Assembly (NCBI RefSeq): GCF_011064595.1
Contig: NZ_JAALJI010000029.1
Coordinates: 1 to 64,000 of the forward strand
Source of the DNA: Paludisphaera soli
GTDB taxonomy: Bacteria; Planctomycetota; Planctomycetia; Isosphaerales; Isosphaeraceae
Reading direction: 5' to 3'
DNA length: 64,000 bases
Part shown: positions 1-64,000 of the stretch, piece by piece
How the letters are laid out: the number at the start of each line of letters is the position of its first letter
How positions within the stretch are numbered: the stretch's first letter is position 1
Notes under the pieces: generated by a model
Seen by the model: the letters and a program-made list of their open reading frames with translations, nothing else
What the model was told of the DNA's origin: nothing
The model's database searches: none
Made by a program: the position numbers and the translations under genes

Positions 1-125
1 CCCCGACGTGGGAGGACCTGATGGAGGCCGCCGTCGCCGCCATGGACGTCGCCCTGGCCGACCCCGAGCTGATCAAGTCGGTCTGCGCCGCCCCGTATCT
101 GACGCGCGAGCGGCGTCGAAACTAA
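1..125 (+). CDS. 3' end of an unidentified gene (partial)
   Basis: The frame starting at base 3 is open from the window edge to TAA at 123-125 and gives about 40 residues ending in LTRERRRN. The segment reads as a helical C-terminal tail (TWEDLMEAAVAAMDVALADP) with a charged end. That is too little to name a family. It is called coding because the frame is open, amino-acid use is protein-like, and a normal intergenic region follows before the next gene at 308. Confidence 0.55.
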   Translation, partial: PTWEDLMEAAVAAMDVALADPELIKSVCAAPYLTRERRRN

Positions 126-221
126 ATAGAGGCCGTATTACCCATGTCCCCGGTCTATACAATGGCGAATGAGGGGGGGTGCCTCGATGAGCCTTCGCTT
201 TCTTGATACATCCGCCTTGAT

Positions 222-285
222 GATCCCCCTCATCCGGCCCTTCGGGCCACCTTCCCCCACCAGGGGGGAAGGGGAAACATGTCGA
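222..285. repeat. REP-like intergenic palindromic element
   Basis: Two short hairpins lie side by side between the first two genes. One has GGCCC/GGGCC arms around TTC (about 236-248); the other has CTTCCCCC/GGGGGAAG arms around a short loop (about 250-274). This CCCTCATCC...CCTTCGGG...CC arrangement is a sequence type I recall as frequently dispersed between genes in G+C-rich bacteria. Only one copy is in this window, so repetition in this genome is not shown here. Confidence 0.45.
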
Positions 286-307
286 TCCTTGCCAGCGCGA
301 GTCATGC

Positions 308-3028
308 ATGAGTTCCATCGTCGAGTTGCTGGAGAAGGCCCGACAGGTCCTGGAGGCCCGGGACGTCGTCGAGATCGACCGCGAGTTGGAGGCGCTGGAG
401 GGGCTGCGGACGCAGCTCGGCCGCAAGGGGGGCTCGATCCCGGCCGACCTGCTCGTCGGCCACGTCATGAAGATCGTGCCGGGCGACGAGCCGATGATCC
501 GCGTCGACGCGGTCGACGCCCTGGCGCGACGGCTCGACTCGGCGCGCAAGGAGGAGCTGAAGGTCGAGTCCCGCCCCGCCGACGGCCGCGCCCTGGGCCT
601 CTACGGCACCAAGCGAAAGGGCTCGTCGGCGCGACCCTATCGCACCTTGATCCGGGGCGTCGACCCGATCGACGGCCGTTGCGACTGCCCCGACTACCTC
701 AAGAACGCGCTCGGCGTCTGCAAACACGTCCTGGCCGTGCTGGAGCACATCCACGCCAGGCCCCGGCTGCTCGCGAAGGCGGCCCGGGAACAGACCGAGT
801 CCGCGCCGTCCGAGGGCCTCGCCTGGGACCCGATCCGCCCGCTCGTCGGCCGGGGCGACTCGCTCGACCGGGTGATCTACGAGAACGCGGCGAAGCTTCC
901 GCGCGACTCCCAGGGGAAGGGCGACGTCCGCTACCTGTTCCGGGAAGAGTCCCCCGGCCGGGCCGTGCTCCGCAACGCCTACCCGGAGGCCCCCGAGAAG
1001 CGGCTGAATCTGGTGGAGTCGCTGCTGAAGGCCGTTCCCGCCGGCCCCGAGGCCCCGCGGTTCGACCCGGCCTTGCTCGCCGTCCTCACCCGCGAGAAGG
1101 CCCGGCTGGACCGCGTCGTCGGCGCCGCGGTCTGGCCGTCGGAGCTGAAATCCGCCTTCCGGACCCTGTCCCGTCCACTCTATCCGTACCAGAAGGAGGG
1201 CGTGGAGCGGTTCCTGCGAACCACCCGGATGCTCCTGGCCGACGACATGGGCCTTGGCAAGACGGCGCAGGCGATCGCGTGCTGCACGATCCTGAAGCGG
1301 CTGGGCCGGGTGCGGCGCGGGCTCATCATCACCCCCGCGAGCCTCAAGCCCCAGTGGGCCCGCGAATGGGCGCAGTTCACCGACCTGCCGATCCGGGTCG
1401 TCGAGGGCTCGGCCGCCGAGCGCCAGGCGCTCTACGCGCCACGGGCCGACGGCTTCCTCATCATCAACTATGAACAACTGCTGCGCGACCTGGACCTGGC
1501 GAAGGGCTGGGCCCCGGAGCTGGTGGTGCTCGACGAGGCGCAGCGGATCAAGAACTGGCAGACGAAGACGGCGCTCTCGGTGAAGGGGCTCGACCCGAAG
1601 TACCGCCTGGTGCTCACCGGCACGCCGATGGAGAACCGGGTGGAGGAGCTGGCGTCGGTCGTCGAGTGGGTCGACGACGACGCCCTGGAGCCGAAGTGGC
1701 GGCTCCCCTCCGTCCACGCGATCCGGGCCGAGGGCCGCAAGGAGACGACCGGCGTCCGCAACCTGGAGACGCTCCGCGAGCGCCTCGCCCCGTGCATGCT
1801 CCGCCGGATCCGCAAGGAGGTGCTCGGCCAGCTGCCGCCGAGGACCGACGTCCGGGTGCCGATCGAGATGACCGAGGCCCAGCGTCAGGAGCACGACGCG
1901 CTCAACCCGCCGATCGCGCAGCTCCTCGCCCGCGCCGCCAGGCGGCCGCTCCGGCAGCCCGAGTTCCTGCGGCTGATGAGCCTGATGACGGCCCAGCGGG
2001 TCGTCTCGAACGGCCTGGCGCAGCTCCGTTTCGACGACGTCTGGCCGTCGATCCGCCGCCGCAAGGCGGACGAGGCGACGCTCCAGAGCCTGGCCTCGCC
2101 CAAGCTCGTCGAGCTTCGCCAACTCGTCCGTCAGCTCGTGGTCGACCAGGGGCGGAAGATCGTGGTGTTCAGCCAGTGGCGGCGGATGCTCCACCTGGCG
2201 CACTGGGCCGTGGGGGACCTGCTGGCCGAGGCCGGCGCCCGCGCCGGCTTCTTCACCGGGGCCGAGGACTCGCGCAAGCGGACGCGGAACGTCGAGGAGT
2301 TCCACGACGACCCCGCCTTCCGCATCCTCTTCGCCACCGACGCCGGCGGCGTCGGCCTGAACCTCCAGCGCGCGGCCAACGGCGTCGTCAACCTGGAACT
2401 CCCCTGGAACCCCGCCGTGCTGGAGCAGCGAATCGGCCGGATCCACCGGATGGGCCAGGAATCCCCCATCGACGTCTACAACCTCGTCTCGGAGCAGGGG
2501 ATCGAATCCCGCATCGCCGACCTCGTGGGCTCCAAGCAGGCGCTCTTCAAGGGGCTGTTCGACGGCGAGAGCGACGTGATCCACTTCGATCAGGCCGGCT
2601 CGTTCCTGAGCCGCGCCCAGAAGCTCTACGAGGCCGAGGCGGCCGACGCCGGACGCATCGACGGCGGCGGCGATGGGGAGATCGAGGCGTTCGACCCGTC
2701 CGACCTGGAGATCGCCGACGACGCGCCCGACCCCTTCGACGAGCTGGCCCGCGCGGCCGAGGACGTCGAGGGGCCCCCCGAGCCGGCCGACGCAACCGCG
2801 CCCTCGCCCGCGCCCGAATCGGAGCCGGCCGGGCCCGTCGCCTCGGAGCGCTGCGCCGCGACGCCGATGGCGGACGACGAGGTCCGCCGCCTCTTCTCGC
2901 AACTCCGGGTCAGTCGGAACGACGGCGGCGGGATCGTCATCGAGGCCCCCGCCGAGGCGGCGGAGACCCTTGGGGCCCTGTTCGAGGGCATGGCCGCGAT
3001 GCTCCGGGCCTCGGCCCCGCCGAAGTGA
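308..3028 (+). CDS. SWI2/SNF2-family DNA-dependent ATPase with SWIM zinc finger
   Basis: This 906-residue cytoplasmic protein is a superfamily 2 double-stranded DNA translocase. A SWIM zinc motif (C125-x-C127-x10-C138-x-H140) lies in the N-terminal part. Helicase motifs follow in order: Walker A DDMGLGKT near residue 312, DEAQ near 409, LTGTPMENR, GGVGLNLQRA near 680, and QRIGRIHRMGQ near 707. The last 140 or so residues are acidic and low in complexity, ending in a short basic/hydrophobic segment. Bacterial SNF2 proteins of this kind resemble RapA-like or Swi2/Snf2 remodelers; the actual substrate is unknown. ATG 308 is the first in-frame start, but no clear ribosome-binding site precedes it. 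The gene looks monocistronic. Confidence 0.9.
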   Translation: MSSIVELLEKARQVLEARDVVEIDRELEALEGLRTQLGRKGGSIPADLLVGHVMKIVPGDEPMIRVDAVDALARRLDSARKEELKVESRPADGRALGLYGTKRKGSSARPYRTLIRGVDPIDGRCDCPDYLKNALGVCKHVLAVLEHIHARPRLLAKAAREQTESAPSEGLAWDPIRPLVGRGDSLDRVIYENAAKLPRDSQGKGDVRYLFREESPGRAVLRNAYPEAPEKRLNLVESLLKAVPAGPEAPRFDPALLAVLTREKARLDRVVGAAVWPSELKSAFRTLSRPLYPYQKEGVERFLRTTRMLLADDMGLGKTAQAIACCTILKRLGRVRRGLIITPASLKPQWAREWAQFTDLPIRVVEGSAAERQALYAPRADGFLIINYEQLLRDLDLAKGWAPELVVLDEAQRIKNWQTKTALSVKGLDPKYRLVLTGTPMENRVEELASVVEWVDDDALEPKWRLPSVHAIRAEGRKETTGVRNLETLRERLAPCMLRRIRKEVLGQLPPRTDVRVPIEMTEAQRQEHDALNPPIAQLLARAARRPLRQPEFLRLMSLMTAQRVVSNGLAQLRFDDVWPSIRRRKADEATLQSLASPKLVELRQLVRQLVVDQGRKIVVFSQWRRMLHLAHWAVGDLLAEAGARAGFFTGAEDSRKRTRNVEEFHDDPAFRILFATDAGGVGLNLQRAANGVVNLELPWNPAVLEQRIGRIHRMGQESPIDVYNLVSEQGIESRIADLVGSKQALFKGLFDGESDVIHFDQAGSFLSRAQKLYEAEAADAGRIDGGGDGEIEAFDPSDLEIADDAPDPFDELARAAEDVEGPPEPADATAPSPAPESEPAGPVASERCAATPMADDEVRRLFSQLRVSRNDGGGIVIEAPAEAAETLGALFEGMAAMLRASAPPK

Positions 3029-3141
3029 CGACGGAGCGGCGGCCGCTTGCGGCGGGATGGCGCGCGCGGCATCCTGATACCCAAGAACATCCGGCCTCGG
3101 CCGAGGCCGACCTCCCTCGCCTTACCAGGAGTCGTGCGCCG

Positions 3142-4494
3142 ATGAAGCGACGTGATTTTCTGAGCCGGTCGGCCCTCGTGGGGGTTTCCGGGAAGTTCCT
3201 GAGCGGCGGCGCCCCGGCGATCGCCAGGGCCTCCGAGGAGTCGCCGAACTCCAAGGTCCGCTTCGCGTGCATCGGCGTCGGCGGCAAGGGGACCAGCGAC
3301 ACCGACGACGCCGGCAAGTACGGCGAGATCGCCGCCCTCTGCGACATCGACGAGAAGACCCTGGAGCGGATGGGGGCGAAGTACCCCAACGCCAAGCGGT
3401 ACATCGACTACCGCACGATGCTGGAGGAGATGGGCGACAAGATCGACGCCGTCACCGTCAGCACCCCGGACCACTCGCACGCCCCGGCCGCCGTCATGGC
3501 CATGCGGATGGGCAAGCACGCCTTCGTCCAGAAGCCGCTCACCTGGTCCATCGAGGAGGCCCGGCTGCTCCGCAACCTGGCCGCCGAGAAGAAGCTCTGC
3601 ACCCAGATGGGCAACCAGGGGACCGCCGAGAGCGGCCTCCGCGAAGGGGCCGAGCTGCTCCGCCACGGCGCCATCGGTCGCATCAAGGAGATCCACGTCT
3701 GGACCAACCGGCCGGTCTGGCCGCAGGGCATCGCCGGCTTCAAGGACTATCCCGGCATCCCCAACCACGTCCACTGGTATGAGTTCCTCGGCCCCGCCCA
3801 CGACCGCGCCTATCACGCCGGATACCACCCGTTCAACTGGCGCGGCTGGCTCGACTTCGGCACCGGCGCCCTGGGCGACATGGCCTGCCACACCATCAAC
3901 GTCGCCGCCAAGGGCCTCGACCTGTTCGACCCGATCGGGGCCGAAGTCGTCGACACCTCCGGCATCGTCGACAACCAGACCTACCCGACCTGGTCCATCA
4001 TCAAGACCCACTTCGGCGAGCGCGAAGGCCGCGCGCCGCTGAGCCTCACCTGGTACGACGGCGGCAACAACCTGCCGAAGGAGAAGCGCGCCTACCGCGA
4101 GCTGCTCCACGGCGAGGACCCCAGCGGCAGCGGCCTCCTGATCGTCGGCGACAAGGGCTCGTTCTTCTCCAAGAACGACTACGGCGCGGAGTACACGCTC
4201 CTGCCCAAGGACAAGTTCGGCCCGGACTACAAGAAGCCCGAGGTCCAGTTCGAGAAGTCCCCCGGCCACTTCAAGGAGTTCGTCGAGGCCATCCAGGCCG
4301 GCGACCCGAAAAAGGCCCACTCCAACTTCGACTACGCCGGCCGGCTCACCGAGACCGTCCTGCTGGGCGTCGTGGCCCTCAAGGTCGGCTCCCGCATCGA
4401 GTGGGACGCCGAGGCCATGAAGGTCAAGGGAAACGCCGACGCCGACCAGTACATCCGCCGCGACTACCGCAAGGGCTTCTCGATCCACGCCTGA
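3142..4494 (+). CDS. Tat-exported Gfo/Idh/MocA family oxidoreductase
   Basis: 450 residues. The N-terminus MKRRDFLSRSALVG is a twin-arginine signal. A Rossmann NAD(P)-binding fold starts at VRFACIGVGGKG, followed by the EKP-type loop seen here as FVQKPLTWS, then a C-terminal Gfo/Idh/MocA domain rich in Trp and His (NHVHWYEFLG, HPFNWRGWLDFG, GALGDMACHTIN). Such secreted oxidoreductases are numerous in planctomycetes and are presumed to act on sugars or cyclitols in the periplasm; the substrate cannot be told. The start was chosen for AGGAG 9 bases upstream and for the Tat motif. The gene ends in a terminator hairpin shared with a convergent gene. Confidence 0.92.
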   Translation: MKRRDFLSRSALVGVSGKFLSGGAPAIARASEESPNSKVRFACIGVGGKGTSDTDDAGKYGEIAALCDIDEKTLERMGAKYPNAKRYIDYRTMLEEMGDKIDAVTVSTPDHSHAPAAVMAMRMGKHAFVQKPLTWSIEEARLLRNLAAEKKLCTQMGNQGTAESGLREGAELLRHGAIGRIKEIHVWTNRPVWPQGIAGFKDYPGIPNHVHWYEFLGPAHDRAYHAGYHPFNWRGWLDFGTGALGDMACHTINVAAKGLDLFDPIGAEVVDTSGIVDNQTYPTWSIIKTHFGEREGRAPLSLTWYDGGNNLPKEKRAYRELLHGEDPSGSGLLIVGDKGSFFSKNDYGAEYTLLPKDKFGPDYKKPEVQFEKSPGHFKEFVEAIQAGDPKKAHSNFDYAGRLTETVLLGVVALKVGSRIEWDAEAMKVKGNADADQYIRRDYRKGFSIHA

Positions 4495-4527
4495 GCCGTC
4501 AGTTCGGATCGACCGAGGACCAAACCA

Positions 4528-4558
4528 GGGCCGCCGACGCCACCCGCGTCGGCGGCCC
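4528..4558. terminator. bidirectional terminator hairpin
   Basis: A perfect 13-bp stem (4528-4540 with 4546-4558) with a 5-base loop lies between two convergent genes, 33 bases after one stop codon and touching the other. There is no long T-run on either side, so termination is inferred from position and stem strength. Confidence 0.65.
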
Positions 4559-5020
4559 TCATCCTTTGCGATACTCCAGCCCGGGCTGATCCGCCCCGTC
4601 GCCGAGCCAGATCCACCAGAACCACCGGCTCACGACGAGGCGGCAGTCCGTCTGGTTGATCCCGGTCCGCCTCCCGGTCGAGGCGTCGCGGACGGGCATC
4701 CCCAGGCCGTGCAGGACGAGCCCCTCGCCCTCGAAACTCCAGCGGCTCCTCAGCTTGGTGGCCGCGGCCTCCCCCTCCCACGTCACCTCGCGCGTGTACG
4801 TCCCACCGGGATGGAGCGTGAGCCTGTCCGGCTCGGCCGACCTCCAGGCGATGTATGTCCCGGGCAACTCCGCCTCTTCCACTAACGCGAAGGCCGATGT
4901 CAGCAAGCCCAGCCCCGCGAAATACGCCAGGGGCGCCGACGCGACCAGCACGGCGAGCCGGTACAACCCTCGCCTCGACCTCGACCCCTCGGGCCGAGCC
5001 TCCCCTTCGCCATCGTTCAT
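4559..5020 (-). CDS. small single-pass membrane protein of unknown function
   Basis: 153 residues from ATG at 5020, which has a GAGGGGGG ribosome-binding site. The N-terminal 18 or so residues are charged, then comes one hydrophobic helix (LYRLAVLVASAPLAYFAGLG). A compact extracytoplasmic domain follows with LTLHPGGTYTREVTWEGEA and WSFEGEGLVLHG, which read like the beta strands of a small lipocalin- or TIGR03067-like fold; that likeness is only a guess from pattern. The open frame continues upstream to 5320, but the upstream part has no ribosome-binding site and its composition is not protein-like. It is convergent with the Gfo/Idh/MocA gene. Confidence 0.65.
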   Translation of the reverse strand: MNDGEGEARPEGSRSRRGLYRLAVLVASAPLAYFAGLGLLTSAFALVEEAELPGTYIAWRSAEPDRLTLHPGGTYTREVTWEGEAAATKLRSRWSFEGEGLVLHGLGMPVRDASTGRRTGINQTDCRLVVSRWFWWIWLGDGADQPGLEYRKG

Positions 5021-5605
5021 GACGCCCCCCTCGCCGTCGACGCATCCGACCCTGCCGACGACCCACGACCGGCCGAGGATCGAGGATCGATCCGTCCAGG
5101 TCTGATCCGAGGGCGGCGTCGGAACCAGCGGGGACCGGGCCGCCGGGTCGAATCGACCGAACGGTCGTCTGCGATCGGCGATCGCAGCCCATACTTCTGA
5201 TAAGGGATGCTCCGCGCGGAGCCGAGCGGCCGGTGGATGGGACAACCTCGCGACTAGCCACGACCGCCAGCGAAAGCGCGCCGAACGAACCCAATCCGCG
5301 GGCCGAAATTCAGAACTCAAACCATTAACTTAATCAACCTTATGTCGAATGGCTTCGTTTTCGGGCCCCGCGAACGAAGCCAATCTCGGCCCCCTAGCGA
5401 CGGCGGTCCGGGTGGACGCGCGAGCCTCGCCCCGGTTCGACGGGCGATGGCTCCTCATGACGAGCGGGCCATGGACCAAAGATGGCGAAAGCGCGCCGAA
5501 TGAAGCCAATCCCGGAGGCCTGCAATCGACGCCAAGATATTCCTTAATAACGACTTAGGCCGATTGGCTTCGTTTCCGGCCCGGCGCGAACGAACCCGAT
5601 CCGCT
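5021..5605. repeat. 585-bp spacer with four copies of a short palindromic repeat
   Basis: No gene is convincing here. Four related units are visible: about 5269-5298, 5347-5388, 5484-5511 and 5560-5605. Each has a GAACGAAGCCAAT-like arm (variants GAACGAACCCAAT and GAATGAAGCCAAT). The second and fourth units also carry the opposite arm ATTGGCTTCGTT (first base varies) and so form hairpins with loops of about 14-15 bases. The first and third share the flank GCGAAAGCGCGCCGAA. Between the units are short A+T-rich stretches (5322-5345, 5536-5556) unlike the surroundings. Confidence 0.6.
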
Positions 5606-5959
5606 TCACTCGGGGTCGTGGCGACGATAGAAGGCGATCGCCTCCTGGACGGTGTCGAAGACGTCCCAGAAGTCGTCCATCCGCATCTCGTCGACGAGGC
5701 GGCGGATGGCGGGGCTGGGGTGGGCGAGGACGACGTCCCCCCGGCTCTTGCGGATCAGCCGGGTGAGGGTCACCAGCAGGCCGAGCAGCCCGGCACCGGT
5801 CTCGTGGACGTTGCTCATCTCCATCACGAAGTTCCGCTCGCCGAGGTCGAGCCGGTCCTCGACGTCGCGCGCGGCGTCGACGTGCCTGGGGTCGTTCATG
5901 AGCCGGGCGAAGTTGCTCAGGATGGTGACGTCGCCGTCGAGCCGGATGTTGATCGCCAT
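5606..5959 (-). CDS. STAS-domain protein (anti-sigma factor antagonist-like)
   Basis: 117 residues, one STAS domain. Proteins of this type (SpoIIAA/RsbV family) bind anti-sigma kinases and are switched by phosphorylation of a Ser or Thr in a D-S-S-G-type loop. Here the loop reads MSNVHETGAGLLGLL, so a Thr stands where the usual phospho-acceptor Ser would be. There is no serine kinase (RsbW type) or phosphatase gene beside it, so its partner is elsewhere. The ATG at 5959 has GGAGG 7-8 bases upstream. It sits downstream of, and in the same direction as, the flavin oxidoreductase, with 33 bases between them, so the two may be co-transcribed. Confidence 0.82.
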   Translation of the reverse strand: MAINIRLDGDVTILSNFARLMNDPRHVDAARDVEDRLDLGERNFVMEMSNVHETGAGLLGLLVTLTRLIRKSRGDVVLAHPSPAIRRLVDEMRMDDFWDVFDTVQEAIAFYRRHDPE

Positions 5960-5992
5960 GACGGGGGCCTCCGCGGTCGCCGGGTCGATCGA

Positions 5993-7081
5993 TCAGCGCC
6001 GCTGCTTGAAGACGTAGCCGTAGGGGACCGGCCAGGCGACCTCGCGGCCGGCCTCCTGCATCGCCTTCAACGCCCAGTATGGCTCGCGGAGCAGCTCGCG
6101 GCCAAGCAGGACGAGGTCGGCGTCCCCCTCGGCGACGATCCGCTCGGCCTGCTCGCGCTCGGCGATCAGGCCCACGGCCCCGGTCGCGATCCCCGCCTCG
6201 CGGCGGATCTGCCGGGCGAACGGCACCTGATAGCCCGGGCCGATCGGGATCTTGACGTGGGGCACGAGCGCGCCCGACGAGCAGTCGATCAGGTCCACGC
6301 CCAGCGCCTTCAGCCCCTTCGCCAGCTCGACCGACTGGTCGACGTCCCAGCCCCCCTCGGCCCAGTCGGTCGCGGAGATCCGGACGAACAGCGGCATGGA
6401 GTCGGGGATGATCCCGCGGATCCGCTCGGCCACCCGGCGGACCAGCCGCGTGCGGTTCTCCAGCGACCCGCCGTACCGGTCGGTCCGCTTGTTGCTGAGC
6501 GGGGAGAGGAACTCGTGGAGCAGGTAGCCGTGGGCCGAATGGATCTCGATGAGCTGGAAGCCGGCGTCCAGGGAGCGGCGGGCGGCGACCTCGAAGGCGT
6601 GGACCACGCCGTCGATCTCGGCCTCGGTCAGCTCATGGGGGACGGGGCTCTGGTCGTCGAAGGGGATCGGGCTGGGGCCGACGACCGGCCAGCCCCCCCG
6701 GGCCGGGTCGTGGATCGCCTTGCCGCCGCGCCAGGGGACGTCGCAGCTGGCCTTGCGGCCGGCGTGGGCGAGCTGGATGCCGGCCGCGGCCCCCTGCGAG
6801 GTCACGAACCGGACGATCCGGGCGAGGGGCTCGACGTGGCGGTCGTCCCAGATCCCCATGTCGCCGGGGCTGATGCGGCCGTCGGGCGTCACGGCGGTCG
6901 CCTCGACGATCACCAGGCCCACGCCCCCCGACGCGCGGGTGCCCAGGTGGGTGAGATGCCAGTCGTTCGCCAGGCCGTCCTCGGACGAGTACTGGCACAT
7001 GGGCGACATCACGATCCGGTTGCGGAGCGTGAGGCCCCGGATCGGGTGGGGGTCGTAGAGCGAGGCGGGGGGTGTGGTCAC
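5993..7081 (-). CDS. NADH:flavin oxidoreductase, Old Yellow Enzyme family (YqjM-like)
   Basis: 362 residues; FMN-dependent ene-reductase of the OYE family, a cytoplasmic TIM barrel reducing activated C=C bonds with NAD(P)H. Visible family features: LRNRIVMSPMCQYSSEDG near the N-terminus (the Cys and Tyr of YqjM-type enzymes), IQLAHAGRKAS, EIHSAHGYLLHEFLSP with the substrate-binding His pair region, SNKRTDRYGGSLENR, and the phosphate-binding LVLLGRELLREPYW. I chose GTG at 7081 because GAGGAA lies 8 bases upstream; an ATG at 7144 would add 21 Pro-rich residues and lacks a ribosome-binding site. It is divergent from msrA. Confidence 0.9.
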   Translation of the reverse strand: MTTPPASLYDPHPIRGLTLRNRIVMSPMCQYSSEDGLANDWHLTHLGTRASGGVGLVIVEATAVTPDGRISPGDMGIWDDRHVEPLARIVRFVTSQGAAAGIQLAHAGRKASCDVPWRGGKAIHDPARGGWPVVGPSPIPFDDQSPVPHELTEAEIDGVVHAFEVAARRSLDAGFQLIEIHSAHGYLLHEFLSPLSNKRTDRYGGSLENRTRLVRRVAERIRGIIPDSMPLFVRISATDWAEGGWDVDQSVELAKGLKALGVDLIDCSSGALVPHVKIPIGPGYQVPFARQIRREAGIATGAVGLIAEREQAERIVAEGDADLVLLGRELLREPYWALKAMQEAGREVAWPVPYGYVFKQRR

Positions 7082-7271
7082 GTTCGGTATTCCTCGGGGA
7101 GTCTGCGGTTTCGGTCCGACGGGCGGCCGTGGCCCCGGACTCATTCTAGGCGGGCGAGCAACAGACCAGCCCGGGAACCTTGCCCGAAGGCCCCAGGACC
7201 CCTACAAATGCTTCAGGGGGTTCGCGGCGCGGGCCCGAGATGATCCAGGTACGGCGGAAGGAGCGGTCGAG

Positions 7272-7742
7272 ATGGCGACGGCCACGTTCGGGGCGGGATG
7301 TTTCTGGGGCGTCGAGGAAGCCTTCCGGCGCCTCCCCGGGGTCCTCGAAGCGACCTCGGGCTACATGGGGGGCGACGTCGAGAAGCCCACCTACCAGCAG
7401 GTCTGCACCGGCCGGACCAACCACGCGGAGGTCGTCCAGGTGGAGTACGACCCTGCCCAGATCCCCTACGCCCGGCTCCTGGAGGCGTTCTGGAAGATCC
7501 ACGACCCGACGACCCTCAACCGGCAGGGGCCGGACCGCGGCACCCAGTACCGCTCGGCCGTCTTCACCCACGACGACGAGCAGGCCCGCGAGGCGTCCGA
7601 GATGAAGCGCAAGCTCGACGAATCCGGCGGTTTCGGCCGGCCGATCGTGACCGAGATCACCCCGGCCGGGACGTTCTGGCGCGCCGAGGAATACCATCAG
7701 CGTTACGTCCAGAAGAACGGCGGGGCGGGCTGCCACATCTGA
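7272..7742 (+). CDS. msrA: peptide-methionine (S)-S-oxide reductase
   Basis: 156 residues, a normal length for single-domain MsrA. It repairs oxidised methionine (the S-sulfoxide) in proteins with thioredoxin as reductant. The catalytic GCFWG motif has Cys10; other family segments are GYMGGDVEKPTYQQVCTG, the NHAEVVQVEYDP strand and DPTTLNRQGPDRGTQYRS. A resolving Cys is likely the one in the C-terminal GGAGCHI. The ATG at 7272 is preceded by AAGGAG; the longer open frame upstream is not needed for the fold. No msrB is fused or adjacent. Confidence 0.95.
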   Translation: MATATFGAGCFWGVEEAFRRLPGVLEATSGYMGGDVEKPTYQQVCTGRTNHAEVVQVEYDPAQIPYARLLEAFWKIHDPTTLNRQGPDRGTQYRSAVFTHDDEQAREASEMKRKLDESGGFGRPIVTEITPAGTFWRAEEYHQRYVQKNGGAGCHI

Positions 7743-7869
7743 ACCCGGCACCCCGCCCGTCGGGGAGATCGGACTCGACCCGCCCGACCCGCCGTTTCGC
7801 CCCAACCCGTCTAGGCCGACCCCCGCCGATCCGAGTAGGATGGCGGGGCCTGACACGGGAGGGAGCGAC

Positions 7870-10800
7870 GTGGGACCCATGAGTTCGACCGGACGGATGG
7901 TCAGCCGCTACCTGATCGCGTTCCCGACCGTCGCCGCGGCGGTCGGCGTGACGTACGCGACGTGGCCGCTCTGCCAGCTGTCCCCCTGGGCCTTCTTCTT
8001 CGGGGCCGTGATGGCGACCGGCTGGTTCGGCGGCTTCGGGCCGTGCGCGCTGGCGACGGCGCTCTCGGCGGTCGCGGGGACCTATTTCTTCCTCCCGCCG
8101 TTTAACTCGTTCGAGGTCGGGCCGTCCGAGATGGGGTCGATCCTGGTCTTCGCGACGGTCTCGGCCCTGATCGGCCTCTGCGCGGCGGCCCGGTTCGCCT
8201 TCGAAGAGCGGGAGCGTGCGCTCCGCCAGCGCTTCGAGTGGATGGCGGAAAGCCTGGCCGACGCGATCCTCACGGTCGACGTCGAGGGCCGGGCGGCGTT
8301 CCTCAACCCGGCCGCCGAGAGGCTCACCGGATGGTCCCGGGGGGAGGCCCGGGGGATGCCGCTCCGCGAGGTCTTCGACCCGCGGCCCGGCCCGGAAGGC
8401 GGGGCCGACTTCGCCCCGCCGCGCGGCGAGGAGGCCGGCCCGCGTGACTTCCAAGGAATCCTGACCGCCCGCGACGGCGAGGCCCGCCCCGTGGAAGGGA
8501 GCGTCGCGCCGATCCGCGACGGCTCGCGGCGGGTCGGCGCGGTGCTCAGCTTCCGGGACGTCGCCGCCCGGCTCCAGGCCGAGGCCGCCCTGCACGAGTC
8601 CGAGGAGCTGAATCGGAAGCTCATCGACGGCAGCGTGGACCTGCTGGAGATGCTCGACCTGCAAGGCCGCCTGCTCTCGATGAACGACCACGGCCGCCGG
8701 CTGATGGAGGTGGACGATTTCGGGCCGCTCCGGGGCCGGGACTGGGCCTCGACCTGGCCCGAGGCCGTGAGGGCGACGGCCCAGGAGGCCGTCCGCAAGG
8801 CCGCGAAGGGCGAGCGCGCGCGGTTCGAGGGCCCGTGCCCCACGCTCCGGGGCGAGCCCAAGGATTGGGAGGTCGACCTCGCCCCGATCCTCGCGGCCGA
8901 CGGCGCCCCCGAGCGGATCTACGTCATCCGCCGCGACGTGACGGAGCGGAGGCGCGCCCAGCAAGAGCTGCTGGCCGGCGAGGCCCGCTATCGGACGCTC
9001 TTCGAGTCGATCGACGAGGGCTTCTGCGTCATCGAGATGGTCTACGACGAGGCCGGAGAGCCGGTCGACTACGTCTTCCTGGAGACGAACCCCGCGTTCG
9101 AGACCCACACCGGGCTGGTCGGCGCCCGGGGCCGCCGGATGCGCGAGATGGTCCCCGGCCACGACGACCACTGGTTCCAGACCTACCACCGGGTGACGGC
9201 CGAGCGACGGCCGATCCGGTTCGTCGCCACGGCCGAGCAGATGGGCGGGAGCTGGTTCGACCTGTACGCCCTGCCGCTCGAGGGCCGCAAGGTCGCGGTG
9301 CTCTTCAAGAACATCACGGACAAGGTCCGGGCCGAGCAGGAGCGCGAGCGGCTGCTCCTCGACCTGAAGACCGAGAAGGGCCGGCTGGCCTCGGTGATCG
9401 AGAACGCCCCGGCGTTCATCTGCTCCCTCCGGGGGCCGGACCACGTCTTCGAGCTGGCCAACCGCCTCTATCAGGAGATGACGGGGGGGCGCGAACTGGT
9501 CGGCCGGTCGGTGCGCGAGGCGTTCCCGGACCTGGAAGGCCAGGGCTTCTTCGAGCTGCTGGATCAGGTGTACCGCACCGGCGAGCCGTTCCTCGGCAAG
9601 GAGATGCCCATCCGGTTCGGCCGCGACGGATCGGCCGGGGCGGAGACCCGGATCCTCAACTTCGTGTACCAGGCGGTCCACGACCCGGAGGGCGAGGTCT
9701 CGGGCATCTTCGTCCACGGCGTGGACGTGACCGAGACGGTGTCCGCCCGCGAGGCCGTGCGCGACAGCGAGGCCCGCTTCCGCCAGCTCGCCGACGCCAT
9801 GCCCCAGGCGGTCTGGTCCGCCAAGGCCGACGGCACGATCGACTACTTCAACCGCAAGTGGCGCGAGTACGGCAGCTACCCCGAGGGCGTCCTGGGCGAC
9901 GCCCGATGGGCTCGGCTGATCCACCCCGACGACCGCGAGCGGGCGCACGCCGCCTGGCTGGAATCCCTGCGCACGGGCCGTCCGTTCGAGATCGAGTACC
10001 GACTCCTGCGGGCGTCCGACGGCGCCTACCGCTGGCACCTGGGCCGCGCCCTGCCGGTGGAGGACTCGCGGGCCCGGATCGTCCGCTGGTTCGGGACCAA
10101 CACCGACGTGGACGACGTGAAGCGGCTCTCCGAGGCGCTCAAGCAGGCCGACCGCCGCAAGGACGAGTTCCTGGCGACGCTCGCCCACGAGCTGCGCGGC
10201 CCGCTTGCCCCGCTCCGCAACGGCCTGCAGATCCTCCGCCTGAGCCAGGCCGAGGCGGCGGGCGCGGCGGGGACCCTCGACATGATGTCGCGGCAAGTCG
10301 GCCACATGGTCCACCTGATCGACGACCTGATGGACGTGGCCCGCGTGGGGAGCGGCAAGATCAGCCTCCGCAAGCAACCGGTGACGCTCCAGGGGATCGC
10401 CGCCGCGGCCGTGGAGTCCGTGCGTCAGGCGGCGGAGGCCGCCGGCCACACGCTGACGGTCGCGCTGCCGGACGAGCCGCTCCCGCTCGACGCCGACCCG
10501 ACGCGGCTGAATCAGGTGCTGGCCAACCTGCTCAACAACGCCGTCAAGTACACGGAGCGCGGCGGCCGGATCGGCCTGGAGGCGCGCCGCGAGGGGGGGG
10601 AGGCCGTCGTGATCGTCCGCGACACCGGGGTCGGCATCGCCCCCGAGATGCTCCCGCGGATCTTCGACATGTTCACCCAGGTCGACGGCTCGCTCGACCG
10701 CTCGCAGGGGGGGCTGGGGATCGGCCTGACGATCGTCAAGAGCCTGGTCGAGCTGCACGGCGGCCGGATCGAGGCCCGCAGCGAGGGCGCCGGTCGCGGG

Positions 10801-11301
10801 AGCGAATTCGTGATCCGCCTCCCGCTCGCCGGCGGCGCCGAGGCCGAGCCCGGCGAAGAGGCCCCCGAGGACGACGACCGGTCGGCCGCCGGCGCGATCC
10901 GCGTCCTCGTGGTGGACGACAACCGCGACTCGGCGAACTCGCTCTCCCGGCTGCTCGCCCTCGACGGCCACGACGTCCACACGGCCTACGAGGGCGTCCA
11001 GGCGCTCGCCGAGGCCGCCGCGTTCCCGCCCGACGTCATCCTGCTCGACCTCGGCCTCCCCGACCGCAACGGCTTCGAGGTCGCCGCCGAACTCCGCGCC
11101 GCGCCGGACTTCCGCGACACCATGATCGTCGCCCTCACCGGCTGGGGACAGCCCGAGGACCGCCGTCGCTCCCGCGAGGCCGGCTTCGACCACCACCTGG
11201 TCAAGCCCGTCGAGATCGAAGCCCTGCGCTCCATCCTCGCCGCCGTCGCCGAGGCCGACCGTCGCGGCCGCGGCGACGCCGTCGCCGCCCGCGAGGGCTG
11301 A
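7870..11301 (+). CDS. multi-PAS hybrid sensor histidine kinase/response regulator
   Basis: About 1143 residues. The N-terminus has DUF4118-like membrane helices (KdpD type; VAAAVGVTYATWPLC, FFFGAVMATGWFGGFG, ALSAVAGTYFFLPPF). About five PAS-type domains follow (roughly residues 115-240, 250-360, 370-490, 500-620, 630-760). The HisKA dimerisation helix has H773 in FLATLAHELRGPLAPL, and the HATPase domain has NLLNNAVKYTERGG, DTGVGIAPEM and GGLGIGLTIVKSL. A C-terminal receiver has VVDD and phospho-acceptor D1060 (LLDLGLPD). The signal sensed is unknown and no separate regulator is beside it. GTG 7870 sits behind GGGAGG; ATG 7879 or 7840 are alternatives. Confidence 0.92.
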   Translation: MGPMSSTGRMVSRYLIAFPTVAAAVGVTYATWPLCQLSPWAFFFGAVMATGWFGGFGPCALATALSAVAGTYFFLPPFNSFEVGPSEMGSILVFATVSALIGLCAAARFAFEERERALRQRFEWMAESLADAILTVDVEGRAAFLNPAAERLTGWSRGEARGMPLREVFDPRPGPEGGADFAPPRGEEAGPRDFQGILTARDGEARPVEGSVAPIRDGSRRVGAVLSFRDVAARLQAEAALHESEELNRKLIDGSVDLLEMLDLQGRLLSMNDHGRRLMEVDDFGPLRGRDWASTWPEAVRATAQEAVRKAAKGERARFEGPCPTLRGEPKDWEVDLAPILAADGAPERIYVIRRDVTERRRAQQELLAGEARYRTLFESIDEGFCVIEMVYDEAGEPVDYVFLETNPAFETHTGLVGARGRRMREMVPGHDDHWFQTYHRVTAERRPIRFVATAEQMGGSWFDLYALPLEGRKVAVLFKNITDKVRAEQERERLLLDLKTEKGRLASVIENAPAFICSLRGPDHVFELANRLYQEMTGGRELVGRSVREAFPDLEGQGFFELLDQVYRTGEPFLGKEMPIRFGRDGSAGAETRILNFVYQAVHDPEGEVSGIFVHGVDVTETVSAREAVRDSEARFRQLADAMPQAVWSAKADGTIDYFNRKWREYGSYPEGVLGDARWARLIHPDDRERAHAAWLESLRTGRPFEIEYRLLRASDGAYRWHLGRALPVEDSRARIVRWFGTNTDVDDVKRLSEALKQADRRKDEFLATLAHELRGPLAPLRNGLQILRLSQAEAAGAAGTLDMMSRQVGHMVHLIDDLMDVARVGSGKISLRKQPVTLQGIAAAAVESVRQAAEAAGHTLTVALPDEPLPLDADPTRLNQVLANLLNNAVKYTERGGRIGLEARREGGEAVVIVRDTGVGIAPEMLPRIFDMFTQVDGSLDRSQGGLGIGLTIVKSLVELHGGRIEARSEGAGRGSEFVIRLPLAGGAEAEPGEEAPEDDDRSAAGAIRVLVVDDNRDSANSLSRLLALDGHDVHTAYEGVQALAEAAAFPPDVILLDLGLPDRNGFEVAAELRAAPDFRDTMIVALTGWGQPEDRRRSREAGFDHHLVKPVEIEALRSILAAVAEADRRGRGDAVAAREG

Positions 11302-11326
11302 GACGGCCCCGCCCGGGGGCGCCGGG

Positions 11327-12889
11327 TCAGGTGTTGACCAGCCGCGACTCGCCCCGCACCATCTGGCCCGTCATGGTCGCGAAGTGCAGGTGCACGGCGC
11401 ACTTCATGGCGAACTGGAACAGGTAGCGCGGCGGCCTGCGCGCGGCGATCAGCCTGCGGAGCGACCTCGCGTAGGCCTTGCGGAACGGCCGGGTCCGGGG
11501 GTCGAGCCAGACCCGGGCGAGCAGCCAGACGCCGGCGAGGGTCGTCAGCGTCTGGACCTTGAGGTACGACAGCGGCCGGTTCCGGCGCAGCCAGTTCATG
11601 CGGGCGCTGCCGAGTTGCAGGCGGCCCTCGATGAACAGGGACTCGAACCGCTCGAAGTAGTTCTCGGCGTCGTACAGCCGGTCCATCAGGTCGAGCCAGC
11701 CGTCCCGCATCGTCTCGACCGACATGAGCAGGGGGACGACGTTGGTGGCGACGTTCGGGTCGTCGGCCGCCGCGTTGTTGAGCCGGCCCTCGGCCTCCAG
11801 GCGGTCGTACAGCGGCGTCTTGGGGATCGCCGAGAGCATCCCCGCCATCGCGAACAGGATCCGATTCTCCTGGAGGAACCGGAACTGGCGGTCGAAGATC
11901 GTCGCGTCGTCGTTGTCGAACCCGACGATCATCCCGGCGTAGACCTCCAGCCCCGCGTCCTGGACCTTCTTCACCCGCGCCGCCATCCCGCCCCGGACGT
12001 TCTGGAACTTCTTGGTCTCGCGGAGGGCCTCCTCGTCGGGGCTCTCGATGCCGATGAACACGGCGATCAGGCCGGCCTCGGTCATCAGCCGCATCAGCTC
12101 CTCGTCCTCGGCCAGGTCGAGCGACGCCTCGGTGTACAGGGCGATCGGGTAGCCGTTGGCCTGCTGCCACGCGATGATGGCGCGGAGGATCGTCTTGGCC
12201 GCCTTCTTGTTGCCGATGAAGTTGTCGTCCACCAGGAAGATCAGCCGGACGCCCAGGCGGTACTGGGCGTCGATTTCGGCCACGACCATCTCCGGCGTCT
12301 TGATCCGGGGCCGGCGTCCGAAGATGACGATGATGTCGCAGAACTCGCACTGGAACGGGCACCCGCGCGAGGTCTGGACGCAGCCGGTGGCGTACTCGCG
12401 GAACTTCACGAGGTCGTACCGCGGCATCGGGACGCGGGCCATGTCCGTCTTGTCCGCCTGCTCGTAGCGGGACTTGTGCTCGCCGGCGGCCCACTCTTCG
12501 AGGAAGCGGGGCCAGGTCTCCTCCGCCTCGCCGACGAAGACGACGTCGACCAGCCCGTCGAAGGCGTCCTCCACCACGCTGACCCAGGGCCCGCCGACGA
12601 CCGTGAAGATCCCCCGGGCCTGCAGCTCCTCCAGGATCTCGCGCATCCGCTCGCGCTGGACGGTCATCCCGGTCAGGCCGACGATGTCGAACGTGGCCAG
12701 GGCGTCGAAGTCGATTTCCTCGATGTTCTCATCGACCAGCACCACCTCGTGCTCGGGGGGGGTCAGCCCGGCGAGCACCGGCAGGGCCAGGACCGGCATG
12801 TTGGACTTCCGCCCCACCAGGGACATCGCGTGGTTCAGCCCCCAGAACGAGGTCTCGAACCGGGGGTTGAGCAGGCAGATCCGTGCCAT
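11327..12889 (-). CDS. B12-binding domain radical SAM protein
   Basis: 520 residues. The N-terminal half is a Rossmann-type cobalamin-binding domain (ICLLNPRFETSFWG, then VVLVDENIEEIDFD). The radical SAM core has C177-x3-C181-x2-C184 (SRGCPFQCEFCD) for the 4Fe-4S cluster. The C-terminal part is of the DUF4070 type. The family includes cobalamin-dependent methylases and ring-forming enzymes, among them the hopanoid methylases; the substrate here is unknown. ATG 12889 gives the exact family start, with a weak GGAGA upstream. Downstream neighbours in the same direction are none; upstream (13015-15020) are a glycosyltransferase and a sugar isomerase, 125 bases away, which would fit a lipid or glycolipid modification locus. 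Confidence 0.88.
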   Translation of the reverse strand: MARICLLNPRFETSFWGLNHAMSLVGRKSNMPVLALPVLAGLTPPEHEVVLVDENIEEIDFDALATFDIVGLTGMTVQRERMREILEELQARGIFTVVGGPWVSVVEDAFDGLVDVVFVGEAEETWPRFLEEWAAGEHKSRYEQADKTDMARVPMPRYDLVKFREYATGCVQTSRGCPFQCEFCDIIVIFGRRPRIKTPEMVVAEIDAQYRLGVRLIFLVDDNFIGNKKAAKTILRAIIAWQQANGYPIALYTEASLDLAEDEELMRLMTEAGLIAVFIGIESPDEEALRETKKFQNVRGGMAARVKKVQDAGLEVYAGMIVGFDNDDATIFDRQFRFLQENRILFAMAGMLSAIPKTPLYDRLEAEGRLNNAAADDPNVATNVVPLLMSVETMRDGWLDLMDRLYDAENYFERFESLFIEGRLQLGSARMNWLRRNRPLSYLKVQTLTTLAGVWLLARVWLDPRTRPFRKAYARSLRRLIAARRPPRYLFQFAMKCAVHLHFATMTGQMVRGESRLVNT

Positions 12890-13014
12890 GGAGGTCTCCG
12901 ATCGGGGGTGGGGCGGGGGGGGCCACGGGACGAAACCCGGAGGAGAAGCGGAGTATGACAAATCCCGCCGTCTCGGGAATGCCGATCCGGACGCCTTCCC
13001 CGTGGGCCCCCTCC

Positions 13015-14075
<1,061 letters not shown>

Positions 14076-14079
<4 letters not shown>

Positions 14080-15020
14080 GAGCGGACTTCGACGCCCCCG
14101 CGCTTGCCGATGATGAACTGCTCCAGGAACCGCCGGCTGATCACCAGCGAGTCCTGTCGGGCTTCCAGCGAGCCCTCGAAAGCCCGGTCCTCGACCTCGA
14201 TGGCGACGTGGCCGTCGTACCCCGTATCCGCCAACGCGGCGAAGAACGCGCCCCAGCGGACGTCGCCCTGGCCGGGGAGCTTGGGGGAGTGCCAGGTCTT
14301 GGGGTGCGCGAAGACCCCCACGTCGTCCAGCCGGGCCTTGTCGATGCGGACGTCCTTGGCGTGGACGTGGAAGATCCGGTCCTTGAACTCGGCCAGCGGG
14401 GCGAGGTAGTCCATGTGCTGGAGGATGAAGTGCGAGGGGTCGAAGTTGAGCCCGAAGTTGGGGCTGGGGATGTCGGCGAACATCCGCCGCCAGACCGCCG
14501 GCGAGACCGCCAGGTTCTTGCCGCCGGGCCACTCGTCGGCCCCGAACGACATCGGGCAGTTCTCGATCCCGACCTTCACCCCCTTCGCGTCGGCGTGGTC
14601 GAGGATCGGCCGCCAGACCTCCAGGAATCGCGGCCAGTTGTCGTCGATCGACTTGGTCCAGTCCCGGCCGACGAACGTGTTCGCCCGGCCGACCCCGAGC
14701 GCCGCGGCCAGGTCGATGACCTTCCGGATGTGCGCCTGGGCGGTCTCGGCCTCCTCGGCGACGGGCGAGAGCGGGTTCGGATAGTAGCCGACGCCGGAGA
14801 TGGCGACGCCGTACTTCTCCAGCAGGTCGTGCACCGACTTGATCGCGCCGGCCGAGAGGTCGGTGGCGTCCAGGTGAGTGACGCCCGCGTACCGCCGCTC
14901 CGCCTTCCCCGGCGGCCAGCACATCAGCTCCACGCTGGCGAACCCCGCCTTCGCGGCGAAGGCCAGCACCTGCTCCAGCGAGTACTCCGGCAGGATGGCC
15001 GACACGAATCCCAGTTGCAT
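14076..15020 (-). CDS. sugar phosphate isomerase/epimerase (xylose isomerase-like TIM barrel)
   Basis: 314 residues, an AP-endonuclease-2/xylose isomerase-like TIM barrel. Candidate metal ligands are in GIENCPMSF (Glu), LNFDPSHF (Asp and His), FHVHAKDVR (His) and VAIEVED (Glu). The start at ATG 15020 (MQLGFVS) opens directly with the first strand; the longer frame begins with GTG at 15053 and adds 11 residues without help to the fold. It is the first gene of a leftward operon with the overlapping glycosyltransferase. The substrate is not known; many planctomycete members are annotated only by fold. Confidence 0.87.
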
Positions 15021-15202
15021 GATCGGACGCCTCGACAGGACCGACGTTCCCACGGTTTCGACCGTCCCAGCCTACCGCGCGGGGGGCGGCGAATCACCAG
15101 GGGCCGATGGAAGCCGGGCCGCGATTCGCCCGACGTGGCGAGGCGTTCTCGGATCAAAGGCCCTCCCTCGCCGCCGAATCCATTCATGATCGATCGATGG
15201 TA

Positions 15203-15229
15203 TTGACATTCCGAAAGAGCCATTTAAAT
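15203..15229 (+). promoter_or_regulatory. candidate sigma-70-type promoter before PEP-CTERM gene
   Basis: TTGACA at 15203-15208 and TTAAAT at 15224-15229, spaced 15 bases, in a short A+T-rich island about 65 bases before the start codon. The spacing is shorter than ideal, so the call is tentative. Confidence 0.35.
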
Positions 15230-15294
15230 CGCGACGGGCGTCTGCCATGATCCTGGGACTCCGTCCACGACAACCACTCGCAGGAGCCCGCCGC

Positions 15295-15870
15295 ATGCCG
15301 CGTCCGCTCGCAGTCCTCGTCGCCCTGGGAATCTCCGCCTTCGCCCCGGCGGCACACGCCGGGTTCCTCGGAGCCCAGATGACCGTCACCTATGAATACC
15401 CGGACCTGGGGACGTTCTACAGCGAAGCCTCGTTCGCGCCGAGCACGTTCACGGTGACGGACGGCCCCGGGTTCGAGACGGTCGGCACGGTGGAAGGCGC
15501 CACGACCCTTCCCGTCCAGTTCACGGACTCGACCCTCACGATCACGCTGAACACGAGGCTCACCGATCCCACCTGGCTCGTCGCGGCCTTCAACGGCGTC
15601 GTCTTCAGCAGTTCGGCCCCGCTGGGCGTCGTCGGCGCAACGGTCGAAGCCTCGACGACGCTCGCGGGCTTCGACGACTCGCGCGTGTCCTTCACGGCCG
15701 CCGACATCCGGATCGACTGGAACGGCCTGACCTATCAGGACGGCGATCAGGTGATGATCCGCTTCGCCTTCGCCCCCGCCGTGCCCGAGCCGGCCGGCGT
15801 CTGCTCGCTGGCCCTGGGCTGTATCGGCGGCCTCGCCGCGGCCCGATTCCGCCGCCGTCGCGCCGCCTGA
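15295..15870 (+). CDS. PEP-CTERM sorting-domain protein
   Basis: 191 residues. A signal peptide (PLAVLVALGISAFAPAAHA) is followed by a beta-rich, Thr/Ser-rich domain without a recognised family. The C-terminal sorting tail has VPEP, a hydrophobic helix (AGVCSLALGCIGGLAAA) and a basic end RFRRRRAA. PEP-CTERM proteins are cleaved by an exosortase, usually tied to exopolysaccharide export; no exosortase gene is in the window. ATG 15295 was chosen over 15247 because CAGGAG lies 9 bases upstream and the signal peptide then starts properly. Confidence 0.88.
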   Translation: MPRPLAVLVALGISAFAPAAHAGFLGAQMTVTYEYPDLGTFYSEASFAPSTFTVTDGPGFETVGTVEGATTLPVQFTDSTLTITLNTRLTDPTWLVAAFNGVVFSSSAPLGVVGATVEASTTLAGFDDSRVSFTAADIRIDWNGLTYQDGDQVMIRFAFAPAVPEPAGVCSLALGCIGGLAAARFRRRRAA

Positions 15871-15998
15871 GGTCCGCGAGGGCCAGCCGGTGGCGTCGGG
15901 CCGAGGCATCGGCTCTAATCACGAAGGGCGACGACTCACGGGATCGCCGGCGACCTCTCCGCCGACGGCCGTGTCGGTCGTGAAAGCGAGGACTCGCC

Positions 15999-17405
15999 AT
16001 GCTGGACCTCTTCGACCGGGACGCTCGCAGCAATCGCCGATCGTTCCTCCGCATCGGCGGGGCGGCCGCGATCGGGGCGGGGGGGGTGAGCCTGTCGGAC
16101 CTGGCCTCGCTTCGGGCCAGGGCCGAGACGATCCCGGGGGTGCTGACGGGGAAGTCGGTCATCTTCCTCTTCCTGCACGGCGGGCCCAGCCAGTTCGAGA
16201 CCTTCGACCCGAAGATGGGGATGCCGTCGGGAATCCGCAGCGCCACCGGGGAGTTGCCCACGACCATCCCGGGGGTGACGTTCGGACAGTCGTTCCCCGG
16301 CCTGGCCGCGCGGGCCGATCGCCTGAACATCGTCCGCTCCTACGTCCCGGGCGACGCCAACCACGACCTCAAGCCGCTGGTGGGCCGCGACAGCTTCGGG
16401 TCGAACCTCGGCTCGGTCTACTCGCGGGTCGCCGGGGCCAACGACCCGGCCACCGGGATGCCGACGAACGTCGTCCTCTTCCCCCGCGCCGTGGACGACT
16501 CGACGCGGCCGGTCACCACGAGCTTCGGCCGGTTCAACGCCACCGGCCCGCTCTCCGCGGCCCACGCCCCGTTCGACCCCAGCCAGGGGGGCGACTCCGC
16601 CGGCTCGATGAGCCTGGCGTTCCCGCGCGAGCGGCTCGACGACCGCCGGGCGCTGCTCGCGTCGCTCGACGGGCTCGCGCGTCGGCTCGACCGCGACCGG
16701 GCGCTCGCGGGTGTCGATGGGATGTGGGACCAGGCCTGCCGCCTGCTCTCCGGCGGGCTGGCCGAGGCGTTCGACCTCGGTCGCGAGGACCCCCGGACCG
16801 TGGCCCGATACGACACCGCGCCGCTGGTCCGGCCCGACGCCATCGACAAGAAGTGGAAGAACCACAAGAACTACGCCGACAACGCCAAGTCGCTCGGCAA
16901 GCTCCTGCTGCTGGCCCGCCGCCTCTGCGAGCGCGGCTGCGGGTTCGTCACGGTGACGACCAACTTTGTGTGGGACATGCACGCCGACGAGAACAACGCC
17001 ACGATGGAGGAGGGGATGCGCTACATGGGCCCCCCGCTGGACCACGCGCTCTCGGCGTTCCTCGACGACCTCCACGCCCGGGGCCTGGACGAGAAGATCC
17101 TGCTCGTCGCCTGCGGCGAGATGGGTCGCTCGCCCCGGATCAACGGCCAGGGGGGCCGCGACCACTGGGGGAACCTCGGCCCCTTGCTGCTCGCCGGCGG
17201 CGGCCTGCCCACCGGCCAGGTCATCGGCCTCTCCAACCGCGACGGCTCCGCCCCGCAGTCCCAGGCCGTGACCTCCCGCCACCTGATCGCCACGATCATG
17301 CACACGCTCTTCGACGTCGGCCAGCTCCGGCTCGTCCCCAGCCTGCCCCGCGAATTCTCCGAGACGATGATCGGCTGGGAGCCGATCCCGGGCCTGACCT
17401 CGTGA
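15999..17405 (+). CDS. DUF1501 family protein, Tat-exported
   Basis: 468 residues. DUF1501 proteins belong to the alkaline phosphatase/sulfatase-like fold; their reaction is not established. An N-terminal twin-arginine motif NRRSFLRIGG precedes a hydrophobic stretch. Family landmarks: FLFLHGGPSQFETFDPK, SYVPGDANHDLKPLVG, and GEMGRSPRINGQGGRDHWGN near the C-terminus, where Asp/His would be metal ligands in this superfamily. The gene is convergent with the rhomboid gene, with only 31 bases between them. A second, more distant DUF1501 member is at 29614-30774. Confidence 0.92.
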   Translation: MLDLFDRDARSNRRSFLRIGGAAAIGAGGVSLSDLASLRARAETIPGVLTGKSVIFLFLHGGPSQFETFDPKMGMPSGIRSATGELPTTIPGVTFGQSFPGLAARADRLNIVRSYVPGDANHDLKPLVGRDSFGSNLGSVYSRVAGANDPATGMPTNVVLFPRAVDDSTRPVTTSFGRFNATGPLSAAHAPFDPSQGGDSAGSMSLAFPRERLDDRRALLASLDGLARRLDRDRALAGVDGMWDQACRLLSGGLAEAFDLGREDPRTVARYDTAPLVRPDAIDKKWKNHKNYADNAKSLGKLLLLARRLCERGCGFVTVTTNFVWDMHADENNATMEEGMRYMGPPLDHALSAFLDDLHARGLDEKILLVACGEMGRSPRINGQGGRDHWGNLGPLLLAGGGLPTGQVIGLSNRDGSAPQSQAVTSRHLIATIMHTLFDVGQLRLVPSLPREFSETMIGWEPIPGLTS

Positions 17406-17436
17406 GGTGAGCCGCGGGGGTCGTCCTCGATCCGGC

Positions 17437-18312
17437 TCAGAACTTCAGCATCCCCAGCACCATGCCCACGCCCAGACCGGAGAGGTGGGCCATGTTGGCG
17501 ACGGGGCCGAGCGCGCCGGTCATGCAGAAAACCAGCCAGCCGAGGAGGATCAGCGTGTTGGTGGGGTCCATGCGAAGCCCCTCCTCGGGGTGGTTCTCGC
17601 CCATCATCCAGACGTAGCCGAAGAGGGCGTAGTTGACCCCGGAGAGGCCGCCGAACACGACGTTCATCGCCCCGTCGGGGTCGCCGCGGAGGTGCTCCAG
17701 GTAGAAATACTCCGCGAAGTTGGAGAGGATCGCCGAGCCGACGACCATCGCCAGGAACTTGCCCGAGCCCCGGCGCACCTCGATCGGCGTCCCGAGCAGC
17801 AGCATCATCCAGCAGTTGAAGGCGACGTGCAGCAGGCCGAAGTGGAGGAAGATCGGCGTGATCAGCCGCCAGACCTGGCCGGCGAGGATCGGCGCGTCGA
17901 GGAACGCCAGGTAAGCCTCGGTCCGGTTCTGGGTGAGCGAGTTCTGGAGCAGGAACACGACGACCGCGATCGCGACGAGGACAGCCGTGACCGGGCGGCG
18001 GCGGAAGGTGGGGGCGGTCCACAACTCGCCGGCGTCGCGGTCGTTCTTGCGGAACTCGCGGTCGAGCTTCGCCTGCCGCTTGCGGGCCTCGCGGGCCGCC
18101 TGCGCGTTGGCCCGGAACTTCGGGTCGCCCGGCGCCGCGAGGTAGCCCGCCAGCTCCTCGCGGCATCGGGGGACGTGGTCCTCGTCGATGATCCAGACGG
18201 CCCAGCCGCCGTCGGGACGCCGATCGAACCGGGACTTCACGCCGAGGCCCAGCAGGTGGTCCTCCAGCACGGCGGGGTCGAGGTCCTTGGGCAGTTCGCC
18301 GATCTGGCGCAA
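17437..18312 (-). CDS. rhomboid family intramembrane serine protease
   Basis: 291 residues. A cytoplasmic N-terminal domain of about 100 residues (like that of GlpG) is followed by a helix (VLVAIAVVVFLLQNSL) and the rhomboid core. The catalytic pair is Ser224 in GGLSGVNY and His276 in NMAHLSGLG; the conserved H162-x3-N166 is in LLHVAFNCWMM. It cleaves membrane proteins within the bilayer; targets are unknown. The start is TTG at 18312, chosen because GGAAGGA lies 7 bases upstream and no in-frame ATG is near. Confidence 0.93.
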   Translation of the reverse strand: MRQIGELPKDLDPAVLEDHLLGLGVKSRFDRRPDGGWAVWIIDEDHVPRCREELAGYLAAPGDPKFRANAQAAREARKRQAKLDREFRKNDRDAGELWTAPTFRRRPVTAVLVAIAVVVFLLQNSLTQNRTEAYLAFLDAPILAGQVWRLITPIFLHFGLLHVAFNCWMMLLLGTPIEVRRGSGKFLAMVVGSAILSNFAEYFYLEHLRGDPDGAMNVVFGGLSGVNYALFGYVWMMGENHPEEGLRMDPTNTLILLGWLVFCMTGALGPVANMAHLSGLGVGMVLGMLKF

Positions 18313-18494
18313 GGCAGCGTCCTTCCGTCGTCGAGCGTTCGGTGAGGGCCGAGAGGGGGCCCATTATCGCACGCCCGCCGGCGTCGTCCCACCCCGTTCC
18401 GCGCTACTCGCGGCGGCGTTGGCGGGCGACCGCGGGCGCGTTACGATCGAGGGAACGCCCCCAGGCAGCCCGTCGTCGCGGAGATCCACCGGCC

Positions 18495-19343
18495 ATGCCC
18501 AACACGCCGTCGTCGTACCGACTGGTGATCTTCGACGCGATCGACGACCCCAGGGAGCTGCGCGAGCTGATCTGCAAGACCACCGGCGCGCACCCGACCG
18601 ACGCCGTCCAGTGGCTGGCGAAGACGCCCGGCACCTGGCCCTGGCCGCTCGACGAGCCGACGGCCAAGGCGCTCCTGGACGGCCTCTACGAGTTCGGCGT
18701 GGCGGCCGAGGCCCGGCGGGTCGACCAGTTCCCCGACCTCGGCCCCCCCCGGACCATCCATCGCGCCGCCTGCCTGGAAGAGGGGCTCCGGATCGAGGGC
18801 CTCCGCGGCGAGCCGACCCACTGGGTCCCCTGGGACCGGATCGAGCTGATCTGCGCCGGGAGGATCGGCGGCGAGGAGCCCGGGGGCTCGCCCCAGCCGA
18901 AATGGCCCTCGGCCGTGGTCTCGGGGGTGCGGGCGCTGGCCCTGCGCAAGCCCCGGCCGCTGAACCTCCGCACCGCGAAGACGCCCCGCGAGCCGGTCTC
19001 CGAGGTCCTGGTGGTGCGCCGCGACCCCCGGGTCACCTTCCGGTTCGTCGAGAACGAGATGAACTACGCCTACCTGGACGACCGCCTCCGGGGATCCGCC
19101 GCCGAGAACTTCCCGATCTTCCTGGCCGACCTCTGCGGCAAGGCGGCCTCCGCCTATCAGAGCGACTCCACGCGGTCGCTGCGGGAGGCCCGCGACCCCG
19201 GCGAGCACGACTTCCCCAGCTCGCAGGCGCTCCTGGAGCACGCGACCTTGCAGCTGCTGTGGAGCTGGTATCGCCGCGACCGTCAGGCCTGGCGGGAGCA
19301 GGCGTTGGGGGGCGAGGCGGAAGCCGACGAGGAGTCGCCCTGA
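18495..19343 (+). CDS. conserved-looking protein of unknown function
   Basis: 282 residues, no signal peptide or membrane helix. It begins with SYRLVIFDAIDDPRELRELI and has a segment on handling paired Trp/Pro residues (TPGTWPWPLDE), then WVPWDRIELICAGRIG and a C-terminal Arg-rich tail. I do not recognise a family. ATG 18495 was taken because the upstream part of the open frame (18342-18494) is Arg/Pro-rich and overlaps the divergent promoter region of the rhomboid gene. It precedes metK by 256 bases, with a candidate promoter between them, so it is probably separate from it. Confidence 0.65.
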   Translation: MPNTPSSYRLVIFDAIDDPRELRELICKTTGAHPTDAVQWLAKTPGTWPWPLDEPTAKALLDGLYEFGVAAEARRVDQFPDLGPPRTIHRAACLEEGLRIEGLRGEPTHWVPWDRIELICAGRIGGEEPGGSPQPKWPSAVVSGVRALALRKPRPLNLRTAKTPREPVSEVLVVRRDPRVTFRFVENEMNYAYLDDRLRGSAAENFPIFLADLCGKAASAYQSDSTRSLREARDPGEHDFPSSQALLEHATLQLLWSWYRRDRQAWREQALGGEAEADEESP

Positions 19344-19372
19344 GGGGCCGAAAGTCGGGGTTGCGCCCGTCC

Positions 19373-19401
19373 TTCCCAAAATTCGGGCTTACTGCTAGAC
19401 T
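19373..19401 (+). promoter_or_regulatory. candidate metK promoter
   Basis: TTCCCA at 19373-19378 and TAGACT at 19396-19401, spacer 17 bases, four of six matches in each hexamer. It lies about 200 bases before the metK start, which would leave a long leader. No SAM riboswitch core was recognised in that leader. Confidence 0.35.
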
Positions 19402-19599
19402 TGGTCCTCAGCCATGGCTATCGGCTCGCGCGTCTGAGTCCCGCCGGGGCCCGCCCCGCCGCCCGCCGCGAGGTGGGCCGGCTCGACCGGTTCGGGAGGC
19501 GTTCGCGACGGATTCCAACAGGTCCTGCAACCGGGGCGCCGCCGACTTCGAGCCGGCCGGGCGCGCGTCCGAGGCCGCATCGCGAGGAGACGATCGATC

Positions 19600-20796
19600 G
19601 TGTCACAGAAAGACCGCTACCTGTTCACCAGCGAATCCGTGTCGATGGGCCATCCCGACAAGATGGCCGACCAGATCTCCGACGGGATCCTGGACGCCAT
19701 CCTGGAGCAGGACCCCCACGCCCGGGTCGCCTGCGAGTCGCTCCTGACGACCGGCCTGGTGGTCCTGGCGGGCGAGATCACCACCAAGGCGATGGTCGAC
19801 TACCCGACGATCGTCCGCCAGGTCGTCCGCGACATCGGCTACACCTCCAGCGAGCAGGGCTTCGACGGCACCACCTGCGCCGTCATGGTGGCCCTGGGCA
19901 AGCAGTCGCCCGACATCGCCATGGGCGTGAACGAGGACGCCGAGAAGGGCAAGGACGTCGGCGCCGGCGACCAGGGGATGATGTTCGGCTTCGCCTGCAA
20001 CGAGACGCCGGAGCTGATGCCCCTGCCGATCGCCCTGGCGCACCGGATCATCAACAAGATCACCGAGGTCCGCCAGAACGGCACGATCCCCTGGCTCCGC
20101 CCCGACGCCAAGAGCCAGGTCTCGGTCGAGTACGACGGGTTCAAGCCGATCCGGGTCGACACCGTGGTCGTCTCCACCCAGCACGACCCGGGCGTGACCC
20201 ACGACGAGATCTGCAAGCTGGTCCAGGCCGAGGTCATCGACCCGTGCATCCCGACCGAGCTGATCTCGGGCAAGATCACCTACCACATCAACCCGACCGG
20301 CAACTTCGTGATCGGCGGCCCGCACGGCGACTCGGGCGTGACCGGGCGGAAGATCATCGTCGACACCTACGGCGGCATGGGCCGCCACGGCGGCGGCGCC
20401 TTCAGCGGCAAGGATCCCACAAAGGTCGACCGCTCGGCCGCCTACATGGCCCGCTACGTGGCCAAGAACATCGTCGCCGCCGGCCTGGCCGAGCGTTGCG
20501 AGATCCAGCTCGCCTACGCCATCGGCGTCTCCGAGCCGGTCAGCGTCCACGTCGACACCTTCGGCACCGGCACGATCGCCGACTCGCAGATCGCCGACCT
20601 GGTCCGCAAGACCTTCCCGCTGACCCCGGCGGGCATCATCAAGCACCTCGACCTGAAGCGGCCGATCTACCGGAAGACCGCCAGCGGCGGCCACTTCGGC
20701 CGGACCGAGGCCGACTTCACCTGGGAGAAGACCGACAAGGCCGACGCGCTCCGCAAGGCCGCCGAGGCTCTCGCGCCCGTCGCCGCCGGCGTCTGA
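19600..20796 (+). CDS. metK: S-adenosylmethionine synthetase
   Basis: 398 residues, full length. It makes SAM from methionine and ATP. Visible motifs: [20 protein letters not shown] (ATP-binding His and Asp), [12 protein letters not shown] (signature 1), and [19 protein letters not shown] (the Gly-rich phosphate loop). The start is GTG at 19600 with GAGGAG about 10 bases upstream; [15 protein letters not shown] is the normal N-terminus. The gene ends in a strong hairpin and is followed by the galactokinase gene on the same strand. Confidence 0.98.
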
Positions 20797-20817
20797 GCCG
20801 GGTCGACCCCACGACGC

Positions 20818-20850
20818 CGATCGGGGGCCGCCCGCCGCGGCCCCCGATCG
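20818..20850 (+). terminator. hairpin terminator after metK
   Basis: A perfect 14-bp stem (20818-20831 with 20837-20850) with a 5-base loop begins 21 bases after the metK stop codon. No T-run follows. Confidence 0.6.
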
Positions 20851-20881
20851 CCGCCCCAGAAGCACGCCAGGACCTCTCACG

Positions 20882-22108
20882 ATGACCCCCCTCGAACTGG
20901 AAGCCGCCGCCGCGCGGGCCTTCGCGGCCGAGTACGGCGAGCCCGCCGAGGTCGCCGCCCGCGCCCCCGGCCGCGTCGAGCTGCTGGGCAACCACACCGA
21001 CTACAACGGCGGCCTCGTCCTGGCCGCCGCCGTCGACCGCTACACGGCCGTCGTCGGCCGCGCCCGCCCCGGGCGCGAGGGCCGCGTCTACGCCGCCAAC
21101 TTCGAAGGCTCCGCCCGCTTCCCCCTGGCCGACATCACCCGGGGCGCCGTCGGCACCTGGCCCAACTACGTCAAGGGCGTGGCCTGGGCCATGCAAGAGG
21201 CGCTCGGGGCCGAGCTGACCCAGGGCTTCGAGATCGCCGTGGCCGGCGAGGTCCCCCTGGGCGCGGGCCTCTCCTCGTCCGCCAGCCTCCAGGCCTCGGT
21301 CGCCTTCTTCCTGCTCCAGGCCGGCGTGGCCCCCGGCAAGACGATCGACGAGTACGTCGGCGAGCACTCCGACGCCGCCCGCATGGACCTCGCCATGGTC
21401 CTCCGGCGCTCCGAGAACGCGTTCGTCGGCGTCTCCTCGGGCCTGCTGGACCAGTTCTCCAGCCTCTTCGGCCGCGAGGACCACGCCCTGTTCCTGGACT
21501 GCCAGTCGCTCGAATTCGCCCGCGTCCCCCTGGGCTCGCCCGGCCCGGCGATCGTCGTCTGCGACTCCAAGACCTCGCGCCGCCTGGCCGACGGCATGTA
21601 CAACCGCCGGTTCGCCGAGTGCAACGCCGTCGTCGACCATTTCAAGGCGAAGCGGGGCGACGACGTGAAGCTCCTGCGCGACGTGTCCCTCGCCGAACTG
21701 GAAGCCGACTGGGACGCCCTCGACCCGACCTGCCGCAAGCGGGCCCGGCACGTCCTGACCGAGAACGAGCGGGTCCGTCGGGGCGTCGCCGCGCTCCGGG
21801 CCGGCGACCTCGCGGGCTTCGGCAAGCTGATCTCCGCCTCGCACGCCTCCAGCCGCGACGACTTCGAGAACAGCTCCCCGGCGCTCGACGCCCTGGTCGA
21901 GGCGGCCGAGGAATCCCCCGGGTTCCTGGGCGGCAAGCTCTCGGGTGCGGGCTGGGCCGGCTGCACGGTGAACCTGGTCGAGGCCGACAAGGCCGACGCC
22001 TTCGCCGAGGCCGTCCGCCGCGGCTACTTCGAGCGCCAGAACCTGGAGCCGGAGGTCCACGTCTGCCGCGCCGCCGAAGGGGCGTCGAGCCGGCCGCTCG
22101 AAGCCTGA
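20882..22108 (+). CDS. galK: galactokinase
   Basis: 408 residues of the GHMP kinase superfamily; phosphorylates galactose at C1 with ATP in the Leloir pathway. The three GHMP motifs are present: ARAPGRVELLGNHTDYNGG near residue 28, PLGAGLSSSASLQ for ATP binding, and GKLSGAGWAGCTV near the C-terminus. In most galactokinases the first motif reads ...LIGEHTDY, with a Glu where this protein has Asn; that substitution is worth noting and could alter sugar preference. No galT, galE or galM is adjacent, and the gene may be monocistronic. Confidence 0.9.
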   Translation: MTPLELEAAAARAFAAEYGEPAEVAARAPGRVELLGNHTDYNGGLVLAAAVDRYTAVVGRARPGREGRVYAANFEGSARFPLADITRGAVGTWPNYVKGVAWAMQEALGAELTQGFEIAVAGEVPLGAGLSSSASLQASVAFFLLQAGVAPGKTIDEYVGEHSDAARMDLAMVLRRSENAFVGVSSGLLDQFSSLFGREDHALFLDCQSLEFARVPLGSPGPAIVVCDSKTSRRLADGMYNRRFAECNAVVDHFKAKRGDDVKLLRDVSLAELEADWDALDPTCRKRARHVLTENERVRRGVAALRAGDLAGFGKLISASHASSRDDFENSSPALDALVEAAEESPGFLGGKLSGAGWAGCTVNLVEADKADAFAEAVRRGYFERQNLEPEVHVCRAAEGASSRPLEA

Positions 22109-22153
22109 ACGATCGACCTCGGCCGGGTTCACTCGACGGACACGGAGGCTCGC

Positions 22154-22555
22154 ATGAACCCGGCGCTGCTCGCGAACCTGATCGCCCTGGTCCACTTCGC
22201 CTGGGTGGCGTTCCTGGTGCTCGGCCTGCTGGCGATCCTCCTGGGGATCGCCTTCCGCTGGGGCTGGGTGCGCAACAGGTGGTTCCGGCTGATCCATCTG
22301 GGGATGATCGCGATCGTCGTCGGCGAGGCGATGGCCGGCGTGCCGTGCCCGCTGACCATCTGGGAGCACCGCCTCCGCGTCTCCGCCGGCCAGACCACGT
22401 TCGAAGGCGACTTCATCGCCTACTGGGTCCACCGCCTCATCTTCTTCGAAGCGGAACCCTGGGTCTTCACGGTCGTCTACGTCCTGTTCGGGCTCGCCGT
22501 GCTGGGCACGTGGATCGTCGCCCCGCCGCGCTGGAGGGTGCAGGATGCAGCGTAG
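22154..22555 (+). CDS. DUF2784 family membrane protein
   Basis: 133 residues, predicted to hold about four membrane helices (LANLIALVHFAWVAFLVLGL, LIHLGMIAIVVGEAMAG, then IAYWVHRLIFF and VFTVVYVLFGLAVLG). The family features are an N-terminal His in the first helix, the CPLTIWEHRLR loop and the late YWVHRLIFF segment. DUF2784 proteins are small inner-membrane proteins of unknown role. Its 3' end overlaps the next gene by 11 bases, so the two are probably co-translated. Confidence 0.88.
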   Translation: MNPALLANLIALVHFAWVAFLVLGLLAILLGIAFRWGWVRNRWFRLIHLGMIAIVVGEAMAGVPCPLTIWEHRLRVSAGQTTFEGDFIAYWVHRLIFFEAEPWVFTVVYVLFGLAVLGTWIVAPPRWRVQDAA

Positions 22556-22967
22556 GCTGACGCAGGTCGGCGGGTGGCTGCTCCCGTTCTTCGAGGCATC
22601 GGCCGTCGGGCTGATCGCGGGGATCGGAGACGTCAATCGGTCGTCTTCGGCACCCATCGAGGACTTCGCATTCGTCGCTTGCGTCGTCTTCCTCGGCGCA
22701 CGACACGCGGGCCGGGCCTGGGTTTGCTGGGCCCCCCTCGGTGCGAGCTTCTACCTCGTCCACCTGGCGGCCATCGCCCGCGGCTATCAGCCACCCTACG
22801 TCGAACCGGACGCGATGGCGGCGCGGGCGTGCCTGACGAACTTCTTCCCGGTCACGTTCCTCCTCGTCGTGGGCGTCCTGCTGCGCGCCGGTCTGTCGGC
22901 ATGTGGTTGGTTCCGCCCTCGTGACGGCTCGCTCGTCCGCGTCTTCCCTCGGACGTCCCGGGGTTGA
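22545..22967 (+). CDS. small membrane protein; probably 5' part of a gene split by TGA
   Basis: 140 residues with about four hydrophobic helices (WLLPFFEASAVGLIAGIG, DFAFVACVVFLGA, LGASFYLVHLAAIARG, FFPVTFLLVVGVLLRAG) and a basic tail ending in FPRTSRG. No family recognised. GGAGGG precedes ATG 22545, which overlaps the DUF2784 gene. The stop TGA at 22965-22967 is followed in the same frame by codons for another hydrophobic helix and a soluble domain (next entry), so this may be the front half of one longer gene; a CGA-to-TGA change would explain it. Confidence 0.65.
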   Translation: MQRRLTQVGGWLLPFFEASAVGLIAGIGDVNRSSSAPIEDFAFVACVVFLGARHAGRAWVCWAPLGASFYLVHLAAIARGYQPPYVEPDAMAARACLTNFFPVTFLLVVGVLLRAGLSACGWFRPRDGSLVRVFPRTSRG

Positions 22968-23273
22968 CTCGCTTACGTCGCCGGAGTCGCGGTCCTGATC
23001 GCGACGTTGCGCTGGGTGTCGTTCGACAGGGAGACGGTCTACGCGCCCGGGTTTGATCAGGCCCGCTTCGACCGGATCGGGATGGGGACGCCCGCCGTCG
23101 AGGTCGAGGAGGCGCTCGGCCCGCCGCTGACCAAATATCCCGCCGGTGACGACGGCGTCGAGGTGTGGCTTTACACCAGGCAAGCCACCGCGACGAGCGA
23201 CTACTGGAGGCGGTGGGTCGTCTTCAAGGAAGGCAGGGTCGACGACCTTATGAACGATTACTGGTATGATTGA
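22968..23273 (+). pseudogene. BamE/SmpA-like C-terminal fragment lacking its own start
   Basis: Continues in the same frame as the gene ending at 22967. It opens with LAYVAGVAVLIATLRWVSF, a membrane-helix sequence, then a soluble domain ([39 protein letters not shown]) that reads like a SmpA/OmlA/BamE-type alpha-beta unit. The only start-like codon is TTG at 23007, which falls after the helix core and has no ribosome-binding site; using it gives an 88-residue protein. Either the region is a TGA-split gene of about 242 codons, or a separate short gene with poor initiation. Confidence 0.5.
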
Positions 23274-23303
23274 CCGGCGCGCCCACGACGGAGCCCCTGA
23301 ACC

Positions 23304-23738
23304 ATGGTCGATGCGCCCCGCGATGTGTTCACGATCGGCTACGGCGGTCGACCTCCCGAGGAGTTCGTCGGCCTGCTGAAAGCCCACGGCGTGGTGACGG
23401 TGGCCGACGTCCGCCTGCGGCCCGATCGGGCGAGCATGGGGGCCTACACGAAGGCGAAGACGGCCGACAAGGGGATCGAGAAGCTCCTGGCCGACGCCGG
23501 GATCGGCTACCGCTCGCTCCCGGAGCTGGGGAACGTCTTTCTGGACATGGACGACTGGACGGCGGTTTACGGCGAGTTGATCGAGACGGCGGGGGACCTG
23601 CTGACGCGGCGGCTGGTCACGCTGCCGAGGCCGTTCTGCCTGCTCTGCGCCGAGAAGCGGGTGGCGGAGTGCCACCGCGGACCCATCGCCGCGTACCTGG
23701 CGGCACGCGGCGGATGGCGCATCGAGCATATCGAGTGA
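23304..23738 (+). CDS. DUF488 domain-containing protein
   Basis: 144 residues, full length for the family. Visible features: FTIGYGG at the N-terminus, ADVRLRP and the C-terminal LLCAEKRVAECHRGPIA with the two conserved cysteines and a His-Arg that suggest a rhodanese- or phosphatase-like active site. The reaction is not known. It is cytoplasmic, with no signal peptide. It stands alone between the split membrane gene and phoU, the latter convergent with it. Confidence 0.9.
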   Translation: MVDAPRDVFTIGYGGRPPEEFVGLLKAHGVVTVADVRLRPDRASMGAYTKAKTADKGIEKLLADAGIGYRSLPELGNVFLDMDDWTAVYGELIETAGDLLTRRLVTLPRPFCLLCAEKRVAECHRGPIAAYLAARGGWRIEHIE

Positions 23739-23756
23739 TCCGGCCCCGCGCGGGCC

Positions 23757-24461
23757 TCAGCCCTGCGGGGTGTGGCGGATGATGGTGCCTTCCTGGAGGA
23801 AGACGACGGTCTGGGCGATGCCCGTGGCGTGGTCGGCGACGCGTTCCAGGTTGCGGGCGGAGTTGAGCAGCAGCAGCCAGCCGTCGAGCTGGTCGGCGTG
23901 GGCGGCGAGCTGTTCCTTGAGCTGGCGACGCACGGCGCGGTAGCTCTCGTCGATCGCCTGGTCGCCGGCGATGACCTCGCGGGCCTTGGCGGCGTCGATC
24001 TCGGCGAGGGCGACGTAGGACGCCCGGACGTGGGCGTGGACGGCGCGGGCGAGTTCCTTGAGCGAGTCCGGGGCGACGATGTCGGGGAACTTGCGGCCGA
24101 GCTTGCGGACCCGACGCGCCACGCGGAGGGCCAGGTCGGCGATCCGCTCCCAGTCGCGGTTGACCTTCAGGACGGTGGCCATCCGCCGCAGGTCGGACGC
24201 GACGGGCTCGAAGAGGGCGAGGATCCGCAGGCACTCCTGCTCGATCTGGACCTCCCTGCGGTCGGTCTCCTCCTCCTCCTCCTTCACCTCGGCGATCAGG
24301 TCGATGCGGCCCTCGCAGACGGCCTGCACGCTCTTCTCCAGCGAGCCGACGACGGCCTCGCCCATCGCCAGCAGCTCGGCCCAGACGGCGTCCTGCTCGC
24401 GGAACGCGTGACGGGGCACGCCGCCCGTCGCGGATCGCCCCTCCTGAGATCGGCTCGGCAT
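23757..24461 (-). CDS. phoU: PhoU family phosphate-uptake regulator
   Basis: 234 residues; two three-helix PhoU bundles repeat in tandem. PhoU is a cytoplasmic protein that damps the PhoR/PhoB response and the Pst transporter when phosphate is plentiful. Both metal-binding helix signatures are recognisable: KVNRDWERIADLALRVARR in the first repeat and SARNLERVADHATGIAQ in the second. ATG 24461 has the excellent site AGGAGGG 6 bases upstream; the open frame further upstream is not coding. No pst or pho genes are adjacent in the window. Confidence 0.93.
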   Translation of the reverse strand: MPSRSQEGRSATGGVPRHAFREQDAVWAELLAMGEAVVGSLEKSVQAVCEGRIDLIAEVKEEEEETDRREVQIEQECLRILALFEPVASDLRRMATVLKVNRDWERIADLALRVARRVRKLGRKFPDIVAPDSLKELARAVHAHVRASYVALAEIDAAKAREVIAGDQAIDESYRAVRRQLKEQLAAHADQLDGWLLLLNSARNLERVADHATGIAQTVVFLQEGTIIRHTPQG

Positions 24462-24645
24462 GAATCGCCCTCCTGGTGAAAGAGATCCGCGGGGCGGGAC
24501 CAAGCCTCGGCGCGGCGTAAGCGGTGTCGCCATCTTCTGATTCCATTCTTTTCGCGGGGAGGGGCGCTTGCAAGGCGGATTCCCAGGCTACCTCGCCAGA
24601 GCCGGGCCGGCGGCCGCGAAATCCGCCGTCGCGGTCGATGGGGCC

Positions 24646-24673
24646 TTGACGCCGACCCGCCCGCAATTACTAT
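24646..24673 (+). promoter_or_regulatory. promoter of the BlaI/BlaR1-like operon
   Basis: TTGACG at 24646-24651 and TACTAT at 24668-24673, spaced 16 bases. The expected transcription start, about 24680, lies next to the operator palindrome. Confidence 0.55.
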
Positions 24674-24682
24674 GCAACGAAG

Positions 24683-24699
24683 TACTACAATCCGTAGTA
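24683..24699 (+). promoter_or_regulatory. BlaI-type operator palindrome
   Basis: TACTAC (24683-24688) and GTAGTA (24694-24699) form an inverted repeat with a 5-base centre. Known BlaI/MecI operators are TACTACA/TGTAGTA palindromes, and this copy fits the core closely. It lies just downstream of the -10 element and 35 bases before the regulator start codon, so the regulator probably represses its own operon. Confidence 0.7.
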
Positions 24700-24734
24700 T
24701 TACACCCGTCCGGATCCCTGGCGAGAGGAGCTCG

Positions 24735-25136
24735 ATGGTGGGTCGCGTCTCGATCGACGAGCTGGGGGAGCTTCAGAAGGCGGTGATGGAGTCCGTCTGG
24801 GAGCTGGGGGAGGGGACCGTGCAGCAGGTGCGCGACCGGCTCGACCGCAAGCCGCCGCCGGCCTACACGACGATCCTCTCGGTGATGCAGAAGCTGGAGA
24901 AGGCGGGGTGGCTGAGCCACCGGCCGGAGGGGAGGAGCTATGTCTACGTCCCGACCCGGAGCCGGGACGAGGCCGGCTCGTCCACGCTCCGGACGTTCAT
25001 CGAACGGGTCTTCGGGGGCGACCCCTTGCTCCTGTTCCAGCGCCTGCTGGACGACAAGGAGCTGAGCGAGCGGGAACTGTCGGAAATCAGGCGGATGATC
25101 GACCAGAAACGGCGGGAGGAGGGGCGTCATGGTTGA
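24735..25136 (+). CDS. BlaI/MecI/CopY-family transcriptional repressor
   Basis: 133 residues. A winged-helix DNA-binding domain of about 80 residues (LQKAVMESVWELGEGTVQQV, then AYTTILSVMQKLEKAGWLSH, SYVYVPTRSRDEA) is followed by a C-terminal dimerisation helix pair ending in RRMIDQKRREEG. In BlaI the repressor is inactivated by cleavage after a membrane metalloprotease signal. ATG 24735 follows GAGAGGAG; an earlier in-frame ATG at 24672 lies within the promoter and is not used. The stop codon overlaps the start of the next gene by 8 bases, so both are translationally coupled. Confidence 0.93.
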   Translation: MVGRVSIDELGELQKAVMESVWELGEGTVQQVRDRLDRKPPPAYTTILSVMQKLEKAGWLSHRPEGRSYVYVPTRSRDEAGSSTLRTFIERVFGGDPLLLFQRLLDDKELSERELSEIRRMIDQKRREEGRHG

Positions 25137-28100
25137 GCTGGAAGCGATGCGATCGGCCGAGACCCTGATCTGGACCTTCGCCTGGCAGGCGTCGGCCTTC
25201 CTGGCCCTGGGCCTCGCCGCGAGCTTCGCGCTGCGAGGCCGCCCCGCGCGGGGGCACCAGGCCCTGCTGCTGGCGATGCTCGCGGCGGTCGCCGCGCCCA
25301 CTTTGACGCAGGCCGGCCGGCGGCTCGGCTGGGGCCTCTGGAATGCGACGACGCCGACGGCCGTGAGGTCGACGGCCGCGCGAAGCCCCGTCGAGCCGGG
25401 CCCCGGGCCGATGCCCGCGGCCTCGCCCGAGCCGCGGTGGGTCGGCGCCCCCGTCCCGCCTTCGAGGACGGCGCCGACCCTCGCTCTCGCATCCGCGAAC
25501 GACGCTCCCGTCGCGCGGGTCTCGGCGTGGTCGTTCCCCTGGCGGACGGCCTTCCTGACGGCCTGGGCGGTCGTCAGCGGCCTGCTCGGCGTCCGCCTGG
25601 CCGCGTCGTTCTGGAGGGGCTGGTCGCTGGCTCGGGGGGCGACCGTCGTGGAGGACGACTCCCGTCGGGCCGGGCTCGAAGCGGCGGCCCGCGGGCTGAG
25701 GCTGCACGTCAACCCGGCGGTCGGCCGATCGCCGGCCGTGCGCTGCCCCGCGGTCTGGTGCTGGGGCCGCCGACCGCTGCTCCTCCTTCCGGAAGGGCAG
25801 GGGAGTGAGCCCGTCGCGATCGATTGGGTCGCCGTCTTTCGCCACGAGCTGGCGCACTGGCGGCGCCGCGACCACCTCTCGTCGCTCGCGAGCGAGCTGC
25901 TCGTCTGCGTCCTTCCCTGGAATCCGCTGGCGTGGGGGGCCCGCGCCCGGCTGGCGCAGCTGGCCGAGCTGGCCTGCGACGATTGGGTCCTGGCCGCCGG
26001 GACGCCCGCGTCGGACTACGCGGCGACGCTCCTCGGCCTCACGCCGCAGCGGCTCTCGCCCGCGCTGGCCGCCGTGTCGGGCGGGAACGGGCTCCGAGGC
26101 CGCATCGTCCGCATCCTGTCCGACCGCCGCCGCGAGCCCGCCGCCGGCCGGCGTTGGACCGCCGCCGCATGCCTCGCCATGATCCTGGCCGCGTCGCTCG
26201 CCGCGCTCGCCCAGGCCCGGCCGAACGCGAAATCCGACGAGCCGCCGAAGGCGGCCGCGGCGCCCGGGCCGGGGCCCGACCTCACGCACGCCCGCGGCCA
26301 GGTCCTCGACCCGGACGGCAAGCCGGTGGGGAGGGCGAAGGTGTTCTGGATCGGCAATCGCAAGCCGCGACTGCCGTACGTCGCCTTGCCGCGCGGCGAC
26401 CGCGACGCGCTCCCCCGGATCGAGACGATCGCGCTGGCCGAGACGGACGGCGAAGGGGGCTTCCAGCTCTCCGCCCCGTTCCGCGCGGAGGACTTCGTGA
26501 AGTACAACGGCGTCGAGGTCCAGATGGTCGTCGTCGCGCCGGGGCACGGGATCCTGAGCGAGAAGATCGCGGCGAAGGACCTGGACCGGGAATTGACGTT
26601 CAAGCTCGCGCGTCAGGAGGTGATCCGGGGCCGCCTGCTCACCCCCGGCGGCATGCCCGCCGCCGGCGTCCGGGTCCTACTCAACGGCTATCACAACGAC
26701 GAGACGAAACAGGGGCTGTTCGTCGGCAGGGAGGCGCAGGGCGAGCCGACCCCCGACTTCTGGCCGCGACCGACGGAGACGGACGCCGACGGGCGGTTCA
26801 CGGTCGAAGGGGTGCCGGTCGGGGTCTACGCCACGATCGCGTTCCATCATCCCGACTACGCCGTCGACGAGGTGACGGTCAACACGATCCCGGAGCGGAC
26901 GCTCTCCCCGTCGATCAAGGGCTTCGAGATCGTCCCGGTCGAGCCGACGTTCACCCACGCCCTGGAGCCGGCCCGGCCGGTCGAGGGCCGGGTGACCGAC
27001 AAGGCGTCCGGGGCGCCGCTGGCCGGGATCCTGGTGGAGATGATCCCGATGCGTCGGCACGGCGGCCAGGTGTTCACGACTCGCACCGACGCCGACGGCC
27101 GCTACCGCGTCTCCGGCCATTCGACGGACGGGACCTACTTCATCACCGCGTTCCCGCCGGCCGACTCGGGCTACCTCTCGCTCTCGGACCGGCGCGAGGG
27201 CTGGCCCGCCGGGGCGAGCACGATGACGGTCGACCTGCCGCTGGACGCCGGCCGTCTGGTCTCCGGCCGCGTCGTCGACCTGGAGGGGAAGCGGCCGGTC
27301 GCGGGGGCCGCCGTGATGTATCAGCCCGAACCCAGGAATCCGAACAACACCCGAGACTATGACCTGCGGAACTCGGTCGTCGCCGACGCCGACGGCCGGT
27401 TCCGGATCACGGCCTTGAAGGGCCGGGGATTCCTGGCCGTCGAGGGGAACTCCGACGTCTACGCCCGCAGGTCGAGGAAGTCGGCCTCTCGCGACGAAGC
27501 GATCCATCCCCACGGCCTCGTCGAGATCGACGTCCCGGAGCAGGGCGAGCCGGCCCCTGCGGAGATCGTCCTCCGGAGGGGCAAGCCGCTGGAGGCCCGG
27601 CTCCTCGGCCCCGACGGCCTCCCGGTCGATCGCGTCACGGCGATGTACGACGGGATCGACGCGGCCCTCGTCGACGTCTGGAACCAGGGACGTCCCTTCA
27701 CCGGGGGGACGTTCCGCATCGCCGCCGCCGACCCGGAGAGGATCTATCGCGTCCTCTTCCTGAACGTCGAGCGCCGGCTCGGGGCCGTCGCCGAGCTGAA
27801 GGCCGATCCGTCCGGCAAGCCGCTGGAGGTCCGGCTCCTGCCGACCGCCACGATCAAGGGGAAGGTCGCGACGGCCGACGGCCACGTGATGGAAGGAGCT
27901 GGCGCGTCGATCCGGCTCCTCCTCCGATCGGAACGCAAGGAGTACACGCGTGACGAGTTGTTCGAACCGAGCGTCGCGCAGCACTACTCCAATTTCCTCG
28001 GGCAGGACGACTTCTACTTCCACGACCGCCAGCCCGGCCCCGACGGGAGCTTCTCGTTCGAGGCGATGATCCCGGGCGTGGGCTACAACGTCTCGGGCGG

Positions 28101-28197
28101 GCTCGGCGATCGTGAGGTGAGCGAGCTGGTGTGGGACCTGAAGCCGGGCGAGGTCCGCGACCTGGGGACGCTCACCCCGAAGGAGGTGGCCCGATGA
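25129..28197 (+). CDS. BlaR1-like M56 metallopeptidase with carboxypeptidase-regulatory-like domains
   Basis: 1022 residues. The N-terminal third has membrane helices near 14-40, 45-65, 140-165 and 345-362, with a zinc site HELAH (H239, E240, H243) and the ELACDDW motif of M56 peptidases. Unlike BlaR1, the outer part is not a penicillin-binding sensor: after the last helix come repeated beta-sandwich units of the carboxypeptidase regulatory type (ARGQVLDPDGKPVGRAKV, RGRLLTPGGMPAAGVRV, EGRVTDKASGAPLAGI, SGRVVDLEGKRPVAG). By analogy it would cleave the BlaI-type repressor on signal; the ligand is unknown. Strong GGAGGAGGGG site. The next gene overlaps its stop by 4 bases. Confidence 0.87.
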   Translation: MVELEAMRSAETLIWTFAWQASAFLALGLAASFALRGRPARGHQALLLAMLAAVAAPTLTQAGRRLGWGLWNATTPTAVRSTAARSPVEPGPGPMPAASPEPRWVGAPVPPSRTAPTLALASANDAPVARVSAWSFPWRTAFLTAWAVVSGLLGVRLAASFWRGWSLARGATVVEDDSRRAGLEAAARGLRLHVNPAVGRSPAVRCPAVWCWGRRPLLLLPEGQGSEPVAIDWVAVFRHELAHWRRRDHLSSLASELLVCVLPWNPLAWGARARLAQLAELACDDWVLAAGTPASDYAATLLGLTPQRLSPALAAVSGGNGLRGRIVRILSDRRREPAAGRRWTAAACLAMILAASLAALAQARPNAKSDEPPKAAAAPGPGPDLTHARGQVLDPDGKPVGRAKVFWIGNRKPRLPYVALPRGDRDALPRIETIALAETDGEGGFQLSAPFRAEDFVKYNGVEVQMVVVAPGHGILSEKIAAKDLDRELTFKLARQEVIRGRLLTPGGMPAAGVRVLLNGYHNDETKQGLFVGREAQGEPTPDFWPRPTETDADGRFTVEGVPVGVYATIAFHHPDYAVDEVTVNTIPERTLSPSIKGFEIVPVEPTFTHALEPARPVEGRVTDKASGAPLAGILVEMIPMRRHGGQVFTTRTDADGRYRVSGHSTDGTYFITAFPPADSGYLSLSDRREGWPAGASTMTVDLPLDAGRLVSGRVVDLEGKRPVAGAAVMYQPEPRNPNNTRDYDLRNSVVADADGRFRITALKGRGFLAVEGNSDVYARRSRKSASRDEAIHPHGLVEIDVPEQGEPAPAEIVLRRGKPLEARLLGPDGLPVDRVTAMYDGIDAALVDVWNQGRPFTGGTFRIAAADPERIYRVLFLNVERRLGAVAELKADPSGKPLEVRLLPTATIKGKVATADGHVMEGAGASIRLLLRSERKEYTRDELFEPSVAQHYSNFLGQDDFYFHDRQPGPDGSFSFEAMIPGVGYNVSGGLGDREVSELVWDLKPGEVRDLGTLTPKEVAR

Positions 28198-29576
28198 GGA
28201 AGGCGCGATCTCCGTTCGACGACCCCCGGTCCGCGTGGGAGCCCTACCGGCCGACGCCCGAGGAACCCTGGAACGTCGCCAGGGTCGCCCACCTCCACCG
28301 ACGGGCCGGCTTCGCGGCGACCTGGGGCCAGGTCGAGCGCGACGTGGCCGAGGGGCCGGAGCCCTCGATCCGCCGCGTGCTCGACGGCGAGGCCCGCGGG
28401 CCCGACGGCAGCGAGTCGTCGGAGTTCGAGTCGATCGTCGACACGATGGAGCAGTCGTTCCGCCGGCGTCCCTCGATGGAGCGGGTGTCGCTCCTCTGGG
28501 TCTATCGCCTCGTCTTCTCGCCGCACCCGCTGGAAGAAGTCATGACGCTCGCCTGGCACTCGCACTACGCGACGAGCCAGGCCAAGGTGCAGTCGCCCGA
28601 GGCGATGCTCGACCAGAACCGCACGCTCCGAGCCCACTGGCGCGCGAGGATGAGCGTGCTGCATTCGGCGATGCTGTCCGACGCCGCGATGCTCTCGTGG
28701 CTGGACGGGATCGGCAGCACGAAAGCCGCGCCCAACGAGAACCTGGCGAGGGAGTTCCTGGAGCTGTTCGCCCTGGGCGCGGGGAACTACGCCGAGGCCG
28801 ACGTCCGCGAGACGGCCCGGGCGTTCACCGGATGGAGTCGCGTCGATTACAGCCCGTTGCGGGCCGTCCAGGAGGCGGGCGACATGGACGACGGCCCGAA
28901 GACGATTCTCGGCGAGTCCGGCGCCTGGCGGCAGGAGGACGTCGTGCGGATCGCCGTGCGACGGCCGGCCGCCGCGGAGCACATCGCCCGGCGACTCTAC
29001 CGGACGTTCGTCGCGGACGTCGAGGAGCCGTCCCGCGAGTTGATCGCCCCGCTGGCCGACCTGATGCGCGTCGAGGGCGACGTGGACGTGGCGAAGGGGA
29101 TCGAGACGATCCTCCGCTCCCGGATGTTCCACTCGGACGCGTGCCGAGGGCGCTGCATCAAGAGCCCGGCGACGCTGGCGGTCGGTGCGGTCCGCGTCTG
29201 CGAGGCGTTCCGGCCGCCGGTGAACCTCTCCGAGTTGGAGAACCACCTCGCCCGGATGGGCCAGCGCCTGTTCCATCCCCCCGGCGTCGCGGGGTGGCGG
29301 GGCGGGATCGGCTGGCTCGGCGACTCGACCGTCGTGGCCCGGGCGAATTTCGCCGCCTGGCTGACCGGGCCGGGCGCGGGGCTCGCCGCCGGCCATTTCC
29401 GCGACCTCGCCGACCGCCGGGGATGGACGACGCCGGAGGCCCGTTTCGAGGGGTTCGCGGCGCTCCTCCTCGCCACGCCCCTCGACCCGGAGGCCCGGGC
29501 GCGCGTCATCGCCGCGGACGACCCGGCCGGGATCGTCCGGCGGCTCCTCGCCTCGCCCGAAGGGCAGCTCGGATGA
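28194..29576 (+). CDS. DUF1800 family protein
   Basis: 460 residues. Recognisable DUF1800 segments: HLHRRAGFAATWGQVE near residue 33, LAWHSHYATSQ, NENLAREFLELFALGAGNY, DVRETARAFTGW, and LFHPPGVAGWRGG near the C-terminus. No signal peptide is visible. DUF1800 and DUF1501 proteins are commonly encoded side by side; their joint function is not known. ATG 28194 overlaps the stop of the peptidase gene (ATGA) with GAAGGAGG upstream, so it belongs to the same operon. Confidence 0.92.
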   Translation: MRKARSPFDDPRSAWEPYRPTPEEPWNVARVAHLHRRAGFAATWGQVERDVAEGPEPSIRRVLDGEARGPDGSESSEFESIVDTMEQSFRRRPSMERVSLLWVYRLVFSPHPLEEVMTLAWHSHYATSQAKVQSPEAMLDQNRTLRAHWRARMSVLHSAMLSDAAMLSWLDGIGSTKAAPNENLAREFLELFALGAGNYAEADVRETARAFTGWSRVDYSPLRAVQEAGDMDDGPKTILGESGAWRQEDVVRIAVRRPAAAEHIARRLYRTFVADVEEPSRELIAPLADLMRVEGDVDVAKGIETILRSRMFHSDACRGRCIKSPATLAVGAVRVCEAFRPPVNLSELENHLARMGQRLFHPPGVAGWRGGIGWLGDSTVVARANFAAWLTGPGAGLAAGHFRDLADRRGWTTPEARFEGFAALLLATPLDPEARARVIAADDPAGIVRRLLASPEGQLG

Positions 29577-29613
29577 ATCGAACAGGCCCCATTCCCGGAC
29601 CGGAGGCTTCGCC

Positions 29614-30774
29614 ATGCGTTCACGTCGAGCGTTCCTGAAAGAGTCGGGTCTCGCCTGCGCGGTCGGCGGGACCGTCCCGTCGTTCTGGGGCCGGGCCGCG
29701 GCCGCGGCCGAGGCCCGTCGCGACGGGACGATCCTCGTCGTCGTCGAGCTGACCGGCGGCAACGACGGGCTGAACACGGTCGTCCCGCACGGCGACGACG
29801 CCTATCGCAAAAATCGTCCGACCCTCGCCGTGAGTCCGGACAAGGTCCTCAAGCTGGACGACCGGGTCGGCCTCAATGACGCGCTCAAGGACCTGCTCCC
29901 GTCCTGGGAGCGCGGCGAGTTGGCGGTGGTGCAGCAGGTCGGCTATCCGGACCCCAATCGCTCGCACTTCGAATCCATGGCGATCTGGCAGGGGGGCCGG
30001 CCGGGGCCGGCCTTGCCGACGGGATGGCTGGGTCGGGCCGCCGACGCCCACCCCGCGCTGGCCGCGCTGCACGTCGGACCAGCCGAGACGCCCCTCGGCG
30101 TGCGCGGAATCCGGGCCGTCCCCCGGTCGATCGCCGGGCTGGCCGACTTGCGGCTGGAACCGGAGGCCGAGCTCAACCTCACCATGGGGGCGGCCGGCGA
30201 CCCGGCGCTGGACGCCGTCCGCGCCCGGTTCCGGGGTGCCGACGGCTTGATCGCGAGGCTCGGCGGACTGGCTCGTGAGGCGAAGCCCGCCGAAGAGCCG
30301 TTCGAGACGCGCCTGGAGGCCGTCCGTCGCCTGATCGTCGCCGACTCCTCGGCCCGGGTCTACTACACCTCGCTCGACGGATTCGACACCCACGCCGCGC
30401 AGCTCTACACGCACCGAAACCTGCTGGCGACGCTCGGGAAAGGGGTCGCGGGCCTGCTGGCCGGGCTCCGGGAGCGGGGCCTGGCCGAGCGGACGGCTGT
30501 GATGATCTTCTCGGAGTTCGGCCGACGGCTCAAAGAGAACGGCAGCGGGGGGACCGACCATGGTGCGGCCGGGCCGGTGGTGCTCGTGGGCCCGGGCGTG
30601 AAGGGGGGGCTGCACGGCCCCCATCCGGACCTGGGGCGGCTGGATGAGGCGGGGGATCCGCTGTTCGGGGTCGACTTCCGCGACGTGTACGCGGCCGTCC
30701 TGCGCGACTGGTTGGGGGTCGACCCGGCCCCGATCCTCGGGGAGCGGCCGGCGACGCCCGGCCTGTTTTCCTGA
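29614..30774 (+). CDS. DUF1501 family protein, Tat-exported
   Basis: 386 residues, shorter than the DUF1501 protein at 15999. A SRRAFLKESGLACAVGG twin-arginine signal precedes an Ala-rich cleavage region. Alkaline-phosphatase-fold landmarks: VVVELTGGNDGLNTVVPH, NRSHFESMAIWQ, SLDGFDTHAAQLYTH and FSEFGRRLKENGSGGTDHG, the last holding likely metal ligands. It follows the DUF1800 gene by 37 bases, on the same strand, which is the usual arrangement of the pair. The operon ends here, converging with the kinase gene 21 bases away. Confidence 0.93.
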   Translation: MRSRRAFLKESGLACAVGGTVPSFWGRAAAAAEARRDGTILVVVELTGGNDGLNTVVPHGDDAYRKNRPTLAVSPDKVLKLDDRVGLNDALKDLLPSWERGELAVVQQVGYPDPNRSHFESMAIWQGGRPGPALPTGWLGRAADAHPALAALHVGPAETPLGVRGIRAVPRSIAGLADLRLEPEAELNLTMGAAGDPALDAVRARFRGADGLIARLGGLAREAKPAEEPFETRLEAVRRLIVADSSARVYYTSLDGFDTHAAQLYTHRNLLATLGKGVAGLLAGLRERGLAERTAVMIFSEFGRRLKENGSGGTDHGAAGPVVLVGPGVKGGLHGPHPDLGRLDEAGDPLFGVDFRDVYAAVLRDWLGVDPAPILGERPATPGLFS

Positions 30775-30795
30775 TCGCGAAGGCCCGGCCTCGGC

Positions 30796-32130
30796 TCAGC
30801 AGAAGGGCTTCAGCGCGCGACGCATGGAGGTGGCGTCGGGGAACCGTTCGTCGGGATCCCGGGCCAGGCAGCGGCCGACGACGGCGGCGAGGCCGGGGGG
30901 GACGTCGTTGCGACGCTCGAGAATCGGGACGGGGTGCTCCTCCAAGAGCATCTTGATCAGGTCGCCGCCCCCTTCGGGCTCGTCGTAGATGTACTGGCTG
31001 GTGAGCAGGTAATACAGCGTGGCGGCGGTGGCATACAGGTCGGCCTGGGGGCGGACCGTCTTGAAGTCGGTCATCTGCTCGGGGGGCATGAACGGGATGG
31101 TCCCGCGCATCTCGCCGGAGAACGTCAGGCCCGAGAGTCCGACGCTGCGGAAGCTCTTGGCGAGGCCGAAGTCGGAGATCTTGGCGACCGAGCCCTCGTT
31201 GGTCTGGCCGATCAGGATGTTCTCGGGCTTGATGTCGCGGTGGACGAAGCCGCCGTTGTGGGCGTGCTCCAGCCCCTTGAGGATCTGGCAGGCCAGCCGG
31301 CAGGCCTGATCGGTGGGGTAGCGGCCGGGGTCCATCTTGGCGAGGGCTTCGAGGTTCGAGCCGGAGACGTACTCCATCGCGAACCAGAACTGGCCCCGCG
31401 ACATCCCCTGCTCGTACCACTCCACGATGTTCGGGTGCCGGAGCTGGCTGATGACCGACATCTCGCGCTGGAAGCGCTCGATGGCGGCGCGGGTGGTGGC
31501 GACCTCAGGGGTGATGAGCTTGAGGGCGACCATCCGGCCGCTGCTGTTGTGGCGGGCCTGATAGACCACGCCCATCGCACCGCGGCCCAGCTCGCGGATC
31601 GTGGAGTAGTGCGGGACCGGCTGGGGGAGGGCGGCCGCCTCGGTGCGGCAGGCCGAGCACCACCATTCGATGGGCTCATGCGGGTTCGCCCCGACCACGT
31701 TGTTAATCGTGAGGTTCAGCGGCGCCGGGCTCCGGCAGCCGGCGCAGAGGATCGGGTCACGCGCCGGGATGGCGACGCTCGACGAGGGCGCGGGGCCCTT
31801 CTTGGCCGCTTGGCCCGGCTCCACCAGGACCCGGAAGACGCTCTGGCCCGCCGCGATCAGGTCTCCGGAGGCGAGCCGCGCCCGATCGATCCGGGTGCTG
31901 TTGACGAACGTCCCGTTCGTGCTGTCCAGGTCACGAAGCTCGCACTGCGGGGGGTTGATCTCGATCAGGAAGTGGTCTCGCGAGAGGGCCGGGTCGTTGA
32001 TCGGGCAATGGACGAACTGGGATCTCCCCACGATGAACGTGTCGTGGCGGTCGAAGACGAAGGTCCGGCCGGACCTCGGGCCTTTCACGACCTCCAGGAT
32101 CACGCGTGTGGTGGAATTACGTGAGATCAT
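30796..32130 (-). CDS. FHA-zinc ribbon-serine/threonine protein kinase
   Basis: 444 residues, soluble. An FHA phosphothreonine-binding domain (residues about 10-102) has G35-R36-S37, S50-R51-D52-H53 and T71-N72-G73. A zinc-ribbon-like spacer follows with C129-x2-C132 and C158-x2-C161. The Hanks-type kinase (about 172-440) has GRGAMGVVY, K204 in VALK, HRD at 297-299 and D320-F321-G322. Kinases in planctomycetes usually have a membrane anchor; none is seen here. The start at ATG 32130 has GAAGGG 7 bases upstream; upstream in-frame codons lack any protein-like pattern. Targets are unknown. Confidence 0.92.
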   Translation of the reverse strand: MISRNSTTRVILEVVKGPRSGRTFVFDRHDTFIVGRSQFVHCPINDPALSRDHFLIEINPPQCELRDLDSTNGTFVNSTRIDRARLASGDLIAAGQSVFRVLVEPGQAAKKGPAPSSSVAIPARDPILCAGCRSPAPLNLTINNVVGANPHEPIEWWCSACRTEAAALPQPVPHYSTIRELGRGAMGVVYQARHNSSGRMVALKLITPEVATTRAAIERFQREMSVISQLRHPNIVEWYEQGMSRGQFWFAMEYVSGSNLEALAKMDPGRYPTDQACRLACQILKGLEHAHNGGFVHRDIKPENILIGQTNEGSVAKISDFGLAKSFRSVGLSGLTFSGEMRGTIPFMPPEQMTDFKTVRPQADLYATAATLYYLLTSQYIYDEPEGGGDLIKMLLEEHPVPILERRNDVPPGLAAVVGRCLARDPDERFPDATSMRRALKPFC

Positions 32131-32500
32131 CGACGGCCCTTCGGAGCCCCGAGAAGTGCAAGTCGTCGGCACGGCCTCGACCTCCCATCCCCATGAAGGG
32201 GCGCGGACCCGAGGCGTCAGGAGTCGACCGAGCGAGCGACTCCGCCCGTCCGACCACGCTCCGCGCCCGGCCGAGTCCACGTCGCCCGCCCGATATCGGG
32301 GCGGCCGCTTCCCAGGAAACCCTTGAAAAATCGGCCCTCTTTCATAGTATCCCGGCGTCGAGATTCCGAGCCTCGTCCCGCTTATTTTCTCAACCCAGGC
32401 AAGCATTCATCGACCCGGCGAACGGGGGCGACCCTGGGGGTTCCGAAGGGTTGCCCCCCTGACTGAAGCGAGCAAGCTCCGCCCGGCGACGGGAGCGGGA
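32131..32500. other. 370-bp spacer, no gene found
   Basis: Upstream of the kinase and downstream of the next leftward gene. A short A+T-rich stretch at about 32320-32355 could be read as TTGAAA-16-TAGTAT on the plus strand, but no gene lies downstream in that direction for about 4 kb. No convincing promoter for the kinase was seen. Confidence 0.4.
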
Positions 32501-34210
32501 TCAGGGGACGGCCGGGAGGGTGGAGGCGTCCGGGGCCCGTCCGCCCTCGTCGGGGGCCTCCGACGCGCGGGCGCCGCCCTCGGAGGGGCCGAAGGTGAAG
32601 CTCTTGATCAGGGCCTCGACCTGGTCCCGGAACGGGACGTGGGGGTCGCGGGTGGTCATCGCCGTGACGATCAGGGTCTGGTTCCGGGTGAACTGGACGA
32701 TGTAGCGGTCCAGGTAGATGCGGTTGCCCCGGACGACCGGCGCGTCGCCGGCGGGCTTGAGCGCGGCTTCGATCCGGTAGACCTTGCGGTTCAGCGGCCC
32801 CCACACCTCCTCCTTCAGCCAGCCGGAGTCGCCCATGAGGACCTCCTGGCCCTGGGACCGCCACTGCTCCACGAGCGCCTTGCGCTGCTCCTGGGGGTCG
32901 GCGACGAGGCGGTCGCGCGCGGCGTCGCCGGACTTGGCCGCGAGGGCCACCGAGACCACGTCCTGGCCGTCGAACCGGCGATCGACCAGGTCGACGCCCC
33001 CCTCGGGGTAGGCCCGGGCGATCCGCAGGCCCTGGGGATGGGCCAGGTGGAACCGGCCCTCGGGGTCGTCGTAAGTCACCCAGGTGTGGGCCTCGTCCTG
33101 GGGAGGGGCCCCGGGAGCCACCAGGGGGAGGGACGCCTCGGGGCCGATCTCGGACGGGCCGACGCGACGGGCGACGATCAGCTCGCGGGTCTGGGTTTGA
33201 TTAAGCCGGTCGGTCTCGTCGTCGGGGAGGGGGGTGGTCATGACTTCCGCCATCCGGATCTCGGAGATCCAGCCCTCGGCGTCGACCACGCCCGCCTGAC
33301 CCTTGGGCTGGGGGGCGCCGGGCTGGGCCGGCTTGGGGGTGGGGAAGGTGAAATGCACCCGGGCGTTCAGGGCGATCGGCCCTTCGATCAGGTTGAGCTG
33401 CCCCTTGATCCCGAAGACGGCCGTCATCGTACCGGCCTCTGGGGCCGTCGTGCGGACGTCCACCAGCTCGGCGTCGATCTGGTAGTCTTCCTCCAGGGGC
33501 GTCTCGCCGAGCAGGGCCGCCGTCGAGCTGCGGGGGACCGGCCAGACGTCGCCCACGCGGCGGGGAGTCGTCGGCAGCAGGGTCGCGAGCTGGGGCAGGA
33601 AGGGGTTCTTGACGATCCGGTCGAACTCGATCTGGCGGAGGACCCGGCCGTCGGTCAGGTTGTACAGCTCGACGGCCTTGCCGGGCTGGAGGCGATACCA
33701 GAGGCTTAACTGCTCCAGGAGCCTCGGGTTCTGAAACTCGCGGCGCATCGGCAGCGTCGTCGAGACCACCGCCCGGTCGTAGCGCCGGACGACGTCGGTG
33801 GCCACCCGGCTCGGGTTGGACTTCATGACCCGCTCGGTGTAGATCGTCTGGAGCGACGTCTCGGCCCGGTCGGGGGCGCCCTGCGGCTTCTCGCGGACGA
33901 CCTTGACCTTCTCGCGGACGCCGACCTGATACTGCGTCAGCCACTCCGGATGGGCGGGATCGGGGGTCTCGATGTAACGCTCGGCGAAGCGGTAGCGGAG
34001 GCTCAGGGGTTGGACCTCGCCCCGCGACGCGTCCTCCACGACCGCATCGTCGACGGCCGGCGGGTCGGCCGGCGGCGTCTGGGCGGACGAGGGCCGCGAC
34101 GCGGCCCCGGCGGCCAGCAGCAACCAGGCGAGCCCCAGGCGGGCCCAGAGTCCCAGGCCGACCCCCGACCCGACCCGCAACGGCCCTCGACTTCGCGAAT
34201 CGCCCATCAT
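32501..34210 (-). CDS. secreted protein of unknown function
   Basis: 569 residues. The N-terminal signal (LGLAWLLLAAGAASRPSSAQ) is followed by a Pro/Asp-rich linker. The middle (about 70-340) resembles planctomycete proteins with a beta-rich fold; the last 160 residues (WVTYDDPEGRFHLAHPQG to ALIKSFTFG) read like a PsbP/DcrB-type domain. No catalytic motif is recognised. The double ATG at 34208-34210 and 34205-34207 has GGAGGGG upstream. The gene lies 108 bases downstream of a similar secreted protein on the same strand. Confidence 0.75.
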   Translation of the reverse strand: MMGDSRSRGPLRVGSGVGLGLWARLGLAWLLLAAGAASRPSSAQTPPADPPAVDDAVVEDASRGEVQPLSLRYRFAERYIETPDPAHPEWLTQYQVGVREKVKVVREKPQGAPDRAETSLQTIYTERVMKSNPSRVATDVVRRYDRAVVSTTLPMRREFQNPRLLEQLSLWYRLQPGKAVELYNLTDGRVLRQIEFDRIVKNPFLPQLATLLPTTPRRVGDVWPVPRSSTAALLGETPLEEDYQIDAELVDVRTTAPEAGTMTAVFGIKGQLNLIEGPIALNARVHFTFPTPKPAQPGAPQPKGQAGVVDAEGWISEIRMAEVMTTPLPDDETDRLNQTQTRELIVARRVGPSEIGPEASLPLVAPGAPPQDEAHTWVTYDDPEGRFHLAHPQGLRIARAYPEGGVDLVDRRFDGQDVVSVALAAKSGDAARDRLVADPQEQRKALVEQWRSQGQEVLMGDSGWLKEEVWGPLNRKVYRIEAALKPAGDAPVVRGNRIYLDRYIVQFTRNQTLIVTAMTTRDPHVPFRDQVEALIKSFTFGPSEGGARASEAPDEGGRAPDASTLPAVP

Positions 34211-34318
34211 GCCGGCGCCCCTCCAGGTTGAAATTCCGGGTGTCGTCGGGGTCGCTTCCCCGGTTCCACCATAGCTTTCCGGCCGGGCTCGGGGGAACCC
34301 CCGCCGCCCTTTTCGGGC

Positions 34319-35722
34319 TCAGCGGCCGACGGGGAGCGGCGGATCGTTCCACTGGAGCGAGCCGACGATCGTCTCATCCTCGCTCCCGAAGGCCCCGGCG
34401 TCGGAATCGACCAGCGTGAACGTGGCCAGCAGCTGGTCGCCGGCGGGGCTGGCGATCAGGTAGTAGTACCAGAGGAGCCCCAGGTCGTTGTACCGGCCCT
34501 GCACCCCCAGCTTGTAGCGGAAGCCCCCGTCGCCCTCGCCTTCGACCTCGCCGGCCCCCAGGAACTGGCCGAACCGTTCCTTGAGAGCCCGCCGCACGTC
34601 CTCGCGGAACGACTCCACGTCCTGATGCTTCCCCTTGCCGGCCGGCGGCCCGTAGGCGAGGTTGCACTGGGCCGTGACCCGGCCCTTCTCGTACCGCTTC
34701 AGGACCACCAGCTTCTTGTCGTCCCAGTACGTGTGCCAGCTCCGATCGTGGAGCAGGTTGTAGCGACCGTCGGGCGCGATCAGCTGGAGCAGGAGCCGGC
34801 CCGACGTCAGCTCGGGCGAGAGCGACGCCAGGGCGGCGTCGGCCAGCTCCGGCGGGACGCCGGTCGAAGCGCGTCGGACGACGGTCAGGGTGCTCTTGAG
34901 GTCCAGGCCCGCCTCGACCGCCCCCGGCAGTCGGCTCTCGGTCCGATTCAACTCCAGGCCGTCGACCAGCCCGGCCTTGCGGTCGAAGGTCAGCCAGCCG
35001 TCGCAGGTCAGCGTCCCCTCGGCCCCCATCACCGAGCCCTTCACCTCCCCCTTGATCGTGATCCGGACACGCTGCTCGTCGGACGATTCGATCTGGGCTT
35101 CGACCGTCGTGGAGGCGATCGCGTCATAGCCGGTGAGCGCCCAGAGGGCCGACTTGCGGACGGGCCAGGGCTTCGCCTTCGCCGTCGGGCCTTCCGGCAG
35201 GAGGTCCGCCAGGCAGAGGGAATCGCCGAGCCCCTCCACCAGCTCCAGCTCGCCCCGAGTCAGCGAGCCGGCGGGGCTGGCCACCGTCACCGAGCCGTCG
35301 AGGTCGCGACGCTCGGCGATCAGCAGGGCCAGCTCCGGGCGCAGCTCCAGGGCGATCGGCCGGATCTCGCCGTTGATCGCCGAGGCCGCCTGCCGGACCA
35401 GCCGGACCGCCCTCCGCTTCGGCCCCTTGAGGGTCCGCTCCCAGTAGACGACCCGAGTCTGGATGTCGACGTCCAACGGCTTGGGCATCTTGGCGTCGGG
35501 CGTCATGGCGTCCGGAGGGAGGGGAGGGCGGTACAAACCGCTCGCCTTCAGCTCGATCCGGGCCGCGGTGACCGCGTCGGGCGAGACGGACTCCGCGATC
35601 GTGATCGCCCCCTCCTCGGCCGCGATCGCCCCCCCGGCCCAGGTCGACAAGGCCATCACCACGCCGAGGAGGCCCCCGACCGGCGCCGGCATCCTGATCG
35701 TCGCTCGTCCGCGCAGGTCCAT
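34319..35722 (-). CDS. secreted protein of unknown function, similar in plan to its neighbour
   Basis: 467 residues from ATG 35722, which has the site GGGGGAGG. A signal peptide (GGLLGVVMALSTWAGGAIAA) precedes a beta-rich domain (about 60-290) and a C-terminal region starting at LLLQLIAPDGRYNLLHDRSW that is similar in layout to the PsbP/DcrB-type end of the downstream protein. The pair may be old tandem paralogues; similarity is by eye only. The open frame runs upstream to 36016, but with no protein-like pattern or ribosome-binding site. It is divergent from the sigma factor gene. Confidence 0.75.
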   Translation of the reverse strand: MDLRGRATIRMPAPVGGLLGVVMALSTWAGGAIAAEEGAITIAESVSPDAVTAARIELKASGLYRPPLPPDAMTPDAKMPKPLDVDIQTRVVYWERTLKGPKRRAVRLVRQAASAINGEIRPIALELRPELALLIAERRDLDGSVTVASPAGSLTRGELELVEGLGDSLCLADLLPEGPTAKAKPWPVRKSALWALTGYDAIASTTVEAQIESSDEQRVRITIKGEVKGSVMGAEGTLTCDGWLTFDRKAGLVDGLELNRTESRLPGAVEAGLDLKSTLTVVRRASTGVPPELADAALASLSPELTSGRLLLQLIAPDGRYNLLHDRSWHTYWDDKKLVVLKRYEKGRVTAQCNLAYGPPAGKGKHQDVESFREDVRRALKERFGQFLGAGEVEGEGDGGFRYKLGVQGRYNDLGLLWYYYLIASPAGDQLLATFTLVDSDAGAFGSEDETIVGSLQWNDPPLPVGR

Positions 35723-36447
35723 TTTCGACCTCCCCCGGCGGGCGGCCGTCGCCCGTCCCGGATAATTCTCGACCGATCCATGAAGGCTCCGACCGGCGAA
35801 ACCCGCGACCATTATGTGAGGCGGCCCCGACCTGTCAATTTCGGCCGAACGACGGCGACGACCGCGGACCGGCCTCACGCGAAGGGAGCCGCAAGCGAGC
35901 AATCTCGCGTCGAACTCGAAATGAGGGAACCACTTCCCATTTCCTGCGTCTGAATTCATGCAATCGTCCGTAATCATCCTGGGCCTCGCGAGCCTCGCCC
36001 GCTTTCCCAGGAACAACTGCGAACTCGACGTCCCGTTCCCGAGTCCGTCCCGGTGAACGAAGGCCCTCGACCAGATCTCTGCACAAAAACGACGAGAATC
36101 GGCCCAGGAATTGCTGAGGGCGGGGTCATGACCCTTCCTGCTCCGGGAAGCCGGAATGATCTCGGATTTATTTTTCGTCGATAACGACGAGCAACGCGAA
36201 AATTTCGATCCTTATCCGCCGAATGGACGTATCTAGGTTTGTGGTGAAACCGAATTCCACGAAATTTCGGGAATGATCGCTTCCACAAGCTGGGCATCTT
36301 CGCCCATCTCCGCCCCGCGAGGGGTGCCGTCTCCGAGGGGACGGCCGACGGATCGGGAGCGGGGCGGCGAGCGGCCGGGAAGTTCACACGGCGTTTTCCG
36401 GAAGTTCCAAGGCCCCCGATCCGGGGCCTCGAGCGGGGAGGTGGACG
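35723..36447. other. 725-bp divergent spacer with A+T-rich core and palindromes
   Basis: No gene is convincing. Between about 36140 and 36300 the sequence becomes much richer in A+T than its surroundings. It holds a hairpin TCGTCG-ATAA-CGACGA (36175-36190) and two palindromes built on CGAAA/TTTCG (36197-36207 and 36260-36269), 63 bases apart. A regulatory role for the sigma factor gene 180-250 bases downstream is an inference. Confidence 0.4.
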
Positions 36448-38127
36448 ATGGGACGGGCCTACTGCCACCCCGCGATGAAGCAGCTCAAGGATCAGCAGAC
36501 GCGATTCGCGCCGAAGGAGAAGCGGCTCGAGCAGGTTGAGCGGGCCGAACAGCTCCTGGGCGAGATCGACCGCAATAAACTGTACCCCTACGACTACCTC
36601 TGCTTCCGGATCACCGGGTTCCGCCCCGACAACGGGTCGGTCCTGATGCTGGAAGGGGACGAGGCGCGACGCGACCTCCGGCAGTTCGTGGAGGACCTCT
36701 CGGCGACCGTCCGACAGCCGGTCGAGCAGGCGACCGAGCCGGTGCTCACGGTCGACGAGGTGAGCAAGAAGTACAACGTCTCCACGCGTACGGTGACGCG
36801 GTGGCGGCGGCAGGGCCTGGTGGCGCGTCGTTTCGTGATCGACGGGCGGGCCAAAGTCGGGTTCTTGGAATCCAGCCTGCAACGGTTCGTGGCCGAGCAT
36901 CGCGGCCAGGTGGAACGGGGCTCGAGATTTCGACAACTGACCGACGCGGAGAGGGATGAGATCATCCGCCGCGCCCGTCGCATGTCGCAATTTCGATCGG
37001 GCGAGGTCGGCCTGATCGAGATCGCGCGGAGGATCGCTACGAAAATGGCACGCTCGACCGAGACGGTGAGATTGACCCTCAAGGCGTACGATCGCGAACA
37101 CCCCGACCGGGCGATCTTCGGCCCCTCCACGACGCCGCTCGACGACGACGCGAAGGCCCAGATCTATCTCCGGCACCGCATGGGCGTCTCCGCCGAGAAC
37201 CTGGCGATCGAGTACGGCCGCACGCGATCCAGCGTCTATCGCCTCATCAACGAGGTGCGCGCCAAGCGACTCCTCGAAACCAAGCTGGAATTCATCGGCA
37301 ACGACTCGTTCGACGATCCCAAGTCCAAGTCCGTCATCATGGCCCCGCTCCCCGCGCCGGCCGACGGCAAGGCCCCGCGCCGGCCCAAGGCCCCCAAGGG
37401 GCTGCCGCCGTACCTGGCCAGCCTGTATGAAGTGCCGCTCCTCGACCGCGAGCAGGAAGCCCACCTGTTCCGCCAGATGAACTACCTGAAGTCCCAGGCC
37501 GTCAAGCTCCGCGAGCAGCTCGACCCGGCCAAGGCCAAGACCGCCGCCCTCGACAAGATCGAGGCCCTGCAAGAGCAGGCCCTGGCGGTCAAGAACCAGA
37601 TCATCCGCGCCAACCTTCGGCTCGTCGTCTCCATCGCCAAGCGGCACGTCGGCCCCTCGAACAACTTCTTCGAGCTGGTCTCCGACGGCAACATGAGCCT
37701 CATCCGCGCCGTGGAGAAGTTCGACTACGCCCGCGGCAACAAGTTCAGCACGTACGCCTCCTGGGCGATCATGAAGAACTACGCCCGGACCATCCCCGAG
37801 GAGAACTACCGCCGCGACCGGTTCGTCACCGGCCACGAGGAGATGTTCGAGGCCGCGGCCGACAATCGGATCGACGAACACGAATACGAAAGCGCCCTCA
37901 AGCGCATGCAGGAGGCCATCCGGGGCATGCTCGACCGCCTGGACGATCGCGAGAAGCTGATCATCACCAGCCGGTTCGGCCTCGGCGGCGCCTCCGAGCG
38001 GACCCTCGAACAGCTCGGCCGCGAGCTGGGCATCACCAAGGAACGCGTCCGCCAGATCGAGTCGCGGGGCGTCGACAAGCTCCGACGCATCGCCGGCGAG
38101 CAGAAGCTCGACCTTCCGATGCTCTGA
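36448..38127 (+). CDS. sigma-70 family factor with HTH-rich N-terminal extension
   Basis: 559 residues. Residues 1-300 are not a normal sigma region 1: they hold a MerR-like helix-turn-helix (VDEVSKKYNVSTRTVTRWRR, near 102) and another HTH (GVSAENLAIEYGRTRSSVYR, near 246). Sigma region 2 follows (QIIRANLRLVVSIAKRHV, SLIRAVEKFDYARGNKFSTY, ASWAIMKNYARTIPEE), then region 3 and region 4 (TLEQLGRELGITKERVRQIE, near 529). Region 2 departs from housekeeping sigma after ASWAI. It binds core RNA polymerase; promoters unknown. GGGGAGG precedes ATG 36448. Confidence 0.9.
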   Translation: MGRAYCHPAMKQLKDQQTRFAPKEKRLEQVERAEQLLGEIDRNKLYPYDYLCFRITGFRPDNGSVLMLEGDEARRDLRQFVEDLSATVRQPVEQATEPVLTVDEVSKKYNVSTRTVTRWRRQGLVARRFVIDGRAKVGFLESSLQRFVAEHRGQVERGSRFRQLTDAERDEIIRRARRMSQFRSGEVGLIEIARRIATKMARSTETVRLTLKAYDREHPDRAIFGPSTTPLDDDAKAQIYLRHRMGVSAENLAIEYGRTRSSVYRLINEVRAKRLLETKLEFIGNDSFDDPKSKSVIMAPLPAPADGKAPRRPKAPKGLPPYLASLYEVPLLDREQEAHLFRQMNYLKSQAVKLREQLDPAKAKTAALDKIEALQEQALAVKNQIIRANLRLVVSIAKRHVGPSNNFFELVSDGNMSLIRAVEKFDYARGNKFSTYASWAIMKNYARTIPEENYRRDRFVTGHEEMFEAAADNRIDEHEYESALKRMQEAIRGMLDRLDDREKLIITSRFGLGGASERTLEQLGRELGITKERVRQIESRGVDKLRRIAGEQKLDLPML

Positions 38128-38159
38128 TTCGACCGCCCCGGAGACCCGCGCCGAAGAAA

Positions 38160-38209
38160 CGACGGCCGGACCCGGATCGAGCCCCAGGCTCCTGTGCGTC
38201 CGGCCGTCG
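38160..38209. terminator. terminator hairpin between convergent genes
   Basis: A 12-bp stem (38160-38171 with 38198-38209) with a 26-base loop lies between the sigma factor gene and the convergent PEP-CTERM gene. No T-run is present. Confidence 0.5.
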
Positions 38210-38233
38210 CTGTTCATCCGCGGCGACCGCCCC

Positions 38234-39115
38234 TCAGGACGCCCGGCGCGTCGGCCGACGGCGAGAAACCTGATAGCCGACGCCGAACGCCCCGGCGACC
38301 GCCAGCAGGATCACGGAGGAAGGCTCCGACACGGCGACGAACTGACCGGTCAGGTTGCCGCCGTTGAACGCGCCGGTCCCCTGGATCTTGCCGCCGTTGT
38401 TCTTGTAGACGGTGTTGCCCGAGCCGTTGATGATGTCGATGATCCCATTGTTCGGGACCGGGGGCGGGTAGACGGGGGCCGGAGGCGTGGGCGGCGTCGG
38501 AGGCGTCGGCGGGGGCGGGGGAGGCGTCAGGCTGTCCACCACCTCGTAGACGATGTCGGAGATCGTCCAGGCCGCCAGGGCCCCCGTGAAGGCCCCGGCC
38601 CAGCCCGCGATCCAGCCCCCCACCCCCGCGCCGATCACCAGTTCCGCCCCCCGGACGACCCAGCTCCGGCTGCCCGTCCCGAACGTCCCCTGGTCCGCAT
38701 ACTGCATCTCTTGATAGTCGCTGATCCCCGCGTCGTAGACCCAGAAGGTCTGACCGTTCGTGGAAATCGGCTCCAGACCCCAGGATCCCCCGCCGGCGAT
38801 CGAGACCGTGATGTCCTCGCCGATGTCGCCGACCAGCACCGTCGAGAGGTCCAGCGCCAGCTGCTGGCCGCCGACCAGGCCCGAGAGCGAGAGCGTGGCC
38901 GAGGTGTCGGTGTAGCTCCCCGTGAACTCGATCACATCCTGCGTCGAGAACGGGGTCGTCTCATTCAGGATCCGCAACGTCATCGAAGCGGACTGCAGCA
39001 GCGAGGTGGCGTTCATCCCCTCCCGGGGCGTCATCATGATCTCCGCCCGGGCGAACCCGGCCGTCATCGACGCGAGCAAGATCGACGACGCGATCATCCT
39101 GGCCAGTCGACTCAT
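38234..39115 (-). CDS. PEP-CTERM-type surface protein with Pro-rich linker
   Basis: 293 residues from ATG 39115 with a GGGAGG site. A signal peptide (RMIASSILLASMTAGFARA) is followed by a beta-rich domain, a Gly/Ala/Trp-rich hydrophobic segment (VIGAGVGGWIAGWAGAFTGA), a Pro-rich linker of repeated TPP units, and a short Asn/Gly-rich domain. The tail has SEPSS, a hydrophobic helix (VILLAVAGAFGVGYQV) and a basic end SRRRPTRRAS, which is the PEP-CTERM layout with a variant SEPS motif. It would be handled by an exosortase. It converges with the sigma factor gene. Confidence 0.85.
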   Translation of the reverse strand: MSRLARMIASSILLASMTAGFARAEIMMTPREGMNATSLLQSASMTLRILNETTPFSTQDVIEFTGSYTDTSATLSLSGLVGGQQLALDLSTVLVGDIGEDITVSIAGGGSWGLEPISTNGQTFWVYDAGISDYQEMQYADQGTFGTGSRSWVVRGAELVIGAGVGGWIAGWAGAFTGALAAWTISDIVYEVVDSLTPPPPPPTPPTPPTPPAPVYPPPVPNNGIIDIINGSGNTVYKNNGGKIQGTGAFNGGNLTGQFVAVSEPSSVILLAVAGAFGVGYQVSRRRPTRRAS

Positions 39116-39747
39116 AAGTGCCTCCCTGGAACCGACGATCGGAACCGCTCGGCCAAGCGAAGGAACACGACCCGATCGGCCCCGCCCCGACGACGCACAG
39201 CCACGCGGCGTCGCCGGGCGGAACCAGGACCTTCGAGCCCCCCGCGTCACGATTGCGAGACATCGCCCCGGAACCGGGCCTCCCGACGTCGCACGCGAAC
39301 CGTTTTCAATCCAACTTGAACGCGCCCGCTCGCAATCCGGCCGCTCCCGTGCGCTCCCGACGACGAATGGACGCGATCGCAGACCGCAACGCCGCCGCCC
39401 GAACTTATGCAAGCGAATTCCACATATTTCTTGGTTTCTTTCCCCTCGATTCATTGGAGAAGCCCCCGGACGCGGGCCGCGGGGGCCGAAACGAGGGGCA
39501 CGTCGACGAGGCCGCCGCGAACATCCGGCTCCCGACCGTCGGGACCGCGCCCCGGCTCGGGGGACGCCGGGCGTGACGCGGGGCGGAGGCCGCGGCGGCG
39601 ATTTTTCCGCCCACCCCTTGCCCCCGGGGACGGGGGTCGCTACATTGATCCAACGCGCCGACCGTGGTCGTCACGACGTCGGCGAGTGAATCAAGCTTGA
39701 ATCCGGACGGCCGCCCGCTAGAATGGGGACTTGCCGGCCTGAACGCC
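39116..39747. other. 632-bp spacer before tRNA-tuf operon
   Basis: No gene is convincing. An A+T-rich stretch at about 39404-39460 may belong to the PEP-CTERM gene's leftward promoter, but no clear hexamers were found. A GC hairpin (CCCCCG/CGGGGG) lies near 39470-39490, and the tRNA operon promoter is at the right end. Confidence 0.4.
39697..39724 (+). promoter_or_regulatory. promoter of the tRNA-tuf operon
   Basis: TTGAAT at 39697-39702 and TAGAAT at 39719-39724, 16-base spacer. The first tRNA starts 23 bases after the -10 element, so transcription should begin just before it. Confidence 0.7.
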
Positions 39748-39820
39748 GCTGGCGTAGCTCAACCGGCAGAGCAACGGTTTTGTAAACCGTAGGTTGTGAG
39801 TTCGACTCTCACCGCCAGCT
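39748..39820 (+). tRNA. tRNA-Thr(TGT)
   Basis: 73 bases. The acceptor stem GCTGGCG/CGCCAGC, anticodon arm ACGGT-TTTGTAA-ACCGT and the T-arm GTGAG-TTCGACT-CTCAC all pair. The anticodon TGT (39781-39783) reads ACA. Confidence 0.97.
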
Positions 39821-39864
39821 CTCCCGGGGCCCGCTTCGCGACGGCGGCCGACCAAGCGAATGAC

Positions 39865-39946
<82 letters not shown>

Positions 39947-40020
39947 CTCGGAACGTCGAGGATCAAGACAGGGAGGCTTGCAGGAGGGGATCGAGAGGGT
40001 CGCCGGGGCGAGGGACGCAC

Positions 40021-40091
40021 GCGGGTGTAGCTCAATGGTAGAGTCCCTGCCTTCCAAGCAGGTCGTGTGGGTTCGATTCCCATCACCCGCT
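40021..40091 (+). tRNA. tRNA-Gly(TCC)
   Basis: 71 bases. The acceptor stem GCGGGTG/CACCCGC and anticodon arm CCTGC-CTTCCAA-GCAGG pair; anticodon TCC at 40053-40055. Confidence 0.97.
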
Positions 40092-40181
40092 CTGGCCCGG
40101 AGAGACCGGCCGAACCACCCTGGTGGCGAGGCCCGCCCGCTCGGTCGTCCGTGAGAGGCCCTTGACGTTCCTTGCGAACAC

Positions 40182-40254
<73 letters not shown>

Positions 40255-40415
40255 TTCGGGTCGGTCGCCCGTGATCGGGCGTAGAGGAGTTTGCCCCGCG
40301 ACCAGCCCCGGTCGTCGGGGAGGCCGTCCGAAACGGACCTGGCCGGCGGGTGGGGCTTGGTGATGGATCCCCGCCGAAGACTTGACTTCGAGATTGCCGA
40401 AAAGGCGCTGAGCAC

Positions 40416-41627
<1,212 letters not shown>

Positions 41628-41635
41628 CCTCGGGA

Positions 41636-41658
41636 TCGGGGGGCTTCCGGCCCCCCGA
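41636..41658 (+). terminator. hairpin after tuf
   Basis: A 9-bp stem (41636-41644 with 41650-41658) around TTCCG begins 8 bases after the tuf stop codon. No T-run is present, so read-through to rpmG is possible. Confidence 0.5.
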
Positions 41659-41877
41659 GACCCGTCTCTCCCATCCGACGGCCCTCTCCGCCCGGCGATC
41701 CATCCGGATCGGGAGGGTCGCCGCGATCTCCGCCCGCGAACGAAATTGAAGTCGGTTTCCAAAGGTGCGGCCGCCCGCACTCCCCGGTGATCCGGGGCGG
41801 CGGGCCCCGCGCCTCGAGTTTTCCAGGGGATGTCCGGCGGAGTCCGAGACGACGGCCGGTACCGGGGTGTTATCGCG

Positions 41878-42030
41878 ATGCGTGAATACGTCTGGCTCGA
41901 GTGCACGGCCTGCGGCGACAAGAACTACCGCGTCCAGAAAGAGACCCGCGGGGCCAACCGCCTGGACCTCAAGAAGTACTGCCGCCGCGAGCGCAAGCAC
42001 ACGGCGCACAAGGAATCCCGCAAGAAGTGA
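41878..42030 (+). CDS. rpmG: 50S ribosomal protein L33
   Basis: 50 residues, a usual length. MREYVWLECTACGDKNYRVQ then KKYCRRERKHTAHKE. The first Cys pair is intact (CTAC); of the second pair only one Cys remains (YCRRERKH, with a nearby His). ATG 41878 begins at the family's N-terminus; the longer frame from 41830 is not coding. Only a weak ribosome-binding site is visible. The gene lies between tuf and tRNA-Trp, as in many bacteria. Confidence 0.95.
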   Translation: MREYVWLECTACGDKNYRVQKETRGANRLDLKKYCRRERKHTAHKESRKK

Positions 42031-42163
42031 CCGGCCCGGAGCGGTCGTGAATCGGCCCGCGGGCCCGAAGTCTCGACGCGAGAACGCCCACCCTCATGGT
42101 CCTATCTTCGATAGACTTGGGGGTTCCCCCGGACGGCCCTTTCGGGGAGTCGTCCCGACCCAC

Positions 42164-42236
42164 ACGAGCGTAGCTCAATTGGCAGAGCACCGGTTTCCAA
42201 AACCGGCGGTTGGGGGTTCGATTCCCTCCGCTCGTG
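42164..42236 (+). tRNA. tRNA-Trp(CCA)
   Basis: 73 bases. The acceptor stem ACGAGCG/CGCTCGT and anticodon arm CCGGT-TTCCAAA-ACCGG pair; anticodon CCA at 42197-42199. It sits between rpmG and secE. Confidence 0.97.
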
Positions 42237-42426
42237 CTTCGACCGCCGCCGGGAGTCGCGGCGGTCCTTGGGGATGGGGTGGCGGTCGAGGCCGTCGGGG
42301 CCTTGCGGGCCCTCAACTCTCCATCCCCGGCCCGGGTCTTCGGCGAAGGCTCGCCACGGACCTCGTCCCCCTCGATCCCGGCCCGCTGGAGCCTGCGGTT
42401 TCCCCATTCCGAATGGAACGGTCGAC

Positions 42427-42951
42427 ATGGGTAAAGTGAAAGACGAAGTTTCGGGGCAGAAACCGACCAAGCCCCCCCAGGGGAAGCCGAGGGGCGGGAC
42501 GCTGGGCGCTCTCTTCGTGTTCCTCGCGAATTTCTTCAGCACCAAGTTGTACAAGCCCATGCAGGGCTGGTACGCCCGCCTTTACACCGCCGTGGCGCTG
42601 GGCTTGATGGCGTTCGGCGCGGTCTGGCACGTCTACCAGAGCTCGCTGGAGTACCCGCCCGCCTGGAGGTTCGCGATCCCCGCCGGCCTGGCCGCGGTCC
42701 TGGGATGGGCGATCTTCCGGATCGTCCACTATCCGGTCTTCGCCGAGTTCCTGATCGCGACCGAGGCGGAGATGAACAAGGTCTCCTGGACGTCGAAGGA
42801 AGACCTCTACCGGTCGACGATCGTCGTCCTGGCGACGGTCCTGGTCCTGGCGGTCTATCTGTTCGTGGTCGACTGGTTCTGGCTGTTCCTCCTGCGGGTG
42901 ATCGGCGTGCTCCAGTTCAGCGGCGGGGGCAGCTTCGGTTCGACGGCCTGA
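42427..42951 (+). CDS. secE: preprotein translocase subunit SecE
   Basis: 174 residues, longer than the minimal SecE. After a basic N-terminal part come two helices (LYTAVALGLMAFGAVWHV, FAIPAGLAAVLGWAIFRI) that minimal SecE lacks, then the conserved amphipathic segment EAEMNKVSWTSKEDLYRSTIV and the last helix (VLATVLVLAVYLFVVDWFWL). It stabilises SecY in the inner membrane. ATG 42427 is preceded by GGAA only. Gene order rpmG-tRNA-secE-nusG supports the call. Confidence 0.95.
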   Translation: MGKVKDEVSGQKPTKPPQGKPRGGTLGALFVFLANFFSTKLYKPMQGWYARLYTAVALGLMAFGAVWHVYQSSLEYPPAWRFAIPAGLAAVLGWAIFRIVHYPVFAEFLIATEAEMNKVSWTSKEDLYRSTIVVLATVLVLAVYLFVVDWFWLFLLRVIGVLQFSGGGSFGSTA

Positions 42952-43216
42952 CCTGAGCCGTCGTCCGGACGGCGAAAACGCCCGGGCGCGAGCCCCCCGC
43001 GGCTCCCCGGGACTCTTCGCAGGGCCTTCGCACGACAATCTGGGCTTCCCTCGACGACCGCTCCTCGTGTATCTTCGTGGATTCCCCGCCTCCCGCCCCG
43101 TTCCCGGACGCTTGCCGCAGGCGGCGACCCTTTGACCGACGATCGGGGCCGACGGCTGCGAACGCCCCGGCCCCGACCCTCCGACCCGTACACCGAAACG
43201 CGCCGTATTACGTTCC

Positions 43217-44029
43217 ATGAGCCAACCGACGCACGAGTTCGACGAAACGACCCCGCAGCCCGAATCTCCCGACACCTCGGCTTCGGACGACGCCCCGTCG
43301 GATGAACCGGCCGTCGAGGTGGAGGAGGAGACGCCGGACGGCGGCGTCGCGCGCGGCGGGAGGGCCTCCGCCAGGACCCGGACCCCCGCCCCGGAGCCCG
43401 AGCCGGTCGACGAAGACGTCGAGGCCGACGAGGAACCCGCGGTCGAGGTGGACGAGGACGCCGATCCCCCGCCCGATCTGGTCTGGTACGTCCTCAAGGT
43501 TCAGAGCTCTCGCGAGGACACCATCGCGCAAGCCCTCCAGCGTCGGGTGAAGATCCAGGGCCTGGAGCGCTTTTTCGGCGTGACCCCGGAGGGGAGCCCC
43601 CGGATCGTCGTGCCGACCGAGAAGATCACCGAGATCCGCAACAACAAGAAACGCATCGTCGAGCGCAAGACGTATCCCGGCTACATCATGGTGCAGATGG
43701 AGCTGAACGAGAAGACCTGGTTCCTGGTGCGGGAGACGCCCGGCGTCGGCGACTTCGTGGGGGCCCACGGGACCCCGACGAAGATGACCGAGGCCGAGGT
43801 CAACCAGATGCTCAACCACCAGGAAGAGCAGACGACGGCCAAGTCGCCGACCGTCCGCATCGACGTCGAGCGGGGCGATCGCGTGAAGATCAAGGACGGC
43901 CCGTTCGAGAACTTCGAGGGGACGGTGGAAGAGGTCATCGAGGGTCGCGGCCTGGTCAAGGTGATGCTCATCATCTTCAACCGCCCCACCCCCGTCGACC
44001 TGGAGTACTGGCAGCTCGAACGGCTGTGA
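43217..44029 (+). CDS. nusG: transcription termination/antitermination protein NusG
   Basis: 270 residues. The first 87 residues are an acidic, Pro-rich extension with no recognised fold. The NGN domain starts at [20 protein letters not shown] and has the core [19 protein letters not shown] and [12 protein letters not shown]. The C-terminal KOW domain is [20 protein letters not shown]. NusG binds the RNA polymerase clamp and couples it to Rho or the ribosome. The start at ATG 43217 has no clear ribosome-binding site; no better start between 43217 and the domain was found, and the frame is open upstream only a short way. Confidence 0.95.
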
Positions 44030-44126
44030 GCCGTCCCCCCCGGGGTCGCGAGGCGGCCCGTCGGGGGGATCGAGTCCGAGACGAGAACGATCCGAGCAAG
44101 GGACCCAAGGGGAGCGAGAATCCGCG

Positions 44127-44552
44127 ATGGCCAAGGTGATGACGGCGAAGGTCAAGCTGCAATGCCCGGGGGGACAGGCGACCCCGGCGCCCCCGGTCGG
44201 GCCCGCGCTCGGTCAGCACGGCGTGAACATCGGTCAGTTCGTGATGCAGTTCAACGAGCGGACCAAGGACATGAAGGGGACGACGATCCCCATCGAGATC
44301 ACGATCTACTCGGATCGGACCTTCGAGTTCATCACGAAGAGCCCCCCGGCCGCGGTCCTGCTGAAGCAGGCCGCGGGGATCGCCGCGGGCTCCGCCGTGC
44401 CGAACAAGACCAAGGTTGGGACCGTGACTGCCGAGCAGGTCCGGAAGATCGCCGAGACCAAGTTCCAGGACCTGAACGCCCGCGACCTGGACCACGCCTG
44501 CCGCGTGATCGCCGGCACCGCCCGGAGCATGGGGGTCGAGGTCAAGGGCTGA
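44127..44552 (+). CDS. rplK: 50S ribosomal protein L11
   Basis: 141 residues, full length. [20 protein letters not shown] is the family N-terminal motif and [33 protein letters not shown] and [12 protein letters not shown] complete it. L11 forms the GTPase-associated centre with L10 and L7/L12. The ATG at 44127 follows GGGGAGCGAG. It is 97 bases after nusG. Confidence 0.98.
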
Positions 44553-44576
44553 TCGAAGCGAAGGCGACTCAGACAC

Positions 44577-44611
44577 GGCCGCCGCGCGGGGAAGGGCCCC
44601 GGGCGGCGGCC
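44577..44611 (+). promoter_or_regulatory. hairpin between rplK and rplA
   Basis: A 9-bp stem (44577-44585 with 44603-44611) starts 24 bases after the rplK stop. Position would suit an attenuator or an RNA-processing site; no T-run is present. Confidence 0.35.
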
Positions 44612-44777
44612 ATCGGTCGGGGGTCGGGGCGGGGCTAGGCCCTCCCCAGCCCCGCGTCCCGGCCTCGCCGGGGCGTCGACCGTCTCCTCATGGCGCGACC
44701 GCCCGCCGAGGGACGGACGGATTTCTTGACGACGAAGGCGGCAGCTCTCCTGCGAGGGGGGCGAAAGGGGTGACGAC

Positions 44778-45458
44778 TTGGCTTACCGTTCGAAACGCTA
44801 TCGCGCGCTTACGGGGAAGGTGAAAGACACCGCCCTCATGGCGCTGCCCGAGGCGGTGAAGATCCTCAAGGGGTTCAACACCACCAAGTTCAACCAGACC
44901 GTCGAGGTCTCCACCCACCTGGGCATCGACCCGAGGCAGAGCGACCAGAACGTGCGCGGTTCCGTGGCCTTGCCCCACGGCATCGGCAAGGACGTGCGGG
45001 TGGCCGTGTTCGCCCAGGGCGACAACGCCGAGAAGGCGCGGGCGGCGGGCGCCGACATCGTCGGCGCCGACGACCTGGCCCAGCAGATCAAGGGGGGGAC
45101 GATGGACTTCGACGTCGCCCTGGCCACGCCCGACATGATGGGCGTCGTCGGCCCCCTGGGCCGGGTGCTGGGCCCTCGCGGCCTGATGCCCTCGCCCCGG
45201 TCCGGCACCGTGACGACCGACATCGCCTCGGCGGTGCGGGAGTTCAAGGCGGGCAAGATCGAGTTCCGCAACGACAAGGGGGGCAACGTGGCGGTCCCGG
45301 TCGGGAAGATCAACTTCTCGGAGGACCAGCTCGTCGAGAACATCGTCGCCTTCCTCGCCTACCTGCGGACGATCAAGCCGGCGACCTCGAAGGGGACGTA
45401 CATCCAGACGGTCACGATCTCGGCCACGATGAGCCCCGGAATCCGGGTTTCCGCGTGA
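44778..45458 (+). CDS. rplA: 50S ribosomal protein L1
   Basis: 226 residues. Family segments: [55 protein letters not shown] and [21 protein letters not shown]1 forms the ribosome stalk at the E site. The start is TTG at 44778 with AAAGGGGTG upstream; no ATG is available near the N-terminus. The rplK-rplA spacer of 225 bases is long for this pair. Confidence 0.97.
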
Positions 45459-45531
45459 TCGGGCCCTCGGCCCATCGCCGGAGGCGTCGCAACCCACCGA
45501 ACACGACGAGACGGGAACCACGGTCCCAGCC

Positions 45532-46092
45532 ATGAGTAAATACGTAAAAGAAATGATGATGGATCAGCTCCGCGACGATCTCGCGGGGAGTCGGTCCATG
45601 CTGATCCTCGACTTCAAGGGGCTGGACGCGGTCAGCGAGCACCAGTTCCGGATGGACCTCCGCAAGAAGTCGATCAAGGTGCGGACCCTGAAGAACACGC
45701 TGGCGCGCCGGGTCCTGACGGACATGGGCGTGGACGGGCTGTCGAAGTACCTGGAGGGGCCGTCTGTCCTGGTCTGGGGCGGAGACGGCCCGGCCGAGCT
45801 GGCGAAGGAGATCTCGGCGCAGCTCAAGAAGCTGAAGAAGCCGCAGATCAAGGGGGGCGCCGTCGACGGCGTGGTGATCGGCCCCGAGCAGGTCGAGGAC
45901 ATCACCAAGCTCCCCAGCCGCGAGGAGCTGATCGGCCGCGTGGCGGCTCTGGCGCTCGCGCCGGCGACCCGCGTGGTCAGCCTGGCCAACGCGCCGATCT
46001 CTTCGATCGCGAGCCAGCTTCAGACGATTTGCGAAGGGGCCCCGGCGGACGACGCCGAAGCCCCGGCCGAGGCCGCCCCGGAAGGGGCCTGA
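45532..46092 (+). CDS. rplJ: 50S ribosomal protein L10
   Basis: 186 residues. L10 N-terminal domain with MLILDFKGLDAVSEHQFRMD and IKVRTLKNTLARR, then a C-terminal helical part (PATRVVSLANAPISSIASQL) to hold L7/L12 dimers. The tail is Ala/Glu/Pro-rich. The ATG at 45532 follows rplA by 73 bases; no L10-binding leader was recognised in that short gap. Confidence 0.97.
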   Translation: MSKYVKEMMMDQLRDDLAGSRSMLILDFKGLDAVSEHQFRMDLRKKSIKVRTLKNTLARRVLTDMGVDGLSKYLEGPSVLVWGGDGPAELAKEISAQLKKLKKPQIKGGAVDGVVIGPEQVEDITKLPSREELIGRVAALALAPATRVVSLANAPISSIASQLQTICEGAPADDAEAPAEAAPEGA

Positions 46093-46271
46093 CCCGGCCG
46101 ACCGGGCCGCCCCTCGGGGCCCGCGAACCATGACGACCCGGCGGGGGCCCCGGGGATCCCGAGCCGCCCGCCCCGCAGGCTTACCTTCATTTTCCATCGG
46201 GCGCGTCCGACGACGCACGCCGACGACCGACTCGCCTTATCTCGATCGAGGAAGAAAGGATCGTTCCCGCT

Positions 46272-46676
46272 ATGGCCACCGCCGAAGCCCCGACGTTCGC
46301 CGACAACATCAAGACCCTGGGTGATTCGATCGTCCAGCTGACCGTCCTCGAAGCCAAGGCCCTCGGCGACTACCTCGAGGTCGTGCACGGCATCAAGCCG
46401 GCCGCCGCGGCCGTCGCCGTCGCCGCCGCCCCGGCCGCCGGCCCGGCCGAGCCGGTCGCCGAGAAGACCGAGTTCGACGTCAGCCTGGAAGCGGTCGGCG
46501 CGAACAAGATCAACGTGATCAAGGTCGTCCGCGCCGCCACCAGCCTGGGCCTCAAGGAGGCCAAGGACCTGGTCGAGGCCGCCCCGAAGGAGGTCAAGAC
46601 CGGCCTCTCGAAGGACGACGCCGAGAAGCTCAAGAAGGAGCTCGAGGAAGCCGGCGCCACCGTCAAGCTCAAGTGA
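46272..46676 (+). CDS. rplL: 50S ribosomal protein L7/L12
   Basis: 134 residues. The N-terminal dimer helix is [20 protein letters not shown], then an Ala/Pro hinge ([18 protein letters not shown]), and the globular C-terminal domain with [20 protein letters not shown] and [17 protein letters not shown]. It recruits translation factors. AAAGGATCG lies upstream of ATG 46272. A hairpin follows just after the stop codon. Confidence 0.98.
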
Positions 46677-46682
46677 GCCCTC

Positions 46683-46702
46683 GGGGGCGGCCCGCCGCCC
46701 CC
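46683..46702 (+). promoter_or_regulatory. hairpin directly after rplL
   Basis: An 8-bp G+C stem (46683-46690 with 46695-46702) around CCCG begins 6 bases after the rplL stop. In many bacteria an attenuator between rplL and rpoB lowers polymerase expression; here position suggests the same, but no T-run is seen. Confidence 0.45.
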
Positions 46703-47194
46703 GCGTCCTCCCGCACCCGCCGCCCGGGCGTTCGATCGCGAGCGTCCCGGGCCGTTTTCTCCCCCGCATGGTCCCGAAACACACGAGGGGCGCGGGCGAC
46801 GGCGAGACCGCCGTACCGCTCGACGCCCCCGTCGCCGTCCCTCTACGCTGTGCTCTGCTCGGACCGCGATCACGACGCGAACGCGACGGCCCCCGGCCCG
46901 GAACATGATGCGCCACCGACGACCAGCACTCGCCGACGCCGTCTCGGGCCCCCCCCGGATCGATCGCCCCCCCGCGCACGCTTCCCCGGCCCCGTCGTCC
47001 GTCCTGGAACGTCTCGAGACCCCCGACCGCCCCCAGGCCGAGTCGCCCGCGGACCCCCGCGGGCCGTCGCCGTTTGGGGAGGCCGCCCGCCGCCGCCGGC
47101 CGGCCCGGATGGATTCGGGAGCGTCCCCGGCGAGATCGACGACGACCGTGACCTCGGCCCGTGCCCCTTTCTCTACTCGAGGAGCGCGACCTTA
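46703..47194. other. rplL-rpoB spacer, no gene found
   Basis: About 490 bases of G+C-rich sequence, open in the rpoB frame, but with Arg/Pro-rich, non-protein-like translation. No promoter hexamers were convincing. The unusual length leaves room for regulatory RNA structure. Confidence 0.4.
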
Positions 47195-50914
<3,720 letters not shown>

Positions 50915-50941
50915 CCGCCCCCTTCGGCCCGATCGACGACG

Positions 50942-50975
50942 CCGCCTCGGCGGTCCTCCGGGACCGCCGAGGCGG
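50942..50975 (+). terminator. strong hairpin after rpoB
   Basis: A perfect 15-bp stem (50942-50956 with 50961-50975) around TCCG begins 28 bases after the rpoB stop codon. No T-run follows. Confidence 0.65.
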
Positions 50976-51037
50976 GACGGTCGGCGTTCCCGAATGCAAG
51001 GTCGGGCCGGAACTTCGGCATTTTCCCGAGATTCCGC

Positions 51038-51066
51038 TTGGAAACGGCCCTGGGATTGCTTAGGAT
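51038..51066 (+). promoter_or_regulatory. candidate rpoC promoter
   Basis: TTGGAA at 51038-51043 and TAGGAT at 51061-51066, spacer 17 bases, four of six matches in each hexamer. It lies downstream of the rpoB hairpin and about 400 bases before rpoC. Confidence 0.4.
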
Positions 51067-51229
51067 CAGAGGATGCGACATTGTCGCGAAACGATCTTCC
51101 GCGCCTTGGGAACGCCTTCGCGCGTGGCCAGCGAGGGCGGCAGCATCACGGGAGACGCCGGGATCCGGCGGATCCCGGTCAGGGAGGAGCCGACCTTGGC
51201 GATCCGGGTCCCAGGACGACCTACATAAG

Positions 51230-51281
51230 AACCGCGGGGCCGTCCCGACGCCATCGGGGGGCCTGTCCGCGGGTTTTTTTT
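51230..51281 (+). terminator. intrinsic-terminator-like hairpin with T8 tract upstream of rpoC
   Basis: Nested pairings CCGCGG (51232-51237/51267-51272), GGCC (51238-51241/51260-51263) and CCCGA/TCGGG (51244-51248/51254-51258) make one long imperfect stem, followed after one G by eight T (51274-51281). It has the classic form of a Rho-independent terminator and lies about 190 bases before rpoC, so it may work as an attenuator. The other terminator candidates listed in this window lack such a T-run. Confidence 0.65.
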
Positions 51282-51470
51282 GTTCGGAGCGACGAGGGAC
51301 GGGACGGGGCGCCCCGGCCCCGCCCGATCGCACTCCCTGACGTGACCATGGGCTTGGATTGAATTCGTCCGGGAGGCCGTCCCGGCGAGGAGACGACGAA
51401 GGCGACCGTCGCTCCCCGCCCGCCGGCCACCCCGCCCCGGACTCGCCGGAACCGCGGAGGAGAGTGTCTC

Positions 51471-55733
<4,263 letters not shown>

Positions 55734-55766
55734 CCCCCGGCCTCGCCGGAACCGCCCAAGAACCGC

Positions 55767-55810
55767 GACGGCCCGCCCCGATCCCGCATCGGCGCGGGCC
55801 GTCCGCTTTT
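55767..55810 (+). terminator. terminator after rpoC
   Basis: A 10-bp stem GACGGCCCGC/GCGGGCCGTC (55767-55776 with 55794-55803) with an inner CCGA/TCGG stem, followed by CGCTTTT, begins 33 bases after the rpoC stop codon. Confidence 0.7.
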
Positions 55811-55876
55811 CCCGCCTTTCGGCTCCGCGATACAATGCTGATGGAACGATCCCTCCGGACTTCGAGGAGCGCCGCC

Positions 55877-56572
55877 ATGTCGACCGCGACCCGGCCGAGC
55901 GTCACGCCGGCGATCCCCCCGCTGGAGAACGGCGACCGCCTCTCCCGCGACGAGTTCGAACGCCGCTACGAGGCCATGCCCGGCGTGACCGCCGAGCTGA
56001 TCGAGGGAGTCGTCTACATGGCCTCGCCCGTCCGCCACCCGCAGCACGGCCGTCCCCATCTCCACGTCTCCACCTGGCTCGGCGTGTATGAGGCCGGGAC
56101 GCCGGGCGTCGAGGCGGGGGACAACGGAAGCGTGCGGCTCGACCGGGGTAACGAGATCCAGCCCGACGTCTACCTGATGATCCAGGCCCGTGCGGGCGGC
56201 CAGTCGCGGATCTCGGCGGACGGATACGTCGAGGGGGCCCCGGAGTTGGTCGCCGAGGTCGCCTCCAGCAGCGTCAGCCTCGACCTCGGCCCCAAACTGG
56301 AGGCCTACCGCCGCAACGGCGTCCGCGAGTACCTCGTCTGGCGGGTGCTCGACGCCGCGTTCGACTGGCTCGTCCTGGTCGACGGCCGTTACGAGCCGCT
56401 GCCGCCCGACGAGGACGGCCTCCTCAGGAGCCGCGCCTTCCCCGGCCTCTGGCTGGACCCGACGGCCCTCCTGAGGAGCGACCTGGCCGGCGCGATCGCG
56501 GCGCTGAACCGCGGCCTCGCCTCGCCCGAGCACGCCGCGTTCGTCGAGCGGCTGAAGGGGGCGTCGGCATGA
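55877..56572 (+). CDS. Uma2 family (DUF820) endonuclease-like protein
   Basis: 231 residues with a PD-(D/E)xK nuclease-type fold. Family features: RYEAMPGVTAELIEGVVYMA near the N-terminus, NEIQPDVYLMI (the PD), LVAEVASSS (ExV in place of ExK) and KLEAYRRNGVREYLVWRV. These genes are multi-copy in planctomycetes and cyanobacteria; their role is unknown. ATG 55877 follows CGAGGAG; the longer frame from 55835 adds 14 residues. Its stop overlaps the next gene by 4 bases. Confidence 0.9.
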   Translation: MSTATRPSVTPAIPPLENGDRLSRDEFERRYEAMPGVTAELIEGVVYMASPVRHPQHGRPHLHVSTWLGVYEAGTPGVEAGDNGSVRLDRGNEIQPDVYLMIQARAGGQSRISADGYVEGAPELVAEVASSSVSLDLGPKLEAYRRNGVREYLVWRVLDAAFDWLVLVDGRYEPLPPDEDGLLRSRAFPGLWLDPTALLRSDLAGAIAALNRGLASPEHAAFVERLKGASA

Positions 56573-57225
56573 AGTCGGACGCCTCCGTCCACGCGTCCGA
56601 GCGAACACGCCGACGGCTCGTGACTCTCAACGCCGCCATCCGCGACTGCCGGCGATGCCACGCGGCCGGGTTCCTCGACGAGATCGAATCGGTCCCGATC
56701 GCGCGCGACCCCGAGCCCGACGCGCCGGCGCCTCGGATCCTGCTGGTCGGCCAGGCGCCCGGACTTCGAGCCACGATCACCGATCGGCCGTTCGCCGGCG
56801 CGGCCGGGAACAAGCTCCGCGACTGGTTCGAGCAAGGGGGGATCGCTCGCGAGGACTTCTGGCGGAAGATCCACTTCGCCGCCGTCACCCGGTGCTACCC
56901 CGGCCGGCTCCCGGGGGCCAAGGGGGACCGCGTCCCCTCGCCGCCGGAGCAGGCCCTCTGCCGGCCGTGGCTCGACGACCTGACGGCGGTCGTCCGCCCG
57001 CGGGTCGTCCTCCTGGTCGGCCTGCTGGCCGTCCGCACGTTCCTCGGGCCCGTCAAGTCGCTGGCCGCCGTCGTCGGCACGTCGACCATCCGCGACGGCG
57101 TCCTCTACCTCCCGCTTCCCCACCCCTCCGGCGTCAGCCGATGGCTCAACGAGCCTGCCAACGTGGCCGCCGTCGGCCGCGCGATGGGCCTCCTCCGCGA
57201 GGCCGTCGAAGCCCATCGGCTCTGA
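56569..57225 (+). CDS. uracil-DNA glycosylase family protein
   Basis: 218 residues. Layout of iron-sulfur UDG (family 4-like): four Cys in two pairs, C27-x2-C30 (DCRRCH) and C109/C131 (TRCYPG, ALCRPW); motif A is GQAPG (61-65) and motif B is LPHPSGVSRW (His185). Family 4 usually has GEAPG in motif A, so Gln here replaces the Glu. It should remove uracil from DNA or act as a related base glycosylase. The overlap with the Uma2 gene (ATGA) implies co-translation. Confidence 0.85.
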   Translation: MKSDASVHASERTRRRLVTLNAAIRDCRRCHAAGFLDEIESVPIARDPEPDAPAPRILLVGQAPGLRATITDRPFAGAAGNKLRDWFEQGGIAREDFWRKIHFAAVTRCYPGRLPGAKGDRVPSPPEQALCRPWLDDLTAVVRPRVVLLVGLLAVRTFLGPVKSLAAVVGTSTIRDGVLYLPLPHPSGVSRWLNEPANVAAVGRAMGLLREAVEAHRL

Positions 57226-57263
57226 GCCGGCATCAGGCCGCTTCGGATTCCGACTCGCCCCCC

Positions 57264-57310
57264 TTGACAGCCGTCTGACCCACGTCAACACTGTACTAGT
57301 TGACTATCAC
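57264..57310 (+). promoter_or_regulatory. promoter and GntR-type operator of ABC operon
   Basis: TTGACA at 57264-57269 is followed after 17 bases by AACACT, a poor -10. An imperfect palindrome GTACTAGT...GACTATCAC lies at 57293-57310, with GT and AC ends as in GntR-family operators. It lies 18 bases before the start codon, so the regulator gene downstream may control itself. Confidence 0.5.
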
Positions 57311-57327
57311 ACCAGGAGGCCCAGTCG

Positions 57328-57732
57328 ATGCTCATCGATCTGAGCGAGTCGGACGGGCGGCCGATCTACGGGCGGATCGCCGACGGGATCAGGTTCGCGA
57401 TCGCGGGGGAGGTCTTGCGGCCGGGGGAGCTGGCTCCGTCGGTCCGCGAGCTGTCGAAGCAGCTGGTGGTGAACCCGAACACCGTCGCGCGGGCGTATCG
57501 GGACCTCCAGGCGGAGGGGTTGCTGGAGCCGGTGCGGGGGACGGGGTTGCAGGTCGCCTCGGGGGCGACCGACCGCTGCCGCCTGGCGCGGGTGGAGCAC
57601 GTCCGGGGACGGCTCCGGGCGGCGATCGAGGAGGCGCGCGAGACGGGCCTCGCCGCCGCCGAGATCGAGGCGATCCTCCGCGAGGAGTGGGAGCGGGGGA
57701 CCGGGGTCCAGGCGAACGGGAAGGGGGCTTGA
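57328..57732 (+). CDS. GntR family transcriptional regulator (YtrA type)
   Basis: 134 residues. A winged-helix domain (residues about 10-78) with GRPIYGRIADGIRFAIAGE, LAPSVRELSKQLVVNPNTVA and YRDLQAEGLLEPVRGTG, then a short helical tail. YtrA-type regulators have no ligand domain and often control an ABC transporter beside them, as here: the ATPase gene begins 3 bases after the stop codon. CAGGAGG lies upstream of ATG 57328. The effector is unknown. Confidence 0.93.
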   Translation: MLIDLSESDGRPIYGRIADGIRFAIAGEVLRPGELAPSVRELSKQLVVNPNTVARAYRDLQAEGLLEPVRGTGLQVASGATDRCRLARVEHVRGRLRAAIEEARETGLAAAEIEAILREEWERGTGVQANGKGA

Positions 57733-57735
57733 GCC

Positions 57736-58701
57736 ATGGCCGATGAAGCAGCCGTCGCGATTGCGATCCACGACGTGAGCAAGTTCTACCGCGATCAGGT
57801 CGCCCTCGACGGGCTCACCTTGCGGGTCCCCGAAGGCTCGGTCTTCGGCCTGCTCGGCGAGAACGGCGCGGGGAAGACGACGACGATCCAGATCCTCCTG
57901 GGGATGATCCGGGCCGACTCCGGCCGGGCGCGGGTGCTCGACCTCGACCCCGCCCACGAGGGGCTGGAAGTCCGGCGGCGGGTGGGCTACGTCCCCGAGG
58001 TCCCGGCGCTCTACGACTGGATGACCGTGGCCGAGATCGGCTGGTTCGCCGCCGGTTTCCACCCGGAGCCGGTCGTCGGCCCCGCCGGGTTCCTCTCGCG
58101 CTACGGCGAGTCGACCCGGGGCTTCGGCCTGCCGCCGGACCGCAAGATCAAGGCGCTGTCCAAGGGCATGCGGGCCAAGGTGTCGCTCTCGCTGGCGCTG
58201 GCCTCGGATCCGTCGCTCTTGATCCTGGACGAGCCGACTTCGGGCCTGGACGCGATGGTCCGGCGCGAGTTCCTGGAGAGCATGGTGGACCTGGCCGCGA
58301 ACGGCCGGACGGTCTTCCTGTCGAGCCACCAGCTCGGCGAGGTGGAGCGGGTGGCCAGCCACGTCGCCCTGCTGCACCAGGGCAAGCTGATCCTGGCCGA
58401 GCCGCTCGACGAGCTGCGGGCGAGCACGTTCCTGCTGGCGGTGAGCTTCCAGAGCCGCGACCACCACCCGGCCCCGCCGGCGAGCCTGCCGATCGAGCTG
58501 ATCGACGCCTCCGACGCCCCGCGTCAGGCCCACTGGCTGGTCCGCGCCCGCGACCGCGCCGCGTGCGAGGCGGTCCGCAACCTGCCGGGGGTCGATTCGC
58601 TCCGGATCGAGGCTCCCTCGCTCGAAGACGTCTACATCGGCTACATGCGGGGCCGACGGCCCTCGCCCCCGCCGGCCCCCGGCGCGGTCCACGTCGCCTG
58701 A
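57736..58701 (+). CDS. ABC transporter ATP-binding protein
   Basis: 321 residues. Walker A GENGAGKTT at 41-49, signature LSKGMRAKVSLSLAL near 141 (LSKGM rather than LSGGQ), Walker B LLILDEPTSGLD near 160, and the switch His in FLSSHQLGEV. The C-terminal 100 or so residues (HHPAPPASLPIELIDASD to the end) are an extra small domain common in export ABC-2 ATPases. It is the second gene of the GntR operon and would power the permease at 58739, 37 bases downstream. Confidence 0.94.
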   Translation: MADEAAVAIAIHDVSKFYRDQVALDGLTLRVPEGSVFGLLGENGAGKTTTIQILLGMIRADSGRARVLDLDPAHEGLEVRRRVGYVPEVPALYDWMTVAEIGWFAAGFHPEPVVGPAGFLSRYGESTRGFGLPPDRKIKALSKGMRAKVSLSLALASDPSLLILDEPTSGLDAMVRREFLESMVDLAANGRTVFLSSHQLGEVERVASHVALLHQGKLILAEPLDELRASTFLLAVSFQSRDHHPAPPASLPIELIDASDAPRQAHWLVRARDRAACEAVRNLPGVDSLRIEAPSLEDVYIGYMRGRRPSPPPAPGAVHVA

Positions 58702-58738
58702 CGCCTCCCCTCGTCCTTCGATCCGAAAGGAGGATCGC

Positions 58739-61582
58739 ATGCTCGCGCGATTGTGGTGGAAAGAGGCGCGGCAGGCCTGGCCGATCTGGGCGTTCCTGGC
58801 CGCGTCGGGCCTGGCGCTGCAGGCCTTCGTGGGATGGTACTGGGGCGAGGAGGCCGGGCCCGGCGGGTACGTCAACGTGGCGCTCGTCTTCACGATGATC
58901 TACCTGTTCCTGATCGCCGCCGCCGTCTTCGCGGGGGAGCGGGAGAACGGCACGCTGGGGATGCTCGACGTCTTCCCGATCGGCCGCCCGAAGGTCTGGA
59001 CGGCCAAGGCCTCGTTCACGCTCGCCACGACGGCCGCGATGGGGCTGCTGCTCTGGCTTGGGGCCCGCCTGTTCGGGGTCGACGCCTCGGAGTGGGCGAA
59101 GCGGGGCGGGGTGGGGTCGGTCTGGGCCCTGAACGGCCTGGGCTGGGGGCTCCTCTGGTCGTCCCTCGTGGCCAATGCGCTCTTCGCCGCGCTGCTGGCG
59201 ATGGCCTCGCTGTGCGTCTGCCTGCTCGCGCTCGTGGACTTGAACGTCGGCCCGAAGACGTTCGAGGCCGCTCCCACCCTGCTGACCCTGGCGGGCCTGG
59301 CGGCGGGGGGCTCGGCCTGGATCTTCCGGCGCACAGGCCCCCCGAGCCCCTCGCGGCGATCCCGGGTGCGGCCCAGGGTCCTCGCGACCGCCGAGGCGAG
59401 TCCGGCGGGGACGGTGGAGGTCGTCGGGCCCTCTCGGCCGGTCCGGGTCTGGCCCACCACCGCGACGAGGCTCGCGTGGCAGAGCCTGCGCGAGGTGCGG
59501 TCGAACCTGGGGATGCTGCTGGCCCTGGGACTGCTCCCCTCGCTGCTCGCCTTCGCGAACGTGAATCACTTCGAACTGGACCCGATCGTGGTGCTCTGCT
59601 TCTTCGCGACGGCCCTTCTGACGGGCGTAGCCGCCTTCCAGGGGGATAACCGCGGCAGGACCCAGCGGTTCCTGCTCCAGCATGGGGCGCGGCCGGGCCT
59701 GGTCTGGGGCGTGAAGGTGCTGATCTGGTGGGGCGTGGCGATGACGATCCTGTGCGTGGGCGGCAATCCGCTCTGGGCCTCGATCTTCGGTCGGTCTGGA
59801 GGGTCGCAGGCGGCCGGGCTAAGTGATGTCCTCTTCGCTTCGACGACCCTCCTGTCGATCGGCTTCGCGGCGTCCGCCCTTTGCGGAATGGTCTTCAAGC
59901 GCGGGATCATGGCGGGGGCGATCTCCGTGGTGGCCTGCCTGGCGCTCTACATCCCGCTCGCGGGGCTGTTCGCGTCCAAGCTCCTGGAGCCCTGGCATCT
60001 CCCGTTCGTCGCGGCGGGGCTGCTGCTGGTGGGCTGGGCCTGGAGCGGCGACTGGATGTTCGATCGGCCGGGCCTGGGCCGCTGGGCGCGGCTCGGGCTG
60101 TACGCGGCCGCCGTGACGGGCGCGCTCGTCTCGTCCTACATCGGCGGGCGCGTCTGGGGCGTCACGAGCCTGCCGCCGGGCCGCGCCGAGGAGCTGTTCC
60201 AGACCGCACGGATCACCGCCCCGATCGACGACGCGGAGAACGCGGCCCCGCTCTACGCCGAGGCCGCCCGAGTGCTCGAACCGAACGCCTCGCCGGTCCA
60301 TTCGGAAGGCCGGCCGCCCCTGCCGACGAACGAGACGGGGGCCTTGGTCGCCGGGGACTGGGACGTCGCTGACCCCGCGCTGGACGCCTGGCTGGCGACG
60401 ATCGAGCCCGGCCTCCAGAAGCTCCGCGAGGCGTCGCGCAAGCCGGGCCTCCAGTTCGTGGAGCCGGGGCGGGCGACCCTCTTCACCCGGACGGGGGAGC
60501 CGTCGACGTTCTCCCTGCTGATCCCCCTGGTCGTCTCCGCCCGCGTGAAGTCGGCGCGGGGCGACCTGGACGGGGCCTGGACGGAGATCGAGACCCTGAT
60601 CCGCGCGTCGAGGCAGCTCTCGCACGCGAACTCCTGGTCGGTCGGCCTGCTGGAGCCGGCCGGGCTCGGGCTGGCGATGCGCTGGGCGGCCGACCCGCGG
60701 CAGACGGTCGGATCGCTGGAACGGGGCCTGCGGGCGTATCGCGCCATCCCTGCGACGGCGAGCAAGGCGGACGGGGTCCGCATGAACGCCCTGGTCTTCC
60801 GCAACACGCTGGAGCTGCCGAAGGACGAGTTGCTGGACGGCCTGTTCTCGCGATGGGCGACCAACCGCATGAGGATCGACCCGATGCAGCGGCTGATGTA
60901 CGACCTCCAATCGACCCCCTGGGAAATCGCCCGGACGCGACGGGTGCTCGATCTCCTGGCCGCGGATCGCATCCAGGAGATCTCCAATCGGCCGTATGAG
61001 TTGACGACCAACCGGATGTGGACGCCCCAGGTCGGGCTCGTCTGGAGCGAGTCCGACGGCAAACGTCGCCTCGTCTCGCACGAGGAACTCGCCAGGCTGA
61101 CCGAGAGGACGCCCCTGATCGAGCACTCCGACTTGCAGCGCGACCTTTCGTGGTGGGATCGGAACGAGACGGCCCGGCGGGCCCTGAACTGGATCTTCCT
61201 GCTGAGGATCTGGCAGGCGGGTCACGACGGGGCGTTTCCGGAGCGGACCCGGCTCCTGACCGATCTGGACGTCGAGGGGATCGACGTCCAGGGACTACTC
61301 AACTCACCAGACGGTCGCGACCTGTACCTGAACGGCGAAGGTTTCCACTTCATCCCCTCGGAGGGCCAGAGTCTGCTCTCGCTCGGCTCGTTCGGTCCGG
61401 TCTTCCCATTCGACACGCCCGTCCAGAAGTTCGAGCCGACGGCGGGATGCTGGCTGCTCTACAGCGTGGGCCCGGACGGGAAGGACGATCGGGGCCGCAA
61501 CAACCTGGATACCAACGGCCAGGGCGACATCATCTTCCCGCTCAAGGACGACGTGAAGCCGCCCCCGGCCGAGGCCCGCTGA
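58739..61582 (+). CDS. ABC-2-type permease with long C-terminal extracytoplasmic domain
   Basis: 947 residues. The N-terminal half (about 1-470) has ten or more hydrophobic helices in two blocks, with VFAGERENGTLGMLDVFPIG typical of ABC-2 permeases. From about residue 480 to the end there is no membrane helix: a helical part with many Trp and Arg, then near residue 909 a SVGPDGKDDRG segment. That loop is like the Ca-binding loop of type II secretion major pseudopilins (GspG). Domain function is unknown. An AGGAGG site precedes ATG 58739; the operon ends with a hairpin at 61589-61619. Confidence 0.88.
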   Translation: MLARLWWKEARQAWPIWAFLAASGLALQAFVGWYWGEEAGPGGYVNVALVFTMIYLFLIAAAVFAGERENGTLGMLDVFPIGRPKVWTAKASFTLATTAAMGLLLWLGARLFGVDASEWAKRGGVGSVWALNGLGWGLLWSSLVANALFAALLAMASLCVCLLALVDLNVGPKTFEAAPTLLTLAGLAAGGSAWIFRRTGPPSPSRRSRVRPRVLATAEASPAGTVEVVGPSRPVRVWPTTATRLAWQSLREVRSNLGMLLALGLLPSLLAFANVNHFELDPIVVLCFFATALLTGVAAFQGDNRGRTQRFLLQHGARPGLVWGVKVLIWWGVAMTILCVGGNPLWASIFGRSGGSQAAGLSDVLFASTTLLSIGFAASALCGMVFKRGIMAGAISVVACLALYIPLAGLFASKLLEPWHLPFVAAGLLLVGWAWSGDWMFDRPGLGRWARLGLYAAAVTGALVSSYIGGRVWGVTSLPPGRAEELFQTARITAPIDDAENAAPLYAEAARVLEPNASPVHSEGRPPLPTNETGALVAGDWDVADPALDAWLATIEPGLQKLREASRKPGLQFVEPGRATLFTRTGEPSTFSLLIPLVVSARVKSARGDLDGAWTEIETLIRASRQLSHANSWSVGLLEPAGLGLAMRWAADPRQTVGSLERGLRAYRAIPATASKADGVRMNALVFRNTLELPKDELLDGLFSRWATNRMRIDPMQRLMYDLQSTPWEIARTRRVLDLLAADRIQEISNRPYELTTNRMWTPQVGLVWSESDGKRRLVSHEELARLTERTPLIEHSDLQRDLSWWDRNETARRALNWIFLLRIWQAGHDGAFPERTRLLTDLDVEGIDVQGLLNSPDGRDLYLNGEGFHFIPSEGQSLLSLGSFGPVFPFDTPVQKFEPTAGCWLLYSVGPDGKDDRGRNNLDTNGQGDIIFPLKDDVKPPPAEAR

Positions 61583-61909
61583 TCGCGCGGGGGAGGCCCG
61601 TGATCCTCGGGCCTCCCCCCTCGCCGGCTCTCGCCGACGCCCGACAGGGTGCGGCCCTGTTGTCGGAAAGCGACATCCCGGCCATTCGGGGAAGGCTCGT
61701 CCGGATTCCGACGGGGGCGCTGTAAGATCCTTCGGGATGGATCGTTCCTGGTTTCAGAACCTGTCGCGTGCAAGGATTTCTCGATCCCAGGATGGGGAAT
61801 CCAGGGGAAGGGTGCCACCTTCTCGAATCCGGGTCGCGGCGAAGCGGCCCCGAGATCAAGGAACCCGTCGACCGGCCTGCCGCGCGGATGACCGCGGAAG
61901 GGGGGAGCC
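61583..61909. other. 327-bp spacer with terminator hairpin
   Basis: It starts with a 12-bp perfect stem (61589-61600 with 61608-61619) right after the permease stop, a likely terminator. The rest (about 61640-61900) is less G+C-rich in parts but holds no recognised gene or promoter. Confidence 0.5.
61589..61619 (+). terminator. hairpin after ABC operon
   Basis: A perfect 12-bp stem with a 7-base loop starts 6 bases after the permease stop codon. No T-run follows. Confidence 0.65.
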
Positions 61910-62503
61910 ATGGGTCGGAGTGGACTGGATCGCGCGGTCCCGGGCGGCGCCCGCCAGGGGCTGGGGATGCTCGTGTTCCTCGGCCTGACGGCCCTGCTGG
62001 TGTTCGCGCCGACGTACCTCTCGACGCGCCTGCGCCCCGGGGCGGGCGAGGAGGCGTGGTCGGAGCCGTCGAACCGACCGCGGACGACCGTGGGGGCCCG
62101 CATGGTGGAATCGCGGTTCTCGGACGGCTTCGAGGAAGTGGCCGCGGAGGTCGCCGAGGCCCCCGAGGCGACGAGCTGGGAAGCCCTGCGCGCCCTGCTG
62201 GAGAAGCGCGGGCGGACGGACCTCTGGTATTCGATCCGGGTCGCCTGGCTGATGGACGACGGCAGCGAGGCGGAGGTGACGTACGTCCGCCAGCCCTACC
62301 ACGACCGCTATCACTTCCTGGAGTTCGTGCAACTCTCCAGGGGCCAGGCGCTCGGGCCCGAGACGATCTGGACCGCCGCCTGGGGCGGCGACGGCGAGCC
62401 CGGCTCCGAGCATCAGGGCCGGTTGCCGGAGACGCTCCTGGAGAAGCTCCTCACGAGTTCGACCATCGACCAGAACGGCTTCCGATCGGTCAACGTCCGC
62501 TGA
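61910..62503 (+). CDS. single-pass membrane protein of unknown function
   Basis: 197 residues. One N-terminal helix (GLGMLVFLGLTALLVFAPTYL) is followed by a soluble part with helical and strand-like segments (EALRALLEKRGRTDLWYSIR, EAEVTYVRQPYHDRYHFLEF). No family recognised. GGAAGGGGGGAG lies before ATG 61910. Its 3' end overlaps the convergent hydrolase gene by 14 bases. Confidence 0.72.
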   Translation: MGRSGLDRAVPGGARQGLGMLVFLGLTALLVFAPTYLSTRLRPGAGEEAWSEPSNRPRTTVGARMVESRFSDGFEEVAAEVAEAPEATSWEALRALLEKRGRTDLWYSIRVAWLMDDGSEAEVTYVRQPYHDRYHFLEFVQLSRGQALGPETIWTAAWGGDGEPGSEHQGRLPETLLEKLLTSSTIDQNGFRSVNVR

Positions 62504-64000
62504 CGGGGGCCGTCGCGACGTGGCGTCGGAGGATGCGATCGACCTCGACGAGCGTGAAGTCGCTGGAGTTCATCGTGGTGTGGAACTCGGGGACGAGGGT
62601 CTCGCTCTCGGCCCCGGGGTGGTGGGCGCTCGCGATCGGCACCGCGCCGTCGCCGTGGGCGACCGCCGCCGGCACCTTCGCCGTCCCGGCGATGGTGTGC
62701 AGCCGGACGTTCGGGTTCACCGGCAGGCAGCGCATGACCTGATGGACCGGCTCGCGGCGTCGGAGCATCCCGATGCTGTTCGGGAGCCCGTACATGTAAG
62801 GCTTGATCGCGCCGGGGTTGTCGCGTTCGACTTGCGGGACCAGGGCGCGGAGATCCTCGGGGCGGCGGGTGAGCCGCTCGCTGATCACGCCGCCCGGCTG
62901 CGCCGCCACCCCCAGGCCGTCGTGCGGGGTCGCCAGGAAGACGACCCGTCGCACGAAGGGGACCGGCTCGAAGAAGAAGAGGTCGGCCAGGAACGCGCGA
63001 GCCGCCTCCGCGAGGGCCAGCGATTCCAGCGGCCGGTTCGCCACCAGGTTCCAGAGCGCCCGGCCGCTGGAGACGATCTGGAGCTTGATGAGCAGCCCCC
63101 CCATGCTGTGGCCCAGCAGCACCGTGTTCTGGAGCCCGGGATCGGACCGCGAGGGGTCGAACGCGGCCTCGAAGCGATGCAGGTCGCGACGGAACAGGGC
63201 GGCCGAGTGCAGGAACGTGAGCCCCGTCGCGTAGCGGTAGCCGATGATCTGGTAGCGATCCAGGAATCCCGGGATCGACCGCAGGCTGTTCATCAGGTCG
63301 GTGAACGTATAGGGCGTGTCGTACAGGCCGTGGACGAAGATCAGGGGGATCTTGCCCGGTTGGTACGGTTCCAGCATCCCGAGGAACGCGCGGTCGACGT
63401 CCTGGCTGGGGTTCAGCAGGCCCGACCAGCCCGACTGGAGCCCGCCGGTCGCCTCCTCCAGGTAGGCGATCGGGGCGTCCAGGTCGGAGGCGAGGGTCCA
63501 GCTCGCGCCGGTCGGCGCGACCTGCGAGACGCGCAGCGGGTCGTGGAACTCCAGCACGTCGCCCGGCCCGCCGGCCCCGCCGCACCAGGCGTCGAGGTCG
63601 GGCCTCAGGACGGCCGTCGCGGGGAAGAACATCGGCTCGGGGAGGAACGCGTCGTCGGCCGTCGCGTGGGGGTTCTGACGCCGCACCACCTGCGTCGCGC
63701 CGACGCCCTCGCGGGCGTGCCTCCGCTGATTGGAAGGATTCCGAGGCGCGGCGGCGGGGTCGAGGAGCTGATGGAAGTCGGCCGGCGACCAGACGAATCC
63801 CCGGTGGACGATCGGGACCACGATCACCCCGCGCGGGGATCGGACCAACAGTCGGGATCGGGGATCGAGGGCCCGGTGGCAGGTTGCGGAGCGCAGGCAG
63901 TCCGCGAGGTTCTGGTTGTACAGGGCGACGGCCCGGCCGCAGCGTCGGGAGTCCGGGTCGGGGTCGGCCGTCATCGCGGCGAAGGCGAAGACGGCCCCCT
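62490..64000 (-). CDS. alpha/beta hydrolase, lipase-like (N-terminus beyond window)
   Basis: Over 494 residues. IPLIFVHGLYDTPYTFTDLM is the oxyanion strand and GHSMGGLLIKLQI holds the nucleophile Ser; the acid and the late His (EFHTTMNSSDF) follow. FVHG and GHSMGG are typical of lipases and esterases. The first ATG in the window is at 63974, but in-frame codons upstream encode hydrophobic GAVFAFAAMTADP, so the real start and a signal sequence are probably outside the window. It could be a secreted or lipoprotein esterase; the substrate is unknown. Confidence 0.85.
   Translation of the reverse strand, partial: GAVFAFAAMTADPDPDSRRCGRAVALYNQNLADCLRSATCHRALDPRSRLLVRSPRGVIVVPIVHRGFVWSPADFHQLLDPAAAPRNPSNQRRHAREGVGATQVVRRQNPHATADDAFLPEPMFFPATAVLRPDLDAWCGGAGGPGDVLEFHDPLRVSQVAPTGASWTLASDLDAPIAYLEEATGGLQSGWSGLLNPSQDVDRAFLGMLEPYQPGKIPLIFVHGLYDTPYTFTDLMNSLRSIPGFLDRYQIIGYRYATGLTFLHSAALFRRDLHRFEAAFDPSRSDPGLQNTVLLGHSMGGLLIKLQIVSSGRALWNLVANRPLESLALAEAARAFLADLFFFEPVPFVRRVVFLATPHDGLGVAAQPGGVISERLTRRPEDLRALVPQVERDNPGAIKPYMYGLPNSIGMLRRREPVHQVMRCLPVNPNVRLHTIAGTAKVPAAVAHGDGAVPIASAHHPGAESETLVPEFHTTMNSSDFTLVEVDRILRRHVATAPVSGR

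Follow-up and report, generated by a model that had tools for sequence, protein, structure and literature searches.

What does a repressor and a receptor-like peptidase of BlaI/BlaR1 type control when the genes behind them encode a DUF1800 and a DUF1501 protein, a widespread pair that seems uncharacterised and for which no function is reported in the literature passages found? We addressed this question in Paludisphaera soli, in a window comprising the first 64,000 nucleotides of contig NZ_JAALJI010000029.1 (assembly GCF_011064595.1). The original prediction had described a tight four-gene operon there, and profile matches place all four genes at the positions claimed, with exactly the spacing claimed: overlaps of 8 and 4 bases, then a gap of 37. 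Both flanking genes lie on the opposite strand, so that the four genes form a stand-alone unit, which is laid out as follows.

23757-24533, strand opposite to the operon: PhoU gene, upstream flank
24646..24673, + strand: sigma70-like promoter TTGACG-N16-TACTAT (consensus scan), its -10 box being the left arm of dyad 1
24668..24684, + strand: predicted operator dyad 1, TACTATGCAACGAAGTA, imperfect, absent from the original prediction
24683..24699, no strand assigned: predicted operator dyad 2, TACTACAATCCGTAGTA, the originally named palindrome TACTAC-AATCC-GTAGTA
24735..25136, + strand: BlaI/MecI-type winged-helix repressor, 133 aa (PF03965, E 2.8e-27, 95.8 bits, cut-off 22.6)
25129..28197, + strand: M56 receptor-peptidase, 1022 aa (PF05569, E 5.7e-15, 55.7 bits, cut-off 31)
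26212..28194, + strand: ectodomain of the latter, about 660 residues of CarboxypepD_reg (CPD) repeats (PF13620, E 2.7e-23, three stretches)
28194..29576, + strand: DUF1800 protein, 460 aa, mostly helical (PF08811, E 1.5e-90, 304.8 bits, profile positions 1-417 of 419)
29614..30774, + strand: DUF1501 protein, 386 aa, Tat signal SRRAFLK (PF07394, E 8.6e-31, 107.9 bits, cut-off 27)
30796-32406, strand opposite to the operon: FHA-Ser/Thr kinase gene, downstream flank

The repressor gene probably starts at 24735, with GAGAGGAG at 24723-24730, rather than at the ATG at 24672 given in the list of open reading frames. How closely do its product and the adjoining peptidase resemble BlaI and BlaR1? The repressor aligns with the structures of Staphylococcus aureus BlaI and MecI; the Asn-Phe pair at which S. 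aureus BlaI is cleaved is not conserved, the aligned window residues being Arg-Leu. The peptidase contains membrane helices (three of four pass the hydropathy cut-off, which all four pass in L107 (9350), L108, L080, L078 and others), HELAH at residue 239, ELACD 41 residues on, and the ectodomain thereafter. Assignment to the M56 metallopeptidases is upheld by the PF05569 score and by the intact gluzincin signature (HExxH plus ExxxD), which every one of the 22 M56 genes in linked loci keeps, with the 41-residue His-Glu spacing of BlaR1 H201 and E242. A domain profile search found no penicillin-binding sensor domain in the window protein, and CPD repeats make up its exterior, as predicted. The notion of a BlaI/BlaR1-type switch thus stands for the repressor and the intact peptidase but not for a strict BlaR1, which would carry such a sensor and for which the blaR1_generic model (NF000326) gives 33.1 bits where the curated cut-off is 400.

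Promoter and operator appear to be built into one another. A consensus scan of positions 24400-31000 returned one sigma70-like promoter, where shuffled sequences give a mean of 0.1. The palindrome first reported is present at 24683-24699, and its supposed overlap with the transcription start is borne out in that the predicted operator overlaps this sole visible promoter, whose -10 box lies within dyad 1. The two dyads stand in tandem with a two-base overlap and a 15 bp period, and share the consensus TACTAY-N5-RWAGTA. The exact pattern TACTAYNNNNNRWAGTA has just two sites in the 7.97 Mb genome, namely dyads 1 and 2. A scan of 45 family genomes yields 8 places where it matches palindromically, on both strands, and 7 of the 8 are promoters of operons of this kind (two of them decayed); single-strand matches occur also at about 12 unrelated places, and a backward-read control yields at least as many. 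The combination of TTGAC-N16/17-[TC]ACTAT with at least one dyad is found in the window and in seven relatives' loci (L107-L111, L201, L271), dyad 1 being degenerate in L111 and L201 and dyad 2 off-pattern in L109. Judging from the operator search, the regulon of the window BlaI is probably this operon alone.

We favour, at a probability of roughly 0.68, a signal-induced and self-amplifying operon that combines repression by BlaI, an M56 receptor and an exported protein pair. BlaI would occupy the tandem dyads and block the promoter, because the -10 box belongs to the operator. An extracellular ligand would act on the CPD ectodomain, and the ligand-bound receptor would switch on its cytosolic zinc site; BlaI would then be cut as by BlaR1, a step that we infer because the zinc-site motifs are intact and BlaI is the partner. 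On sequence grounds, the receptor-protease probably releases the repressor from its own promoter, yielding the two proteins: derepression would supply more repressor and more receptor together with DUF1800 and DUF1501. DUF1501 would leave by the Tat route and DUF1800 most likely with it, as a folded partner, and once outside, the pair would act on the target sensed by the ectodomain or close to it.

Is this arrangement peculiar to one genome? A comparison of neighbourhoods across relatives indicates otherwise: BlaI-M56 precedes 19 of 66 family DUF1800 genes, a count that leaves out L105 (M56 5.7 kb away) and a total that leaves out five partial DUF1800 matches of low score (≤27 bits). It also occurs in 4 of 73 further named loci outside the 66; the named loci are the best 80 of at least 544 relatives, and distant receptors among them may be missed by BlaI, M56, ECF and CPD profiles built on family sequences. 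In another 11 of the 66, DUF1800 is preceded by an ECF sigma factor that carries a homologous CPD ectodomain of about 660 residues, so that the BlaI/BlaR1 half, originally taken as the defining part, is exchangeable instead. Singulisphaera acidiphila DSM 18658 carries both receptor versions (L078 and L088 versus L075 and L105). Outside the clade lie 31 DUF1800 loci, four of which (L056, L063, L073, L074) offer at most 3.2 kb of sequence upstream of DUF1800. Receptors of this kind also occur alone: 20 extra CPD-receptor loci include at least 9 with BlaI-M56-CPD and neither DUF1800 nor DUF1501, and ectodomain relatives with neither gene nearby are common in a search that scored up to 26 candidates per genome; among the 16 rows classed as unlinked, L220 is the third of the tandem receptors at linked locus L100, and L201 has a truncated DUF1800. 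An obligate trio of ectodomain, DUF1800 and DUF1501 is rejected by these receptors, and the pair is therefore cargo of some branches.

How, then, did the parts evolve? The ectodomain tree intermixes M56 and ECF receptors, and a single M56 clade is rejected (p-AU 1.6e-52; 7 of 40 ectodomains (≥800 residues) dropped from tree and test). Its main groups agree with those of the DUF1800 tree. Over 23 loci (12 of 35 left out), Mantel r is 0.865 for ectodomain and DUF1800, 0.82 for ectodomain and DUF1501 and 0.959 for DUF1800 and DUF1501; ectodomain and signalling module correlate weakly (r 0.227, p 0.003). On a 140-gene DUF1800 tree, from which 7 of the 80 named loci were dropped as repeats of family genomes, linkage to CPD requires 3 changes versus 35.5 in shuffles, and a single change, with one DUF1800 clade, once L090 and the cut L104 are set aside. 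Four loci on that tree with CPD and no sigma part (L079, L083, L096, L131) are labelled ECF, all except L083 being cut by contig ends. Module changes number 5 on the ectodomain tree, 3 of them forced by starred branches, 5 on the careful 66-row DUF1800 tree (30 labelled rows) and 2 on the quick 140-row tree without doubtful rows, as if the sigma factor had twice replaced an older M56 half. Because the DUF1800 trees disagree (5 versus 2), we conclude that the inner half switched at least twice, from BlaR1-type protease to sigma factor or the reverse (2 to 5 switches, depending on the tree). The agreement of ectodomain and DUF1800 trees, together with these changes, shows that exterior, DUF1800 and DUF1501 stayed together and diversified together, while the cytoplasmic half was exchanged between M56 plus BlaI and a membrane-tethered ECF sigma factor. 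The alignments A1, A2 and A3 comprise 22, 21 and 17 hand-chosen rows.

A wider view, to which we give slightly less than even odds, is that of a modular planctomycete receptor family in which one extracellular part is combined with either a BlaR1-type protease and repressor or a tethered ECF sigma factor. In one branch, an exported complex of DUF1800 and DUF1501 would have evolved alongside the receptor. The pair and the exterior would together work as a machine at the outer face; DUF1800 would leave the cell as a Tat hitch-hiker, and the receptor's cytoplasmic half would serve only as an exchangeable reporter. Alternatively, the CPD exterior may be a docking scaffold that holds DUF1800 and DUF1501 at the membrane rather than a sensor of an outside ligand, such that the receptor reports whether sufficient complex has docked, as a form of assembly feedback. 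The co-diversification of ectodomain and pair would fit such a scaffold, as would L083, where DUF1800/DUF1501 are preceded by a CPD protein that has neither a sigma nor an M56 part and no membrane helix passing the hydropathy cut-off; the many same-family receptors without an adjoining pair speak against it, and we consider it unlikely. That receptor and pair lie side by side may be due to history no less than to function. On a further reading, BlaI-M56-CPD would be an abundant planctomycete two-gene unit with DUF1800 and DUF1501 merely downstream, a notion in keeping with the 16 BlaI genes of this genome and the units that lack the pair. However, the overlapping genes, the recurrence in 19 of 66 loci, the single DUF1800 clade with its agreeing trees and the joint loss of the cargo in L201 and L271 make such operon noise highly improbable.

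Where does DUF1800 act? A signal peptide or hydrophobic N-terminus is absent from all 65 family DUF1800 proteins, one of which (L104) is cut at the N-terminus, and the neighbouring DUF1501 carries its Tat signal (TIGR01409, 19.1 bits, cut-off 16.7; also in alignment A2), which suggests hitch-hiker export. DUF1800 could also stay in the cytoplasm, conceivably as a maturation factor that readies DUF1501 for Tat export. The uniform lack of a hydrophobic N-terminus would suit this role, as would the position of DUF1501 after DUF1800 in 77 of 80 named loci; yet 5 of 77 DUF1800 proteins in named loci (L166, L171, L182, L189, L198) have a strong Sec-like N-terminus, implying an outside role of the family in those loci at least. 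We thus rate a purely cytoplasmic factor as doubtful, about on a par with the docking scaffold. The predicted DUF1800 model (76 sequences, pLDDT 94.5) gave a best Foldseek E of 0.71 against the PDB, with probabilities ≤0.04 among the matches listed, and no Z above 3.9 in VIA-align; PDB sequence searches with the DUF1501 and DUF1800 profiles gave no significant match. No solved relative was thus seen, from which newness of the fold does not follow. A DUF1501 model from a single sequence without alignment was useless (pLDDT 34.6). DUF1501 is a candidate member of the alkaline phosphatase superfamily; against sulfatase profiles DUF1501 matches locally at VxxFSEFGRR alone (probability 44% and 10.6%), and against phosphodiesterase profiles the probability is 0.6%.

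In the operon favoured here, the pair is cargo under a likely promoter and operator, and inducing conditions could therefore be screened with a reporter. New here are ECF-CPD receptors with a homologous ectodomain ahead of DUF1800 in 11 loci; a repressor-cutting protease and a sigma factor under one exterior amount to a natural experiment on the coupling of receptors to transcription.

How does the locus compare with known systems? The module with DUF1501 that Kamneva 2012 (via PMC4452313) describes for compartmented PVC bacteria shares with the window the presence of DUF1501 in planctomycetes, although the account available there names neither DUF1800 nor BlaI/M56. A DUF1800/DUF1501 operon beside a bacterial chitin synthase contains the same adjacent pair, with a Tat motif in DUF1501, but is described, in the passages found, without a receptor or BlaI-type repressor, the pair there being part of a synthase cluster (PMC5122149). 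Among ECF sigma factors, ECF48/52/53 and IutY carry membrane extensions at the C-terminus, and the relatives' alternative receptors are built alike, with sigma domains joined to a membrane helix plus a domain outside; here, in contrast, that outside domain is a homologue of an M56 receptor's exterior and DUF1800/DUF1501 follow, a swap not named in the passages found of PMC8999054. From BlaR1/BlaI and MecR1/MecI the locus differs in its CPD exterior, its operator sequence, the cut site of the repressor and a score far below the blaR1_generic cut-off, whereas it resembles them in a winged-helix repressor adjoining an M56 peptidase with BlaR1-spaced HExxH/ExxxD and a C-terminal exterior, and in a predicted operator that extends into the promoter ahead of the repressor gene itself.

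The operon in the window is real and conserved, and its signalling half is the variable part, which makes it of greater interest than first noted. As the original prediction had it, BlaI, M56, DUF1800 and DUF1501 form four co-directional genes, of which the first three overlap, by 8 and 4 bases, and the fourth starts after a gap of 37; they are flanked by an antisense PhoU gene on one side and a convergent FHA-Ser/Thr kinase gene on the other. The window's own genome holds 16 BlaI matches and one DUF1800. DUF1800 is present in 27 of 45 Isosphaeraceae genomes, and the comparison of neighbourhoods covered 66 loci, namely the window and 65 further full DUF1800 matches with their surroundings. BlaI and M56 lie directly upstream in the same direction at 19 of these, window included, so that the arrangement is not unique to this genome.

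At eleven further loci (L070, L075, L076, L084, L087, L091, L097, L100, L101, L102, L105; six of them covered by a Pfam domain check) an ECF sigma factor fused to CarboxypepD_reg (CPD) repeats is found instead, and one membrane helix between the two parts lay above the cut-off in nine of ten measured, L076 falling below it and L097 lying outside the sample. Three loci have a CPD protein devoid of an M56 or ECF part (L083, and L079 and L096, both cut by contig ends), L090 has no M56, ECF or CPD protein upstream, and L104 begins at a contig end. These 35 loci form one clade on the DUF1800 tree (support 86/90, under the tool's mark), and no CPD protein lies upstream at the other 31 of the 66. Among 73 loci from named records outside the family genomes (repeats removed), BlaI-M56-CPD recurs in L125, L127, L132 and L168, ECF-CPD in L128 (Gemmata sp. 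IIL30), L129 and L197, and L131 has a cut CPD protein. A quick tree built from 140 DUF1800 genes explains the distribution of the CPD link with 3 changes, versus 35.5 in shuffles, or with a single change once L090 and L104 are omitted; the simplest reading would be that the link arose once. Several loci depart from the one-receptor layout. A tandem pair of M56 receptors, with HExxH in both, lies between BlaI and DUF1800 in L107, L109 and L110; at least two ECF-CPD receptors precede one DUF1800/DUF1501 pair in L070, L075, L091, L100 and L101, and L100 together with L220 gives three tandem receptors. The CPD protein ahead of DUF1800 in L083 (9392-14750, minus strand), with neither sigma nor M56 part, is preceded by a gene that is kinase-like judging by its translation. 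In L060, outside the CPD clade, the gene immediately ahead of a DUF1800/DUF1501 pair encodes a short ECF sigma factor that stands alone.

How might the two kinds of receptor be related? Their ectodomains are colinear and similar (40% over 688 residues between the L095 M56 and L091 ECF receptors), and the main groups of the ectodomain tree correspond to DUF1800 groups (33 of the 40 rows in the tree), with M56 and ECF intermixed within two of them. A single clade of all M56 receptors was rejected on this tree (p-AU 1.6e-52). M56 needs 5 changes there, 3 of them forced by starred branches; the module changes 5 times on the 66-row DUF1800 tree and twice on the 140-row quick tree. Because these trees need 2 to 5 changes, the inner half has been exchanged at least twice, and M56 may be its older state. 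The reading as a swap rests on the mixing of M56 and ECF, not on the number of changes. Distance matrices over 23 loci correlate at 0.865 between ectodomain and DUF1800, 0.82 between ectodomain and DUF1501 and 0.959 between DUF1800 and DUF1501; correlation with the kind of module is 0.227.

The ectodomain profile also picks up many CPD receptors away from DUF1800, of which we sampled 20 (L201-L220); none of the 20 stretches contains a full DUF1800 or any DUF1501. The next downstream gene is on the opposite strand in seven (L207, L210, L211, L212, L214, L216, L218), co-directional but more than 400 bases off in five (L204, L208, L209, L213, L217) and within about 200 bases in six (L201, L203, L205, L206, L215, L219), that of L201 being a truncated DUF1800; the L202 receptor ends near a contig end, outside these classes, and L220 is part of the L100 tandem. 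In the tree, the receptors of these places (16 rows) are interspersed with the linked ones, so the receptor family extends beyond the operon, and in some of its branches the pair is the cargo. Two loci bear on loss. L201 (2907-6857) has BlaI, a whole M56 and a DUF1800 matching residues 5-109 only, and DUF1501 was not found there. L271 (G028:C1:3312000-3324000, about 3040-4600) is a decayed sister operon that retains the promoter, the tandem operator and a BlaI 87% identical; its M56 matches at its ends only, and neither DUF1800 nor DUF1501 has a match within the 12 kb stretch. In these two cases the cargo genes were lost together. The window's genome also encodes, at L218 (5995-12948, minus strand), a 2318-residue M56 protein that is linked to BlaI, whose CPD exterior is very long and which has no DUF1800 beside it.

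A Tat-like RRx[FLMIV] motif occurs in 56 of 63 family DUF1501 proteins, and a hydrophobic N-terminus is absent from all 65 family DUF1800 proteins measured, whose starts are gene-caller predictions and one of which (L104) is cut. Because 5 of the 77 DUF1800 proteins encoded at named loci (L166, L171, L182, L189, L198) have a strong Sec-like N-terminus of their own, the family seems to work outside, and here DUF1800 would travel with DUF1501. The DUF1800 model (window 28194-29573) is mostly helical and of high confidence, and Foldseek saw no relative of it among solved structures. Among the residues that never vary in 76 sequences are H122, N181, E182, R186, E201, D203, D232 and K236, a set compatible with an active site. 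In DUF1501, presumably placed near alkaline phosphatases and sulfatases in Pfam, G48-G-N-D51, R116-S-H118, D258-T-H260 and T314-D-H316 are invariant (21 sequences); when its profile was compared with those of sulfatases, the similarity was confined to a local match. The window also encodes a second, distant DUF1501 protein (15999-17402, plus strand; 114 bits to the DUF1501 profile; RRSFLR signal) with no DUF1800 neighbour.

A consensus scan of 24400-31000 gave a single sigma70-like promoter, TTGACG-16-TACTAT at 24646-24673 (0.1 expected), whose -10 box doubles as the left arm of the first of two dyads (24668-24684); the second dyad, which shares two bases with the first, is the palindrome originally predicted at 24683-24699. 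Across the 7.97 Mb genome only these two dyads match the pattern TACTAYNNNNNRWAGTA. Upstream of BlaI in L107, L108, L109, L110, L111 and L201, TTGAC-N16/17-[TC]ACTAT is likewise followed by one or two dyads, dyad 1 being degenerate in L111 and L201 and dyad 2 deviating in L109, and the sequence of L271, from the same genus, reads the same way. Both-strand matches occur at 8 places in the 45 genomes, 7 of them promoters of the window's operon type (G000, G002:C245, G011, G014, G030 and, both decayed, G020:C43 and G028); around the eighth, at contig edge G002:C242, tblastn detected none of the four operon proteins in 9 kb. Single-strand matches fall at about a dozen other places, and a backwards-pattern control gives no fewer. 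Other BlaI groups carry different dyads, read by eye as TGCTAA/TTAGCA, GGTAAATTTACC and TACGG...CGTA. BlaI would probably bind the dyads.

We infer the mechanism of the operon with moderate confidence. A literature search covering mainly openly accessible papers turned up no account of this operon or of the M56/ECF swap. The window's M56 receptor carries HELAH at residue 239 and ELACD 41 residues further on, followed past the last membrane helix by an ectodomain of ~660 residues with CPD repeats, and a domain search of it found no penicillin-binding domain. Both motifs recur at the 41-residue spacing in all 22 M56 genes of linked loci, and this is the spacing of H201 and E242 of BlaR1 (PMC9834060).
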